Assembly: GCA_022822065.1 (NCBI GenBank)
Contig: JAJECI010000011.1
Coordinates: 62,001-126,000, forward strand
Direction of reading: 5' to 3'
From: Candidatus Dadabacteria bacterium
GTDB lineage: Bacteria > Desulfobacterota_D > UBA1144 > Nemesobacterales > Nemesobacteraceae
Length of the DNA: 64,000 nucleotides
Shown here piece by piece: positions 1 to 64,000 of the stretch. How positions within the stretch are numbered: position 1 is the stretch's first letter; each line of letters opens with the position of its first letter. The notes beneath the pieces were generated by a model that was not told the DNA's origin, did no database searches, and saw only the letters and a program-made list of their open reading frames with translations. The position numbers and the translations under genes were made by a program.

Positions 1-860
1 GGATGGTCGGAGATCTGGTCAGGAACATTGCCGGGGAGGCGGTGGAAGTCACTTCCCTTATGGGGACGGGCGTTGACCCGCACCTCTACAAGGCAAGCGC
101 CGGGGACGTGGAGAAACTTGCCCGAGCCGACATGATTTTCTACAACGGCCTTCACCTTGAGGGAAAGATTACGGACGTTCTAGGGCAGATGAGAAAAAGC
201 GGAATATTCACCGTGGGCGTCGCGGAGGGAATTGACAAGTCCCTGCTTGTTTCTCCTGAGGAGTATGAGGGATATTACGACCCCCATATCTGGTTTGACG
301 TGGCTCTCTGGAAGAAGGCGGCCAAGGTAGTAATGGAAGCATTCTCTGCTTACGATCCTGAAAACGCCCCCGTCTACAGGAGCAATGCCGAATCCTACCT
401 GAGGGAACTTGACCTCCTGCAGACCTACATACAGAAGAGAATCTCCATGGTGCGGCCCGAAAGAAGGGTGCTTATAACGGCTCACGACGCGTTTAATTAC
501 TTCGGAAAGGGCTACGGGTTTGAAGTGATGGGGCTTCAGGGGATAAGTACCGATTCCGAGGCAAGCGTCGCGGATATAAAGAACCTCTCAAAGGTAATCG
601 CCGAGCGTAAAATCCCGGCCGTTTTCGTTGAAACCTCGATCTCTCCAAGATACATGCGCGCCCTTAGGGCCTCTGTAAAGGCAAGGGGTTTTGATGTCCG
701 GATAGGCGGCAGCCTCTACTCCGATTCAATGGGCAGTCCGGGAACGGAAGAAGGCACCTACATAGGGATGTTCAAAAGCAACGTGGATACCATGGTTGAG
801 TCACTCAGCCGCGGTATCGAAATTGCCGATTCCAAAGCCAAGGCCGCCGGAGATGGGTGA
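1..860 (+). CDS. Zinc/manganese ABC transporter substrate-binding protein (TroA/ZnuA family), 5' truncated
   Basis: Periplasmic metal-binding component of a cluster A-I ABC importer. The first in-window ATG is at 3, but the protein there already begins inside the mature TroA fold (MVGDLVRNIAG), so the signal peptide and true start lie upstream of the window. Counting from that ATG, H27 (DPHLYK), H95 (DPHIWF), H161 (TAHDAF) and D241 (YSDSMG) have the spacing of the three His plus one Asp metal ligands of TroA-type proteins. There is no long His-rich loop of the kind common in high-affinity ZnuA, so Zn or Mn cannot be decided. The stop overlaps the next gene (TGATG), so the cluster is a translationally coupled operon. 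Confidence 0.9.
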   Translation, partial: MVGDLVRNIAGEAVEVTSLMGTGVDPHLYKASAGDVEKLARADMIFYNGLHLEGKITDVLGQMRKSGIFTVGVAEGIDKSLLVSPEEYEGYYDPHIWFDVALWKKAAKVVMEAFSAYDPENAPVYRSNAESYLRELDLLQTYIQKRISMVRPERRVLITAHDAFNYFGKGYGFEVMGLQGISTDSEASVADIKNLSKVIAERKIPAVFVETSISPRYMRALRASVKARGFDVRIGGSLYSDSMGSPGTEEGTYIGMFKSNVDTMVESLSRGIEIADSKAKAAGDG

Positions 861-1636
861 TGAGCGGGAGAGGGGAAAATCCGGTCGCTCCGGCGATCCG
901 CGTGACGGATCTGACCGTCGCTTACGGCGACAAGACCGTTCTTTGGGATATAGATCTTGAAATTCCAAGGGGTTCGATGGTTGCCGTTGTGGGGCCAAAC
1001 GGTGCCGGCAAGACAACGCTCATAAAATCCATACAGGGTCTTGTTCCCCGCGTTGCGGGAGTGGTCTCCGTCCACGGCAGACCTTACGAAAAGCAGAGAA
1101 AGGAAGTCAGTTACGTTCCCCAGAGAGGTTCTGTGGACTGGGATTTCCCCACATCCGTCGTGGATACGGTGAAAATGGGTACTTACGGGGACCTTGGATG
1201 GATAAGGCGTCCCGGAAAAAAGGAACATGAAAAGGCGCTCGGCGCGCTCGAGAAGGTCGATATGCTTGAATTCGCCCAGAGGCAGATAAGCCAGCTCTCG
1301 GGGGGACAGCAGCAGAGGGTGTTTCTCGCTAGAGCCCTCGTTCAGAGCGCGTCGGTTTACCTGCTGGATGAGCCCTTCCAGGGGGTTGACGCCACGACCG
1401 AAAAAGCGATAGTCACTATACTGAAGGAGCTTGTGGCCGGGGGTAAGACAGTGCTCGCGGTTCACCACGACCTTAACACCGTTTCGGAGTACTACGAGCG
1501 GATCGCTCTTCTGAACGTGGGACTTGTGGCGTCGGGAAGGGTAGATGAGGTTTTTAATTCCGAGAACCTCATGAAGGCTTACGGGGGCAAGACCTCCTTT
1601 TTCCCCGAGAGAAAAGCGGCCAGAAGGGCAGTGTGA
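860..1636 (+). CDS. Metal ABC transporter ATP-binding protein (TroB/ZnuC/MntB family)
   Basis: Cytoplasmic ATPase of the zinc/manganese importer. Visible motifs are Walker A (GPNGAGKTT), Q-loop (VPQRGSVDWDFP, typical of Mn/Zn importers), signature (LSGGQQQR), Walker B (VYLLDEP) and the switch His (VHHDL). Length of about 258 aa is normal. The ATG at 860 overlaps the upstream stop; an in-frame GTG at 857 is an alternative start. It overlaps the first permease gene by the same TGATG arrangement, so substrate-binding protein, ATPase and permeases are made from one message. Confidence 0.93.
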   Translation: MSGRGENPVAPAIRVTDLTVAYGDKTVLWDIDLEIPRGSMVAVVGPNGAGKTTLIKSIQGLVPRVAGVVSVHGRPYEKQRKEVSYVPQRGSVDWDFPTSVVDTVKMGTYGDLGWIRRPGKKEHEKALGALEKVDMLEFAQRQISQLSGGQQQRVFLARALVQSASVYLLDEPFQGVDATTEKAIVTILKELVAGGKTVLAVHHDLNTVSEYYERIALLNVGLVASGRVDEVFNSENLMKAYGGKTSFFPERKAARRAV

Positions 1637-2760
1637 TGCTTGAATTTGCGGTTGAGCTTTTCTCTGACTATACGGCCAGGACCATTTTGCTTGGAGCTGC
1701 TTCCCTCGGAGTCGTAAGCGGCGTGGTGGGCTCTTATGCGGTCCTCCGGAAGCAAAGCCTCGTGGGCGACGTCATGTCTCACGCGGCGCTTCCAGGAATA
1801 GTGCTTGCCTTCATGATAGTGGGAGTCAAGGAGCAGCTGCCGATCTTTATCGGGGCCGCGCTTTCCGCCGTCTTGGCGGTTTTCGTGATCAATCTCGTAA
1901 CGGAGAACTCAAGGATAAAGACTGACAGCGCTATGGGAATGGCGCTTTCGGTCTTTTTCGGGCTGGGTCTTGTTCTTTTAACCTACGTGCAGAGAATGCC
2001 CGAAGCCAACCAGGCGGGACTCGATAAGTTTCTTTTCGGTCAGGCGGAGGCCCTTGTCGAGAAAGACGTTCTTATTATAGGTGTTACGGGGCTTTTCGCC
2101 CTTCTGGTAGTGGGGCTTTTCTGGAAGGAGTTCAAGCTTCTCTGCTTCGACCCGGATTTCGGCGGCACCATGGGTTTTTCCATGAAATCTCTGGATCTGC
2201 TCGTTACGGCCGTCATAGTTTCAGCGATAGTGATCGGGCTGCAGACCGTAGGGGTCGTGCTCATGAGTTCGATGCTGATCGCCCCCGCGGTCGCGGCCAG
2301 ACAGTGGACCGGGAACATGGGCTCGATGGTGATTCTTTCGGCTCTTGTAGCGGCCGTCTCCGGCGTTACGGGCGTCGCGCTGAGTGCCGGGTTCGAGAAC
2401 ATACCTACTGGACCCGCAGTTATAGTCTGCGTTAGCGCTATCGCCTTTTTCTCCGTTCTTTTCTCCCCGAACGGGTTTTTTACCCTGAGATTCAAGGACG
2501 CGAGAAGCAGAAGGGAGATAAAAAAGGATTACGTCCTGAAGGCCCTGCACGACCTTGGACTTGAGCATGACGATCCCGGCTACGCGCACTCCGAGAGGCT
2601 GCTTGCGCTTGGAAGCGAGAAGGGGTTTAACGTCAGAAAGAGCCTCTTGGCGCTTCAGACGGCGGGATACGTGGAAAGCGTGGGGGAAGACAACTGGCGT
2701 CTTACCCAAAGCGGCATTTACGAGGTCAAGAAACTTTCCCCTCTGGAGAAAAACGGATGA
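1636..2760 (+). CDS. Metal ABC transporter permease (TroC-like) with C-terminal winged-helix-like domain
   Basis: Inner-membrane permease of the ABC-3 family. The first about 285 residues are a multi-helix membrane domain with the family's VGSYAVLRKQSLVGDVMSHA start and the conserved QTVGVVLMSSMLIAPA segment. Unlike simple TroC/ZnuB proteins (about 270-290 aa) it continues for some 85 cytoplasmic residues (KKDYVLKALHDLGLE...WRLTQSGIYEVKKL). These look like a winged helix, with helices followed by a beta wing and a terminal helix, as in DtxR-like regulators. Such tails occur in some TroC proteins; a role in metal sensing or gating is inference. ATG at 1636 or GTG at 1633. Confidence 0.88.
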   Translation: MLEFAVELFSDYTARTILLGAASLGVVSGVVGSYAVLRKQSLVGDVMSHAALPGIVLAFMIVGVKEQLPIFIGAALSAVLAVFVINLVTENSRIKTDSAMGMALSVFFGLGLVLLTYVQRMPEANQAGLDKFLFGQAEALVEKDVLIIGVTGLFALLVVGLFWKEFKLLCFDPDFGGTMGFSMKSLDLLVTAVIVSAIVIGLQTVGVVLMSSMLIAPAVAARQWTGNMGSMVILSALVAAVSGVTGVALSAGFENIPTGPAVIVCVSAIAFFSVLFSPNGFFTLRFKDARSRREIKKDYVLKALHDLGLEHDDPGYAHSERLLALGSEKGFNVRKSLLALQTAGYVESVGEDNWRLTQSGIYEVKKLSPLEKNG

Positions 2761-3857
2761 GCCCCCATCAGTTCGATATACAGCTGGTAGCCATAATAGT
2801 TGCGGCTTCATGCGCCATACCGGGGGCGTTTCTTGTCCTAAGAAGGATGTCCATGATGACTGACGCGATCAGCCATTCCATCCTGCTCGGCATAATCCTC
2901 GCTTTTTTCCTCGTAGGGGATCTCTCGTCCCCTTTTCTCATAATAGGAGCCGCCGCAAGCGGGGTGCTCGCGATTTCGCTCATAGAGGCAGTTAACCGCG
3001 CAAGGCTCGTGAAAAAGGACGCGTCGATAGGAATAGTCTTTCCGTTTCTCTTCAGCGTGGCGGTCATACTGCTCTCCAAGTACGCGCGAAACGTGCATAT
3101 CGACACCCACTCCGTGCTTCTCGGAGAGATAGCGTTCGCTCCTTTTAACCGCCTGATTCTCTCGGGTATGGACCTGGGACCCACCTCGGCTTACGTAATG
3201 GGTTCGATTCTTCTTTTGAACCTGCTTTTCATCTCCTTTTTCTACAAGGAGCTCAAGGTGTCGACCTTTGACGAGAGCTTCGCGTCGTCAATAGGATTCC
3301 GTCCCCGCCTGATTCACTATCTGCTTATGGCGGTCGTGTCGCTTACCTGCGTCGGGGCGTTTGACGCCGTGGGCTCAATACTGGTTATAGCCCTTATAGT
3401 GATTCCGCCTTGCTGCGCCTACCTTCTTACGGATTCGCTTTTCAGGATGATTCTCCTGAGCGTGGTCTTTGGAATCTCGGCAGCCGTTTCGGGATTCTGG
3501 GTAGCCAACTGGCTTGACGTTAACATAGCGGGCTCAATGGCTTTTGTGTGCGGAGTATTCTTTCTCGCGGTTTTTCTGCTCGCTCCGCAAAGGGGATTTT
3601 TCGGGATAATGAGAGAAAAAAGGAGGCAGAGGATGGATTTTGCCGAGGCTTCGCTTCTCGTGAGTCTCTACAACCAGGAAAGAGGGGAGGCGGTAAAAAA
3701 CCATCCGGACAGCAGGGGCATGTTCCGGTCCGCTGACTTCGCGTCAAAAGTGGTCGAATTTCTGAAGCAGAAGGGAGAAATAGCAGTTGCGGGCGGGAAG
3801 CTTTTTCTTACGGAGAAAGGAAGAGAGAGGGTGCGAACGACTGTGGAGGGAAGATAA
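2757..3857 (+). CDS. Metal ABC transporter permease (TroD-like), second permease, also with winged-helix-like tail
   Basis: Second ABC-3 permease, starting at an ATGA overlap with the first. The membrane domain contains FLVLRRMSMMTDAISHSIL and GAFDAVGSILVIALIVIPP, the two conserved blocks of the family. After the last membrane helix there are about 80 residues (MDFAEASLLVSLYNQ...KLFLTEKGRERVRTTVEG) with the layout of a winged helix-turn-helix, parallel to the tail of its partner. Two different permeases suggest a heterodimeric channel as in TroCD. No further gene follows on this strand until 4762, so the operon probably ends here. Confidence 0.88.
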   Translation: MSPHQFDIQLVAIIVAASCAIPGAFLVLRRMSMMTDAISHSILLGIILAFFLVGDLSSPFLIIGAAASGVLAISLIEAVNRARLVKKDASIGIVFPFLFSVAVILLSKYARNVHIDTHSVLLGEIAFAPFNRLILSGMDLGPTSAYVMGSILLLNLLFISFFYKELKVSTFDESFASSIGFRPRLIHYLLMAVVSLTCVGAFDAVGSILVIALIVIPPCCAYLLTDSLFRMILLSVVFGISAAVSGFWVANWLDVNIAGSMAFVCGVFFLAVFLLAPQRGFFGIMREKRRQRMDFAEASLLVSLYNQERGEAVKNHPDSRGMFRSADFASKVVEFLKQKGEIAVAGGKLFLTEKGRERVRTTVEGR

Positions 3858-3889
3858 AGGGAGCGGGTTTCAGTAAAGACCAACCCAAC

Positions 3890-4648
3890 TCATTCTATCT
3901 CAATGAATGTTGCCTTAATAGTGATACCGTTTAAGGTTCCCTCTAATCTCCTGACTATGTCTCCCACGTTTATGGAGTCACAGCTAAGATTTTCAATATT
4001 TGCTGTTCCGATCTCGGTATCCGATTTTATCTGAACAAGTACTTCTGTCGGATTGTTATCAGTCGTTTTGTAGCTATCAATTTCCACTCCTATGTTCCCA
4101 GTATCATCAAGACAGTTTTTAGCTGAGACGCGCCCTCTGAAATCCACATTAAAATCTATATTAATATCTTCTGTGTGCTCTATGTTTCCACTCCGAAGGC
4201 GGATATCTCCAATGTCAATCATTGCTCCCGGGAAAACAGTGAGTTTTGTTACTGCAAGCGGTGAGTCTTCCTCCCCAACTTCAGAGATTCTAAGTTCGGC
4301 TTCGGGGTCAAAATCTCCTTCTACACAAAAGTTTCCAGCGGCCTTTGTTATCTGCTCTGGGTTTTCTACCTCTGAATTCCCTGCTCCTATTCTACAGTCT
4401 TTCAGCAATTGGTAGTTCTGGGAGGTTTCCTTATTCACAATCCTTATGGCAAGGTTTGAGACTTCGTCATCTCTTTGCGGAATTACATCTATAATGAATC
4501 CCTCTATACTCTCGGATCCTTCAGTGTTGTTTCCATCCCCACTGCCTCCGAACTCGACATCCAGCCCGCATCCCGAGACTGCGAATAAGGAAATAAAAAG
4601 GAAAAACAGGTAGATTTTCACGGCGCTTGCGCAGGTTTTTGTGTGCAT
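3890..4648 (-). CDS. Putative lipoprotein of unknown function
   Basis: 252 aa with a hydrophobic signal segment ending in a lipobox (FAVSGC, Cys about residue 27), so probably a lipid-anchored periplasmic or outer-membrane protein. The mature part is acidic and rich in beta-strand-like stretches and Asn/Asp/Glu. Two similar stretches (EGFIIDVIPQ... and VRRLEGTLNGITIKATFIEIE) loosely resemble DUF5666-type repeated OB-like modules; this is only an impression. It lies convergent to the metal importer with 32 bases between. Base composition is more AT-rich than both neighbours, which may indicate later acquisition. Confidence 0.65.
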   Translation of the reverse strand: MHTKTCASAVKIYLFFLFISLFAVSGCGLDVEFGGSGDGNNTEGSESIEGFIIDVIPQRDDEVSNLAIRIVNKETSQNYQLLKDCRIGAGNSEVENPEQITKAAGNFCVEGDFDPEAELRISEVGEEDSPLAVTKLTVFPGAMIDIGDIRLRSGNIEHTEDINIDFNVDFRGRVSAKNCLDDTGNIGVEIDSYKTTDNNPTEVLVQIKSDTEIGTANIENLSCDSINVGDIVRRLEGTLNGITIKATFIEIE

Positions 4649-4761
4649 TAAAGCCCTCTGAATTTTAATTGGACTACGGTAGATAATAACATGAGGATCG
4701 TATTAGTTTATTTTCCCACCCAGTCTAACTCTCAAGAGATTCTACCGCAATATCGGCCGAT

Positions 4762-5970
4762 ATGAAAAAAACAAACGTACTTTTCATCAATCACTCGGTG
4801 AGGGACGGAGGACCGGGAAGAAGTCTTCTCTACATACTGAAGTACATCGACCGGGACAAGATAACCCCGTTTGTGCTCGTACCGAAACACGACATATTCT
4901 CAGAGAGCCTGAAATCCGAGGGGATATTCGAAAACATAATAGTCGACCCCAGGTTTCCCGAGAACATACAGAAATCGACAATGGTGGCTGACACCACATG
5001 GGCCCCGGGTCTTATGAGGGTTTTCTCCGTAATCGTAAACATAGTGAATATGCTCCGTCTGCTCTTCGGCTCCCCAAAGATAATCAGGGAAAACGGAATC
5101 GACATTGTCTACTGCAACGGAACCCTTGCGAAGATCGTGGGCACCCTGATCGGAAGGAAAAACAAAAAACCCGTCATCTGGCACGTAAGGAACATACAGC
5201 AGAAGTGGTTTATGAAATCTCTCATGGAAACGCTCTCGGGATTTCGGTGCGTGAAGAAGATAATATGCGTTTCCCGCGCCACGGCCGAGCCGTTTAGAAG
5301 AGCGAAAAGCAAGATTCACGTCGTCTATAACGGCATCGACCCTTCGGATTTCGACAGGGATTCCGTTAGGGGTTCCCTAAGGGAGGAGTTCTCCATACCC
5401 CCGGATACGGTGCTTGTCGGAAATACCGGAAGAGTGGTTCCGAGAAAGGGCTACGTGGAATTCATCGATACCGCAAGCCGGCTTGTTTCAGACGGCGATA
5501 TCGGGGAGAAAACAAAGTTCGTCATAGTAGGAGATACTCCGTGGTTTTTTCCCAAGAACCACCTGCGGGAGCTTGAGGATCACGCGGAGAGGCTGGGGGT
5601 GCGGGACAGCTTTATCTTCACCGGGTACAGAAAGGACGTAAGGCCGTGTCTTAAGGATTTTGACCTCTTCGTTATTCCGTCCAATTACCCGGATCCTTTC
5701 CCGAGGTCAGTGATAGAGGCGATGGCGTTCAGTCTTCCCGTCGTGGGCTTTTCAATAGGCGGCATAGCGGAGGCCGTTGAGGACGGGAAAACCGGTTTTC
5801 TCTGCGCCCCCGGGGATTTTCAGAAGATAGGGGAGAGCATCTCGATTCTCGCGCGGGACGCGGAGGCCCGGAGTGAAATGGGCCGAAACTCAAGGCGCAG
5901 GGTGATGGAAATGTGCTCCGCGTCTGAGCGAACCGCGGACATACAGGAAGTAATCCTCGAGGTCCGGTGA
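4762..5970 (+). CDS. Glycosyltransferase family 4-type (GT-B fold)
   Basis: 402 aa retaining glycosyltransferase of the large GT4 group. The N-terminal domain has the glycine-rich acceptor-side loop (SVRDGGPGRS). The C-terminal domain has the donor-binding start GNTGRVVPRKGYVEF and the E-x7-E-like segment (YPDPFPRSVIEAMAF) followed by PVVGFSIGGIAEAV and DGKTGFLC. Sugar donor and acceptor cannot be read from the sequence; a role in lipopolysaccharide or exopolysaccharide synthesis is the usual expectation. It stands alone, converging on der with one base between the stops. Confidence 0.85.
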   Translation: MKKTNVLFINHSVRDGGPGRSLLYILKYIDRDKITPFVLVPKHDIFSESLKSEGIFENIIVDPRFPENIQKSTMVADTTWAPGLMRVFSVIVNIVNMLRLLFGSPKIIRENGIDIVYCNGTLAKIVGTLIGRKNKKPVIWHVRNIQQKWFMKSLMETLSGFRCVKKIICVSRATAEPFRRAKSKIHVVYNGIDPSDFDRDSVRGSLREEFSIPPDTVLVGNTGRVVPRKGYVEFIDTASRLVSDGDIGEKTKFVIVGDTPWFFPKNHLRELEDHAERLGVRDSFIFTGYRKDVRPCLKDFDLFVIPSNYPDPFPRSVIEAMAFSLPVVGFSIGGIAEAVEDGKTGFLCAPGDFQKIGESISILARDAEARSEMGRNSRRRVMEMCSASERTADIQEVILEVR

Positions 5971-5971
5971 C

Positions 5972-7318
5972 CTAGACTTCCTTTCCTTCCCTGTCACGGA
6001 ACAGAAGCCTGAGGGGAGTTCCCTCGAAGTCCGCGTACTCCCTTAGCTGGTTCTCAAGAAACCTTCTGTAGTTCTCCGGGATGCCCTTTGCCGAATTCGT
6101 GAAGATCGCGAATGTCGGCGGCGCGGTGAAGGGCTGCGAGATGTAGAAAAGCTTGATCTCTTTTCTTCTGTAGACCGGGGGAGGATGGCGTTTCGTAAGG
6201 TCTTCAAGGAACCTGTTTAGCTTTCCCGTGGTTATCTTTCTTTTGAAATTGTTCTCCACCCGCTCGACAACGTCAAAAATTCTCCCGACTTTCTTGCCGG
6301 TAAGCGCGGAGACCGGAAGCACGGGGGCGTAGTCAACCCCGATCAGCTTCTCCTTCGTTATCTCTTCAACCTCTTTGGTGTCCACTATGTCCTCGGGGGC
6401 GAGATCCCACTTGTTAAGTAGTATTATAAGGGCCCTGCCTCTGCCTTTTACCAGTTCCGCGAGGCGCGAGTCATGGTGGGTCGGGCCCTCCTGTCCGTCT
6501 ATCATCAGCAGCACGATGTGGGCTCTTTCTATTGACCTTATGGCCCGGAAGACGCTGTGCTTTTCAACCGGGGCGTCTATTCTCGACTTTCTTCTTATGC
6601 CCGCGGTGTCGATAAAGACGTACTTCTTCCCGTCTTTTTCATAAGTGGAGTCGATGGAATCGCGGGTCGTGCCGGGTGTGGGGCTTGTTATGAGTCTCTG
6701 TTCTCCGAGTATCCTGTTCACCAGGGTGGATTTCCCAACGTTGGGTTTGCCGATAACGGCGATTTTCGTCTCTTCTGACTCTTCCGATTCTTCTTCCGGT
6801 CGCCCGGAGGTTTCTATGCAGGAGGCGATCTGCTCAATTAGTTCGTAGATGTTCTTGTTGTGAAGCGCGGAAATCGCCATGAGATCATCCGTGCCCGTAC
6901 CGTAGAACTCGTATGTCTTAAGCACCTGTTTTATGTTCCCGTGGTCGATCTTGTTCACGGCGTAGATGACTTTTTTCTCGGTCTTTCGAAGATACCGCAC
7001 TATCTCGGAATCCTGGGGCATGACCCCGTCCCTGCCGTCAAAAAGCATCACCACGAGATCGGCCTCCGAGATGGCAACGTCTATCTGATCTTTTATGAGC
7101 GAGTAGTCTTGGTCGTCTTCGCCGAGAGAAAGACCCCCGGTGTCAACCAGGGTGAACTCCTTTTCCTTCCATTGGGTGTCCTCATAGACCCTGTCCCTCG
7201 TGACGCCGGGGATGTCCTCTACTATCGTCTTGTTCCACCCTATTATTCTGTTAAAGAGGGTGGACTTGCCGACATTTGGTCTTCCGACTATGGCTACGAT
7301 AGGCTTTTGCCCGTTCAT
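5972..7318 (-). CDS. der: Ribosome-assembly GTPase Der (EngA)
   Basis: 448 aa with two tandem G domains: the first begins GRPNVGKSTLFNR (about residue 11) with DTGG and NKID, the second begins GKPNVGKSTLVNR (about 190) with DTAG and NKWD. A C-terminal KH-like domain follows. The double-GTPase architecture is unique to Der, which acts in 50S subunit maturation. ATG at 7318. It follows tamB on the same strand after 51 bases and is likely co-transcribed with it. Confidence 0.96.
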   Translation of the reverse strand: MNGQKPIVAIVGRPNVGKSTLFNRIIGWNKTIVEDIPGVTRDRVYEDTQWKEKEFTLVDTGGLSLGEDDQDYSLIKDQIDVAISEADLVVMLFDGRDGVMPQDSEIVRYLRKTEKKVIYAVNKIDHGNIKQVLKTYEFYGTGTDDLMAISALHNKNIYELIEQIASCIETSGRPEEESEESEETKIAVIGKPNVGKSTLVNRILGEQRLITSPTPGTTRDSIDSTYEKDGKKYVFIDTAGIRRKSRIDAPVEKHSVFRAIRSIERAHIVLLMIDGQEGPTHHDSRLAELVKGRGRALIILLNKWDLAPEDIVDTKEVEEITKEKLIGVDYAPVLPVSALTGKKVGRIFDVVERVENNFKRKITTGKLNRFLEDLTKRHPPPVYRRKEIKLFYISQPFTAPPTFAIFTNSAKGIPENYRRFLENQLREYADFEGTPLRLLFRDREGKEV

Positions 7319-7369
7319 TGCGTTTCTCCGTTATCGTTCCCGGCAAGAATATGCCCGAAGCTCTGTCTT

Positions 7370-10300
7370 TTAATAGTTGAAATTGTAGAAAAAATCGACT
7401 CCGGGGTTTTCTCCGCCCATCTGGCTTTCAATCGAGAATCTTCTGTTCAGTCTCCACTCAAGGTTGAGCTTGTTGCGCATCTCCACCGTATGGTCAAGCG
7501 AGGTCTTGGAAGGCGACCTCTCGTAGCCGACAAAGATATCCCTTGTGACGTAGGAGCCGACCTTGAGCGTGCTGTCCTCAAACCCCCGGTCTCCCTCCTG
7601 TATGCTAAGGAGGTCAAGACCGATCTCCGAGCTCAGAAGCTCCGAGATTCCGCCTGCGGCAACCGCGGTTGCGAATTTCCCAACGAAGGCCCTTTGCTGG
7701 TTCTGAAGCCTGTTGCTCGAAGCCCCGAAAACTATATAGGAGATTATGTCGACTTCTTCGAGAGCCGGGGTGCTTGAGAGGGAGAGGTACGGTTCCCTCA
7801 GGTCTCCCGTGGCGTTCACGTACACGTCAATATCGCCGGCGTCATAATATGCCTTGACGTTGAGAGCGGGGTTGTTCAATGCCCCCGTAAAGTTGAGCGT
7901 GGCGTCCTCTATGTCGAAAAGCTTTCCGAAGACCGCGTAATATCCCTCGGACGAAACTATGTTTCCCTGCATGTTAAGGTCCCCGCCCGGTTCTTTCCTG
8001 AGTCTCAGTTTTCCGCTTGTGTTGAAGTTGGCTTCCTTGGTTTTGATCCACGTGCCCGAGGAGATGTCGACCGAGATATCCATCCCGGTTTTCTCTCTGT
8101 AAAAGCCGGTTTCATTCTGCGCCTCAAGTGAGAACTCGTCGGCCAGGCTCTCGGTTTTCTCTATGAAGCTGATGTCCCTTACGCTTTTTATCCTGCCCGG
8201 GTACAGGCGAATCCTTCCCGCGGTGACCTTGGTCTTCCCCGTCACTTTAAGAAATTTGCCCTTTTTTTCTATCTTGAGATCGCCTGAGAGATCCGTTTTT
8301 ATCGAGTGAGGATTAAAGCGGACTTTCTCCATCTCAAGATCAGCGCGGTAAGTGAAATCGGAAATGTTCATTTTGCCCTTGAGGTAGGCCTTCCCAATTT
8401 TCGAACGGATTTCCGTTCTTGGCAAGGAGAGTTCTGACCCGCTGAACGAAAGCTCGGCGTACTCGGTGGACAGGCTGTTTCTTAGCTGGGTCAGAAGAAG
8501 CCTCACGTTGCCAAGCTCAAGGTCCCCTTTTATCCGCGGCCTTGACAGGGTGCCGCCCAGAGAGAGACCGCCGGATGAAAAGTCGCCCTCGATTCTCTCT
8601 ATGGAGCTTGAGAAAATTCTCATGAAACCGAGGCCGTATCCGTCCGACTTCAGTTCAAGGTCCATCGAAGTTCCCATTACCGTTTCCAGGGGACTCCGGC
8701 CGTTTCCCGAAACCAGCAGGTCTCCCCGCAGGCTGAGGTTTTCCCTGTTATCAAGTGAGGACAGCAGGTCCAGAGAAAGTCTTCCCTTTTCCCCGTGAAG
8801 CCTGATTTCCATCTCTCCCGATGCGGGAAATCCGTAAGAGAAGCCGTCTGATCTTATCTCGGCCTGGATGGATGGAGCGTTAAGAGAGCCGCTGGCCCGG
8901 ACTTTCCCGTCGAGAGTTCCTCCCAGGTCGTGTCTTAGGTTAAGGACCTTTGATATGATCAGCGGACTGAAGTTTGTCATGTCGGCCCGCAGTTCGATCG
9001 TTTTTTCCTTCCTGTCGATTTCTCCCAGGAAGTCCGAGATTTTCCCATCTCCGTAGAGAAATTCTTCTCCCCGGACGCTTGTTCTGTCAGAAGATATATC
9101 AAGGAAGATATCTCCTTTGCTCTTAAACGGCTTTTCGTCCAGAAGACCTTCAAGATACGTCACCCTTAATTTTTTCTCGTGTTCGAGAAGGTCGCTGACG
9201 CTGAATTCTGAAGAGGTGTAGGAACCGTCTTCCTTGCTCAGGAGGACGCCCGCGTCAAAGCGAGTTTCCGTTCCCCGCAGCTTTGCCTCGATCGTGTCCG
9301 GGTAATCGCCGAGAACGCGGGCACGCTCTCCCTGCAGGTATATATCGAGCGATACCTTGGGACTGTTCTTAAAGTCAATCTGTGTAGTCGACCGGACGGA
9401 CATGTCCTGAGCTATGAAGTCTTTTTCATAGGCAAAATCCTCCACGCGCGAGTCTGCCTCGATAAGCGGAGTGAAAATGGTTCCGCTTATTTTTCCGCTT
9501 GAGCTTATTTTTCCTAAAACCGGGGGAATCCTTTCGTCAATCTCGGAGAGGAAACTCAGATCTTGCGTCGCGAATTCAAAAGCGCAGTCAAGACCCCTCT
9601 GCGTTCCTTCGGTTTTTTCGGCGGACAGGGAAAATTGATCGGACGAGACGTTAAGCCTGTTTACCGTCAGGGTTTCTTTCTGAATGCTGCCGTCTATCTG
9701 GGAGTTTATGTTCGTTATTCCGTAAAATCCGTCTGTTCTGAGGTCGGCGTTTACGCGCAGGTGCTTGTCTTCAAAGAATTTGCCTTCTTTCGGTATTGCT
9801 CCCTTAAAAGTCGCGCTTCCATCGACATAGTTGTCGATTCTGATGTCCGGGAATTCAAGATTCAGCTTGAACCCCTTTGCCTTTGAGGTGAGATCGAAAT
9901 CCGTACCGTCGTTCCTGAACGTCACGTAACCCTTGGTCCGAAGGCTGCTCTGCTCGCCGTCTGTTACATCAAGATAGTCGGGTTCGATCCGAAGGGAATA
10001 GATTTCCCTGCTTGCCCAGCTGCCGCTTACCCTGAGATTCGAGCTTAACCTTGAATTATCTCCGAACTTAAGCGGGTAGGGCGTGGGGTTCAGTATCTGG
10101 GTCAGTTCGTCCGTGTCCGCGCCGTTTAGCTCCGCGGTGAAGTCAAACCAGTTCTTTTCCCCTCTGGCGAGCCATTTCTTAAAGTCGATGCTTCCCTTCA
10201 GGGCTGACTCCCCGAATCCTCCGCCTATTCTGCCCTCTATGAAACCTTTTGTTCCTTTGATCCTGACCGGTTTTAGATCCGTCCAGAACTGCTTCCCGTT

Positions 10301-11185
10301 AAGAAATGAATCGCGTGTCGAAACCTCCATCGTGCCGACCAAGTTGTCTACTGAGTGCATTTTCAGCTTCGTTTTCGCCTGGAGGTTAACCTCTCCCTTG
10401 CCGTTTATCCCAAGCGCGTCGAAATACACGGTCATGTCGAATTCAGGGTTCCTCAGGCCCCTCGCGATGCCGCTTCCCCTGATCGGCACCCCCTCAACCT
10501 TGAATCCGGCGTCTTCGAACACGCAGTCCCAGGAGGCTATATCGATTTTCCCCCTGAGGTTTCTTATCCTGATTTTGGGAGACACGTAGTCGAAATTTAT
10601 GTCCTTTGCGTCAAGCTCTATTCTCTTCGTCAGCTCGACGATGTTTATCGAGAAAAGCGACTCCTCGACAAGGTCAAACTCCCAGACCTTGTCTCTGGTG
10701 CGGTCGCTTATGGAAACGCGGGAGTCACGGATTCTGTTGTTCGCGAAGATCAGGCTTATTCTTTTTTCCTGCGGGTCCTCGGCGGTTTTATCCTCGTCCT
10801 TGAGCTTCTTAAAATTCCACACGTCGCTTCGGTCCTTTTCGAGCAGGAGTTCCAAACCGTGTATCTCCGTGTTTGATAAGTAGAGCTTCTTTCTCGAGAT
10901 TATTGAGTAAAGAAGAGGAATGGAGTAGTTCGTCGAGAGTTTCTCGATCTTGATGAAACTCTCTCCGGCTATTTTCACCTCAATGTCGTCTATCTCCATC
11001 GTGGAGATTATGCTTCCCTCGATATTTCCGAGACTGATATGGAAATTGGGGATCGAGTTCAGCCTTTGCTCTATGAGGTTTTTTGCGTATTGGCGGCTTT
11101 GTTCGGTCTGGGAAAACAGAAAAAGCCCCACGAGAAGGACGCAAATTACTGCCGTCAATATAAAAAAAATCGTTCTTCGACGCAC
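7370..11185 (-). CDS. tamB: TamB-like translocation and assembly module / AsmA-like lipid-transfer protein
   Basis: 1271 aa. An N-terminal membrane anchor (IFFILTAVICVLLVGLFLF) is followed by a very long beta-rich region of repeated strands, as in bridge-like periplasmic proteins of the TamB/AsmA group. It ends in the conserved DUF490 block (LNPALNVKAYYDAGDIDVYV, STPALEEVDIISYIVFG) and a terminal aromatic (FNY). TamB spans the periplasm and is tied to outer-membrane protein assembly and phospholipid movement. Start is GTG at 11185 preceded by AAGGA. No TamA/BamA-family barrel gene is next to it, unlike the usual tamAB pair, so the partner must be encoded elsewhere. Confidence 0.88.
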   Translation of the reverse strand: MRRRTIFFILTAVICVLLVGLFLFSQTEQSRQYAKNLIEQRLNSIPNFHISLGNIEGSIISTMEIDDIEVKIAGESFIKIEKLSTNYSIPLLYSIISRKKLYLSNTEIHGLELLLEKDRSDVWNFKKLKDEDKTAEDPQEKRISLIFANNRIRDSRVSISDRTRDKVWEFDLVEESLFSINIVELTKRIELDAKDINFDYVSPKIRIRNLRGKIDIASWDCVFEDAGFKVEGVPIRGSGIARGLRNPEFDMTVYFDALGINGKGEVNLQAKTKLKMHSVDNLVGTMEVSTRDSFLNGKQFWTDLKPVRIKGTKGFIEGRIGGGFGESALKGSIDFKKWLARGEKNWFDFTAELNGADTDELTQILNPTPYPLKFGDNSRLSSNLRVSGSWASREIYSLRIEPDYLDVTDGEQSSLRTKGYVTFRNDGTDFDLTSKAKGFKLNLEFPDIRIDNYVDGSATFKGAIPKEGKFFEDKHLRVNADLRTDGFYGITNINSQIDGSIQKETLTVNRLNVSSDQFSLSAEKTEGTQRGLDCAFEFATQDLSFLSEIDERIPPVLGKISSSGKISGTIFTPLIEADSRVEDFAYEKDFIAQDMSVRSTTQIDFKNSPKVSLDIYLQGERARVLGDYPDTIEAKLRGTETRFDAGVLLSKEDGSYTSSEFSVSDLLEHEKKLRVTYLEGLLDEKPFKSKGDIFLDISSDRTSVRGEEFLYGDGKISDFLGEIDRKEKTIELRADMTNFSPLIISKVLNLRHDLGGTLDGKVRASGSLNAPSIQAEIRSDGFSYGFPASGEMEIRLHGEKGRLSLDLLSSLDNRENLSLRGDLLVSGNGRSPLETVMGTSMDLELKSDGYGLGFMRIFSSSIERIEGDFSSGGLSLGGTLSRPRIKGDLELGNVRLLLTQLRNSLSTEYAELSFSGSELSLPRTEIRSKIGKAYLKGKMNISDFTYRADLEMEKVRFNPHSIKTDLSGDLKIEKKGKFLKVTGKTKVTAGRIRLYPGRIKSVRDISFIEKTESLADEFSLEAQNETGFYREKTGMDISVDISSGTWIKTKEANFNTSGKLRLRKEPGGDLNMQGNIVSSEGYYAVFGKLFDIEDATLNFTGALNNPALNVKAYYDAGDIDVYVNATGDLREPYLSLSSTPALEEVDIISYIVFGASSNRLQNQQRAFVGKFATAVAAGGISELLSSEIGLDLLSIQEGDRGFEDSTLKVGSYVTRDIFVGYERSPSKTSLDHTVEMRNKLNLEWRLNRRFSIESQMGGENPGVDFFYNFNY

Positions 11186-11476
11186 TGTCCTTAGTAAAAA
11201 CGCAGGGGGTTTTTCTTCGATAACGCTGTAAGAATCTGGATTTTCCTATCAAGCCTATTATACTTAAAAGCCGCCAAATAAAAACAGAATTTGCTCAACC
11301 GGCTCTGCTCGCGGGGCTGTTCTGTCTGCCGGGGCTGCTCCGCCGCAAAGACGGATCGCGTGAGGGTGATTCACATCTCCTCCACGGTTTCAAGAGAAAC
11401 TTTCTGTTCGTTGTCTAAGTTGTTCTTATGACGTGAAAAGCTAAGCTGCTGCCGTAACTCAAAGGAGGTCGTTTTA

Positions 11477-12855
11477 ATGCTAAAGGTATCCGGAAAACAG
11501 ATCGTCGCTGTTTTTGGGATTTTGCTTCTGATCGTTGTTCTCATAAAAATTATTTCCATTGCCGAGATGAGCCCTCCCGTCATATCCATTGAGCGGGACG
11601 TCAAGAATCTGGGCGGAACGCCCTTTGAGGTGACCGTGTCCGACAAGGGCACCGGGCTCGCCAAGGTGCGTATTTACCTGCTTGACACTTACGGAGAGTC
11701 GGTTCTTGTCGAAAAAGAGTACAAGAAAGGAACCAAAAGCGACGTGATCAGCGTGAGGATCAACCCCGAGAAGCTTGGTATAAAAAGCGGCACGTCGGAA
11801 CTTTTCATAGAGGCGACCGACCGTTTCATGGAAGGTCTTTTTCCCGGGAGAAAGGCTGTTTTCAACCAGAAAGTCACCCTGGATTTCATCCCTCCCGAAC
11901 TGCAGGAACTCTCGCCCATGCTGTACATAAGGCACGGCGGCGCGGGAGTTGTCATCTACAAGGTTTCTGAGGACACGGTCTCAAGCGGCGTCCAGATAAA
12001 GGATCTTTTTTTCGAAGGCTACCCGGGGTACTTCGAAGACCCCTTGATATACCTTTCCTTTATTGCCTATCCGTATAATGCGGAAAAGGGTGAGAAGATA
12101 GAGATTTTTGCAACTGACGCGGCCGGCAACGAAGCGAGGGAATCTGTCTATTACCGGCTTATCAGGACCTCGTACGTAAAAGATGATATAAACCTCTCCG
12201 AGTGGTTTCTTAAGAAGAAGGTGCTCCCGCTTTTCACCAGAGTTTACGGTTATTCCCCCCTCGGGGATGACGGGACCCCCGATCTGCGCAAGGCGTTTCT
12301 AAAGATAAACAACGAGACGAGAAAGGAAAACGACAACAGGTTATATGAGATCGGAAGACAAAGCGGGGGCAAGGTCCTCTGGAAAGGGAAGTTCAGCCAG
12401 CTTCGCAATTCCAAGGTGGGCGCGACATTCGCGGACCACAGGAACTACCTGATGGACGGCGAAGTGATCGACAATCAGTATCACCTCGGCTACGACCTTT
12501 CGGTTACCAAAAAATACCCTGTTTCCGCCTCCAACAGCGGAGTTGTAGTCTTCGCGGAGCACCTCGGCATATACGGCAATACGGTTATCGTCGATCATGG
12601 AATGGGGGTTATGACTCTTTACTCCCATCTGAGTTCGATGGATGCGAGCGTCGGGGACAGCGTGGGGAAAAGAGATATCGTGGGAAGGACGGGCACTACC
12701 GGGCTTGCCGTCGGAGACCATCTGCACTTCGGGGTTTACGTTCAGGGAGTTCCGGTGAGGCCGCTTGAGTGGTGGGACGCCAAGTGGATTAAGGACAACA
12801 TACTGTACAAGGTTAACTACGTTAAGGAGAATTACGGGGTCGCGGAGAGTCCACG

Positions 12856-12859
<4 letters not shown>
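11477..12859 (+). CDS. M23-family (LytM) metallopeptidase, membrane-anchored
   Basis: 460 aa: one N-terminal membrane segment (about residues 8-26), a middle region of Ig-like beta strands (SPPVISIERDVKNLGGTPF, then PPELQELSPM), and a C-terminal LytM domain. The zinc site is visible as HLGYD (first His and Asp) and HLHFG (second pair), with the SHL segment between them. All expected zinc ligands are present, so an active peptidoglycan endopeptidase is likely. ATG at 11477 with a strong AAAGGAGGT site eight bases upstream. Its stop overlaps the TTG start of rlmB. Confidence 0.88.
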
Positions 12860-17378
<4,519 letters not shown>

Positions 17379-17393
17379 AAGGTACGCAGGGCC

Positions 17394-19130
17394 TCAGGAA
17401 ACTTTCTGGGTCTGCATTGAGTATCGCTTTATTCCCAGAATTATTCCGTCCACTATTCTTTCTATGTAGGCTTTGCTCTTCAGTCTTTTTTCCTCTCTGG
17501 GATTTGTTATGAAAGAGGTTTCAATCAGCAGGCTCGGTACGTCCGCGCCGATCAGCACGACAAAGGGGGCTTTCTTCACTCCCTTGTTATTTACGTACTT
17601 GTATTTCCTGGAAACGTTCTGGACTATGGATTTCTGCACGTAGCCGGCGACCTCCTGGGATTCTTCTTTTTTGGCGCTGAGTATGTATTGCTTGAGCGTG
17701 CTTCCAAGCTCATTCAGTCCCTTGGTTGTGGTGGCGTTCTCCCTGGCCGCAAGCTGCAGGGATGTCTGGTCGTCTGTAAAGCCCAGTATGTAGGTCTCTA
17801 TCCCGTGGGCCTTTTTCCTTCTTGCCCCGTTGCAGTGTATGGATATGAAGATGTCGGCTTTTCTTTTTCTCGCTATGGCTGTGCGTTCCTCAAGAGGAAT
17901 AAACCTGTCGGTGCTTCTGGTAAGGTAGACGTTTTCTATGCCGAAGCTCTTTCCCTCTTCTATAAGCCTCTCCCTCAGTCTCTTGGCTATCTTGAGGTTT
18001 ACGTCCTTTTCCCTCAGGCCGCTTGGACCTATGGCGCCCGGATCATGTCCTCCGTGACCCGGGTCGATCACGATGGTTCTTACCTTGAGCCCGAGGGCCT
18101 GCTTGAGGCTCGCTATCTCTCCTTCGGGAACCTTGGATTTAAGAGAAGGTCCCTGCTTGCCGTAAGAAGGGGCGCCATCCGCGAATATCTTCTCCGGCTG
18201 CGCTCCCGCTCCCTTTATGTCCATCACGAGCCGGAATGACGGGTTCTGTTCCGATTTTGGCAGGGAAAAAACCTTGTGGCCCTCAAGATCTTTTATGTAG
18301 AGCACTATGCGCGATACTCCCGGGCGGTTGCTCGCGAAGCTTATCTTCTCGAGAAGCCCTTTTGTTATGGGCTCGACCTTGATCGAATTGTCAAGGATGG
18401 TTTCCTCAAGATCCACGTAGAGGCGCGGAGGGGTTTTGAGTTCCGGGTCGGGTCGGAGCATCCTGGATGTGTACTTGACGTTCTTGTCGGTTTCTATCAC
18501 GACCCGCGTGTAGTCGTCCGTTGACCAGTGCCTTATTTTTTTTATCAGGGCGTAGCCTTTCGGGTTCGGCGTGGGCGGAGTTTCTTTGCGAGCTTCAGGC
18601 TCTGCTTTCCTGGGCATGGGGTCTCCTGTGAGTATCGCCAGTCTTTTCTTGGCGATCTCGTAGGTGTCTGAATCCTCCATCCCGTAGACTATTCTCTGGT
18701 ACGCCACGGCGGCTTCCTTCTTCTTCCCCCTGCGCTCGAGGATCCTTCCCACCCGAAGCCAGGAGTCGTCGGCCAGGCTGTCATTGGGATATCTTTTTAC
18801 GAACTCGCGCGAGTACCGAAGCGCTTTTTCTGAGTCCTGCGGTGTTTTGAACCTGAGGGATTTTTTTTCGTAGACCCTCGCCGCTACGAAGAGACAGAGC
18901 GGGGAGTTTTTCCACTCGGGATTCTGCGAGTATATCCTGTAGAAATTGCTTCCCACGAGATCCCAGTTCTTGCTTTTCTGGGCTTTTTCGAAATTTGATT
19001 CAAGCTGGCGGTAGAGCTTGAAATTCTCTTCGTAGAGGGCCTTGTTTTTTTCCGTTGCCGTGGCGAAAGAAAGGGTAAGCAGACAGATAGAAGCTATTAG
19101 AAAGGGAAAAAGTTTTGTGCGATTTTTCAC
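17394..19130 (-). CDS. N-acetylmuramoyl-L-alanine amidase (AMIN + Amidase_3)
   Basis: 578 aa with a signal peptide (FPFLIASICLLTLSFATA). About 140 residues of TPR-like helices follow (AARVYEKKSL, DSWLRVGRILERRGKKKEAA), then an AMIN domain (IRHWSTDDYTRVVIETDK) and the zinc-dependent amidase domain (TIVIDPGHGGHDPGAIG, FISIHCNGA, LLIETSFITNPREE). It cleaves the stem peptide from MurNAc and normally acts in daughter-cell separation. The TPR region in front of AMIN is an extension relative to E. coli AmiC. First gene of the amiC-polX-ligA unit. Confidence 0.93.
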   Translation of the reverse strand: MKNRTKLFPFLIASICLLTLSFATATEKNKALYEENFKLYRQLESNFEKAQKSKNWDLVGSNFYRIYSQNPEWKNSPLCLFVAARVYEKKSLRFKTPQDSEKALRYSREFVKRYPNDSLADDSWLRVGRILERRGKKKEAAVAYQRIVYGMEDSDTYEIAKKRLAILTGDPMPRKAEPEARKETPPTPNPKGYALIKKIRHWSTDDYTRVVIETDKNVKYTSRMLRPDPELKTPPRLYVDLEETILDNSIKVEPITKGLLEKISFASNRPGVSRIVLYIKDLEGHKVFSLPKSEQNPSFRLVMDIKGAGAQPEKIFADGAPSYGKQGPSLKSKVPEGEIASLKQALGLKVRTIVIDPGHGGHDPGAIGPSGLREKDVNLKIAKRLRERLIEEGKSFGIENVYLTRSTDRFIPLEERTAIARKRKADIFISIHCNGARRKKAHGIETYILGFTDDQTSLQLAARENATTTKGLNELGSTLKQYILSAKKEESQEVAGYVQKSIVQNVSRKYKYVNNKGVKKAPFVVLIGADVPSLLIETSFITNPREEKRLKSKAYIERIVDGIILGIKRYSMQTQKVS

Positions 19131-19236
19131 TTTACACAGAAAGTATATTGGTTGTTACGCCGATGTAAATTTATTATTCGGAAGATTTGTATGTTATGTT
19201 CTTACAACATTAATTTTACCATGTTTGGCGTGTTCT

Positions 19237-20004
19237 ATGAAGGTCAGAGTGCTCGGATGTGCCACTTCAACCGGTGTTCCCGTGGTGGGTTGCCGATGTG
19301 ATGTATGCACGTCGGATAATATCAGAAACAAACGTACTAGAAGTTCCGTGCTTGTTGAGGTGGACGGAAAGAAAATACTTATCGACACTTCGACCGATCT
19401 GAGGACCCAGGCTCTTCGGGAAGGCATAACCAGGATCGATCTTGTTCTCTATACCCACTCACACGCGGACCACACCCACGGAATAGATGACCTTAAGGCG
19501 TTTAACTTCATAAACAGAATGGATATAGACTGTTACGCGAACACGGTTACCCTTGGTGACATAAAGCGGAATTTCGCCTACATATTCGACTCTTTCCCGG
19601 CGGCGGGGGGAAAACCTAGGCTTAACTTCAAGGAGATAAACGGGGAGATCAAGTTCGAGGGGATAAAGATAGAGCCCATCGACATCTATCACCACAACTG
19701 GCAGATACTCGGCTACCGCATCGGGTCTTTCGGTTACCTTACCGACTGCAGCGCCATCCCCGAGGAATCCTACGAAAAGCTCTCGGGACTTGACCTTCTG
19801 ATACTCGGCGCGCTGAGGTACGAACCCCACAGGGCTCACTTCAACATAGAACAGGCTGTAGAGGAAATAGAAAAACTGGGACCCAAAAGGGCCCTTCTTA
19901 CCCATATGGGACATGAGCTTGAGTATGAAAAGCTCCGCGCGGAACTTCCGGATCACATAGAGCCGGCGTATGACGGAGCCGAAATAGAGCTGAGCGACCC
20001 CTGA
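19237..20004 (+). CDS. MBL-fold metal-dependent hydrolase (PhnP-like phosphodiesterase)
   Basis: 255 aa from the ATG at 19237 (MKVRVLGCATSTG); the frame is open upstream to 19042 but that part overlaps the divergent amiC 5' end and does not look coding. Metallo-beta-lactamase fold with the zinc motif THSHADHTHG and later His residues (YHHNW, LTHMGHE). The Cys pair GCRCDVC near the N-terminus is the extra structural zinc site seen in PhnP. PhnP hydrolyses cyclic ribose phosphate in phosphonate use, but no phn genes are near, so the substrate is open; octanoyltransferase-associated and general cyclic-phosphodiesterase roles are alternatives. Confidence 0.85.
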   Translation: MKVRVLGCATSTGVPVVGCRCDVCTSDNIRNKRTRSSVLVEVDGKKILIDTSTDLRTQALREGITRIDLVLYTHSHADHTHGIDDLKAFNFINRMDIDCYANTVTLGDIKRNFAYIFDSFPAAGGKPRLNFKEINGEIKFEGIKIEPIDIYHHNWQILGYRIGSFGYLTDCSAIPEESYEKLSGLDLLILGALRYEPHRAHFNIEQAVEEIEKLGPKRALLTHMGHELEYEKLRAELPDHIEPAYDGAEIELSDP

Positions 20005-20040
20005 TGTTATACCCGTCTAGGAGGCGGACAAGGAAGAAAA

Positions 20041-21264
20041 ATGCAGGATCTTGTATCAAAACTTGTTGAGAAAAATTCCTCGAAGATAGTTCTCTGCGTT
20101 CTTGACGGACTCGGGGGGCTTCCTGTTGACGGAAAGACCGAACTCGAGGCGGCCCGGACCCCGAACCTTGACAGACTCTCTTCTGATGCGTCTCTGGGGC
20201 TTCACGTGCCGATTGAGAGAGGTATAACTCCTGGAAGCGGCGCCGCACACTTGGCGCTCTTCGGTTATGACCCCATTAGAAACGAGATAGGAAGGGGAGT
20301 GCTCGAAGCGCTGGGACTGGGTATTGATCTCGGTCCGTCGGACATGGCGGTGAGGGGCAACTTCGCCACGGTGAGCTACGATGGGGATGCCCCGGTCGTT
20401 ACCGACAGGAGGGCCGGCAGGATCAGTACGGAGGAGAACAAGAGGGTTATCTCCAAGATTTCGTCAGCCGTCAGCGAGATATGCGGGGTGAAAATAAATT
20501 TTTATCCGGGCCTTGAGCACCGCTTCGTCGTCGTTTTGTCATTTCTAGCGCAGCTTTCGGAATCAGACGCACTTGTCTGCGACACTGATCCGCAGGCAGA
20601 AGGCAAAGCTCCTATCAAACCCCGCGGGGAGAACGGCGGTTCCCAGAAGACGGCTGAAATCGCAGGAGAGCTGGTTGACAGGGCTTGCGAAGTGATAAGG
20701 GATGAGCCTGCGGCTAACTACATGCTTCTAAGGGGTTTTTCCGTGAGGCCGGATCTTCCGACCTTTGATGAGGCTTACGGGCTTCGGGCCGGATGCGTTG
20801 CCGCCTATCCGATGTACAGGGGGGTATCGAAACTGCTCGGGATGGACGTTCTTGAGGTCTCAGGAGATTCCATAGGTGATGAGATCCAGACGCTTTCTCG
20901 TAATTTTAAGGACTATGACTTTTTCTACCTCCACGTAAAGAGAACGGACAGTTATGGAGAAGATGGGAATTTCGAGGCGAAGGTGGGCGTAATAGAGGAA
21001 TTCGATTCGCTTCTACCTGAAATTACGGGGCTCGGTGTAGATGTTCTTGCCGTCACGGGTGACCATTCGACTCCATCAGCGATGAAGTCACACAGCTGGC
21101 ACCCTGTGCCTCTTATGATCAGTTCTAAATACTGTAGGGGAGGGGGCATTGCGGGTTTTTCCGAATCGTCTTGCTTGTCCGGTGATCTTGGGATCATAAA
21201 GGCGACTGAAATAATGCCGCTTCTTCTTGCTCACGCAGGGCGGCTTAGCAAGTTTGGCGCTTGA
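20041..21264 (+). CDS. apgM: 2,3-bisphosphoglycerate-independent phosphoglycerate mutase, archaeal type (ApgM)
   Basis: 407 aa alkaline-phosphatase-superfamily enzyme that interconverts 3- and 2-phosphoglycerate. It has the metal-binding start VLCVLDGLGGLPVDG, the phospho-acceptor region TPGSGAAHLALFGYDP, RGNFATV, and the second metal cluster DVLAVTGDHSTPS. Length and motifs fit the archaeal ApgM group rather than the about 510-aa GpmI or the cofactor-dependent GpmA. This form is found in some delta-proteobacteria, Aquificales and candidate phyla. Starts after AAGGAAG, 36 bases behind the hydrolase gene. Confidence 0.9.
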   Translation: MQDLVSKLVEKNSSKIVLCVLDGLGGLPVDGKTELEAARTPNLDRLSSDASLGLHVPIERGITPGSGAAHLALFGYDPIRNEIGRGVLEALGLGIDLGPSDMAVRGNFATVSYDGDAPVVTDRRAGRISTEENKRVISKISSAVSEICGVKINFYPGLEHRFVVVLSFLAQLSESDALVCDTDPQAEGKAPIKPRGENGGSQKTAEIAGELVDRACEVIRDEPAANYMLLRGFSVRPDLPTFDEAYGLRAGCVAAYPMYRGVSKLLGMDVLEVSGDSIGDEIQTLSRNFKDYDFFYLHVKRTDSYGEDGNFEAKVGVIEEFDSLLPEITGLGVDVLAVTGDHSTPSAMKSHSWHPVPLMISSKYCRGGGIAGFSESSCLSGDLGIIKATEIMPLLLAHAGRLSKFGA

Positions 21265-21305
21265 AATTTGTCCCTTGCGTGATACTTTTTACACTCCGAT
21301 TCTGT

Positions 21306-21391
21306 GCCGAAGTGGCGGAATAGGCAGACGCGCTATCTTGAGGGGGTAGTGCCCTACGGGCGTGCGGGTTCGACTCCCGCCTTCGGCACCA
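21306..21391 (+). tRNA. tRNA-Leu (anticodon GAG)
   Basis: 86-base class II tRNA. The acceptor stem GCCGAAG (21306-21312) pairs with CTTCGGC (21381-21387). The discriminator base is A and CCA is encoded. The anticodon stem CTATC/GGTAG frames the loop TTGAGGG, with GAG at 21340-21342. There is a long variable arm, and the T-arm is GCGGG-TTCGACT-CCCGC. The long arm and GAG anticodon make it leucine. An accessory gene on the other strand ends only 8 bases after the CCA end, so the tRNA 3' end marks the edge of the genomic island. Confidence 0.97.
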
Positions 21392-21399
21392 TTGCAAAA

Positions 21400-24039
21400 T
21401 TAGTTAGATTTAAGTTTTTGCTGTCTGGTCGTGATATTGCCAACCCAATTTTTCAGTGAATGAATCTCGTTTTCTATGACCTCTGGTGGTGATATAACGC
21501 TGTTTAGCGAATCTGCTTCGCTATGGAGAAGCTTTGAACACTTGCCGTAACTCGATTGCATTATTTTGTAATCTTCTTTAGTAATAACAGTTAATTTAAT
21601 CAATGACTTAGTATCAACCTTATTGCTGAATCGTTTTACTGTGGGTGCAACTACTTCTGCAACCGCTCTTTCCCAAAGAATTCTCAGTTGTTTTTCGAAA
21701 TAGCTAACGTTCCGTTCCCATTGAATCATATCCCCTCTTTCATAATTCACTCTAGTATTTTCCAGATAATTGCTTAACGAGTCTATTGCTTTTGTGACAG
21801 GTTGTTTCCCCGGTGGTAGATCGGTTTTACAGAGTCCTATGCTATTCTCGTTCCTTGTGATCCACCTGTAGGCAATCTTGGCTTTTTCTTCTTTGCAGGC
21901 TTCTTCTAGTAAAAAGAGGAATATTAAATCATGAGTAAAAATGATTACCTGCCTGTTAACGCTTTCCTTTGCCAGGCGTTTGGCGACCTGCTCGCGTCGT
22001 ACATGGTCGAGAGAGGAGACCGGATCGTCAAATACGATTGTCGATTTGCTGTTGGCCGTTGCTTGTTCCGCCAGAAAGGCTGCCAGAGCAACGCAACGAA
22101 ATTCCCCCTCGCTTAATATGGCGCTTACGGTTGTCTCGCCCGCCGGCTTTCGTGACAGGGAGACTTGAAAACGAGGGGAACCGACTCTAGCATCAAGATG
22201 TTTTAGTTCTAAGGCAAGAGCACTCAGATTCAAGTTTTCTGTTTCTTCAGCAAATTTCTCAGTTAACGCATCAGTCACCAAAAACTGCGCCAATTGAGAA
22301 CTTTTCTTGGTAATGCCGGTTGTTGTGCATTGGTCAATCAAGCCTTCTAGCTTTTCACGTTTCTTAATTCTTTTGATTTCGGCAAGCACATCATCCTTAA
22401 CACCTGCGAGCCATTGTCTATCATTTAACTCCGCGAGTTCTTTCTCTAATTCTTTCCTTTTTTCTGAATCTTTTTCTCCTCTAAGTGCCGTTGCCCTGTC
22501 GGTTAAATCTTTGAATACATCTAGAAACAGTTGTTCTGGGACGGCGGATGTTAACGGAATACTTAATATGTCTATTGAAGGATTTCTCTTAAATAGCCGA
22601 AGGCGGCGGTTTGCTCCAAGGACGCATTTCCTGAGTGCTTTTGTCAGATCTTCGTTTCCGATATCATCTATGAGAAATTTGAATATTTCGAGGAGATTTC
22701 TTCCGGAAATATCAGTTTTGTCAATGTAGCTCAGCGCATTTTCATAATTAACCTGTGCGTCTTCCTCTGCTTTTTTTGTTTTGTCTTTTACGAAAGCCTC
22801 AAAGCTCTCTAGGCGCTTTGAGGCATCCGAAGAAAGCTCCTGATGGCACAGAACACACCGTGCGCCTTCTTTGGTGTTCGGGAATTTCTGTTCTGGGTAA
22901 GCATCTTTCTCGGAGTAGAGCCGCGCAGCTTCCCATAAAGCTTGCCACGTGTCTGCTCCTATATTGGGCAATGCTGCTTCTTTAAACAAGATATCAGCTG
23001 CCATTTTTGCCGCTTCTTTATTCTTCAGATATTCAATTCGTTTTTTTTGAATATCTTGCAGAGCTTCATCACTAACCGCATTGCATAAACTCTCTATTTG
23101 TTCTTTGTAGCGATTTAGTCGAAAATTCTGAGATTCGAGTTTGCTTGCCATGGTTGCCGGATTGGATGCGAGATCGCCTCTCAGAGTTTCATATCGTTTC
23201 TGTTCTTCTTCGCTGAGTTGGCTGAGAGTTTTTACGGTGTCAGGATTTGTGTTTACGTTTAAGCTAAGGATTGTTTTGCCGACTTCCGTGTAGTCTCTGC
23301 AACTGGAATTTTTCAAGAATTTCGGTGTTTGTTTCTCAAGCTCTTCTTTTTCTTTTTCGAGCCTCCGACGTATTTCCTTACATGTTTCCGAAAGCCGTTT
23401 TAGAAGCCTCAGAGGAAAAGGATTGTATGCGACTTCATTTTTTTCATCGACATGCACGCTTGCCGTTTTAGAATCAAACACGCTTATTGCCGAAAGTTGA
23501 GAATCCATCTCCTTACCTTGAGTCCAACCCACAGCTTGAACTTGATCGTTAACTGAGAATTCTATTTTTGCCTGCGGTATATCGGAATTGTCAGAGTAGA
23601 TATTGGGATAGACGACTTGATCTTTTTTTATTCTGGCGCGACAGGCATTTTTAAGGATACGGGCATACCCGCTTTTTCCAGAACCGTTGTCGCCGTATAT
23701 TGCTGTGATACCAGTTCCTCTTTGAAAGCTCAGATGCTCGCCCGGTTTTAATGCGTTAACGTTGTTGGTGTTATGAATTGATTTCAGGGTTACAGTTTTG
23801 TGAACCGCATCCAGGGATGCGACATGCTTTGCCTCTAACACCTCTGCAAAAATTTCATCCTTGGCGATTGCCAACAATTCCTCGTAGTCTTTCTCATCTA
23901 GGGAATTTCTGGTGCAAAGTCGCCGTAGTGCGTCACGTTGCCATCTTGGTTTACCTTCGGACCATGCCAAGATATCTTGAAGTGCTCTAGCTTCCGTATG
24001 CAATTCTTTACTTTCTATTTCTACTGAATCTGTCTCCAT
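21400..24039 (-). CDS. SMC/RloC-like AAA ATPase with zinc hook (defence-type)
   Basis: 879 aa. Walker A GDNGSGKSG at 116-124, signature LSEGEFR at 642-648, Walker B IVFDDP at 668-673 and an H-loop FTHD at 701-704 give a split ABC/Rad50-type ATPase head. Between them lie long coiled-coil helices with a central CVLC (395-398), the rhombic zinc-hook motif, as in RloC and Rad50. The last about 130 residues are helical (YERGDMIQWERNVSYF ... SYGKCSKLLHSEA) and could be a HEPN-like effector or an oligomerisation tail; I cannot see a clean R-x4-6-H motif. Third gene of the island operon, 115 bases behind the GHKL gene, with its own AGGAGG site. Composition is AT-richer than the flanking core genes. 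Function in phage defence is inference from architecture and context. Confidence 0.8.
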   Translation of the reverse strand: METDSVEIESKELHTEARALQDILAWSEGKPRWQRDALRRLCTRNSLDEKDYEELLAIAKDEIFAEVLEAKHVASLDAVHKTVTLKSIHNTNNVNALKPGEHLSFQRGTGITAIYGDNGSGKSGYARILKNACRARIKKDQVVYPNIYSDNSDIPQAKIEFSVNDQVQAVGWTQGKEMDSQLSAISVFDSKTASVHVDEKNEVAYNPFPLRLLKRLSETCKEIRRRLEKEKEELEKQTPKFLKNSSCRDYTEVGKTILSLNVNTNPDTVKTLSQLSEEEQKRYETLRGDLASNPATMASKLESQNFRLNRYKEQIESLCNAVSDEALQDIQKKRIEYLKNKEAAKMAADILFKEAALPNIGADTWQALWEAARLYSEKDAYPEQKFPNTKEGARCVLCHQELSSDASKRLESFEAFVKDKTKKAEEDAQVNYENALSYIDKTDISGRNLLEIFKFLIDDIGNEDLTKALRKCVLGANRRLRLFKRNPSIDILSIPLTSAVPEQLFLDVFKDLTDRATALRGEKDSEKRKELEKELAELNDRQWLAGVKDDVLAEIKRIKKREKLEGLIDQCTTTGITKKSSQLAQFLVTDALTEKFAEETENLNLSALALELKHLDARVGSPRFQVSLSRKPAGETTVSAILSEGEFRCVALAAFLAEQATANSKSTIVFDDPVSSLDHVRREQVAKRLAKESVNRQVIIFTHDLIFLFLLEEACKEEKAKIAYRWITRNENSIGLCKTDLPPGKQPVTKAIDSLSNYLENTRVNYERGDMIQWERNVSYFEKQLRILWERAVAEVVAPTVKRFSNKVDTKSLIKLTVITKEDYKIMQSSYGKCSKLLHSEADSLNSVISPPEVIENEIHSLKNWVGNITTRQQKLKSN

Positions 24040-24154
24040 TAAATTTTTCCTCCGGAAATAATCCGTGATTGTTCTCGGGCTTATTTTTGCTGTAATTCCT
24101 AGATATTTTTAACCCGCTCATCATTTAGGGAAAATGCATGTTGTTTTCATGGTT

Positions 24155-26431
24155 TCAATCTTCTTCAAAGTCAACCAGCTTCTTCTGCTCGTCCCATTTC
24201 GACTTGTCAATATATATCTCCTGCATTTTTGCCAGCACCATTTTTTTCTCTTTCCAAAATGAGTTGAACAGATCCTCTGGTGCTACTTCCTCTTGGGTTG
24301 CTGAACTCATGATTTTGAATTCAGCTGCGGCTTCCGCTATGCTGTCAGCGCACATCGCTCGAAACCCCGGGGAGTCATTTAGGTCCCAGAAGATGTTGTC
24401 GTCTTTTGTCGGTTCCCCGAGATAAGGCTCGATTCTGGAATGCCGCGTAAAGACATGAAGACACGTTTCGTCTAAGTGTTCGGTCTTGCCGCACGGTTCT
24501 GCCACGTCAAAAACCTTGGATCTCTGATCGGGCGGTGGTTTCATCACATCGTCAATATGGACTTGAACGCTTCCCCCTCCGACTGTTATAACGGTTTCGG
24601 TTCGCAAGTTCCGAAACGTTGCGGTCAGATCTGCCTTTGCTCCGATCCTGCGCCCCTCAAGCTCGAAAGAGATTACGTAAGCGACCTGTTCACCGTCAAA
24701 AGGACACTCGTGAACGTTTCGACTCCGAGAACCACGGAGAACTATGCCGTCTCGGGTATCGCCGAGATGGATATGAACGTCATTATCTCCCCCATCTTCA
24801 ATCAGGCTTTCGGGAACCAGCACCCGGACTTTTCGTTTTCTGCTCGGTTTTACTGAGTATTTGGAACGTTCGAACATGAATTGCATCTGCGGTGGAGGAT
24901 TGTCAACAACTCGCACAGTCGCCTCCGTCGTCTCACCGCTTAATGAGGCGCGAAGAATAGTAGTTCCCGTTTCTGAACCAGAGCGCAGCCTGACCGTCGC
25001 TCTGTAGCCACTAGTGCGGTTTCGCATTTTTACCAGTTCAACCATGTCGGATTCCAATTCGCATACATCGGAATTTTCCAGATGGAGCCGCACTTCTTCT
25101 TTGACCTTTTGGTTTCCTATGCAATAGATGGAAATAGGTGTCCAGTCAGAAGCGTTTCTTTTTAAATCCTTGGAGCTTGGCAGAAAATAAAAGCCTTCTT
25201 TCAGGGGTTTTGGTTCAGGTCCCTGACCCCCGGCGTCAAACAAGTCACTTAGGAATCGGCCCGCGTCACGGTTAGCCGCTTCAAGGGCCTCGGAGATTCC
25301 CGCGCGTTCTGCTCCCTTGCTTTTGTCCTGTATGACTCCGAGTGCTTTTTGCAGGATCGGGCGAAGAGCCTTGTTAAGCGCTACGGAGTAGGGATGAGCT
25401 TCGTCAAGTCCACCGTTTTTGTGCTTACGGTCCTGATTAACTACTGGTGAAGGGTTTGCTTTGGTTTCTCCTTCTGTTCTGTAATCATTAAGCAGATTCT
25501 GTATGTACATATCGTCAAGACGTCCTGCGAGTCTTTTGGCTTGGGGCTGGTTCTCAAGACCTGCCAAGGTGAAGCCGTAGTCCGCTATGTCTCCGCTTCC
25601 GACTAGGATAAATCCTTCAAACGTTTCATCTCTTGGGTCTCCATCAACCGGCTCGGCTAGTTCGTAGAGTTGAAGCTTGGGATGACTGTCAGGGTAGCCA
25701 GGGACTTTAAGAACTGTCTCTTGTATCTGTTTGGCTTCGTGGTTTTCCCACGGAAATCCTGGATAAACCAAGTTATCTTTGTAGCTTTTCTTGCCTGTGT
25801 AGAAAGTGAGATTAATTCTATTGCGTCCTACAAGAGAGCGAAGAGCGTAATGGGTGCGCAGATTGTTCTTCAGCGTTTCAAACCGGGGTATTCTCGCTCC
25901 ACCCCTCTCTAGGCTGTTTACATATATCCTGATTGCTGTACCTGGGCGTTTCCTAGTGCTACCATGAAGCTTTTCGTAGTCTCCAGATGTTGCTTTGTGG
26001 TGCTTCCCGCTACATCTGCGAAAATTGCCCGGTATCTTCACGGTGGAGTACTCTCCCTGTCCGTCTATCGTGTGAAGCTCAAGGGAACCGAATACCGCGC
26101 AGTCTTTGGCTCCAAGGCCGAAGTACCCCCTGTGACCCGCTTCACTTGTTGCTCCGCCTTCGGTGAACTTTTCTTTTACGGTGTCGGGAGACATTCCTTC
26201 GGCCCGGTCCCTTATCTCGAAATATCTGTCTACGTTGTTGACCGTGATGCTGATCGGGCGGTTTTTTCGTTGCTGGTCGCTGCCAAGTCTAGAGTAAGCG
26301 GCGTCGCTATTGGTAAGAAGCTCGACGATTCCTCTTACGATCTTGCCGCCCATAAACAACTTGGCGCGATCCTGAGCGCCCTGAGGACCGATTCCATAGT
26401 CAAAATCGAATTTGCTGTCGGATTTAGCCAT
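24155..26431 (-). CDS. GHKL (Hsp90/MutL/MORC-like) ATPase
   Basis: About 758 aa. The N-terminal third has the Bergerat ATP-binding signs: N-box ELLTNSDAAY (E38, N42, D44 counted from the ATG at 26434), G1-like DRAEGMS (D76) and the lid glycines GYFGLGAKD (103-111). The middle and C-terminal parts are beta-rich and of no family I can name, ending with a basic/acidic helix. ATP-dependent dimer closure is the expected behaviour of this fold. The gene overlaps the stop of the DGQHR gene; tandem ATGs at 26434 and 26431 are both possible, the second being better spaced from AAAGGTG. GHKL proteins recur in anti-phage systems, but this exact neighbour set is not one I recognise. Confidence 0.8.
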   Translation of the reverse strand: MAKSDSKFDFDYGIGPQGAQDRAKLFMGGKIVRGIVELLTNSDAAYSRLGSDQQRKNRPISITVNNVDRYFEIRDRAEGMSPDTVKEKFTEGGATSEAGHRGYFGLGAKDCAVFGSLELHTIDGQGEYSTVKIPGNFRRCSGKHHKATSGDYEKLHGSTRKRPGTAIRIYVNSLERGGARIPRFETLKNNLRTHYALRSLVGRNRINLTFYTGKKSYKDNLVYPGFPWENHEAKQIQETVLKVPGYPDSHPKLQLYELAEPVDGDPRDETFEGFILVGSGDIADYGFTLAGLENQPQAKRLAGRLDDMYIQNLLNDYRTEGETKANPSPVVNQDRKHKNGGLDEAHPYSVALNKALRPILQKALGVIQDKSKGAERAGISEALEAANRDAGRFLSDLFDAGGQGPEPKPLKEGFYFLPSSKDLKRNASDWTPISIYCIGNQKVKEEVRLHLENSDVCELESDMVELVKMRNRTSGYRATVRLRSGSETGTTILRASLSGETTEATVRVVDNPPPQMQFMFERSKYSVKPSRKRKVRVLVPESLIEDGGDNDVHIHLGDTRDGIVLRGSRSRNVHECPFDGEQVAYVISFELEGRRIGAKADLTATFRNLRTETVITVGGGSVQVHIDDVMKPPPDQRSKVFDVAEPCGKTEHLDETCLHVFTRHSRIEPYLGEPTKDDNIFWDLNDSPGFRAMCADSIAEAAAEFKIMSSATQEEVAPEDLFNSFWKEKKMVLAKMQEIYIDKSKWDEQKKLVDFEED

Positions 26432-27683
26432 CATTATTCACCTTTTTACCCTCATGCCTCTTGGCATTGCGTAGTATGTAACGTATTGCTTTCTGCACCT
26501 CCTGCCTTCTTGCTACCGGGGATGTGCTTTCAGGTGTTACAAGCCCTGCTCGGACCAGCAGGGGTTTCTTAAGGTTGTTTTTGAAGGAATGTTTACGGAG
26601 AAACTCTGCCAGTGGTTTAGTATCCTCGCCAACTTCTTCCCGCCAGCCGTGGAAACATGCGGCGAGAACCCGAAGAACGGTCGCATTGATGGCGAAGGTT
26701 TCCCGCCTCATGTTTGGAATCGCAGAAACATCGTCAACTTCAGGATCCAGAAGCTTCTCGTATTCTATGCAGGAAGCTGGTAGAAAATCATCGGCCCACT
26801 CGATTCCAAGCTTTACTATGGGTTCGTGGTCAGCCTGAAGTTCCATATTTCGAATCCTGCTCACTCTTCCGTAATAGCCGAAAATAAGTGTCTTAAGCGT
26901 CGTTGCGAGCTGATTGAAAGCTAGCAGAGAAGGACTCGTGTGAGCCACGGTGTTGCGCTCCATCTCAATCCGGTTGTTTCTGAAGAGTTCGCTCCGCTCC
27001 CGAATCTCGTAAGCGGCGCGGTTAAAGGGATCTCGATCGTCAAAGCGTGCTCGGGTTACCGCTTCGATGGGTTTCGTCTTGGCGGCGTCGGCGAACATTA
27101 GTCTCAGGGCCTTGATATCACCTTCCTTATACAACACTATTGGTAGGGATTGTTTTTCAAGAGATTCCCGTTTTTTCCTAATTTCAGCGAGTTGCTTCCG
27201 GAAAATCACCGCGTCGTCTGGGTCTTGATCGCTCTCGTCAATGGATTGGAGCAGCTTGTTTTCTTCGTTAACAAGCCCCGCGAGCAGATCCTGAATGGCC
27301 CTGCGTCGATGTTGTCCATCGAAGAGTTTGAGGCTGTTCATTCGGTTGTAAGGAATTTTCAGCTCCCCGAACATTGAATTCGAATTTCCTTCTTCATCTT
27401 TAAACGGACTGAACTTTACCGCCTCGGAGTCAATTCCGAGTAGTATGGCTCCGAGCACCCAGTCCTCATGCTCCCTCAGGTAGTTTTCTATCCTTTTCGC
27501 GTGCGAAGGCGTTAATCGGCGGTTTGCTTCGCGGACTACATCCTCATCGATTCTTTGCGGTAGGATGCTGTCGAGCTGCCTGAGGTCGAGAGCAAAAGTA
27601 AAGACGGTGCGGCGACCTTGTGTGAACCGGTGTGCCGGTATCCGGAAACTCTGCACTTGACTAACGGGTAATACTATGGACAT
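26424..27683 (-). CDS. DGQHR-domain protein (DndB-like)
   Basis: 419 aa. The diagnostic DGQHR motif is at residues 122-126 (KLFDGQHRRRA), preceded by the conserved RRLTPSHAKRIENYLRE block. This places it in the DGQHR/DndB group known from DNA phosphorothioation loci, where DndB regulates or supports modification. No dndA, dndC, dndD or dndE is present, so it is not a standard Dnd locus. Start at 27683 is fixed by AGGAGGTG eight bases upstream. First gene of a three-gene operon with the GHKL ATPase (overlapping) and the zinc-hook ATPase. DNA binding or a regulatory role is inferred. Confidence 0.82.
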   Translation of the reverse strand: MSIVLPVSQVQSFRIPAHRFTQGRRTVFTFALDLRQLDSILPQRIDEDVVREANRRLTPSHAKRIENYLREHEDWVLGAILLGIDSEAVKFSPFKDEEGNSNSMFGELKIPYNRMNSLKLFDGQHRRRAIQDLLAGLVNEENKLLQSIDESDQDPDDAVIFRKQLAEIRKKRESLEKQSLPIVLYKEGDIKALRLMFADAAKTKPIEAVTRARFDDRDPFNRAAYEIRERSELFRNNRIEMERNTVAHTSPSLLAFNQLATTLKTLIFGYYGRVSRIRNMELQADHEPIVKLGIEWADDFLPASCIEYEKLLDPEVDDVSAIPNMRRETFAINATVLRVLAACFHGWREEVGEDTKPLAEFLRKHSFKNNLKKPLLVRAGLVTPESTSPVARRQEVQKAIRYILRNAKRHEGKKVNNDG

Positions 27684-27729
27684 AATAATGCACCTCCTGT
27701 AGTGGTTCTTAATTTAAAAACTAGCTCTT

Positions 27730-27758
27730 ATTCTACCTGTTATTCTTGCAGTTGTCAA
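27730..27758 (-). promoter_or_regulatory. Sigma70-type promoter of the DGQHR-GHKL-SMC operon
   Basis: On the minus strand a perfect -35 TTGACA (27753-27758) and a -10 TAGAAT (27730-27735) are separated by exactly 17 bases, about 45 bases upstream of the DGQHR start codon. This is one of the best-formed promoters in the window. Confidence 0.7.
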
Positions 27759-27763
27759 GTTTT

Positions 27764-27780
27764 GCGGGAAAATTTCCCGC
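27764..27780. promoter_or_regulatory. Perfect palindrome next to the -35 box, candidate operator
   Basis: GCGGGAAA-A-TTTCCCGC, eight-base arms around one central A, six bases upstream of the -35 hexamer of the island promoter. Position suits an activator or repressor site. It is not followed by a T-run in either useful direction, so a terminator is unlikely. No regulator gene is visible in the operon. Confidence 0.5.
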
Positions 27781-27958
27781 TTATCCAGGATTGGGTTTGC
27801 TATGGTTTACTTAAGGTAAGCACTAGAGGTGGCTTAAAAATTGGAGAAACACACTTAAAAAAAAGAAAAACTGTTTTAACACTGGGATCCACTTCTATTC
27901 ACCACGAACATTTTTTCTCCCTCGTTTGTATAAACTTATAACCACATGAAGGGGTGTA

Positions 27959-28128
27959 ATGAGAAAAACATTGCTATTCGGCATACTGGTGCCCTTATTG
28001 GTCGGTACGGCGACTTTTGCCGTGGTTAGTAATAAGAGCGGAGATTGTCCCAGACGGAGAAAAAGTTTGCCAAGATGGATACAGACAATAACGGTAGCCT
28101 TACCAAAGAAAAAGTAAAAAGCTGCTAG
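27959..28128 (+). pseudogene. Frameshifted remnant of a small EF-hand protein
   Basis: The ATG at 27959 opens a 52-codon frame that begins with a signal-peptide-like stretch (MRKTLLFGILVPLLVGTATF) and ends at 28117 in nonsense sequence. Shifting frame near 28040-28060 gives FAKMDTDNNGSLTKEKVKSC up to the TAG at 28126-28128. This contains a canonical calcium-binding EF-hand loop (D-x-D-x-N-G-x-L). The two halves together look like a secreted EF-hand protein broken by an indel. It sits at the island edge, before the core gene at 28305. No function is expected. Confidence 0.6.
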
Positions 28129-28304
28129 GTCGCCAAGAAAGAGAAATTATAGAAAAGAGTCCGGGCAGTGTGGTGACAAATAGTATAGAAGCGGTAATAA
28201 GATTTGGTAGAGCTTTTCTTAATATTATTTCTGGTTCTACGTTTCTCATATAAGGAAAGCTATGTGAACTTCAAAGATGATCCGAGGATATAGTTCCGAT
28301 CTGG
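28129..28304. other. Intergenic tail between the EF-hand remnant and yfgM
   Basis: AT-rich; together with 27781-27958 it makes the non-genic right edge of the first island. I see no gene, tRNA-derived repeat or convincing terminator in either stretch. Confidence 0.5.
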
Positions 28305-28922
28305 CTAGAGTCCGGTCTCACTTGATGTTTCTTTACGGATTTCTTCCGCTTTCCCGGGTTCTCCGGTTTTTTCGTACACAAGGCTCAAATGCCTTCTCGC
28401 CTGAACATAGTAGGGACTTGTGCCTCTGTCTATTTCTGATAGGTATTCTATGCTCTTGTCCCATCTCTCAAGCTTGAACGCGGACAGCCCGATCACGACA
28501 TTTGCGCCGTCGCGGAAAATACCGTCTTTGGGATCTTCGTCGAGGAAAAGCTCAAGATGTTTTATCGCTTCTTCGAAGTTCCCAAGCTGGTAATTGATCA
28601 TCCCTATCTGGTAAAGAGCCAGAACCGACACTTCGGTTCCGGAATGCTCCTCGCGCAGAGTTTGCAGTTGTGAAAGAGAAGTCTCCATTTCTCCGCTGTT
28701 GTAGCTCTCAACAGCCTTGCGGAATTGCTCGTTTGCTAGGAGATCCTTTTCTTCCTGTTGCGAGGAAACAAAGCAGATTCCGAGCAGGGCCACTACTATG
28801 ATTCCTATGCCGATAAGTATCTTGTTGAAGTACTCCGAAAGACTTTCAAGGGATTCTGCTAGGAACTCCCTGAATCTGTCGGGGCGCTTGAGTTCTTTGG
28901 TCGTGTATTTTATCTTGGGCAT
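28305..28922 (-). CDS. TPR membrane protein, YfgM-like (Sec translocon ancillary)
   Basis: 205 aa: a short basic cytoplasmic N-terminus, one membrane segment (ILIGIGIIVVALLGICFV, about 36-53), then TPR-like helices (ALYQIGMINYQLGNFEEAIKHLELFL, ARRHLSLVYEKTGEPGKAEEI). This is the layout of YfgM, which associates with SecYEG and periplasmic chaperones. Sequence-only identification of TPR proteins is loose, so another tetratricopeptide protein is possible. Divergent from nfeD. Confidence 0.72.
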   Translation of the reverse strand: MPKIKYTTKELKRPDRFREFLAESLESLSEYFNKILIGIGIIVVALLGICFVSSQQEEKDLLANEQFRKAVESYNSGEMETSLSQLQTLREEHSGTEVSVLALYQIGMINYQLGNFEEAIKHLELFLDEDPKDGIFRDGANVVIGLSAFKLERWDKSIEYLSEIDRGTSPYYVQARRHLSLVYEKTGEPGKAEEIRKETSSETGL

Positions 28923-29127
28923 GGATTGTAAATTCCTGCCTTATATAAAAGCGGCAAACCTGTGAATTCCGTGTCATTACTGCCGGATTTATCTGCTGTG
29001 TTAAAATATTTATTGAGTGAACATGATACGTTGTTTCATCAGACAATGTCAAAGGTTTTCGGGGAAATATCGGGGGAATCGATTGAGGCTTGATTCCCCG
29101 GCCCGAAAGTCCGGACAAAAAAGGGTT

Positions 29128-30501
29128 ATGTCGCGAGCGGGCGGGAGTTTACTTCTTCGCCTTTCAGTTTTTTTCCTGCTTCTTTCCGCGATCTTGGGTT
29201 ACCAGGTATCGGCCGCCGATCCGGAAGCCTCTTCCCGGACGGGAGAAATAGTCGAGATCGAGATAAACGGTTCCATAAACCCTTCGACTGTGGACTACAT
29301 TAAAACCGGTCTTTCAGAAGCGCGCACCCAGAATGCAAATGCTCTGCTTATTCTCCTAGATACTCCCGGAGGGCTTCTCAATTCCACGAAGGACATAGTG
29401 AAGGTCCTTCTTAATTCCGAGGTTCCGGTGATAGTTTACGTCTACCCGAGGGGAGCGACGGCTACTTCCGCGGGAGTTTTCATCACGCTCTCAGCCCACG
29501 TGGCGGCCATGTCTCCCGGAACAAGCATAGGGGCGGCTCATCCGGTGATGCTTGGAGGCGGCCAGAGGGGTCCGGGGAAACCTGAAAAAAAGAAAGACGA
29601 CAAGTCTTCTGACGTTATGAATGAGAAAATCGAGAATTTCGCATCTTCTTTTATCGAAAGCATAGCCAAGGAGAGAGGAAGAAACGCGAAGTGGGCCGTC
29701 GATTCGGTTAGAAAAAGCGTTTCGGTCACTGCGGATGAAGCGCTTAAGAAAAATGTGATTGACATTATATCCCCGGATATTCCTTCTCTTCTCTCAGAGA
29801 TAGACGGCAAGGAGATAAAAGCAAGCGGCCAGAGCGTCCGCCTTGAGACTGCCGGGGCAAAGACGCAGCGCCTCGAGATGAGCCTCAGGCAGAAGGTTGT
29901 GAATATTCTAAGCACTCCCGACATAGCGTTTCTGCTCCTCTCCCTGGGTTCGCTCGGAATATTCCTTGAGTTCTACAACCCGGGAATGATTTTCCCCGGA
30001 GTCGCAGGGCTTATTGCCCTGCTGATTGGTTTTGTCTCCCTCCAAATACTTCCTTTCAATTACGCAGGCCTCATACTGCTTTTCGTCGCCATGGCGCTTT
30101 TGATATCGGAGGTGTATGTGACGAGCTACGGTCTTTTAAGCCTTGCTGCGCTTGGGTGTCTTGTGTTCGGGGGACTACTGCTTTTCGATACTCCCGATTC
30201 TGACCTCAGGGTTAGCAAGGGAACCATAGCGGCGGTGGCCATAAGCATTGGATTGCTATCGGTTTTTATTGTATATTTAGGCGTAAAATCGTTCCGAGTT
30301 CCCGTTCAGGGCGGTTTTGAGGGGATGGTGGGTCAGAAGGGGGAAGTTGTTTCCTGGTCTCAGAAAAGCGGAAAGGTTTACATCGGGGGAGAGTACTGGG
30401 AAGCGACGGGCGAGCGCGAGTTTTCACCCGGGGAAAAAGTAAAGGTAATAGAGAGCACAGGAGATCTCGTCGTCAGGGTTACAGATTATGACGACAAATA
30501 G
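29128..30501 (+). CDS. NfeD-family membrane-bound serine protease (ClpP class)
   Basis: About 457 aa from the ATG at 29128; the frame is open from 29017 but the signal peptide (LLLRLSVFFLLLSAILGYQVSAA) follows the later start. The ClpP-like protease domain has the catalytic Ser in GATATSAGVFI and a Lys in a following helix. Several membrane helices follow (about 280-400), then a C-terminal OB-fold NfeD domain (GMVGQKGEVVSW...GEKVKVI). Full-length NfeD proteins pair with slipins and cleave stomatin-like partners; the slipin gene starts 9 bases later, the standard arrangement. Confidence 0.92.
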   Translation: MSRAGGSLLLRLSVFFLLLSAILGYQVSAADPEASSRTGEIVEIEINGSINPSTVDYIKTGLSEARTQNANALLILLDTPGGLLNSTKDIVKVLLNSEVPVIVYVYPRGATATSAGVFITLSAHVAAMSPGTSIGAAHPVMLGGGQRGPGKPEKKKDDKSSDVMNEKIENFASSFIESIAKERGRNAKWAVDSVRKSVSVTADEALKKNVIDIISPDIPSLLSEIDGKEIKASGQSVRLETAGAKTQRLEMSLRQKVVNILSTPDIAFLLLSLGSLGIFLEFYNPGMIFPGVAGLIALLIGFVSLQILPFNYAGLILLFVAMALLISEVYVTSYGLLSLAALGCLVFGGLLLFDTPDSDLRVSKGTIAAVAISIGLLSVFIVYLGVKSFRVPVQGGFEGMVGQKGEVVSWSQKSGKVYIGGEYWEATGEREFSPGEKVKVIESTGDLVVRVTDYDDK

Positions 30502-30510
30502 TGACGCACA

Positions 30511-31263
30511 ATGTCAATAACCGCGATAGTAGTTCTCGTAATTGTCCTTCTCATCGTCATATCGGGTCTTAAGATCCTCTATGAATACGAAAGGGGCGTG
30601 ATATTCCGTCTCGGAAGAATAGTCGGAGTCAGGGGTCCCGGGTTCATAGTCGTCATCCCGTTTCTTGAAAGGATGGTCAGGGTAAGCCTGCGGCTTGTGA
30701 CCATGGACGTGCCTCCCCAGGACGTGATTACCAAGGATAACGTTTCGGTAAAGGTAAACGCGGTTGTCTATTTCAGGGTGGTTGAGCCGAACAGGGCGAT
30801 TCTTCAGGTTGAAAACTATCTCTACGCCACTTCCCAGCTTGCCCAGACAACCCTGAGAAGCATCCTCGGGCAGGTGGAGCTTGATGAGCTTCTCTCCGAG
30901 AGGGAAAAGCTTAACCTCAAGCTTCAGGAAGTCCTCGACAAGCAGACCGACGCCTGGGGAATCAAGGTTACCATGGTCGAGGTCAAGTACGTCGACCTTC
31001 CGCAGGAAATGCAGAGAGCGATGGCCAAGCAGGCGGAAGCCGAGAGGGAGAGAAGGGCGAAGGTGATAAGCGCCGAAGGGGAGTTCCAGGCCGCAGCCAA
31101 GATCGCGGAAGCCTCTGAGATACTGGCGGCAAATCCGGTTTCCCTTCAGCTAAGGTTCCTTCAGACGATAAATGACGTGTCTTCCGAGAAAGCTTCAACG
31201 ATTATCCTGCCTCTTCCGCTTGACATGTTGAAGGCCTTTACGCCAAGAGACGAAAAGAACTGA
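30511..31263 (+). CDS. Slipin/stomatin-family SPFH protein
   Basis: 250 aa. One N-terminal membrane segment ([18 protein letters not shown]) and the SPFH domain ([41 protein letters not shown]) are followed by a coiled coil rich in A/E/R ([21 protein letters not shown]) and ending [12 protein letters not shown]. Forms membrane-associated oligomeric cages and is the usual partner and substrate of NfeD, encoded immediately upstream. Confidence 0.93.
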
Positions 31264-31306
31264 TTCATAAACTTCGTGCCGGACCGAAACTCTTTGTAAA
31301 AACTTC

Positions 31307-32959
31307 ATGAAAAAATTTCTGCGTCTCTTTGCACTCGCGTTGCTGGTCGCGTCTGTGGGATTCTTCTCTGCCGGATGCTCCCGGAGCACGGACTGTCAGA
31401 ATAAAAACGATAACGCCTCGCTTACAGGCAACGCTGACCCGAAGGCTTTTTCCGCCGGGGGTTCGCTTATAAGGGAACTCGGCGAGGAACCTGCGACCCT
31501 TAATCCCGTTATAGTCACGGATGTTTACGGAGGCATCGTTAACGGCGGAATCTACGAGACGCTTATAAGAAGGGATAACGAAACCCTTGAGTTCGAGCCC
31601 CTTCTCGCAAAGTCCTGGGAAGTTTCTGAGGACAAGCTTTCCTACACTTTTCACCTCAGAAAAGACGTGAAATGGCATGACGGCACTCCGTTTACCGCGG
31701 ATGACGTGGTTTTTTCCTATGAATCCATAAGAAACCCGAAAGTCGCCGCGGCCCACCTCCAAAGCTACTATCAGGACGTAAAGTCCTATACAAAGATTGA
31801 CTCCCACACGGTAAGGTGCGAGTACGCGAAACCCTACTTCCGCGCTTTTGAGTTCTGCGGGGGAATCCCCATAGTGCCGAAGCACGTGTTCGGGAAAGGA
31901 GATTTCAACACCAACCCCGCCGGCAGAAGCCCCGTCGGGACGGGACCCTATGTGTTTGAGCACTGGGAGACCGGGAGGGAGGTTAGGGTCAGGAGAAATC
32001 CCGATTACTGGGGCGAGCCCGCGTGGCTTAGCGAAGTTGTCTACAAGATCGTGCTTGACCCCACGGTAAAGCTTCAGCTTCTAAAAAAACAGGAACTTGA
32101 TTTGGGGAGCCTTCTTCCGCTTCAGTGGTCAAAGCAGAGCTGCGGTGATTCGTTTCGAAAAAAATTCTACAGGGCTTCTTATACTACCCCGGGCTATAAC
32201 TACATAGGCTGGAATTCGAGGAAGCCCTTTTTCAGCGATAAGAGGGTAAGGCGGGCGATGACCCATTTTGTCGACAGGGAAACCATACTGAGAGAAATAC
32301 TCCTGGGTCTCGGAGATATAGTAACCACTACTTTTTACGTGAACAGTCCCGAATACCCAAAGGACGTGAAACCGTACGCCTACGATCCGAAGAGAGCCAG
32401 GACACTTCTTGACGAGGCGGGGTGGCGCGATAGCGACGGCGACGGAATAAGGGACAAGGACGGCGTCTCTTTCCGTTTCGAGTTTCTGCTACCCACGGGC
32501 TCTGAAACCGGTGAGAAGATAGCGACCATACTTAAGGAGGAGCTTTCCCGCTCCGGTATAGAGATGAGCATAAGAAAGATAGAGTGGGCGGTTTTCATCC
32601 AGAGCATAACCGAGCGAAAATTCGATGCCGTGACCCTTGGGTGGAGCTTGGGAGTGGAAAGCGACCCTTACCAGCTCTGGCATTCCTCCCAGGCCGAGGC
32701 GGGCTCAAATTTCGTGGGATTCAAAAACTCCCGTGCGGATGTTCTGATTGAGGAGGCAAGAGAGGAATTCTCAAGACCGGAGCGGATTAAAAAATACGGG
32801 GAGTTCTCAAGAATTCTTCACGAGGAACAGCCGTATACGTTTCTTTTTGCGAGGAAATCCACGGTGGTCGTGCACAGGAGGTTCCACAACTTAAAGCTCT
32901 ATCCGCTGGGACTTGATACCAGGGAATGGTTTGTTCCGGAGGGTTTACGCAAATACTAA
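31307..32959 (+). CDS. Peptide/nickel-type ABC transporter substrate-binding lipoprotein (SBP_bac_5)
   Basis: 550 aa with a lipoprotein signal (VGFFSAGC). Family 5 solute-binding protein: LIRELGEEPATLNPV, EPLLAKSWEVSEDKLSYTFH, LRKDVKWHDGTPFTADDVVF, and NPDYWGEPAWL are conserved landmarks of OppA/DppA. Probably delivers di- or oligopeptides to the permease and ATPase genes at 36850-40815, from which it is separated by an aldehyde dehydrogenase and a decarboxylase. Length is normal. Alternative substrates (nickel, glutathione) cannot be excluded. Confidence 0.9.
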   Translation: MKKFLRLFALALLVASVGFFSAGCSRSTDCQNKNDNASLTGNADPKAFSAGGSLIRELGEEPATLNPVIVTDVYGGIVNGGIYETLIRRDNETLEFEPLLAKSWEVSEDKLSYTFHLRKDVKWHDGTPFTADDVVFSYESIRNPKVAAAHLQSYYQDVKSYTKIDSHTVRCEYAKPYFRAFEFCGGIPIVPKHVFGKGDFNTNPAGRSPVGTGPYVFEHWETGREVRVRRNPDYWGEPAWLSEVVYKIVLDPTVKLQLLKKQELDLGSLLPLQWSKQSCGDSFRKKFYRASYTTPGYNYIGWNSRKPFFSDKRVRRAMTHFVDRETILREILLGLGDIVTTTFYVNSPEYPKDVKPYAYDPKRARTLLDEAGWRDSDGDGIRDKDGVSFRFEFLLPTGSETGEKIATILKEELSRSGIEMSIRKIEWAVFIQSITERKFDAVTLGWSLGVESDPYQLWHSSQAEAGSNFVGFKNSRADVLIEEAREEFSRPERIKKYGEFSRILHEEQPYTFLFARKSTVVVHRRFHNLKLYPLGLDTREWFVPEGLRKY

Positions 32960-32987
32960 GATTAAGGGAAGCTGACGCCTGGACGGC

Positions 32988-34421
32988 TCAGGAAAAGACA
33001 ACCTGAATATCCGTATATTCCACCAGACCTTCCTCTGCGAATTCAACGCCGAAGCCCGAGCGTTTTACCCCGCCGAACGGGGCGTTGGGCTGGATCATCC
33101 CGTGCTTGTTTATCCAGACCGAACCGCATTCCATCCGGTTCGCGATCTCTTTTGCCTTTTCTATGTCCCGGCTCCAGACAGAACCCCCGAGGCCGTTCGG
33201 ATTGTCGTTTGCCTTCTCTATAGCCTCATCGATCTGGTTATAGCGGATGATCGGCAGAACGGGGCCAAACTGTTCCTCGTCGACCAGAGGATCCCCGTTT
33301 TCCAGGTCGGCTATGATCGTGAGCGGATAGAAATATCCCTTCCCGCCCATTTCTTCCTGTATCTCTCCGGGATCTCCGCCCAGAAGCACGCGTCCCCTGG
33401 GCTCCGCGCTTTGCACTAGGCCAGCCACGATATTGTATTGCTTGCGGTTCTGGATCGGACCCATAACGACATCTTCGTTCGTACCCTCGCCAACCTTCAT
33501 CCCTCGGGCGAACGCGACCAGTTCATCGCAGACCTCGTCGTACACGTCATCATGCACGTAAAGCCTTTTCAGCGCCGCGCAGGTCTGGCCGCTATTTATG
33601 AACGCGCCCCAGAAAAGCCCCTCGGCGATCTGCTTGGGATCGACGTCCGGGAGAACGATTCCGGCGTCGTTTCCGCCGAGTTCAAGGGTCAGCCGTTTCA
33701 TGGTTTCCGCCGAGTTCACCATGATCTTCTGGCCGGTCGCGCAGGAGCCGGTGAAAACGATCTTGCCGATCCCCTCATGCGCCGTCATCGCGGCGCCAAG
33801 CCTGTCCTTGCCGGCGATGCAGTTGACCACGCCTTCCGGCAATACCTCGTTCATGAGTTCGACCAGGCGCAGAGTTGACAGGGGGGTATAGGGAGACGGC
33901 TTGCACACTACCGTGTTGCCCGAGAGAACCGCAGGAACGATATGCCAGATTGCGATTATAACCGGGAAGTTCCAGGGAGTAATCGAGCCCACGACACCGA
34001 TCGGCTTGCGGTGAAGCTCGACCCTGCCATCATCGTTGTCCTGGAGGACCTTAACCGGCAGGGAAAGGCTGGCTGTATAGCGGGTCCAGGCTACCGCGCC
34101 GCCGATTTCCCAGCGTGAGCCGAGGCCGTTTAGGGGCTTGCCTTGCTCGGCGGTCAGGATTCGGGCGAGTTCTTCTGAGTTTTCCTCGATTTTCGAGGCG
34201 ATTTCGAGACACGCCGCCTGCCGTTGGGATTCGGGCACTTCGCGCCATTTTTCAAACGCCACTTGGGCGGCTTGCACGGCATCATCCAGATCTTTCTTTC
34301 TTGCCAGCGATGCAAGTCCGGCCACTTTTTCGTTGGCGGGGTTCAGCACTTCAAAGCATCTTCCGGTAGGGACCTTCTTGCCGTTGATGATAAGGTGGAA
34401 TGGTTTCGTTGTTGGACTCAT
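32988..34421 (-). CDS. NAD(P)-dependent aldehyde dehydrogenase
   Basis: 477 aa of the ALDH superfamily with catalytic Cys in NSGQTCAALKR, general-base Glu in LTLELGGNDAG, and the Rossmann-side motif GSITPWNFPVIIA. Closest in feel to broad-substrate or aminobutyraldehyde/succinate-semialdehyde-type enzymes, but the substrate cannot be read. Divergent from a PLP decarboxylase (34826), and together they suggest conversion of an amino acid to an amine and of an aldehyde to an acid; the amine oxidase or transaminase that would link them is not here. Confidence 0.88.
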   Translation of the reverse strand: MSPTTKPFHLIINGKKVPTGRCFEVLNPANEKVAGLASLARKKDLDDAVQAAQVAFEKWREVPESQRQAACLEIASKIEENSEELARILTAEQGKPLNGLGSRWEIGGAVAWTRYTASLSLPVKVLQDNDDGRVELHRKPIGVVGSITPWNFPVIIAIWHIVPAVLSGNTVVCKPSPYTPLSTLRLVELMNEVLPEGVVNCIAGKDRLGAAMTAHEGIGKIVFTGSCATGQKIMVNSAETMKRLTLELGGNDAGIVLPDVDPKQIAEGLFWGAFINSGQTCAALKRLYVHDDVYDEVCDELVAFARGMKVGEGTNEDVVMGPIQNRKQYNIVAGLVQSAEPRGRVLLGGDPGEIQEEMGGKGYFYPLTIIADLENGDPLVDEEQFGPVLPIIRYNQIDEAIEKANDNPNGLGGSVWSRDIEKAKEIANRMECGSVWINKHGMIQPNAPFGGVKRSGFGVEFAEEGLVEYTDIQVVFS

Positions 34422-34591
34422 TCAGTCTTTCCTGTAAATCACTGCGATTAGTGCCGGTATATCGATCACAATATCCGGTACTGCGACATTCTTACATGTT
34501 GGTAATATTTAGACCGAATGTCAAGCGGTATTTCTCCCGTACTGTTTAGGACCAAACGTTCCTAACCACCCTGAAATCACTTAATATTTAC

Positions 34592-34620
34592 TTGACAAAC
34601 AGTTAAGCGGGAGAATAAAA
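34592..34620 (+). promoter_or_regulatory. Possible promoter upstream of the decarboxylase
   Basis: TTGACA at 34592-34597 and ATAAAA at 34615-34620 with a 17-base spacer, inside the 404-base divergent gap 34422-34825. The -10 matches poorly. The rest of that gap shows nothing else beyond the small frame at 34716. Confidence 0.35.
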
Positions 34621-34715
34621 TCACCGGTAGGTTCTATGGAGCTTTCATGGCCTGCGATGTTCAGTTGACATCGGCAATCTGTTAACTTGAAAGAATAATT
34701 CCTTAATAAGCGGAA

Positions 34716-34829
34716 ATGGTTTCCACTGTAGAAAGCAGAAGCGGATCGGCACTTTTTATATTTGCGCTCGCATTGTTTATTTTCTTATCCGGTGCGCTTC
34801 ACCTCTGTGCCCGGGAGGAGGTGCGATGA
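34716..34829 (+). CDS. Possible 37-aa membrane leader peptide overlapping the decarboxylase start
   Basis: ATG at 34716 opens a frame with one hydrophobic segment (SALFIFALALFIFLSGALHL) that ends at the TGA at 34827-34829, overlapping the decarboxylase start in an ATGA junction. The overlap is typical of translationally coupled genes, but the ribosome-binding site is weak and small hydrophobic frames arise by chance, so this is a tentative gene. Confidence 0.28.
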   Translation: MVSTVESRSGSALFIFALALFIFLSGALHLCAREEVR

Positions 34830-36277
34830 GCACGGCAAAAGGCGGTGATGGAGGGATCGAAAGTGATCTCAGTATGTCACCGGAACAGATGCTGGAACTT
34901 GCACGCCAAACAGCAGAGCTGGTGGTGCAGCGCATAGAGAACTTGTCCGGAGAAGGGGCTTGGGAGGGGGAGTTCCGAAGAGAGCTTGAGGACCGGCTGC
35001 TTAAGCCTCCACCCGAGGAGAGCCGTTCGGCCTCGCAAGTGATCGAGGAGGCCGCACAAGAAATCCTTCCGATCGCACTGCGCTTGGACCACCCGCGTTG
35101 TTTTGGATTCATCCCTTCACAGCCCACCTGGCCCGGAGTGCTGGCTGACTTCATGATTGCCGGATTTAATGTCAACCAGTGCACCTGGCTGACTTCGAGC
35201 GGTCCGAGCCAGATGGAGCTTGCCGTGATCGACTGGTTTCGGCGCTGGCTTGGCTATCCGGAGAGTGCGGGCGGACTGTTGACGAGCGGGGGCTCGGCGG
35301 CGAACCTTGACGCCCTCGTCGCGGCGAGGGAGGCCGCAAACCACCCGGAACGTGCCAGCTTGTACATGAGCGACCAGAGCCACAGTGCGCTCGTCAAAGC
35401 GGCCAGGGTTATAGGTATTCGTCCAGAACGCATTCGTATGATTCCGACCGACGGGCGTTTCCGTATGGACATGGATGCGCTTGTCGAGACCGTGGCCGAG
35501 GACCGGGCCGCCGGACTCAGTCCCATCGCGGTGTGCGCGAATGCTGGAACGTCCAGCAGCGGAGCCATCGACCCGCTGGAAGCGATGGCGGACTACTGCG
35601 AGGCCCAGGGCATATGGCTTCACGTCGACGCCGCGCATGGAGGCTTCGCAATCGTGACCGAGGAAGGCAAGAAGGTCTTGAGTGGAATCGAGCGCGCCGA
35701 TTCAATTGTGCTGGACGCACACAAGTGGTTCTTCCAGCCCTATGAGGTGGGAGGCCTGATGGTGAAGGACGTACGCACGCTCCGGGCGTTTGCCAGCAAG
35801 TGCGATATTCTCCAAGACACAATCTGGGGCGCTAACCATCCGAATTTTTCGGACAGGGGACTGCAACTCAGCCGTTCCGTTCGGGCGTTGAAGATCTGGA
35901 TGTCGGTTCAGACTTTCGGGATGGCCGCATTCCGGCGAGCCGTATCGAATGGAATGGAGCTGACGCACCGGATTGAGGAGTACGTCGAGGACAGTCCCGT
36001 TCTGGAGATGCTGACTCCTGCGACATTGGGAATCGCATGCTTCCGCGTAAACCCTGCGAACGCCGACCTTGGCGAGGACGTGCTGGAAGAAATCAACAAG
36101 ACCGTACTCGCCCGTGTCTTCTGGGAAGACCGCGCGTTCATATCATCGACACTTCTTCACGGGAAGTTTGCGCTCAGGATGTGCGTCATCAACCACTCGA
36201 CGACCTGGAACGACGTACACGAGACATTGGAAGTCATCTCGAAATTCGGGACGGAGAGTTTGACCCAAGCTGATTGA
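34826..36277 (+). CDS. Group II PLP-dependent amino-acid decarboxylase (aromatic-L-amino-acid/glutamate type)
   Basis: 483 aa. PLP lysine in LDAHKWFFQPYEVGG, cofactor His/Asp in HVDAAHGGF, and the substrate-side segment HPRCFGFIPSQPTWPGVL are those of the aromatic-amino-acid decarboxylase group. Removes the carboxyl group of an amino acid to give an amine; the exact amino acid is not readable. GAGGAGGT lies just before the ATG. Codon use (more CGT/CGC/CAC and balanced third positions, fewer ATA and AGG) differs from neighbours, suggesting transfer. Confidence 0.87.
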   Translation: MSTAKGGDGGIESDLSMSPEQMLELARQTAELVVQRIENLSGEGAWEGEFRRELEDRLLKPPPEESRSASQVIEEAAQEILPIALRLDHPRCFGFIPSQPTWPGVLADFMIAGFNVNQCTWLTSSGPSQMELAVIDWFRRWLGYPESAGGLLTSGGSAANLDALVAAREAANHPERASLYMSDQSHSALVKAARVIGIRPERIRMIPTDGRFRMDMDALVETVAEDRAAGLSPIAVCANAGTSSSGAIDPLEAMADYCEAQGIWLHVDAAHGGFAIVTEEGKKVLSGIERADSIVLDAHKWFFQPYEVGGLMVKDVRTLRAFASKCDILQDTIWGANHPNFSDRGLQLSRSVRALKIWMSVQTFGMAAFRRAVSNGMELTHRIEEYVEDSPVLEMLTPATLGIACFRVNPANADLGEDVLEEINKTVLARVFWEDRAFISSTLLHGKFALRMCVINHSTTWNDVHETLEVISKFGTESLTQAD

Positions 36278-36346
36278 TTCCGGCTAATCGTGCTGGGCTA
36301 TGTCCACATTGTCCCGTTTGTTCTCTATTGAATTTCCCCGAACTCG

Positions 36347-36595
36347 CTAACCTTTGAATATGCTTGAAATTGCGAATGCTGAGATAATTATGACCACAAG
36401 GGTGAGAAGGAGCCACGCTATTCCTGTCACAACTACGACAATCAAGCCCAGGATAAAACCCACGGCGATCACTACCGTGACGGCTGCGTCAAGTCCCTTG
36501 TTCTCCTTGTAGCGCTCCTCAGCCCTGCGCTCCGCATTCTGCTTCAGGATCCTCTGCAACCTTTTATCTTTTTTCCAACTGATCTTACTTGCCAT
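36347..36595 (-). CDS. Small two-helix membrane protein of unknown function
   Basis: 82 aa: a basic, charged N-terminal helix (KKDKRLQRILKQNAERRAEE) and two long hydrophobic segments (about 40-62 and 63-78, rich in V and I). Alone between the decarboxylase and the oligopeptide permease genes. I do not recognise the family. Upstream of its start, 36596-36849 is non-coding and holds the promoter of the next operon. Confidence 0.6.
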   Translation of the reverse strand: MASKISWKKDKRLQRILKQNAERRAEERYKENKGLDAAVTVVIAVGFILGLIVVVVTGIAWLLLTLVVIIISAFAISSIFKG

Positions 36596-36820
36596 TAATC
36601 ACCTTTTGGAATTCTAAGAACAAGAGCAGGTTACCCGATTTCACGGGAAAATCAAGGTTTTGGAGCAGGTTGCAGAACAGGGGAGAACTGGATTGTTTTA
36701 GATTTTCTTCTTTTTTCCGGTGAGTAGATTTTATTTCAGTTTGCCTGCAAAATCGGACTTTGGTGAGTTAACGATAAAGATAGTGCAGAGGGTTTTCTGA
36801 TTTTTCCATCCCGTTATGTG

Positions 36821-36826
36821 TATAAT
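36821..36826 (+). promoter_or_regulatory. Candidate -10 box of the oligopeptide permease operon
   Basis: Consensus TATAAT 24 bases upstream of the first permease ATG. No good -35 hexamer stands at the matching distance, so either an activator is needed or the site is fortuitous. Confidence 0.35.
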
Positions 36827-36849
36827 TTCTCCGCTAAGGTTTCTTTCCA

Positions 36850-37851
36850 ATGAAAGACTACATCCTGAAAAGACTCCTGCTGATGATTCCCACACTGTTC
36901 GGGATCACCCTCATCACTTTTCTCGTGATACAGCTTGCCCCGGGAAGCCCCGTTGAGAGCAGGATGTCTCTTGATCAGGGAATAAAGAGCGACCAGGTAA
37001 CCAAGGAGATAGTCGAGCAGACCAAAAAGCTCTACGGCCTCGACAAGCCCGTTCACCAGAGGTATTTCATCTGGCTCCGCCAGATCGCGACGCTTGATTT
37101 CGGAAATTCCTACAAGGACCACCGCCCCGTCATAGACAAGATAGCTGAAAGACTCCCGATCACCCTCATACTGAACGTCCTTTCAATCTTCCTCGTTTAC
37201 CTGATAGCCATACCGATCGGGGCCTGGTCCGCCGTGCGGCAGTGGAGTTTTCTTGAGCGCTCAACGACTTTCGCCCTTTTTCTTCTCTACTCGATTCCGA
37301 GCTTCTGGATGGCCGTGGTGCTTATCTATTTCTTCGGAGGCGGGGGAGCTTTTGATATTTTCCCCATATACGGCGTGCACTCGAGGGGATACGAGGATCT
37401 TCCATTTTTCGAGAGAACCCTCGATTTCCTCTGGCACCTCGTTCTCCCCGTGTTCTGCCTTACCTACGCCTCCCTCGCGTCGCTTTCCCGCTACCAGAAG
37501 GGAAGCCTCCTTGAAGTGCTGCGGGAGGACTACATAAGGACAGCCAGAGCCAAGGGACTTGCGCCAAACAGGGTGCTTTTCAAGCACGCCCTAAGAAATT
37601 CGCTCATTCCCATAGTGACTATAATCGCCTCGATTCTTCCCGCCATGATAGGGGGAAGCGTTATCATAGAGACCATATTTTCGATTCCCGGGATAGGGAG
37701 GCTGGGCTTTGAGTCGGTGCTCTCAAGGGATTATCCCGTCATAATGGCCGTCGCCACAATCTCCGCTTTTCTCACCCTGATCGGCATTCTGATATCGGAT
37801 TTAACCTATGCGGTGGTCGATCCCAGAATCGGCTTTGAGAGGAAATCATGA
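36850..37851 (+). CDS. Oligo/dipeptide ABC transporter permease (DppB/OppB family)
   Basis: 333 aa inner-membrane permease. It has the family start LKRLLLMIPTLFGITLITFL, a periplasmic loop, helices at about 100-330, and the cytoplasmic EAA loop (EVLREDYIRTARAKGLAPNRVLFKHALRNS) that docks the ATPase. Short extra periplasmic insert (GGAFDIFPIYGVHSRGYEDL). First of four tightly joined genes; the stop overlaps the next ATG. Confidence 0.93.
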   Translation: MKDYILKRLLLMIPTLFGITLITFLVIQLAPGSPVESRMSLDQGIKSDQVTKEIVEQTKKLYGLDKPVHQRYFIWLRQIATLDFGNSYKDHRPVIDKIAERLPITLILNVLSIFLVYLIAIPIGAWSAVRQWSFLERSTTFALFLLYSIPSFWMAVVLIYFFGGGGAFDIFPIYGVHSRGYEDLPFFERTLDFLWHLVLPVFCLTYASLASLSRYQKGSLLEVLREDYIRTARAKGLAPNRVLFKHALRNSLIPIVTIIASILPAMIGGSVIIETIFSIPGIGRLGFESVLSRDYPVIMAVATISAFLTLIGILISDLTYAVVDPRIGFERKS

Positions 37852-38846
37852 AGCAGGGCTCAAGCGTCGGATACTGGGACAGAGTATGGATCGAGTTCAA
37901 AAAGGACTCTCTCGCCTATGTTGCGTTCTTTTTCATAATCCTCCTTGCGGTGACGGCGGTTTTCGAAAGCTTCCTAGCCGGCAACAGGCCCATAGTGCTA
38001 GTTGATGAGGGCAAGTACTATTTTCCCGTGGTTATCGATTACCCCGAGTTGCGCGGGGTTGACCTCCGGGCCACGTATCTTGACGATCCGGACTCCTTCG
38101 CGATCTTCCCCCCTGTGAAGTACAGTCCGACGGAAAGCGATTTCTTCTCCGTTCTCGCGGCTCCCGACGGAAATCACTTCTTGGGCACGGACGACAGGGG
38201 AAGGGACGTGCTCAGCAGGATGATTCACGGGGCCAGGATATCGCTTTCAATAGGGGTGGTCGCCGTCGGGATAGCCATGGTGATAGGAATAATACTGGGG
38301 GCGATTGCGGGTTATTACGGCGGCTGGATTGATTTTGCGATTTCAAGGCTGATAGAGGTGATGATCACTTTTCCCGTATTCTTCCTGATCCTGACCATCC
38401 TCGCTTTCACGGAACCGAGCATTTACAACATCATGATAGTGATAGGCATAACGGGATGGACGGGCGTGGCGAGGCTCGTCCGCGGGGAATTCCTCAGGCT
38501 TCGCCAGACGAACTACGTCGAGGCGGCGTGGGCGCTTGGAAGCCGCGACCACAGGATTATACTAAAACACATGCTTCCGAACGCTCTCGCGCCCGTTCTG
38601 GTGAGCGCCACTTTCGGAGTGGCGGGAGCGATACTGGTCGAATCGAGTCTCAGCTTCTTGGGATTCGGGGTGACTCCCCCGGAACCGAGCTGGGGAGAGA
38701 TTATTTCGCAGTCACAAAAGTACGTGGATTTCGCGTGGTGGCTTGTTCTTTTCCCGGGACTGGCGATTTTCGCTACGGTTACGGCGCTTAACCTCGTAGG
38801 GGAAGGGTTCAGAAACGCGATAGACCCGAAACTAAAGGAAAGATAA
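37848..38846 (+). CDS. Oligo/dipeptide ABC transporter permease (DppC/OppC family)
   Basis: 332 aa second permease, starting at an ATGA overlap. It has a long first periplasmic region (about 45-110) ending in HFLGTDDRGRDVLSRMIHGARISL, the hallmark of DppC, and the EAA loop (YVEAAWALGSRDHRIILKHMLPNA). C-terminal SSLSFLGFGVTPPEPSWGE is also typical. Pairs with the permease upstream. Confidence 0.93.
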   Translation: MKQGSSVGYWDRVWIEFKKDSLAYVAFFFIILLAVTAVFESFLAGNRPIVLVDEGKYYFPVVIDYPELRGVDLRATYLDDPDSFAIFPPVKYSPTESDFFSVLAAPDGNHFLGTDDRGRDVLSRMIHGARISLSIGVVAVGIAMVIGIILGAIAGYYGGWIDFAISRLIEVMITFPVFFLILTILAFTEPSIYNIMIVIGITGWTGVARLVRGEFLRLRQTNYVEAAWALGSRDHRIILKHMLPNALAPVLVSATFGVAGAILVESSLSFLGFGVTPPEPSWGEIISQSQKYVDFAWWLVLFPGLAIFATVTALNLVGEGFRNAIDPKLKER

Positions 38847-38855
38847 TATTAAGCA

Positions 38856-39842
38856 ATGGCGAATTCAGAACTGCTAGAGATAAAAAATCTTAACGTGTCC
38901 TTTCCCTCAGAAGGCGGAGAGCTTGAGGTTCTGGGAGACGTGAGCCTCAGCATAGGGGAGGGGAGGATAGTAGGGGTGGTGGGAGAAAGCGGCTGCGGAA
39001 AGACTCTAACCGCCCTTTCCGTCATGGGGCTTCTGCCCGCGCCGCCCGCCAGGGTTAACTCGGGGGAGGTTATATACAAGGGAGAGAACCTGCTTTCGCT
39101 AAGCGAACGGGAACTAAGGCATTACCGCGGAAACAGGATTTCCATGATATTCCAGGAACCGATGAGTTCCCTTAATCCCGTTTACACCGTGGGAGACCAG
39201 ATAGGCGAGGTCATAAGGGTTCATGAGAACGTCTCGAGAAAAGAGGAGAAAAGAAGGGTGATTGACCTGCTCGACACGGTAGGCATTCCCTCTCCCGCCG
39301 AGAGATACTCGAGTTACCCGCACGAAATGAGCGGGGGCATGTGCCAGAGGGTAATGATCGCGATGGCCCTTGCCTGCAGCCCCGAACTGCTGATAGCCGA
39401 TGAGCCCACGACCGCCCTTGACGTGACCATTCAGGCGGGAATTCTGTCTCTTATAAAGAGTCTCCGGGACAGGCTGGGGATGGCGGTTATGCTTATATCC
39501 CATGACCTCGGGGTTATCTCAAACGTCGCGGATGATGTCTATGTTCTTTACGCGGGGAAGGTGGTAGAGTGGGGAAGCGTCGAGCAGCTTTTCTCAGCCC
39601 CCGCCCATCCCTACACGATAGGGCTTATAAACTCGATCCCCGGTCAGTCGGAGGGCGAGGAGCTTCACTCGATCAGGGGCACGATTCCCTCTCCTGGGGA
39701 ATTTCCTGCGGGATGCAGGTTCAACAACCGCTGCGAGTACGCGGAGGGGAAATGTTTTGAGGCGCAGCCGGATCTATACAGTGTTTCGGATTCTCACGGT
39801 TCAGCCTGTTTCCGCTACGAGATGTTTTTGAAAAATGGATGA
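38856..39842 (+). CDS. Oligo/dipeptide ABC transporter ATPase (DppD/OppD family)
   Basis: 328 aa with Walker [10 protein letters not shown]-loop [15 protein letters not shown], a signature reading MSGGMCQR, Walker B LLIADEP, and the C-terminal oligopeptide-transporter extension with four Cys ([15 protein letters not shown]) that bind an iron-sulfur cluster in DppD. Overlaps the next gene by eight bases. Confidence 0.93.
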
Positions 39843-40815
39843 GAATAAAGCAATAGTAAGCGTAAGGGGACTTAAAAAGTACTTTCCTGTTCGCAAGGGT
39901 ATTTTATCAAAGGTTACAGACTATGTGCGTGCCGTTGATGAAGTAGAACTTGAAGTGAAAAAGGGCAGCACGGTGGGTCTTGTGGGAGAGAGCGGCAGCG
40001 GAAAGACTACGCTTGGAAAAACGGTGCTGAGACTCCTTGCCCCGACCGCCGGGAAGATCTTCTTCGAGGGAGAGGACATCACCGAACTTGATTCGGCCAG
40101 GCTTCGCTCGCTTAGAAGAGAAATGCAGATGATATTCCAGAATCCCTACGGTTCCCTTAATCCCAGGATGAACGTGGGCTCGCTTGTTTCCGAGGGAATA
40201 AGCATCCACAACACGGTAAAGAAAGAAGAGCGCGGCGAGTTCGTGGCCCGGCTTCTCGGCGAGGTGGGTCTGGGCGCTGACGTCATGGGTCGCTACCCTC
40301 ACGAGTTCAGCGGGGGACAGCGCCAGAGAATAGCCATAGCGCGCGCGATCTCTCTTCACCCGAAGTTCGTCGTCTGCGATGAGCCCGTCTCGGCGCTTGA
40401 TGTGTCAGTGCAGGCGCAGATAATAAACCTGCTTAAGGACCTTCAGAAAAAACACGGTCTCTCCTACCTGTTCATATCCCATGACCTCCGCGTCGTAAAG
40501 CACGTAAGCGACTTGGTGGCAGTGATGTACCTCGGAAAAATAGTCGAAATCGCCCCCAGCGAGGAGATCTACTCAAACCCCGCGCATCCCTATACCAAGA
40601 TGCTTATCTCCGCCATCCCCGAGATAAAAAGAACCAGGAGCGAAAACGGCGGCGAATCATCCATATCGGGAGAAATACGGAATCTCGCGGATATTCCCTC
40701 GGGGTGCAGTTTTCATCCGAGATGCCCTCTTGCGACCGAGGTGTGCACGAGGGAGACTCCGCGGCTTGAGAAGAAAGGAGCCGACGGGCGAAGCGTCGCC
40801 TGTCATAACGTCTGA
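39835..40815 (+). CDS. Oligo/dipeptide ABC transporter ATPase (DppF/OppF family)
   Basis: 326 aa second ATPase: Walker A GESGSGKTT, FQNPYGSLNPRMNVG, signature FSGGQRQR, Walker B FVVCDEP, switch His SHDLRVV, and the C-terminal Cys-rich extension (CSFHPRCPLATEVC, C). Last gene of the operon; the binding protein is at 31307. Confidence 0.93.
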   Translation: MDENKAIVSVRGLKKYFPVRKGILSKVTDYVRAVDEVELEVKKGSTVGLVGESGSGKTTLGKTVLRLLAPTAGKIFFEGEDITELDSARLRSLRREMQMIFQNPYGSLNPRMNVGSLVSEGISIHNTVKKEERGEFVARLLGEVGLGADVMGRYPHEFSGGQRQRIAIARAISLHPKFVVCDEPVSALDVSVQAQIINLLKDLQKKHGLSYLFISHDLRVVKHVSDLVAVMYLGKIVEIAPSEEIYSNPAHPYTKMLISAIPEIKRTRSENGGESSISGEIRNLADIPSGCSFHPRCPLATEVCTRETPRLEKKGADGRSVACHNV

Positions 40816-40858
40816 GCGGTCCGTCCGTTTCCCAGGCGACTGTTTTTTCCCGAATAAC

Positions 40859-40886
40859 TTGCAATAAAGCGATTGTGGTTTATATT
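40859..40886 (+). promoter_or_regulatory. Candidate promoter of the yceD-rpmF-fab operon
   Basis: TTGCAA (40859-40864) and TATATT (40881-40886) separated by 16 bases, 32 bases before the first start codon. Fits a housekeeping sigma factor and separates this operon from the transporter operon. Confidence 0.45.
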
Positions 40887-40918
40887 AGAGCAATTTTTGC
40901 AGGCGGGGTTTCCGCGCG

Positions 40919-41428
40919 ATGAAGGTTAACGTATCGGAAATAAAGGACGGGGGATTGAGTCTTAATCTCACGAGGGGGCCGGGATGGCTCGGCGGTTCCG
41001 AGAAATCAGAGATCGCGAGCGTGGATTCCGATATAGAGTTTCATATTGATCTTTTGCGCACGGCGGGCGAGATAAGCGTGCGGGGGAAAATCGGATTCCT
41101 GGCGGTCGCCCGATGTTCCCGTTGCTTAAGCGACGTGAGCGTTGACACGAACCTTGAGGTAAACCTCATCCTTTCGCCTTCTGAGACGGAAAAGAAGGAG
41201 GAAGCGGGCGGGGACATGGATTATGAAACTTACCGAGGCAGGATGATAGACCTTAACGATTACATGAGAGAGCAGGTGAATCTTTCGCTTCCCTACAAGG
41301 TGGTCTGCGCCGAGGACTGCAGGGGACTTTGCGGCGGGTGCGGACGGAATCTCAACGAGCAGCAGTGCGACTGCGAGGCTCGCCAGGAGGACTCGCGCTT
41401 TGCGGTGCTTAAGGATATAAAGATATAG
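40919..41428 (+). CDS. YceD/DUF177-family protein (23S rRNA accumulation)
   Basis: 169 aa. The C-terminal half has the DUF177 block: MIDLNDYMREQVNLSLPYKVVC, then four Cys (C-x3-C-x2-C ... QCDC) typical of many bacterial members. It precedes rpmF by 20 bases, which is the conserved yceD-rpmF pairing. In E. coli and plants the family is needed for normal 23S rRNA levels. Confidence 0.88.
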   Translation: MKVNVSEIKDGGLSLNLTRGPGWLGGSEKSEIASVDSDIEFHIDLLRTAGEISVRGKIGFLAVARCSRCLSDVSVDTNLEVNLILSPSETEKKEEAGGDMDYETYRGRMIDLNDYMREQVNLSLPYKVVCAEDCRGLCGGCGRNLNEQQCDCEARQEDSRFAVLKDIKI

Positions 41429-41448
41429 ATTCAAGCCAGGAGACTGAG

Positions 41449-41652
41449 ATGGCATTACCCAAGAGAAAGACTTCCAGATCGAAATCGAGAAAAAGAAGAA
41501 CCCATTACAAGGTCGCGTTGCCGGGATCTTCCTTCTGCCCCGAGTGCAACGAGATGAAACCTCCCCACAGGGCGTGTCCCAGTTGCGGTTACTACAAGGG
41601 AAGGAATTTCTTCAGACAGGCTCCCGATGCGGAAGCCTTGGCGGAAGACTAA
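41449..41652 (+). CDS. rpmF: Ribosomal protein bL32
   Basis: 67 aa. Start MALPKRKTSRSKSRKRRTH and the zinc-binding CPEC ... CPSC pair identify bL32 of the four-cysteine type. Followed after 15 bases by fabD; plsX and fabH, which usually come next, are missing here. Confidence 0.97.
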   Translation: MALPKRKTSRSKSRKRRTHYKVALPGSSFCPECNEMKPPHRACPSCGYYKGRNFFRQAPDAEALAED

Positions 41653-41667
41653 AAACACACTGAATCC

Positions 41668-42609
41668 ATGATAGCTTTTCTTTTTCCAGGTCAGGGTTCC
41701 CAGTACGTCGGCATGGGCGCTGATTTCTGCGCCGAGTTTCCGGTCGCCAAGCAGACTTTCGAGGAGGCAAGCGACGCCCTCGGAATTGACCTGGCGAAGC
41801 TTTGCTTCGAGAGCGAGGCGGCGACCCTTGCCCTTACTGCGAACGCGCAGCCGGCGATACTTACAACGAGCGTGGCCGCCTTGAGGGTGGTTCTTGAGGA
41901 AACGGAGACAAGGCCCGACCTGGTCGCGGGACACAGCCTCGGGGAATTCACGGCTCTTGTCGCCTCTGAGTGCCTCGGGTTGGGTGACGCCGTGCGCACC
42001 GTGAGAAAAAGAGGGGAGTTCATGCAGGAAGCGGTTCCCCAGGGGGTCGGGAAAATGGCCGCCGTGCTGGGTCTCACTTCAGAGGAAGTAACCGAGCTCT
42101 GTGCCGAGGTCGCGGGGGAAGAAAACGTGGTCTCCCCGGCTAATTTCAATTCGCCCACCCAGACCGTTATCTCGGGAGAAGCCCGGGCCGTTGAGACGGC
42201 GTCAGAGCTTGCTAAGGAAAAAGGGGCAAGACGCATCGTCGAGCTCGAGGTAAGCGCGCCTTTTCACTGCTCCCTTATGGAGCCCGCGGCCGCGCGCCTA
42301 AAAGACGTTCTGGGGGAAATAGATTTTCACCCCATTAAGTATCCCGTAGTCACCAATACAGAGGCTAAGGCCAATTCGGATTCCGAAAGAGTAGCGGACA
42401 TTCTGGTGCGCCAGGTGGTAAGCTCCGTCAGGTGGGCAGAGTCCCTTGAGTTCCTCAGGGATTCCGGGGTTTCCGGGTTTTTTGAAATCGGTCCATCCAA
42501 GGTGCTGAGCGGTCTTGTGAAGAGAACGCTCAGGGACGCAAGTTGCGCAAGTATTGAAAAACCGGACGAGTTACATCATATTAAAGCAGATGAAATTGGA
42601 ACTAACTGA
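41668..42609 (+). CDS. fabD: Malonyl-CoA:ACP transacylase FabD
   Basis: 313 aa. FLFPGQGSQYVGMG at the N-terminus, nucleophile Ser in GHSLGEF, catalytic His in SAPFHCSLM, and FFEIGPSKVLSGL near the end. Transfers malonyl from CoA to ACP for chain elongation. The last 20 bases overlap the fabG start. Confidence 0.96.
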   Translation: MIAFLFPGQGSQYVGMGADFCAEFPVAKQTFEEASDALGIDLAKLCFESEAATLALTANAQPAILTTSVAALRVVLEETETRPDLVAGHSLGEFTALVASECLGLGDAVRTVRKRGEFMQEAVPQGVGKMAAVLGLTSEEVTELCAEVAGEENVVSPANFNSPTQTVISGEARAVETASELAKEKGARRIVELEVSAPFHCSLMEPAAARLKDVLGEIDFHPIKYPVVTNTEAKANSDSERVADILVRQVVSSVRWAESLEFLRDSGVSGFFEIGPSKVLSGLVKRTLRDASCASIEKPDELHHIKADEIGTN

Positions 42610-43339
42610 CCAAGTCGCTCTTATAACGGGCGGATCGCGGGGGATAGGAAAAGACATCGCGAAGAAACTCGCCTCCTGTGGCGCGTACGTGCTGATTAAC
42701 TACGCGACCAACCGGGAGGCGGCCGAGGAAACCCTGGGGGAGATAGAGCAGGACGGGGGCAGCGGCAGGGTGGTCGGCTTTGACGTTTCCGATTTTGACG
42801 AGGTTCAGAAAACCGTGGGGGAACTCTCAGGGGAGCTTAACGGAATACAGATACTCGTTAACAACGCGGGTATAAGGAATGACGGGCTTTTGATGAGGAT
42901 GGGGGAGGAGGACTGGAACCGTGTCATGGATATAAACACCAAGGGAACGTTTAACTGCACCAAGGCGGTCTGCAGGGGCATGTTCAAGAACCGCTACGGA
43001 AGAATAGTGAATATCATCTCGGCTGCCGGGGAGGCAGGAAACCCGGGGCAGGCCAATTACTCAGCCTCGAAGGCCGGGATAATAGGCTTTACGAAATCGA
43101 CGGCCAAGGAGTTCAGCCCGAGAGGGATAACGGTAAACGCCGTGAGTCCCGGTTTTGTTGAAACGGATATTATCGCCGACCTTAACGAGGACATGAGAAA
43201 GAAGTATCTGGAAGCCATACCTCTCGGCAGGTTCGGGCGCGTTGAGGATATCTCAAGCGTCGTGTGTTTCCTGATTTCCGAAGGCGCCTCGTACATAACC
43301 GGGGAGGTTATAAGGGTTAACGGCGGAATTTACATGTAA
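42590..43339 (+). CDS. fabG: 3-oxoacyl-ACP reductase FabG
   Basis: 249 aa from the ATG at 42590 ([15 protein letters not shown]); an upstream in-frame ATG at 42554 lies deep in fabD and gives an unlikely N-terminus. SDR fold with cofactor loop [17 protein letters not shown], catalytic YSASKAG and C-terminal VNGGIYM. NADPH-dependent reduction step of fatty-acid elongation. Confidence 0.96.
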
Positions 43340-43364
43340 AATTTTAGAGGAGGTTATCACTCAC

Positions 43365-43631
43365 ATGTCAAAGGATAACGCAGAGATTTTAGCTAAGGTA
43401 AAGGAGATGATCGCGAGCCATCTTGGCAAGCCCGAGGATGAGATAACTCCCGACTCTTCCTTTATAGAGGATCTGGGAGCCGACTCGCTTGACCTTGTCG
43501 AGCTCATAATGTCCATGGAGGATGAGTTCGGGCTTGAGATCTCGGATGAAGACGCGGAGAACATAATCACCGTTCAGGACGCGATAAACTTTATCCAGAG
43601 TTCGGTTGAATCCGCTTCGGAGGGTGACTGA
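43365..43631 (+). CDS. acpP: Acyl carrier protein
   Basis: 88 aa, acidic, with the phosphopantetheine Ser in [19 protein letters not shown] precedes the ATG. Slightly longer at the C-terminus ([10 protein letters not shown]) than E. coli AcpP. Between fabG and fabF as usual. Confidence 0.97.
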
Positions 43632-43637
43632 GGAGAA

Positions 43638-44870
43638 ATGGGAAAAAGGGTAGCGGTTACAGGTATAGGGCTAATAACGCCCGTCGGGGTGGGGAACGAC
43701 GCCACGTGGTCTTCGATCTGCGAAGGGGTTCCCGGGGTGAGCAGGGTTTCTATCTTTGATCCCTCGGATCTTAAAACGCAGATTGCGGGGCAGGTAAAGG
43801 ATTTCGACCCAGTGCTCTACATGGAACCGAAGGACGCGAAGAGAAACGACAGGTTCATTCAGCTCTCAATCGCGGCCACCAAGCTGGCGCTTGAGGATGC
43901 CGGGCTTGAGATTACCGACGACATCTCCGCGCGCACGGGGACTTTTATCGGCTCTGGCATCGGGGGAATGAGCACCTTCTACGATACCGTCCTGACCATG
44001 GAGAACAGGGGTCCCTCCCGTGTCTCTCCGTTCTTCATACCCAACATAGTGACCAACATGGCTTCGGGATACGTCTCGATAATGTTCAACGCCAAGGGCC
44101 CCAACTGCTCCTCGACGACCGCGTGTTCGGCAAGCGGCCACTCGCTCGCGCTTTCAGCCAAGATCATAGAGGACGGAAAGGCGGACGTCATGATAGCCGG
44201 CGGGTCGGAAGCCCCGCTTATACCCCTTACCTTCGCGGCTTTTAACGCCATGAAGGCTCTTTCCACGAGAAACGACGAGCCCGAGACCGCGTCAAGGCCG
44301 TTTGAGATGGGGCGCGACGGGTTTATCCTTTCAGAAGGAGCCGGAGTGCTGATTCTTGAAGAACTCGAGTTCGCGAAAAAAAGAGGCGCCGACATATACG
44401 CGGAGGTGCTAGGCTCCGGAATGAGCGCGGACGCCTTTCATATCACGGCGCCCTCTCTTGAGGGACCGACCAGCTGCATGAACGCGGCTTTGCAGGATTC
44501 GGGCCTTAATCCCGAGGACGTGGATTACATAAACGCTCACGGAACCTCGACGCGTCTTAACGACGCTAACGAAACCAAGGCGATCAAGAACGTGTTCGGG
44601 GATTACGCTTCGCGGATTCCGGTGAGTTCCACCAAGTCCATGACCGGCCACCTGCTGGGCGCGGCGGGAGCGGTGGAGGCGGCAATCAGCGTGTTCGCCC
44701 TTAAAAACGGCGTCCTGCCGCCGACTATAAACCTTTTTGAAAGCGATCCGGAATGCGATCTCGATTACATCCCGCACACCGCGAGAGACAGTGAAATAAA
44801 AGTGGCGCTAAGCAACTCCTACGGTTTCGGCGGAACGAACGTAAGCGTCGCGCTAGGCAAGTTCGACTGA
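43638..44870 (+). CDS. fabF: 3-oxoacyl-ACP synthase II (FabF)
   Basis: 410 aa elongating ketosynthase: Cys nucleophile in TTACSASGHS, His in NAHGTSTRLND, second His in GHLLGAAGAVE, C-terminal SNSYGFGGTN. With FabD, FabG and ACP it performs the elongation cycle; the initiating FabH is not encoded here. After the stop, 44871-45033 holds a long C-tract but no gene that I can see. Confidence 0.96.
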   Translation: MGKRVAVTGIGLITPVGVGNDATWSSICEGVPGVSRVSIFDPSDLKTQIAGQVKDFDPVLYMEPKDAKRNDRFIQLSIAATKLALEDAGLEITDDISARTGTFIGSGIGGMSTFYDTVLTMENRGPSRVSPFFIPNIVTNMASGYVSIMFNAKGPNCSSTTACSASGHSLALSAKIIEDGKADVMIAGGSEAPLIPLTFAAFNAMKALSTRNDEPETASRPFEMGRDGFILSEGAGVLILEELEFAKKRGADIYAEVLGSGMSADAFHITAPSLEGPTSCMNAALQDSGLNPEDVDYINAHGTSTRLNDANETKAIKNVFGDYASRIPVSSTKSMTGHLLGAAGAVEAAISVFALKNGVLPPTINLFESDPECDLDYIPHTARDSEIKVALSNSYGFGGTNVSVALGKFD

Positions 44871-45033
44871 CCCCCCTGAGTCGGGGGAAATCCCCGGCGG
44901 TCCCCCCCCCCCTCGTCTTGGCAGATAGCCCTCGGGGCTGTTATTAATAATTGCAGCAGAGTATGTTGGTTATCCGGTTTGCTACGGGGAGATGGATTAT
45001 ACTGCTTGCTATCGAGGGGAAGACATGCAGGTA

Positions 45034-46254
45034 TCATATCGCCAAGGGGATAATCTTAAGATGATCCTCTATGGCCTTGACGGCATTGCCCGGCAACGGA
45101 AGATTTGTCTTCTCCGCATTCCAGTAATGGTAAAACAACGCGACGGTTTCACGCACAGTGTCCAGAACAAGCTTCTCCGGCAGCAAGGCCTTGGCGGCAA
45201 GATGGGAAAGCTCGTCCTCTGAATAGCGATCAAAGCGCTTGGTCCGGCTGAATTTCAAAGCGGCCTCATTGTCCTCCATATAAGCAATCGTGGAAACAAA
45301 ATCGTAGGCCGGCGCCAGCGCCGCATTGCGCCTGTCGGGATAAATGAGGGACCAGTTCTTAAGGTGCATGTCGGCATTGCCGATAAGCGTGTTGAAGGTC
45401 AGGCGGCGGATAAACTCGGCAATGTCATCCTCGCCGCATTCGGCCCCGACCACCGCGGCGATGTTGCGCGCGCCGGCCTTTTTATACTTGTCCTCCGGGT
45501 AGACGCCGAAAACCTGCGCAAAGTCCTCAACGTGAACCGCGCCGCCGTCATCTGTTCGGTCAAAGCGCCTGACGGCAAGCGCCTGTCCGCTCAAGCGACC
45601 GATGTCTTCGGGCAGGTTTTCAATCGCGTCAACGCTGATGAGGCGTACCTCCGGCACGTTTATGCCCAGGAGCCGGGCAAGCGTCATCATCGAGAACTCG
45701 TTCTCGGGCACTCCGGCAAAATGAAGCGAGGGCAGCTTGACTATCCATGAACCGCCAATACCTTTAGCGGGGAGAGTAAGGCCGCCGCGAGATTCCTCGA
45801 CGGCCGAGAATTTCAGTTGCAGGCCTGCCAAGGAAAATCGTAGCGCGCTCTCACCTCGACTATCGTTACCATCGCTATCGTCTGCAAGATTCGAGGGCCA
45901 TGTCTCACCGCCTGGGGGTCCAACGGTGACCGCTCCCGGCAGGTCTGCGCCAAGGGCCCAGAGCAGGAAGAACTCGCGGACGGGTTTCACGCTGGCGCGC
46001 TGCGCGAGATAGGAGCGCATGCGTCCTTCCGGCAGCAGGTTTGAAAAAAATGGTATCATCCGCGTCTGCGTGGGCGGAAACCCGGTAATCAGTTCTCCGA
46101 ACCGGTCCTTGAACCCCAGACCGAGCGTGGGCCTTGCGGCATCCCCGATATAGGAGTCGTTAAAGGCGAATAAGGCGCGGTCGTCGCCGACGCGTGTCAG
46201 CGTGCCTATGGGGTCGCCGTAAAGCAGGACATCCAGAACATGTACTTCAGTCAT
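45034..46254 (-). CDS. hipA: HipA-family serine/threonine kinase toxin
   Basis: About 406 aa from the ATG at 46254, which overlaps the hipB stop; an ATG at 46269 is also in frame. N-terminal HipA subdomain (YGDPIGTLTRVGDDRALFAF, FFSNLLPEG), ATP-binding SLAGLQLKFS, VRRFDR, catalytic NADMHLKN (about 293-300) and DFV (about 318). All key residues are kept, so an active kinase is expected; E. coli HipA phosphorylates glutamyl-tRNA synthetase and induces persistence. It may bring little-related targets in other clades. Composition is more GC-rich at third positions than the neighbouring islands, and the pair separates the fab and TCA clusters. Confidence 0.9.
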   Translation of the reverse strand: MTEVHVLDVLLYGDPIGTLTRVGDDRALFAFNDSYIGDAARPTLGLGFKDRFGELITGFPPTQTRMIPFFSNLLPEGRMRSYLAQRASVKPVREFFLLWALGADLPGAVTVGPPGGETWPSNLADDSDGNDSRGESALRFSLAGLQLKFSAVEESRGGLTLPAKGIGGSWIVKLPSLHFAGVPENEFSMMTLARLLGINVPEVRLISVDAIENLPEDIGRLSGQALAVRRFDRTDDGGAVHVEDFAQVFGVYPEDKYKKAGARNIAAVVGAECGEDDIAEFIRRLTFNTLIGNADMHLKNWSLIYPDRRNAALAPAYDFVSTIAYMEDNEAALKFSRTKRFDRYSEDELSHLAAKALLPEKLVLDTVRETVALFYHYWNAEKTNLPLPGNAVKAIEDHLKIIPLAI

Positions 46255-46573
46255 CTTCTTCCTCATCAAGACTGTAGAGCGGCTGCGGGGTTACCCTTTC
46301 CCGTAATGCGTCCGCGGCGCTGCTGCGCACAAGCGATTTCAAGGCGGGAACAACCTTGCGCGGGGCGAGCGCGAGTTCCAGGTCAAGAGTGCGGGCAAGC
46401 GCTACCAGACTTGAAACCCTGAGGTCGACCGCGCCGTTCTCAATCTTTGAGATATGGCCCTGTGGAACGCCTGCTTTTTTGCCCAGTTCACGCTGACTGA
46501 GCCCCTTTGCCTCGCGGGCCTTCCTCAGCGCGCGGGCTATATGTTCAATCGCATAGCTCATTTTGATATCCAA
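46247..46573 (-). CDS. hipB: HipB-like Xre-family antitoxin
   Basis: 108 aa with a Cro/C1 helix-turn-helix at about 13-65 (LRKAREAKGLSQRELGKKAG, VPQGHISKIENGAVD). It precedes and overlaps hipA, the usual antitoxin-first order. Expected to bind the toxin and repress its own promoter. C-terminal tail acidic (DEEEDD). Confidence 0.9.
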   Translation of the reverse strand: MDIKMSYAIEHIARALRKAREAKGLSQRELGKKAGVPQGHISKIENGAVDLRVSSLVALARTLDLELALAPRKVVPALKSLVRSSAADALRERVTPQPLYSLDEEEDD

Positions 46574-46644
46574 TTCTATATTGAAAACGATTTTTAATAT
46601 AGCTTAATATATCACATCGAAAGAGATAGGCAAGATTTAATATG

Positions 46645-46682
46645 CTAATCTATATAAAATATTATATTTGATATATGATTAG
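46645..46682. promoter_or_regulatory. Imperfect inverted repeat upstream of hipB, candidate operator
   Basis: CTAATC-TATAT at 46645-46655 and ATATAT-GATTAG at 46671-46682 form an inverted repeat with AT-rich centre, in the very AT-rich stretch about 70-110 bases before the hipB start. Suits autoregulation by HipB, but the distance is long and AT-rich sequence makes chance symmetry easy. Confidence 0.35.
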
Positions 46683-46847
46683 ATATCAATGTCGGACCGT
46701 TGCCGGAAAGACCCAGACAGGAAATATTCTTCCACGCGTGATTCTCCGACATAAAGCGGGAAAAAAACTGTTTTATTTTTCCGCTCGTTTCGGTAAAATA
46801 CCCCGCTAACTCCGCAAGTGCGGAACCTTTTAAGAGAGAGGTACAGT

Positions 46848-49514
46848 ATGGCTTTAACTAATAACCTGGGAGCTCTCTCCGACCTCACGGTCGGCGACAG
46901 AACCTACAAGATATATTCCCTCCCGAAACTTGAATCCCGCTACGGAGCATCGATTTCAAAACTCCCCTTTTCTATAAGAATACTGCTTGAGAACGTGCTA
47001 AGGAACTTTGACGGAGAGACCGTCACAGAAGCGCACGTTGAATCACTTGCAAACTGGGATCCCTCAAACGCTGAGGCCAAGGAAATCCCCTACAACCCCG
47101 CGAGAGTGATACTCCAGGATTTCACGGGAGTCCCCTGCGTCGTTGACCTCGCGGCGATGAGGTCAGTGGTTGAGAAAAAAGGGGGAGACCCTTCGCTCGT
47201 GAACCCCATAGTTCCAGTCGACCTGGTGATAGACCACTCCGTTCAGGTTGACTATTTCGCAAGCGGCGACGCTTTCGGCAAAAACGTGGAAGTCGAGTAC
47301 GAAAGAAACAGGGAGAGATACACCTTTTTGAAATGGGCCCAAGGCTCTTTTGACAATTTCAGGGTCGTGCCGCCCGGAACCGGGATAGTGCACCAGGTAA
47401 ACCTTGAGTGCCTCGCGAGCGTGGTAGTGTCAAAGCAGGATGGCTCGGAGTCGGTAGCTTACCCGGACACCCTGGTGGGAACTGATTCCCACACAACAAT
47501 GATAAACGGCCTAAGCGTCATGGGCTGGGGAGTTGGGGGAATAGAGGCGGAGGCGTGCATGCTCGGGCAGCCGCTTTACATGCTGATACCCGACGTCATC
47601 GGATTCAGGCTCACAGGCCGCCTCGCCCAGGGGGTTACCGCAACGGACCTGGTTTTGACGGTGACCGAGATGCTTAGGAAAAAAGGGGTGGTCGGCAAGT
47701 TCGTCGAGTTTTTCGGACCCGGAGTGAGCAACCTGGCGCTCTCTGATCAGGCAACCATAGCGAACATGGCTCCTGAGTACGGAGCCACCATGGGATTTTT
47801 TCCCGTGGACGAAGAGACCTTGAGGTATCTCGGAACAACTGGCAGAGATGACGCTGCAACGCTCGTTGAAGCCTACACCAGGGAACAGAAGATGTTCAGA
47901 ACAGACGACGCAGAAGACCCCGTGTACACGGACACCCTAGAACTTGACATATCAACCGTCGAACCGTCCCTAGCGGGCCCGAGCCGTCCGCAGGACAGGA
48001 TATCGCTCGGCGACATGAAAACTTCCTACAACGAAAGCCTTCGGGCAAAAGGCGCGAGCACAAACGGGGATTCCCCGCGCGCGGCAAACGGGCTCTCTGA
48101 CGGCTCCGTAGTGATAGCCGCCATAACGAGCTGCACTAACACCTCTAACCCCTCCGTTATGGTAGGAGCGGGACTTTTCGCGAAGAAAGCCGTTGAGAGC
48201 GGACTCACCGTTTCGCCCCACGTGAAAACGAGCCTCGCGCCGGGATCGAGGGTGGTGACCGATTACCTCGACGCCGCGGGACTTACCCCATATCTTGAAG
48301 AGCTGGGTTTCGGTCTGGTCGGATACGGGTGCACGACGTGCATAGGGAACAGCGGCCCGCTTCCCGAGGATATAGACGCGGCTATAAGGGAAAACGACCT
48401 TACCTGCGCGGCGGTTCTCAGCGGAAACAGGAATTTTGAAGGCAGGGTGCATCCGCTTGTCAAGTTTGCCTATCTGGCGTCGCCTCCGCTTGTCGTGGCG
48501 TTCGCGATAGCAGGGAAGGTGGGAATTGACCTCTACACAGAACCCCTCGGGGTCGGAAGCGACGGAAACAAGGTGTTTCTTAAAGACATCTGGCCGACCC
48601 AGCAGGAGATAATCGACACGGTAGCCGGGTCGATAAGCCCCGAGATATTCAACAATCAGTACTCAAGGGTCTTTGAGGGGGATGAGACCTGGAAGTCTCT
48701 TGAGGCCCCGCAGTCAGACATTTACAAGTGGGATACGGAATCAACCTACATACAGGAGCCTCCGTTTTTCGATGATTTTCCGCTTGAGCCGGAAGATCCC
48801 GAGGACATAGAGGGGGCGAACGTGCTTGCGCTTTTGGGGGACTCGATAACGACGGACCATATTTCCCCGGCGGGCTCAATCCCCAAGGACGGCCCCGCAG
48901 GCGGCTATCTTATCTCGAAGGGCGTTTCCCAAAGAAGTTTTAACAGTTTCGGCTCAAGGAGGGGGAACCACGAGGTCATGATCCGCGGGTCGTTTGCCAA
49001 CATCAGGATAAGAAACAAGATGGTCGGAGGAAAGGAGGGGGGATGGACCGTGCACGTTCCGACGGGCGAGGAAATGTCGATTTACGACGCGTCCTCAAGG
49101 TACATGAGCGACGGGATGGACCTTGTCGTGATCGGCGGGAAGGAGTACGGGACGGGAAGTTCCCGGGACTGGGCGGCAAAGGGAACCGCGCTTCTGGGCG
49201 CGAGGTGCGTCATAGCCGAGAGCTTCGAGCGGATTCACAGAAGCAACCTTGTGGGAATGGGGGTTCTGCCCCTTCAGTTCGAAGAGGAGGAGAGCGCCGA
49301 ATCCCTCGGCCTTACGGGCTTTGAGACCCTGAGCGTGAGCGGGATCTCGGAGGATCTTTACCCGGGAAAGAAGATGACAGTGACGGTGACGGACACCGAC
49401 GGCGGGCAGAGAGAATTTCACGCAACGTGCAGGCTTGATACGCCGGTTGAGGTCGAGTATTACCGAAACGGCGGGATACTGCAGACCGTGCTTCGCCAGA
49501 TGATATCAGGGTAG
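46848..49514 (+). CDS. acnA: Aconitate hydratase A
   Basis: About 888 aa from the ATG at 46848 (MALTNNLGAL), preceded by AGAGAGG; an ATG at 46818 is in frame but poorly placed. Iron-sulfur ligands in ITSCTNTSNPSV and GYGCTTCIGNSG; C-terminal swivel domain with GSSRDWAAKGTALLG. AcnA/IRP1-type length. Interconverts citrate and isocitrate. A small palindrome TCCGCA-AG-TGCGGA lies at 46811-46824, just before the ribosome site. Confidence 0.96.
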   Translation: MALTNNLGALSDLTVGDRTYKIYSLPKLESRYGASISKLPFSIRILLENVLRNFDGETVTEAHVESLANWDPSNAEAKEIPYNPARVILQDFTGVPCVVDLAAMRSVVEKKGGDPSLVNPIVPVDLVIDHSVQVDYFASGDAFGKNVEVEYERNRERYTFLKWAQGSFDNFRVVPPGTGIVHQVNLECLASVVVSKQDGSESVAYPDTLVGTDSHTTMINGLSVMGWGVGGIEAEACMLGQPLYMLIPDVIGFRLTGRLAQGVTATDLVLTVTEMLRKKGVVGKFVEFFGPGVSNLALSDQATIANMAPEYGATMGFFPVDEETLRYLGTTGRDDAATLVEAYTREQKMFRTDDAEDPVYTDTLELDISTVEPSLAGPSRPQDRISLGDMKTSYNESLRAKGASTNGDSPRAANGLSDGSVVIAAITSCTNTSNPSVMVGAGLFAKKAVESGLTVSPHVKTSLAPGSRVVTDYLDAAGLTPYLEELGFGLVGYGCTTCIGNSGPLPEDIDAAIRENDLTCAAVLSGNRNFEGRVHPLVKFAYLASPPLVVAFAIAGKVGIDLYTEPLGVGSDGNKVFLKDIWPTQQEIIDTVAGSISPEIFNNQYSRVFEGDETWKSLEAPQSDIYKWDTESTYIQEPPFFDDFPLEPEDPEDIEGANVLALLGDSITTDHISPAGSIPKDGPAGGYLISKGVSQRSFNSFGSRRGNHEVMIRGSFANIRIRNKMVGGKEGGWTVHVPTGEEMSIYDASSRYMSDGMDLVVIGGKEYGTGSSRDWAAKGTALLGARCVIAESFERIHRSNLVGMGVLPLQFEEEESAESLGLTGFETLSVSGISEDLYPGKKMTVTVTDTDGGQREFHATCRLDTPVEVEYYRNGGILQTVLRQMISG

Positions 49515-49601
49515 GTAGGCGGGGTAATTTGAAAAGGGTTTATTTTTCCATTATATTTTGAGATTTAAAATTTCGGTTTAGTTAAAAAGGAGAAGCGTTC
49601 A

Positions 49602-50846
49602 ATGACAGTCCCAGGCGGAGAAAAAATACAGATTGACGAGGGAAACAGAAAACTTGTAGTTCCCAACAACCCCATAATTCCTTTCATAGAAGGCGACGGG
49701 ATAGGTCCCGACATCTGGCATGCGTCCCAGATAGTGTTTGACGCCGCGGTCGAGAAGGCCTACGGAGGAAAGAAGAAGATAGCTTGGCTTGAGGTGCTGG
49801 CCGGCGAGAAGGCGTATGAGAAGACCGGCGAATGGCTTCCCGAGGAAACCACCGAAACCATAAAGGAGTACATTGTCGCCATCAAGGGCCCGCTCACCAC
49901 CCCCGTGGGAGGCGGAATAAGGAGCCTTAACGTCGCGCTCCGGCAGATACTTGATCTGTACGCCTGCGTGAGGCCCGTAAGATGGATCAAGGGAACCCCG
50001 AACCCTATCTTGGTTCCTGGAAAACTTGACGTCGTGATATTCAGGGAAAACACGGAGGACGTGTACGCGGGAATCGAGTGGGAGAGCGGTACCGAGGAAG
50101 CGACTGCCGTAAGGGAGTATCTCGTCGAAACTTACGGGGTTAACATCCGCGAGCTGAGCGGGATAGGAATAAAGCCCATAAGTCCTTTCGGAACCAAGAG
50201 GCTTGTTAGAAAGGCGATCGAATACGCAATGGAGTACAAGAGAAAAAGCGTCACCCTCGTTCACAAGGGCAACATAATGAAGTTCACCGAGGGGGCCTTC
50301 CGCGAATGGGGCTATGAGCTCGCGAAAGAGGAGTTTCCCGAGGACACCATAACCGAGGATGAACTCTGGGACGATTTCGGCGGTAAGCAGCCAGAAGGCA
50401 AGATCGTCATTAAGGACCGCATAGCCGACAGCATGTTCCAGCAGGTTCTCACGAGACCGAGCGAATACGACGTGATGGCCATGCCTAATCTTAACGGCGA
50501 CTACATGTCTGATGCCTGCGCCGCGCAGGTAGGGGGTCTCGGAGTCGCACCGGGCGGTAACATAGGCGATTACCTGGCGTGTTTCGAAGCCACCCACGGA
50601 ACCGCTCCCAAGTACACCGGGCAGGACAAGGTAAACCCGGGTTCCGTGATACTCTCGGGAGTCATGATGTTCCAGTACCTGGGATGGCATGAGGCCGCGG
50701 AGCTTGTTTTCAGGGCGATGGAGGAGACCGTTCAGCAGAAGACGGTCACCTATGACCTCGAAAGGCAGATGGAAGGGGCTACCCTTCTTAAGTGTTCCGA
50801 GTACGGAGAGGCCATCGTGTCAAACATGGACAAGGTAATGGACTAG
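49602..50846 (+). CDS. icd: NADP-dependent isocitrate dehydrogenase
   Basis: 414 aa. Substrate site [13 protein letters not shown] (the Ser phosphorylated by AceK in E. coli), [30 protein letters not shown] and the cofactor segment [13 protein letters not shown], whose KY pair favours NADP. AAAAAGGAG precedes the ATG. Oxidative decarboxylation of isocitrate in the TCA cycle. Confidence 0.95.
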
Positions 50847-50888
50847 AGGGGCTCGCGGCACACAAATCTTTTCAAAAGGAGTGGGATT

Positions 50889-51836
50889 TTGAAGAACGGC
50901 AGAGCGAAAATTTCTGTGATAGGTGCGGGAAACGTCGGCGCGTCGGCGGCGTTTCGGATCGCGCAGCTTGAACTTGCCGACGTGGCATTGATCGACATAG
51001 TGGAGGGAATTCCAGAGGGAAAGGCCCTTGATCTCGCCCAGATGTGTCCGATCACCGGAAGCGACGTAAACCTCGTCGGTTCAACCAACTACGAAGACAC
51101 GGCTAACTCAGACGTTGTGATAATTACCTCGGGCATTCCGAGAAAACCCGGGATGAGCCGTGACGATCTTATCTCGACAAACACCAAGGTGGTAAAAAGC
51201 GTCACCGAACAGGTGGTTTCCCATTCCCCGGGCGCGATACTCATACTGGTTACGAACCCCCTTGACGCCATGGTGTACGTGGCGCACAGGGTAAGCGGCT
51301 TTGCGGAAAGCAAGGTGATGGGAATGGCGGGAGTTCTTGACTCGGCGCGCTTTAGGGCGTTTATCGCGATGGAGCTCGGGGTATCGGTTGAGAACATAAA
51401 CGCTTCTGTTCTCGGCGGGCACGGAGACACTATGGTTCCGCTTCTGAGCAACACTACGATTGCGGGCATTCCCATAGCGGAGCTTGTCCCGGCCGACAGG
51501 CTTGAGGCGATGGTCGAGCGCACCAGAGGGGGAGGGGCAGAGATAGTGGCGCTCCTTAAGACCGGAAGCGCTTTTTACGCCCCCGCGGTGGCGGCGGTTG
51601 AGATGGCCGAGGCGATCATAAAGGATAAGAAGAAGATACTTCCCTGCTGCGTTTATGCGGACGGACATTACGGAATAGAGGACACTTTCGTGGGTCTTCC
51701 CGTAAGGCTCGGCTCAGAAGGGGTCGAGGAGATAATAGGGGTTGAGATTTCCAGCGAGGAGATGGAGGCTCTGCATGTCTCGGCGGGCAAAGTGAAAGAG
51801 CTTTGCGAAGTGATTGACGGAATGGGAATCCTCTAG
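50889..51836 (+). CDS. mdh: Malate dehydrogenase (LDH-like type)
   Basis: 315 aa starting at TTG with AAAGGAG nine bases upstream. Rossmann start [14 protein letters not shown], substrate loop [15 protein letters not shown] (two Arg, typical of malate rather than lactate), catalytic His in [10 protein letters not shown]. Belongs to the tetrameric LDH-like MDH group common in delta-proteobacteria and others. Confidence 0.94.
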
Positions 51837-51919
51837 GGTTCCGTTTGCGTTCCGCCCCCCGGCGCCGTCTGTGATCCCGGACGGGCGCTCCGGAAATATT
51901 TTTTGGAGGTTTCTACAAC

Positions 51920-52651
51920 ATGGCTAACGGTACGGCGAGCAAGGCGCTCACCATGAGAAAGGATATGTGGTGGGTTGAGCCCCTCATAACCGGGGTGGTG
52001 CTCGGGGCTTTTGGAATTTATTCCACGTGGAGGGCTCTTTCGAACCAGTTTTACTACACAGAACCCTACCTCTCGCCTTTTTATTCCCCGCTTCTGCTCC
52101 TTGACTGGTGGCCGCTTTCCCCGGCGATACTCATTCTCTGGGCGCCGCTTGGATTCCGCGCGACCTGCTACTACTACAGAAAAGCGTACTACCGGGCGTA
52201 TTTCTTCTCGCCCCCCGGCTGCGCGGTAAAACCGGTCGGCAAAAGGGGTTCCTACACCGGAGAGTCGAGCTTTCCGTTCATCCTGCAGAACATCCACAGG
52301 TTTTTTCTCTACGCATCTATCGTCATTCTGCTGTTTTTGTGGATTGACTCGTACGAAGCCTTTTTCTTCCATGACGGGATGGGGGTTGGAGTCGGAACCA
52401 TAGTTCTTACCGCAAACGCGTTCCTGCTTACCATGTATTCGTTTTCCTGCCACTCGTTTCGCCATCTGATGGGAGGGAATCTTGACGTGTTCTCAAAGTG
52501 TCCGACCCGCTTTCGCCTCTGGGGCGCCATAAGCGTCCAGAACGAAGTACATATGAAATGGGCGTGGACAAGCCTGGTTTTCGTGGCTTTAACCGACCTT
52601 TACGTTTTCCTGGTAGCTAACGGAACAATCACTGATCTGAGGTTGATATAG
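51920..52651 (+). CDS. Succinate dehydrogenase membrane anchor subunit, five-helix type
   Basis: 243 aa with about five membrane segments (near 20-44, 58-80, 115-140, 160-185, 215-235). Conserved His in NIHRFFLYAS and CHSFRHLMGG are plausible haem ligands. It precedes sdhA by two bases and is the only membrane subunit here. It is not the usual pair SdhC/SdhD; a single long anchor is reminiscent of fumarate-reductase-type or mycobacterial Sdh1-type complexes. Assignment rests largely on position. Confidence 0.75.
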   Translation: MANGTASKALTMRKDMWWVEPLITGVVLGAFGIYSTWRALSNQFYYTEPYLSPFYSPLLLLDWWPLSPAILILWAPLGFRATCYYYRKAYYRAYFFSPPGCAVKPVGKRGSYTGESSFPFILQNIHRFFLYASIVILLFLWIDSYEAFFFHDGMGVGVGTIVLTANAFLLTMYSFSCHSFRHLMGGNLDVFSKCPTRFRLWGAISVQNEVHMKWAWTSLVFVALTDLYVFLVANGTITDLRLI

Positions 52652-52653
52652 AC

Positions 52654-54372
52654 GTGGAAAAATACGAAACACACACTCATGACGTTATAGTTATCGGCGC
52701 CGGCGGGGCAGGCCTCAGGGCCGCCATCGAATCTTCAGCCCAGGGCGCCTCGACAGCACTCATATGCAAATCCCTGCTCGGAAAGGCCCACACCGTGATG
52801 GCCGAGGGCGGAGTGGCGGCCGCCCTGGCGAACGTCGACACAAAGGACAACTGGGAAACCCACTTCAAGGACACCATGAAGGGCGGGAAGATGCTTAACA
52901 ACTGGCAGATGGCCCTTTACCACGCGAAAGAAGCCCCGGAGAGGGTGCGGGAGCTTGAATACTGGGGAGCGCTTTTTGACAGAACTAAAGAGGGAAGGAT
53001 AAACCAGAGGGCTTTCGGCGGGCACACCTGGAAGAGGCTTGCCCACGTGGGCGACAGAACCGGCCTTGAGATGATAAGGACCCTCCAGGAAAAGGGGATA
53101 CACTCAGGCATAGACGTCTACATGGAGTGCACCATAACCCATCTCATAAAAGACGGAGACAGGGTAGTGGGCGCCTTCGGCTACTGGAGAGAGAGCGGGA
53201 AGTTCGTACTTTTCCGCGCGAACGCCATAGTTTTGGCGACGGGCGGAGTGGGTAAGGCCTACAAGTACACTTCCAATTCCTGGGAGTACACGGGCGACGG
53301 TCACGCGATGGCGTATGAAGCCGGAGCCGAGCTTATAGACATGGAATTCATACAGTTCCATCCCACGGGGATGGTCTGGCCTCCGAGCGTCCGGGGAATC
53401 CTTGTCACGGAAGCTGTGCGGGGAGAGGGGGGCATACTCACAAACAGCGAGGGCGAGCGGTTCATGGAGAGATACGATCCCGAGAGAATGGAGCTTTCAA
53501 CCCGAGACGTGGTCGCGAGGTCCATATACACAGAGGTTGAGCAGGGCCGCGGCTCTCCCCACGGCGGAGCGTTCCTCGACGTCTCCCACAGGGGAGCCGA
53601 TTACGTGAGGCGGAAGCTTCCAAGCATGTACCACCAGTTCATGGAATTTGCCGACATAGACATAACGAAAGGACCGATGGAAGTGTTCCCGACCACCCAT
53701 TACGTTATGGGCGGAGTCAAGGTTGAAGGAGACACCTGCTCAAGCACCGTTCCGGGGCTTTTCGCCGCGGGCGAAGTAGCCGGAGGAATGCACGGCGCTA
53801 ACCGGCTCGGCGGAAATTCCCTTTCTGATCTTCTCGTTTTCGGGAAGAGGGCGGGGGAGGGCGCGGCGGCTTACGCGAGCGGGAAATCGCACGCGTCGGT
53901 ATCCGCGGAGCTTATAGAAGGATACGCGAACGAGCTTCGCGAGCCTTTTAACAACACCCAGGGGGAGAATCCCTACACGATCCACCAGGATCTCCAGGAC
54001 GTGATGCAGCTCTACATAGGGGTGTTCCGCACCGAGGAGAACATACAGAAGGGGATAGACGAGATAGAGAAGTTAAAGGAGAGGGCTAGGACGCTGAAGA
54101 TAGAAGGCTCGGTGATGTTTAACCCCGGATGGCATCTCTGCAGGGACCTCAAGTCGATGCTGATCGTCTCTGAGGCGCTCGCGCGGTGCGCGCTCGCGAG
54201 AAAGGAGAGCAGGGGGGCCCACAGCAGGGTCGATTTCCCAGAGAGCGACGACGGGACATGGGGCAAGCTCAATTCCATCGTGGCCATAAAGGACGGGGCG
54301 ATGGATTTCGCGACGCGGCCGATCATGGAGATGCCCGAGGAGTTTTCGAGAATGTTTACGGAGGATAAGTGA
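52654..54372 (+). CDS. sdhA: Succinate dehydrogenase flavoprotein subunit
   Basis: 572 aa from a GTG start. FAD-binding VIGAGGAGLRAAIES, the flavinylation-type His region (KAHTVMAEGGVAAAL), substrate site GGHTWKRLAHVGDRTG and HYVMGGVKVE, C-terminal helical domain. Oxidises succinate to fumarate. Stop overlaps the sdhB start. Confidence 0.93.
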   Translation: MEKYETHTHDVIVIGAGGAGLRAAIESSAQGASTALICKSLLGKAHTVMAEGGVAAALANVDTKDNWETHFKDTMKGGKMLNNWQMALYHAKEAPERVRELEYWGALFDRTKEGRINQRAFGGHTWKRLAHVGDRTGLEMIRTLQEKGIHSGIDVYMECTITHLIKDGDRVVGAFGYWRESGKFVLFRANAIVLATGGVGKAYKYTSNSWEYTGDGHAMAYEAGAELIDMEFIQFHPTGMVWPPSVRGILVTEAVRGEGGILTNSEGERFMERYDPERMELSTRDVVARSIYTEVEQGRGSPHGGAFLDVSHRGADYVRRKLPSMYHQFMEFADIDITKGPMEVFPTTHYVMGGVKVEGDTCSSTVPGLFAAGEVAGGMHGANRLGGNSLSDLLVFGKRAGEGAAAYASGKSHASVSAELIEGYANELREPFNNTQGENPYTIHQDLQDVMQLYIGVFRTEENIQKGIDEIEKLKERARTLKIEGSVMFNPGWHLCRDLKSMLIVSEALARCALARKESRGAHSRVDFPESDDGTWGKLNSIVAIKDGAMDFATRPIMEMPEEFSRMFTEDK

Positions 54373-55103
54373 TGTCGGTAGCCAAGCTAAGAGTTTTTCG
54401 CGGTGATTCCCAGGGTGGAGAGGAAAAGGAGTACGAGGTTCCGGTAGACGAGGGAATGGTGGTCCTCGACGCGCTTTTCTACATACAGGCTAACTACGAC
54501 GGCGACCTAGCTATAAGATGGAACTGCAAGGCCGCAAAGTGCGGTTCCTGCAGCACCGAGATAAACGGAAAACCGAGGCTTGCCTGCAAGACCCGCATGG
54601 ACAGTTTCGAAGAAGGTGAAACGGTTACCGTTTACCCGATCAAGGCTTTTCCCGTGATAAAGGACCTCGTTACCGACGTATCGTGGAACTACGAAGTAAG
54701 CAAGAAGATTCCTCCGTTTACCCCCGCGGAAGACACCGAGTGGATCATGTACCAGGAGGATGTCGAGAGGGGGCAGGAGTTTAGAAAGTGCATAGAGTGC
54801 TTTATGTGTCAGAACGTGTGCCACATACTCCGCGACCACAACCGAAAGGACGCGTTCGCGGGTCCCAGGTTCATGATAAAGATCGCCGAGCGGGAAATGC
54901 ATCCCCTGGACGTCCTTGACAGAAGGGAGTTCGCGCGCGAGGAGGCGGGAGTCGGTTTCTGCAACATCACCAAGTGCTGCACCGAAGTATGCCCCGAGGA
55001 CATACACATAACCGATAACGGAATCATTCCGCTTAAAGAGAGGGTGGTTGACAAGTACTATGATCCGCTTTCCTGGCTTTTACGGAAGATCAAGGGGAAA
55101 TAG
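54372..55103 (+). CDS. sdhB: Succinate dehydrogenase iron-sulfur subunit
   Basis: About 243 aa from the ATG at 54372 (a GTG at 54369 is also possible). A 2Fe-2S ferredoxin domain (CKAAKCGSCSTEINGKPRLAC) is followed by two further Cys clusters (CIECFMCQNVC and CNITKCCTEVCPE). Passes electrons from the flavoprotein to quinone through the anchor. Overlaps sdhA by one base. Confidence 0.94.
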   Translation: MSVAKLRVFRGDSQGGEEKEYEVPVDEGMVVLDALFYIQANYDGDLAIRWNCKAAKCGSCSTEINGKPRLACKTRMDSFEEGETVTVYPIKAFPVIKDLVTDVSWNYEVSKKIPPFTPAEDTEWIMYQEDVERGQEFRKCIECFMCQNVCHILRDHNRKDAFAGPRFMIKIAEREMHPLDVLDRREFAREEAGVGFCNITKCCTEVCPEDIHITDNGIIPLKERVVDKYYDPLSWLLRKIKGK

Positions 55104-55112
55104 GAGAGGGCG

Positions 55113-56279
55113 TTGAACGTACACGAATACCAGGCCAAGAAGCTTCTCTCTGATTTCGGAGTCAGGGTTCCCGGGGGACAGGTCGTTTTCAGCGCGGATG
55201 AGGTGTCAGAAGTACTTGATACCCTTAACTCCGCAAAATACGTGGTAAAAGCCCAGATTCACGCTGGCGGCCGGGGCAAGGGCGGCGGAATAAAGGTAGT
55301 TGATAATTCCCACGACGCCACGGCGGCCGCGGAGCAGATAATCGGCATGAACCTGGTTACCCACCAGACGGGCCCCGAGGGCAAAAAAGTCGGAAGCGTA
55401 CTGATCGAGGAAGCCTCCAGCATAGAAAAAGAGTTCTATCTAGGTATGGTGATTGATCGCTCCCAGGAGAAAGTGGTCGTTATGGGAAGCCCCGAAGGCG
55501 GGGTTGAGATCGAGGAAGTGGCGGCCAAGTCTCCTGAGAAGATAATAAAGGAGCATGTCGATATCTCTTTAGGCATTCAGCCTTATCAGTGCCGCAAGAT
55601 CGCTTATTTCATGGGTCTTTCGGGTGGGGCCGTAAGGCAGGCGGTATCGTTCATTTCCTCTCTTTACAGGGTATTTATCGAAAAAGACTGTTCCCTCGCG
55701 GAGATAAACCCGCTTGTTCTTACCTCGGACGGAAACATAGTGGCTCTTGACGCGAAGATTAACTTCGATGATAACGCGCTTTTCCGCCACCGTGACATAG
55801 CGGGGTTAAGGGATAGAGATGAAGAGGACCCGCTTGAGCTTGAAGCAAGCGACGCGGGGATAAGCTTCGTTAAGCTTGACGGAAACATAGGGTGTCTGGT
55901 TAACGGTGCGGGGCTTGCCATGGCCACCATGGACATCATCAAGCACCACGGCGGAGAACCCGCCAACTTCCTTGACGTCGGCGGAGGGGCAACCACGGGG
56001 CAGGTTACAAAGGCGTTTAAGATGATCTTAAGCGACGAGAACGTAAAGGCTATCTTCGTTAATATTTTCGGCGGCATCATGAAGTGTGACACCATCGCCG
56101 ATGGCATCGTGGAAGCCGCAGGCGAGGTCGGAATAAACGTCCCCCTAGTGGTCAGACTTGAAGGAACCAACGTTCAGGCCGGAAGGGAGATTCTTTCTGA
56201 CTCGGGTCTCGATATCCAGGCCGGGGCTGACATGAAAGAAGCCGCGTCCAAGGTGGTTGAGGCTGCTAAAGCTGGCTGA
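55113..56279 (+). CDS. sucC: Succinyl-CoA synthetase beta subunit
   Basis: 388 aa starting at TTG with GGAGAGGG upstream. ATP-grasp domain ([31 protein letters not shown]) and CoA-ligase domain ([19 protein letters not shown]). Full length. The alpha subunit gene sucD, which normally follows immediately, is absent: the next gene is a defence ATPase after a 227-base AT-rich gap. Confidence 0.95.
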
Positions 56280-56506
56280 TTTCAGTGGGTTGCGATTTTA
56301 GCTTCTAGGTTCTTTTTATTAAATTATAAGCGCGCAATCACCCGTCAGGGCGGCATCTTCTCTGGTTTTTGTGTTAATATATAATTCTGGGTGGGTGTTC
56401 CTTTATATGGCATGGTTTTATTGCCGTTTTTTGACCGAATTTGAAAGGAATACGAGATTTTTTAATTTATGAAAGAATTCCATCGATGTTATCTAGGACC
56501 TGAGAA
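56280..56506. other. AT-rich junction between the TCA cluster and the defence island
   Basis: No gene seen. A TATAAT box occurs at 56380-56385, without a clear -35. The sharp change in composition begins here. The island operon starts at a GTG (56507). Confidence 0.5.
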
Positions 56507-57769
56507 GTGAAGATATCAAAACTAAGACTTAAGAACATTAAATGTTTCAAAGACATCGAGATTTCGTTTGAGAATGAAAAAGGCGATGTTAAAAACTGGT
56601 CTCTTTTCGTGGGGGATAATGGACAGGGGAAAACGACAATTCTTAGAAGTCTGGCTGCGGGGCTATGTGATAAGGAAGGGGCATCGGGTCTTTTGTTGGA
56701 ATTGCATGGAGAATTTCTAAGACGAGGTAAAAGGGAAGGTTCTATCGAGATTTGTTTAAAAGACGATAAAGGTAAGCAATATACTATTAAGACTTCTATA
56801 GAGGGCGATAACGAGTCTGTTTCTCAGGATGTCTTTCGGGGTGACCGTGTAGGCAAAAAAGGTGCTGGTGAGGCTAAAGGTTTTGAAAGAGAAGAAGTTT
56901 TCGCTGTAGCTTACGGTGCGGGTAGGTCCGTTGCAGGCACAGAATCCTATGAAGAATATGCATTGGTCGATTCTGTGTATACGCTCTTTAATTATAAATA
57001 TGCTCTACAGAATGCGGAACTGGGGGCAAGCAGGGTTAAGCTTCATTCTGATGAAGAATGGGGAAAACTTAAAGACATCTTAAAAAGAGTTTTGATGTTT
57101 CAGGAAGACGATGAAATTTCTCTGGAAAAAACAGGATTATATGTTGAAACTAGAAGAGGTAAGGAGTCTTTTAATACTTTAAGTGATGGGTATAAATCAC
57201 TGACTTCTGTTATTTTAGATTTTCTAAGCTGGAATCTGATTTATAGAAAAGACGAAGATTTTGATTTAAGCAATCTTTCAGGAATTTTCATCATTGATGA
57301 GCTTGAACAGCACCTCCACCCAAAATGGCAACGAAGGATAGTAAAAATCCTTTCAGAGCAGTTTCCAAAGGTACAATTCATATGCAGTACGCATACTCCT
57401 ATCTGTGCTTTGGGGCTTAGCGACTTGGAGTGTGAATCTTGGCTTTTCAAAGCTGCTTACGTAAACGGGCATAGTGATATTGAGAAATTTGATCTCCGAG
57501 AGGATTTTAGGGGTTACAGAGCTGATCAGATATTGACCTCGGGCATTTTTGACCTTACGGACACGAGGAGTGTTTCCGTAGAAGACAAACTGGAAACTTA
57601 TAGAAAGATATATCTCAAAGAAGAAAGCGACAGAAGTGAGGAAGAAAAGCTACAGTTTCATGCCATTGAAGACGAGTTGAAAGATTTACCTATGTGGGAT
57701 AATGAAAAAGAGAAGAAACAAAGGGAAAAGCTAATCAAATTACTTAAGAGTCAAGAAAAGAAATCCTAA
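56507..57769 (+). CDS. ptuA: PtuA-like AAA ATPase (Septu defence system)
   Basis: 420 aa starting at GTG. Walker A GDNGQGKTT at 36-44, signature LSDGYKS at 225-231, Walker B GIFIIDE at 259-265 followed by ELEQHLHPKWQR, H-loop STHTP at 294-298: an OLD/Septu-type ABC-like ATPase without long coiled coils. The gene is followed three bases later by a PtuB-like HNH nuclease, the defining pair of the Septu system, also used as effector in retron Ec78-type systems. No reverse transcriptase is next to it. C-terminal tail highly charged. AT-rich composition unlike the TCA genes. Confidence 0.85.
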   Translation: MKISKLRLKNIKCFKDIEISFENEKGDVKNWSLFVGDNGQGKTTILRSLAAGLCDKEGASGLLLELHGEFLRRGKREGSIEICLKDDKGKQYTIKTSIEGDNESVSQDVFRGDRVGKKGAGEAKGFEREEVFAVAYGAGRSVAGTESYEEYALVDSVYTLFNYKYALQNAELGASRVKLHSDEEWGKLKDILKRVLMFQEDDEISLEKTGLYVETRRGKESFNTLSDGYKSLTSVILDFLSWNLIYRKDEDFDLSNLSGIFIIDELEQHLHPKWQRRIVKILSEQFPKVQFICSTHTPICALGLSDLECESWLFKAAYVNGHSDIEKFDLREDFRGYRADQILTSGIFDLTDTRSVSVEDKLETYRKIYLKEESDRSEEEKLQFHAIEDELKDLPMWDNEKEKKQREKLIKLLKSQEKKS

Positions 57770-57772
57770 ATA

Positions 57773-58516
57773 ATGATAAAGATTGAGCGTGGAAGACCCC
57801 CTAAAAACACTGCTATAGACAAGAGAAGAGAAAAAGAGCTTCGGAAAATTAGGAAATTAGCAAAGTCTAGAGAATTAAAATCTGGGGATTTTGAAAATTT
57901 ATGGTCAAACCCAAAAGTTAAAGATTTCCTATACGAGTCTCAACACGGTAAATGCTGTTACTGTGAAAGAAAACGAGACAAAAGAGAATCTGACGTAGAG
58001 CACTTTCGCCCCAAAGCTGAAGTTAAAGAAGCCGGAGAAGATCATCAGGGTTACTGGTGGCTTGCCTATAGCTGGGAGAACTTACTTATAGCTTGCAAAA
58101 CATGTAATCAAGAGTACAAGAAATCAAAATTCCCACTGAAGGACGAGGGGAAAAGAGCCTACACAGAAGATTGTGACCTTGGTGAGGAAGAACCATTTCT
58201 TATCAACCCGCTAGAAGAAAACCCGGAATTACTTATAGATTATGATCTTAGGGAAACTAGGCTTATGGCGAAAGCCATTGGAAGGTGTGAACGAGGTGAG
58301 AAAACAGTCAACGAACTGACAGGAATAAATGATAGAAGAGTGATGGAGGAAAGAGCAGACAAACTCAAGGATTATCGGATCTGTGCATATTTAAAGAACA
58401 ATGGGAGCGACGAATTAAAATTAGAGGCCGATGATCGTCTGCGAGAATACGTTTCTCCTAGCAGTGAATTTTCAGGGTTTGCAAGATTCTATTTTCAGAA
58501 GGAAGGATGTCTTTAA
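57773..58516 (+). CDS. ptuB: PtuB-like HNH endonuclease (Septu defence system)
   Basis: 247 aa. HNH core with zinc Cys C61/C64 (KCCYCERK) and C108/C111 (ACKTCNQ), catalytic His in DVEHFRPKAE (H77) and Asn in SWENLL (N103); GYWWLAYSWENLL is a strong PtuB/TIGR02646-type block. Probably cuts nucleic acid when released by the ATPase upstream. The last bases overlap the start of the next gene, which is a metabolic-type decarboxylase, an unusual partner. Confidence 0.87.
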   Translation: MIKIERGRPPKNTAIDKRREKELRKIRKLAKSRELKSGDFENLWSNPKVKDFLYESQHGKCCYCERKRDKRESDVEHFRPKAEVKEAGEDHQGYWWLAYSWENLLIACKTCNQEYKKSKFPLKDEGKRAYTEDCDLGEEEPFLINPLEENPELLIDYDLRETRLMAKAIGRCERGEKTVNELTGINDRRVMEERADKLKDYRICAYLKNNGSDELKLEADDRLREYVSPSSEFSGFARFYFQKEGCL

Positions 58517-59670
58517 TGGAAGACCCTTTCCATATAGAACAACTAGCTAGAACACCCGCATTTATTTACAATCTAGGAGAAGTAAAAAAAAGAGCAACTT
58601 TTCTTTCCCAGATAAAAAACAAATCAAACTGTAAAATTCTTTATTCGGTAAAACCATTGCCCTTGTACAGGGTCTTAGAGGAAATGGAATCCTTGGATGG
58701 TTTTTCTGTAAGTTCTTTTTTTGAGGCTAGATTAGTACAAAACGCCTGTAAGAACGGAAAAGAAGTTCATTTTATCAGTCCCGGAATCAAAAGCGACCAA
58801 TGGGAAGATATCTCAACTGCTGTCAATTATTTAACGTTTAATTCCTTAGAGCAGTTTTCCTTTTTTGAATCTAGGCTCAGAAAGCAAAGTTATGGGATAA
58901 GAGTGAACCCAGAGTTCTCTTTAATTGAAGACCCCAGATACAATCCCTGCCGTGAGTTTTCAAAGCTCGGTGTTCCCATTGCTCAGATTAAAAGTAAGAT
59001 TTCTGACGACCCGGATTTTTTTAAAAAGATAGAGGGAATCCATTTTCACACGAACTTCGAAAGCAGAGATTTTTCTCATTTAACTGAGACTTTTTCCAAC
59101 CTGAAAACCGAACTTGCGGACGAGCTTAAAAGATTCAAGTGGATTAACTTAGGCGGTGGTTATTTCTTTGATGAATCAGAAAATCTATCTCTTTTTTATG
59201 AACTTGTAGACGAACTTAACGATAATTACGATTTTGATGAAATTATCATTGAGCCCGGTAGTTTCCTAGTTAGGGACAGCGGATATCTGGTCTCTTCTGT
59301 TATTGATCTTTTCCGGAGAGATGGAAAAAATATTGCTGTTTTAGACACCACTGTGAATCACCTTCCGGAAGTCTTTGAATACCAATACGAACCTGATGTT
59401 CTAGGAGATGACTTCTCTAACAAGAATGAGTATATATTAGCCGGGAGCAGTTGTCTGGCGGGGGATGTTTTTGGCGTGTATCGTTTTGAGAACGAATTGG
59501 AACTAGGTTCAAAAGTGATTTTTGAGAAAGTGGGAAGTTACTCTCTAGTTAAGGCGCACACGTTTAACGGGATTAATCTTCCTGATATTTATTGTCTTGA
59601 AGATAATACTGGACTGGAAAGGGTGAAAAGCTTTACACTTGAACAATACGTGCACTATTACGGAGGATGA
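58516..59670 (+). CDS. Carboxynorspermidine/carboxyspermidine decarboxylase-like PLP enzyme
   Basis: About 384 aa from the ATG at 58516, which overlaps the ptuB stop (TAATG); an ATG at 58507 is alternative. Fold-III (alanine-racemase-like) decarboxylase with PLP Lys in ILYSVKPL, GIHFHTNFE, phosphate-binding NLGGGYFF, IIEPGSFLV, and catalytic Cys in GSSCLAGDVFGVY. The last block and AHTFNGINLPDI match NspC-type enzymes, which make norspermidine or spermidine. The carboxyspermidine dehydrogenase that normally accompanies nspC is absent, so the substrate may differ. Confidence 0.8.
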   Translation: MEDPFHIEQLARTPAFIYNLGEVKKRATFLSQIKNKSNCKILYSVKPLPLYRVLEEMESLDGFSVSSFFEARLVQNACKNGKEVHFISPGIKSDQWEDISTAVNYLTFNSLEQFSFFESRLRKQSYGIRVNPEFSLIEDPRYNPCREFSKLGVPIAQIKSKISDDPDFFKKIEGIHFHTNFESRDFSHLTETFSNLKTELADELKRFKWINLGGGYFFDESENLSLFYELVDELNDNYDFDEIIIEPGSFLVRDSGYLVSSVIDLFRRDGKNIAVLDTTVNHLPEVFEYQYEPDVLGDDFSNKNEYILAGSSCLAGDVFGVYRFENELELGSKVIFEKVGSYSLVKAHTFNGINLPDIYCLEDNTGLERVKSFTLEQYVHYYGG

Positions 59671-59673
59671 TTC

Positions 59674-61047
59674 ATGCGGTTTTTAGAGAGAGAAATATCT
59701 TTTCCTAAGATTCAAGACAACAGAGATTTGCTGTCATACATTGAAGAGCAAACATCTTCTTGTTTGAGTGAAGAAGGTCTGCTACCTATAAGGATTGCTG
59801 TTACTGACAGCTCGGGTGCGGATTACAAATGCGAAGTTGGTGCTTTGTGCACGGAAGACACAAGCAGCTTTGAGGAAGCGAAGCTGGTATTTGAATTCAA
59901 AAAACGAAAGTTTGAGAACACGAGAAATTTTAACGTTGTTTTCCTGATCCCTACTGGAATTGGTTGTGAAATCGGGGGCCACGCTGGAGATGCCACCCCG
60001 GTTGCAAGACTTTTATCTTCCAGTTGCGATACCCTCATCACTCATCCGAATGTTTTTAACGCTTCGGACCTCAATGAAATGCCAGACAACAGTCTTTATG
60101 TTGAAGGGAGTACAATTTGTCGTTTGATAATGGGAACCGTAGGTCTGCAACCCGTTAGATCTAACAGAATCCTCGCTGTTATAGATAAAAATGAACATGA
60201 AATTTTTGAAAACGCGGCTGTTAATTCTATCAACGCCGCCAGGGCCGTCTTAGGAATAGAATGTTCCGATATAGTGAAATTGGAACCCTCAATGACTATG
60301 AAATCCGAGTATTCCTCTTCCGAAAGAGCTGTTGGCACCATTGACGGAATTGATAATTTATTCTCCATATTGAAAAAGTACGAAGGAAGTTATGACGCAG
60401 TTGCCATCTCGTCGATAATTAATGTCCCCGAGCATTATCACAAGGAGTATTTTCGTTCCAGGGGAGAGATGGTTAACCCTTGGGGAGGGGTGGAGGCTAT
60501 GCTTACTCATGCTGTTTCTTACAAGCTCAACATTCCTTCGGCCCATTCCCCGATGTTTGAATCTCCTAAAGTTGCTCATCCGGACCCCGGAATTGTTGAA
60601 GCTAGGATGTCGGCAGAAGCCGTCTCCACCACGTTCTTTCATTGCGTTCTAAAAGGACTTCATAAAAGCCCTAAAATCATTACCGATCCGGACGTATTTC
60701 ATTACGATGATATTATTTCGGCAAAAGATATTTCCTGCTTGGTTATTCCTGATGGTTGTTTGGGTCTTCCTACTCTGGCGGCTTTAGAGCAGGGAATAAA
60801 AGTTGTTGCCGTAAAAGAAAATGAAAACCTGATGAAAAATGATCTCAACGAACTTCCTTGGGATACCGGACAATTTATTCAGGTAGAAAACTATTTGGAG
60901 GCTGCCGGAGTTTTAAACTCTATTAAAAATGGAATTGATCCTTCTTCGATAAGGCGGCCTTTTAAAACTTTAGATCCTTTTGGAACTTCAGATGTTTCTC
61001 GTGGTTCTGAGCACCAGAGGCCAGCCTTGAAACAGGTAAAAGTGTAG
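59674..61047 (+). CDS. DUF3326-family protein of unknown function
   Basis: 457 aa. Conserved block IGCEIGGHAGDATPVARLL followed by CDTLITHPNVFNASDLNEMP and a VEGSTICRLIMGTVGLQP segment, which I recognise as DUF3326, best known from cyanobacteria and otherwise uncharacterised. It begins three bases after the decarboxylase, so it is the fourth gene of the ptuA operon. The Gly-rich and His/Asp-rich conserved parts suggest an enzyme with nucleotide or metal binding, but that is inference. Followed by a 115-base gap. Confidence 0.75.
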   Translation: MRFLEREISFPKIQDNRDLLSYIEEQTSSCLSEEGLLPIRIAVTDSSGADYKCEVGALCTEDTSSFEEAKLVFEFKKRKFENTRNFNVVFLIPTGIGCEIGGHAGDATPVARLLSSSCDTLITHPNVFNASDLNEMPDNSLYVEGSTICRLIMGTVGLQPVRSNRILAVIDKNEHEIFENAAVNSINAARAVLGIECSDIVKLEPSMTMKSEYSSSERAVGTIDGIDNLFSILKKYEGSYDAVAISSIINVPEHYHKEYFRSRGEMVNPWGGVEAMLTHAVSYKLNIPSAHSPMFESPKVAHPDPGIVEARMSAEAVSTTFFHCVLKGLHKSPKIITDPDVFHYDDIISAKDISCLVIPDGCLGLPTLAALEQGIKVVAVKENENLMKNDLNELPWDTGQFIQVENYLEAAGVLNSIKNGIDPSSIRRPFKTLDPFGTSDVSRGSEHQRPALKQVKV

Positions 61048-61162
61048 GTTTCAGAAGAATTCCAAATTCTCTCTTCCTGATTCCCGTTTAACAAACCACT
61101 GGCTCCGTGGGGATAGATCATATTTGGAAGGAGAAACAGGTTTCCGCTAGATTGGGGGTGTC

Positions 61163-61684
61163 ATGCTAAGCAGAATTGCGAAATTTGCGTTAACTATCAC
61201 TGCTATTGCGCCAGTGTTGTTTACGTATTTTGGTGTTGCTCTTCTGAAAGGCGATAGAGTCACTGCAATGTTGCTGCTTGGTGGGTTTTTGATTCTTTCT
61301 TTTATCTGTTTGTGGTTGTTGCACTACGTAAAAAATAACGTGGAGAGTTTTAGTTTCCAAGCAGTTTCTGTTGAAATTGCTGACGGGGAAAATGTTGCTT
61401 TTTTGATGCTTTACTTGTTTCCTCTTCTCACTGGTCGGACCGTGACACTTGATTGGCAAATCTGGTTACCGACCATCTTTGTTTTTGGTACAGCCGTCGC
61501 AGTGAGCTACAGTTATCACTTTAATCCGCTTCTCGGTCTCCTCGGCTGGCACTTCTACAAGGCAAGTACCGAAGAGGGTGTAACTTACGTTATTATCAGC
61601 AAGAAGCAGTTTTGTAACATTAACCAGACGATTGAAGTCGCACAGTTAACCGAATATATAGTAGTTGACTTGGGGGGTAAATAA
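61163..61684 (+). CDS. KwaA-like membrane protein (Kiwa defence system)
   Basis: 173 aa with about four hydrophobic segments (near 7-29, 33-56, 78-92, 101-125) and a C-terminal cytoplasmic tail of about 40 residues. Size and topology fit KwaA, the membrane sensor of Kiwa, and the gene after it belongs to the KwaB/DUF4868 group. Membrane proteins of this kind share little sequence, so the name depends on the neighbour. GGGGGTG precedes the ATG. Confidence 0.65.
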   Translation: MLSRIAKFALTITAIAPVLFTYFGVALLKGDRVTAMLLLGGFLILSFICLWLLHYVKNNVESFSFQAVSVEIADGENVAFLMLYLFPLLTGRTVTLDWQIWLPTIFVFGTAVAVSYSYHFNPLLGLLGWHFYKASTEEGVTYVIISKKQFCNINQTIEVAQLTEYIVVDLGGK

Positions 61685-61686
61685 AC

Positions 61687-62554
61687 ATGCCTCAAAATCT
61701 CTTTGCAGCATGTCGGATCGATAATGAACTTAGAGCCAAGCGTACACCTTGGTAAAAGTGTCCAGCGGGACGTAGAAACAATATTCAAAGACCAAGAAGA
61801 AGACTTCCGAAGAGGTGTAACCGACGAAGTCAATTTTGATGGTGACTGGAAGCCTGAACCCAATGAGTTTTTGACCATTGATATTCCGCAGGAAGCACAA
61901 ATACTCGTTGACACAATAAATTCTAATGCCGTTTCCGTTCCCTCTATAAATACTAAAGAATTTGGTCAAGAGGGTATCAAAGCTCTGTTTGCTGGTTCTT
62001 CAAGCAATGGGTCAACAAAAGTATTAATCCAACAGTTCTCATCGCGACAGATGCTCTCAGATAAGTTTGCATTGGTGTTGAAAGGCAACGCGTTCCGACG
62101 CCTAGATGATCAAGCGTTTACTCTTGATACATCCCTTACCTGTATTTTGGAAGACGGAAAGCTGAAGTTTAAGAGTTTCCACAAGATGCGGTCAATAATA
62201 GATTTGTCAGATTTTTACAGGGAGGCTACTGAAACTGAAGTTAGATCATTTGCGAAACATCCAACTTTTAAGGTTGTCGATGTTGAAAGGTTCTTAAGTG
62301 AATCCGACCAGACTATGAGAAAGCTCATACATTCTGTTACGCACATGGAGACCCTAGATAAATATTCTGCCAAAGAGATCAAAGAAGCTGCAAAAGATGT
62401 CAAGATGGACATCGCTATTAAGAAAAGACGGATTGTCATGCCCGAGAGTCGTGCCGAGATAAAAATATTGTTACATTTTCTGAACGATGGGGTATACGAA
62501 GCGCCACTGAGTAAGCAACGCTACGTGACTAATTCAAAGAAGCGGTATAAATAA
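61687..62554 (+). CDS. KwaB/DUF4868-like protein, apparent frameshift near the N-terminus
   Basis: The long frame (from TTG at 61703 or ATG at 61724, to 62554) shows DUF4868 features: FKSFHKMRSIIDLSDFYREA and a C-terminal LSKQRYVTNSKKRY. A better start is the ATG at 61687, two bases after the kwaA stop and behind a G-rich ribosome site. It reads MPQNLFAACRIDNEL, the NLFA-type beginning expected for this family, but stops at 61753. A +1 change near 61729-61735 (CTT AGA G) joins it to LEPSVHLGKSVQ in the long frame. Either a real or sequencing indel, or less likely +1 slippage at CTT. KwaB is the DNA-binding effector partner of KwaA in Kiwa. Confidence 0.68.
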
Positions 62555-62558
62555 TTAG

Positions 62559-62583
62559 GGGAATTACATACATAAATAAAAAA
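62559..62583 (+). repeat. 25-base direct repeat, left copy
   Basis: Perfect 25-base copy of the sequence at 63839-63863, beginning GGGAATTACATACATAAATA. It lies between the kwaB stop and the start of the Shedu-like gene. The bases just outside differ in the two copies. Confidence 0.9.
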
Positions 62584-62588
62584 TAAGG

Positions 62589-63812
62589 ATGACTGCAAAG
62601 AAAGAGGCTGCTTCAAAAAGGAAGGTTGCGAAAAAGAATACCGCGCGGCGTACGCACAAGGTCTGTAATAGGTGCGGTTTTGACTGCGCACTCAATGCCC
62701 GAACATGCAGTGAGTGCGGAAGCGAGAAGTTCGCGCCGGACTGGGTGATTGCCAAACGACCTGTCAACCGGCAGGTCAGTGTCGAAGTGACCAAGTCAAA
62801 TCCGAAGTTCGGAGAAACTCAGGAACGGCTTACCCTGAGCAAATGGTGGCCGGGCGGCAGTGCGACTTTTCACCTGCCCAATCTCGGGCAGTGGGAGGAA
62901 ATCGAACGCATTATCAATAACGACCTTGCGCCGCTGATCGGCTGGAAGCCTGCCGATGAACTGGTCAAGTCAATCAAAAAGAAGTCAAAGAACGGTAAAT
63001 CCGGTGCGACGGGGGAAGACTATATAGAGCTGATGGACACGCACCCGGATTTTCTCAAGAAGCTGGTACAGGCGATTGACCCAAACAGGATATCGAAAAA
63101 GGAATTTGACAATGTAGTAGAGATTTTCGGCAATATCTCGGATGCCCTAACGAACGCGAATGCCGGGTTCCGGGAAGCCTTTCTTGCTGTCGTTGAAAAG
63201 CTCCCGAAACAGAAACGGCGTGCGCTTGAAGACCTCGGCCTGCTTTTGCAAAGCTGGTCGTTACAGGTCGTGACAAATGTCGCCCAACAAGTCAAGGCAC
63301 GCATGGAGACGATCGAGTTGTTCGAAAAGCAAATCCAGGACGAGAAGACATTCGAGATTATCAGCGATAACTCGATTCACCGTATTCTTGAGCGTGCCAT
63401 GTGGCTTATTGACGAGCGCTACTGGCTTTTGCAGTCCAACAATACGCTGCGCAAATTTATCGGCGAAGAAATGAGCAGGAGGGACAAGAGGAAGTACGGC
63501 AAGAAAAGACCGGACTTTGTCTGCGGTACCGTCGATAACAAACTCATTATCCTGGAACTCAAACGTCCTTCTCACAGTTTGACTGTTGAGGATTTAAATC
63601 AGCTTGAGACCTACACGGTCATTGCCGAGGACTACAAGAACTTCAACTCATATGAAGGCTATCTTGTTGGTAGTAAGGAAGATAGCGAGTTGCGACGCTA
63701 TCTGCGGCGGCGCTCAGGATTCAAGGTGCTTCACTATGCAGACATCATCCAAAAGACGATGGGACGCTACAAAGAGTTTCTCGATGCGATTGAATCCGAC
63801 AAAGATGCTTGA
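62589..63812 (+). CDS. Shedu-like (SduA/DUF4263) PD-(D/E)XK nuclease with N-terminal zinc ribbon
   Basis: 407 aa. A basic tail and a four- to five-Cys zinc ribbon (C26, C29, C33, C40, C43: CNRCGFDC, CSECG) come first. A middle helical region follows, then the nuclease domain: ERAMWLIDERYWL (about 268-280), RPDF with D309, ELK with E323 and K325, and Q338, the D-ExK order of the PD-(D/E)XK fold seen in SduA. Single-gene Shedu systems protect by nicking or cutting DNA. The zinc ribbon may provide target recognition. Clearly more GC-rich than kwaAB and enclosed by direct repeats, suggesting separate arrival. AAGG precedes the ATG. Confidence 0.78.
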   Translation: MTAKKEAASKRKVAKKNTARRTHKVCNRCGFDCALNARTCSECGSEKFAPDWVIAKRPVNRQVSVEVTKSNPKFGETQERLTLSKWWPGGSATFHLPNLGQWEEIERIINNDLAPLIGWKPADELVKSIKKKSKNGKSGATGEDYIELMDTHPDFLKKLVQAIDPNRISKKEFDNVVEIFGNISDALTNANAGFREAFLAVVEKLPKQKRRALEDLGLLLQSWSLQVVTNVAQQVKARMETIELFEKQIQDEKTFEIISDNSIHRILERAMWLIDERYWLLQSNNTLRKFIGEEMSRRDKRKYGKKRPDFVCGTVDNKLIILELKRPSHSLTVEDLNQLETYTVIAEDYKNFNSYEGYLVGSKEDSELRRYLRRRSGFKVLHYADIIQKTMGRYKEFLDAIESDKDA

Positions 63813-63838
63813 TGAGTATTCTGTTAGGCGACCCTCTT

Positions 63839-63863
63839 GGGAATTACATACATAAATAAAAAA
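63839..63863 (+). repeat. 25-base direct repeat, right copy
   Basis: Second perfect copy, 1280 bases downstream of the first, 26 bases after the nuclease stop. Together the repeats bound a cassette of one gene plus one repeat. Confidence 0.9.
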
Positions 63864-63916
63864 CTCCCATACTCTTCACTTGACTTCTTGAAGATTAAGG
63901 ATAGATACTAGGTACA

Positions 63917-64000
63917 ATGAAAAGATGGTTTTATTTCGTACCACCTCGCCATGAAAAAATAATCGAAGTTAAGGAACTGTTGCTATCCAGAAGGTCCTTA
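63917..64000 (+). CDS. Start of an unidentified gene, cut by the window end
   Basis: ATG at 63917 opens a frame of 28 codons that is still open at the end (MKRWFYFVPPRHEKIIEV...). Too short to place in a family. It is spaced as the next member of the defence island. Between the nuclease and this start only the repeat is seen. Confidence 0.35.
   Translation, partial: MKRWFYFVPPRHEKIIEVKELLLSRRSL

What the first reader, a model, noticed from the sequence alone, without database searches (positions are those of the whole stretch)
62559..63863. Shedu-like nuclease gene enclosed by perfect 25-base direct repeats
Identical 25-base AT-rich repeats start 1280 bases apart, one before and one after the gene, with unlike flanks. 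The gene is more GC-rich than both sides. This looks like a mobile single-gene cassette inserted or excised by recombination at the repeat, a possible way to swap defence genes. No recombinase is in view.
Basis: seen in the sequence. Interest (0 to 1): 0.65.

Follow-up and report, generated by a model that had tools for sequence, protein, structure and literature searches.

The report
Transposon-end-flanked defence nuclease module
The two identical 25-base repeats around this nuclease gene are end sequences of a family of jumping elements (IS1595 type) found across this genus of Dadabacteria, so the gene looks like cargo moved between species by transposon ends, in a genus where such elements often carry DNA-cutting defence genes.

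Summary
The repeat is real: GGGAATTACATACATAAATAAAAAA at 62559-62583 and 63839-63863, in the same orientation, 0 expected by chance. It is not a generic recombination site. In sister genomes it is the terminal inverted repeat (TIR) of IS1595-family transposons. G007 has a 3,082-bp element with perfect inverted copies, a perfect 8-bp target duplication and a Pfam-positive IS1595 transposase, and a 1,592-bp cargo-only element with the same ends. The window's nuclease gene is cargo behind such an end. A sister species (G004) holds the same TIR-gene-TIR unit at 95.6% DNA identity with different DNA immediately outside it. The gene's dS is 0.136, against 0.175-0.509 for eight core genes, so it probably moved after the species split.

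No right-hand inverted end was found in G000, so this copy looks stranded. The direct orientation is unusual: none of 13 intact relatives shows it. Six of those 13 carry DNA methyltransferase or restriction-modification cargo. New variant of a known kind (IS with passenger genes / mobile insertion cassette).

The parts
62550..62557 (.). AT-rich 8-mer AATAATTA next to the first repeat: candidate target-site copy; contains the stop codon of kwaB (62552-62554)
   Evidence: Intact elements of this TIR family have AT-rich 8-bp duplications TAAATTTT and CAAAATTA. No second copy next to a right end was found.
62559..62583 (+). First 25-bp repeat = left TIR of an IS1595-type element
   Evidence: identical to the TIR of the transposase-bearing element G007:C2 (L049 5006-8087)
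62589..63812 (+). Cargo gene, 407 aa: N-terminal CxxC..CxxC zinc ribbon, helical middle, C-terminal PD-(D/E)XK-like nuclease domain (RPDF..ILELKRP)
63839..63863 (+). Second 25-bp repeat, same orientation: TIR of a second module. DNA inside it differs between G000 and G004; its outer 8-mer ACCCTCTT is not the AT-rich kind
63917..64000 (+). Start of a 95-aa open frame inside the second TIR (continues to G000:C8:126204, beyond the window); candidate second passenger
   Evidence: L003 917-1204; no Pfam hit
61703..62554 (+). kwaB, immediately upstream; the first repeat begins 4 bases after its stop codon, co-directional
   Evidence: in no other of 61 genomes searched
61163..61684 (+). kwaA (Kiwa partner)

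Best explanation
The 25-bp repeat is the terminal inverted repeat of an IS1595-family transposon lineage of this Dadabacteria genus. The nuclease gene is a passenger on a transposase-less element of that lineage (a mobile insertion cassette), moved in trans by a cognate IS1595 transposase. It landed in a defence hot spot between sucC and a sigma70-like gene/dnaK, directly behind kwaAB. Shown: TIR identity, 8-bp duplications and transposase in sister elements, cargo-only relatives, and the same unit with different neighbours in another species. Inferred: movement in trans. The second copy, in direct orientation, is probably the end of a second TIR-bounded module next to the first, which lost its own right end (composite plus end-adjacent deletion or recombination at TIRs). 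The gene probably acts as an anti-phage nuclease read through from the kwaAB promoter (inferred).
For: G007:C2 element: 25/25 TIRs inverted, TSD TAAATTTT perfect, DDE_Tnp_IS1595 E=4.7e-46 plus Zn_ribbon_IS1595. G007:C1 element: same TIR, TSD CAAAATTA perfect, no intact transposase. Repeat at <=3 mismatches in 9 of 14 genus genomes, and in 3 of 87 other genomes, there only at 3 mismatches. Same unit in G004, 95.6% over 1,304 bp ending at the repeats, different DNA outside; nuclease dS 0.136 vs 0.175-0.509 for eight core genes. Right flank of the G004 element matches a G012 sequence that lacks it, from the TIR edge outward. Hot spot content differs between genomes and is empty in G003. Cargo on IS1595 elements of the genus includes methyltransferase or R-M genes in 6 of 13.
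Against: In the window the copies are direct, not inverted, and no right inverted TIR is found within about 25 kb, so this copy cannot transpose by the ordinary two-end route. No transposase with this TIR is in the G000 assembly: its only intact IS1595 transposase is 43% identical to the G007 one and has a different TIR. No target duplication around the unit. Only two genomes carry the unit, both at the same hot spot, so inheritance in place plus gene flow is possible. Several TIR copies in the genus have no detected partner; some lie near contig ends.
Confidence: 0.8

Rival explanations
1. Direct-repeat cassette: TIR plus gene moves as a circle that recombines (RecA or transposase) into any existing TIR, as translocatable units of pseudo-compound transposons do. 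One TIR then lies on each side of the gene and the host element's DNA follows.
For: Shared unit ends at the TIRs on both sides; the interior after the second TIR is unrelated in the two species while the junction ACCCTCTT|TIR is the same. In G004 the structure TIR> nuclease TIR> orf123 <TIR is what insertion of a circle into an orf123 element would give. The IS1595 member ISApl4 forms circles and a directly oriented pseudo-compound transposon (PMC12561309).
Against: Only two cases, both at one hot spot; no direct TIR pair in 13 other elements; 25 bp is short for homologous recombination; no empty TIR element with an orf95 or orf123 interior was found.
Confidence: 0.25
2. Vertical inheritance: the unit was in the common ancestor at this locus and the neighbouring DNA was replaced later by unrelated events (IS110 insertion on the left in G004, indels on the right).
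For: Same hot spot and orientation in both genomes. An IS110 abuts the left repeat in G004, and a short sequence in its end matches its junction with the repeat.
Against: Nuclease dS is less than half the median of core genes; G004 has no kwaB; the right-hand break falls at the inner end of the second TIR.
Confidence: 0.25
3. The repeat is a regulatory element (promoter or leader) shared by unrelated genes.
For: The nuclease ATG lies 6 bp inside the first copy, and one other copy (L046) also has an ATG just inside.
Against: Inverted pairs with perfect 8-bp duplications around a transposase gene; most copies are not followed by a gene start.
Confidence: 0.03

Closest known systems
tISCpe8 / MTnSag1 (IS1595-family elements with a passenger resistance gene)
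   Same: 25-bp TIRs, 8-bp direct repeats, AT-rich targets, one passenger gene plus an IS1595 DDE transposase (PMC5704250); same layout as the G007:C2 element
   Different: The window unit has no transposase, no paired inverted end, and a nuclease rather than a drug-resistance gene as cargo
Mobile insertion cassettes (MIC), e.g. IS231-MIC231 of Bacillus cereus (De Palmenaer 2004, cited in PMC3129680; definition partly from memory)
   Same: Passenger gene between IS ends without a transposase; modular
   Different: Different IS family; MIC ends are inverted, here the second copy is direct
Pseudo-compound transposons, e.g. Tn7560 with two direct ISApl4 copies (IS1595 family)
   Same: Cargo between directly oriented IS1595-type ends, no target duplication (PMC12561309)
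   Different: There whole IS copies flank the cargo; here only the 25-bp ends do
BbrUII/HgiDII-family restriction enzymes (C-terminal domain) and Shedu SduA
   Same: PD-(D/E)XK-like nuclease domain; NF050001 E=2e-6 to 8e-10 over the C-terminal part; B. cereus Shedu 8ti8 is second by fold, E=0.067, probability 0.77
   Different: Far below the NF050001 cut-off (27-38 vs 550 bits); no DUF4263/SduA hit; N-terminal zinc ribbon instead

Membership tests
IS1595 family (the element that owns the repeat) | DDE_Tnp_IS1595 transposase domain with N-terminal zinc ribbon | tested here: met
   Sister element G007:C2: PF12762 E=4.7e-46, PF12760 E=3.7e-10. No such gene was found between or near the repeats in the window.
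IS1595 family (the element that owns the repeat) | 8-bp target-site duplication | tested here: met
   TAAATTTT and CAAAATTA, perfect, for two elements with this TIR. Not present around the window unit.
IS1595 family (the element that owns the repeat) | Terminal inverted repeats beginning GG | tested here: met
   GGGAATTAC..., 25/25 inverted in G007:C2; related ends in 12 further elements
Mobile insertion cassette (window unit) | Passenger gene between IS ends, no transposase | tested here: met
Mobile insertion cassette (window unit) | The two ends in inverted orientation | tested here: not met
   Both copies direct; no inverted partner within about 25 kb. In G004 an outer inverted end exists at 1,794 bp.
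Mobile insertion cassette (window unit) | Transposition in trans | not testable with these tools
   needs an assay
Shedu (SduA) | DUF4263/SduA sequence profile | tested here: not met
   No SduA/DUF4263 hit in Pfam or PADLOC
Shedu (SduA) | PD-(D/E)XK nuclease fold like solved Shedu | tested here: inconclusive
   Low-confidence model (pLDDT 64.8); Shedu second at E=0.067, NucS first

The most novel reading that the evidence does not exclude
IS1595 ends in this genus work as an integron-like exchange system: single defence genes, each with one TIR, are passed from element to element by recombination at TIRs, building arrays such as TIR-nuclease-TIR-orf-TIR, while the autonomous elements specialise in carrying restriction-modification systems.
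Probability: 0.12. Interest if true: 0.7.

Novelty: new variant of a known kind. Interest (0 to 1): 0.45.

Why it matters
It gives a concrete vehicle for the turnover of anti-phage genes in an uncultured lineage: small IS1595-type elements whose cargo often includes methyltransferase or restriction-modification genes (6 of 13 elements examined) and, here, a lone nuclease moved between species. Such elements are easy to miss because defence-system searches look at genes and IS annotation looks at transposases, while cargo-only elements show only 25-bp ends. The direct-TIR unit shared by two species makes module exchange at transposon ends testable.

Tried and rejected
Empty site after kwaB: kwaB is absent from all 60 relatives searched and the kwaAB DNA gave no hit in the other genus genomes, so none could exist to be found. 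Right inverted TIR in G000: not found with up to 8 mismatches within the fetched ~29 kb downstream, nor by joint TIR and target-duplication scoring within 8 kb. Repeats around the distant homologues in L010 and L011: none related to the TIR. The own-genome IS1595 element (G000:C9) as source of transposase: its TIR differs after GGGAATTA, so unlikely. A 50-bp stretch 92% identical to the start of the nuclease gene near a contig end in G011 is too short to use as evidence of a second locus. PDB sequence search found mostly ribosomal zinc ribbons at weak E-values. Target duplication for the G004 composite: not found (left of IS110 ATTATTAA, right AAATTATG). The literature search found no report of IS1595 elements as restriction-modification carriers, but the key paper (Siguier 2009) was only seen as a citation, so this may be partly known.

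Full report
Observation. Two identical 25-base copies of GGGAATTACATACATAAATAAAAAA lie at 62559-62583 and 63839-63863, same strand, 1,280 bases apart. With up to 3 mismatches they are the only copies in the window (0 expected from 100 shuffles) and in the 1.63-Mb assembly G000. Between them is one 407-aa open frame starting 6 bases inside the first copy. The gene is 50.0% GC against 41.6% and 38.3% in the flanks and 55% in nearby core genes.

What the repeat is. A search of 101 genomes finds the repeat (23-base core, up to 3 mismatches) in 9 of 14 genomes of the same genus and in 3 of the other 87, there only at 3 mismatches; reversed-pattern controls gave 0 hits in the genus. The homologous unit in the public record JAJEGO010000018.1 identifies the lineage as Candidatus Dadabacteria. 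Several copies form inverted pairs. In G007:C2 (L049 5006-8087, 3,082 bp) two perfect copies face each other, flanked by a perfect 8-bp duplication TAAATTTT, and enclose a transposase that matches DDE_Tnp_IS1595 (E=4.7e-46) and Zn_ribbon_IS1595. In G007:C1 (L048 5047-6638, 1,592 bp) the same ends, with duplication CAAAATTA, enclose other genes and only a 44-residue transposase remnant. A 1,014-bp element in G005 has the ends but no transposase and imperfect duplications. These are the defining features of IS1595-family elements as given in PMC8101967. The known elements tISCpe8 and MTnSag1 also have 25-bp TIRs, 8-bp direct repeats, AT-rich targets and a passenger gene (PMC5704250).

The unit moves or has moved. 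G004, another species of the genus, holds the same unit. Alignment runs from the third base of the first repeat to one base past the second (1,304 bp, 95.6%), and DNA immediately outside is unrelated on both sides; synteny resumes about 0.7-1.1 kb to the right at the sigma70-like gene and dnaK. The nuclease gene has dS 0.136 against 0.175-0.509 for eight core genes between the same two genomes, which suggests exchange after the species split. A flank of the G004 element has a relative in G012 without the element, homologous from the TIR edge outward. The locus, between sucC and the sigma70-like gene, is a hot spot: compared genomes hold different DNA there, and G003 has nothing.

The direct orientation. 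In G004 the order is TIR> nuclease TIR> orf123 <TIR, so an inverted outer end exists 1,794 bp from the first. In the window the DNA after the second TIR is different (a 95-aa frame) and no inverted end was found in the fetched ~29 kb downstream. None of 13 end-defined IS1595 elements of the genus has an extra direct TIR within its fetched locus. The outer 8-mer of the second TIR (ACCCTCTT) is unlike the AT-rich targets, whereas that of the first (AATAATTA, overlapping the kwaB stop codon) fits them. The simplest reading is that the second copy is the end of an adjoining TIR module, brought next to the gene by deletion or recombination. A circle inserting at a TIR, as in pseudo-compound transposons (ISApl4, PMC12561309), is a live rival. 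The window copy looks stranded: no second end and no transposase with this TIR in the assembly.

The cargo. Four distant homologues (55-61% identity) share an N-terminal CxxC..CxxC ribbon and a C-terminal GKKRPDF...ELKRP motif. One lies between genes matching HmaB and HmaC of the Hma defence system (L010); two lie in IMG/VR viral contigs, one after what look like tail genes. Profiles give a weak match to the C-terminal part of BbrUII/HgiDII restriction enzymes. The AlphaFold model is weak overall (pLDDT 64.8) but better over the C-terminal domain (77-89 for residues 311-390), whose best solved matches are NucS/EndoMS, then Shedu and MspJI, all with E above 0.05. I call it a PD-(D/E)XK-like nuclease; Shedu membership is unproven.

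A wider pattern. Of 13 IS1595 elements in the genus with a transposase and matched ends (12 with matching 8-bp duplications; for G000:C9 a duplication AATAATTA is inferred with one extra G), six carry DNA methyltransferase or restriction-modification genes: G000:C9 (methylase plus type II enzyme), three in G007, one in G010 and one in G012. I did not measure the genome background, and elements were included only where ends could be found, so this is a lead, not a tested enrichment.

Verdict. A transposon-end-bounded defence-gene module; new variant of a known kind (IS with passenger genes / mobile insertion cassette).

Noticed in passing
G000:C9:122663-125958 (L103 1164-4459), same genome, outside the window: A 3,296-bp IS1595 element with at least 30-bp perfect TIRs carries a D12-class DNA methylase and a type II restriction enzyme besides its transposase.
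   Followed up: partly
L117, L151, L157, L165, L166: Five further IS1595 elements in sister genomes carry methyltransferase or restriction-modification genes, including a 1,094-aa type IIG-like enzyme.
   Followed up: partly
L009 about 3397-4972 (G004): An IS110-family element abuts the left repeat of the G004 unit. Its non-coding end contains CTGAATTACAT, identical to its junction with the repeat; a relative in G011 has CTGGGGGG in the same place and the same letters at its own junction. This looks like a bridge-RNA guide matched to the IS1595 end.
   Followed up: partly
window 56507-58516 and 61163-62554: PtuA/PtuB-like (Septu) and KwaA/KwaB (Kiwa) genes in the same 8.7-kb variable stretch; an OLD/AriA-like ATPase lies beyond dnaK (L003 5297-7228).
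   Followed up: no
window 58507-61047: A PLP-decarboxylase-like gene and a DUF3326 gene lie inside the defence hot spot; G003 has the matching stretch (84%) on another contig, C100.
   Followed up: no
L144 3925-3974 (G011:C1, near the contig end): A 50-bp stretch 92% identical to the start of the nuclease gene, joined to unrelated DNA; possibly a remnant.
   Followed up: partly
L048 6613-6638: In the cargo-only G007:C1 element the right 25-bp TIR is followed directly by a second IS1595-like end (GGTAATTATGTATTTTG), as if one end had been stacked on another.
   Followed up: no
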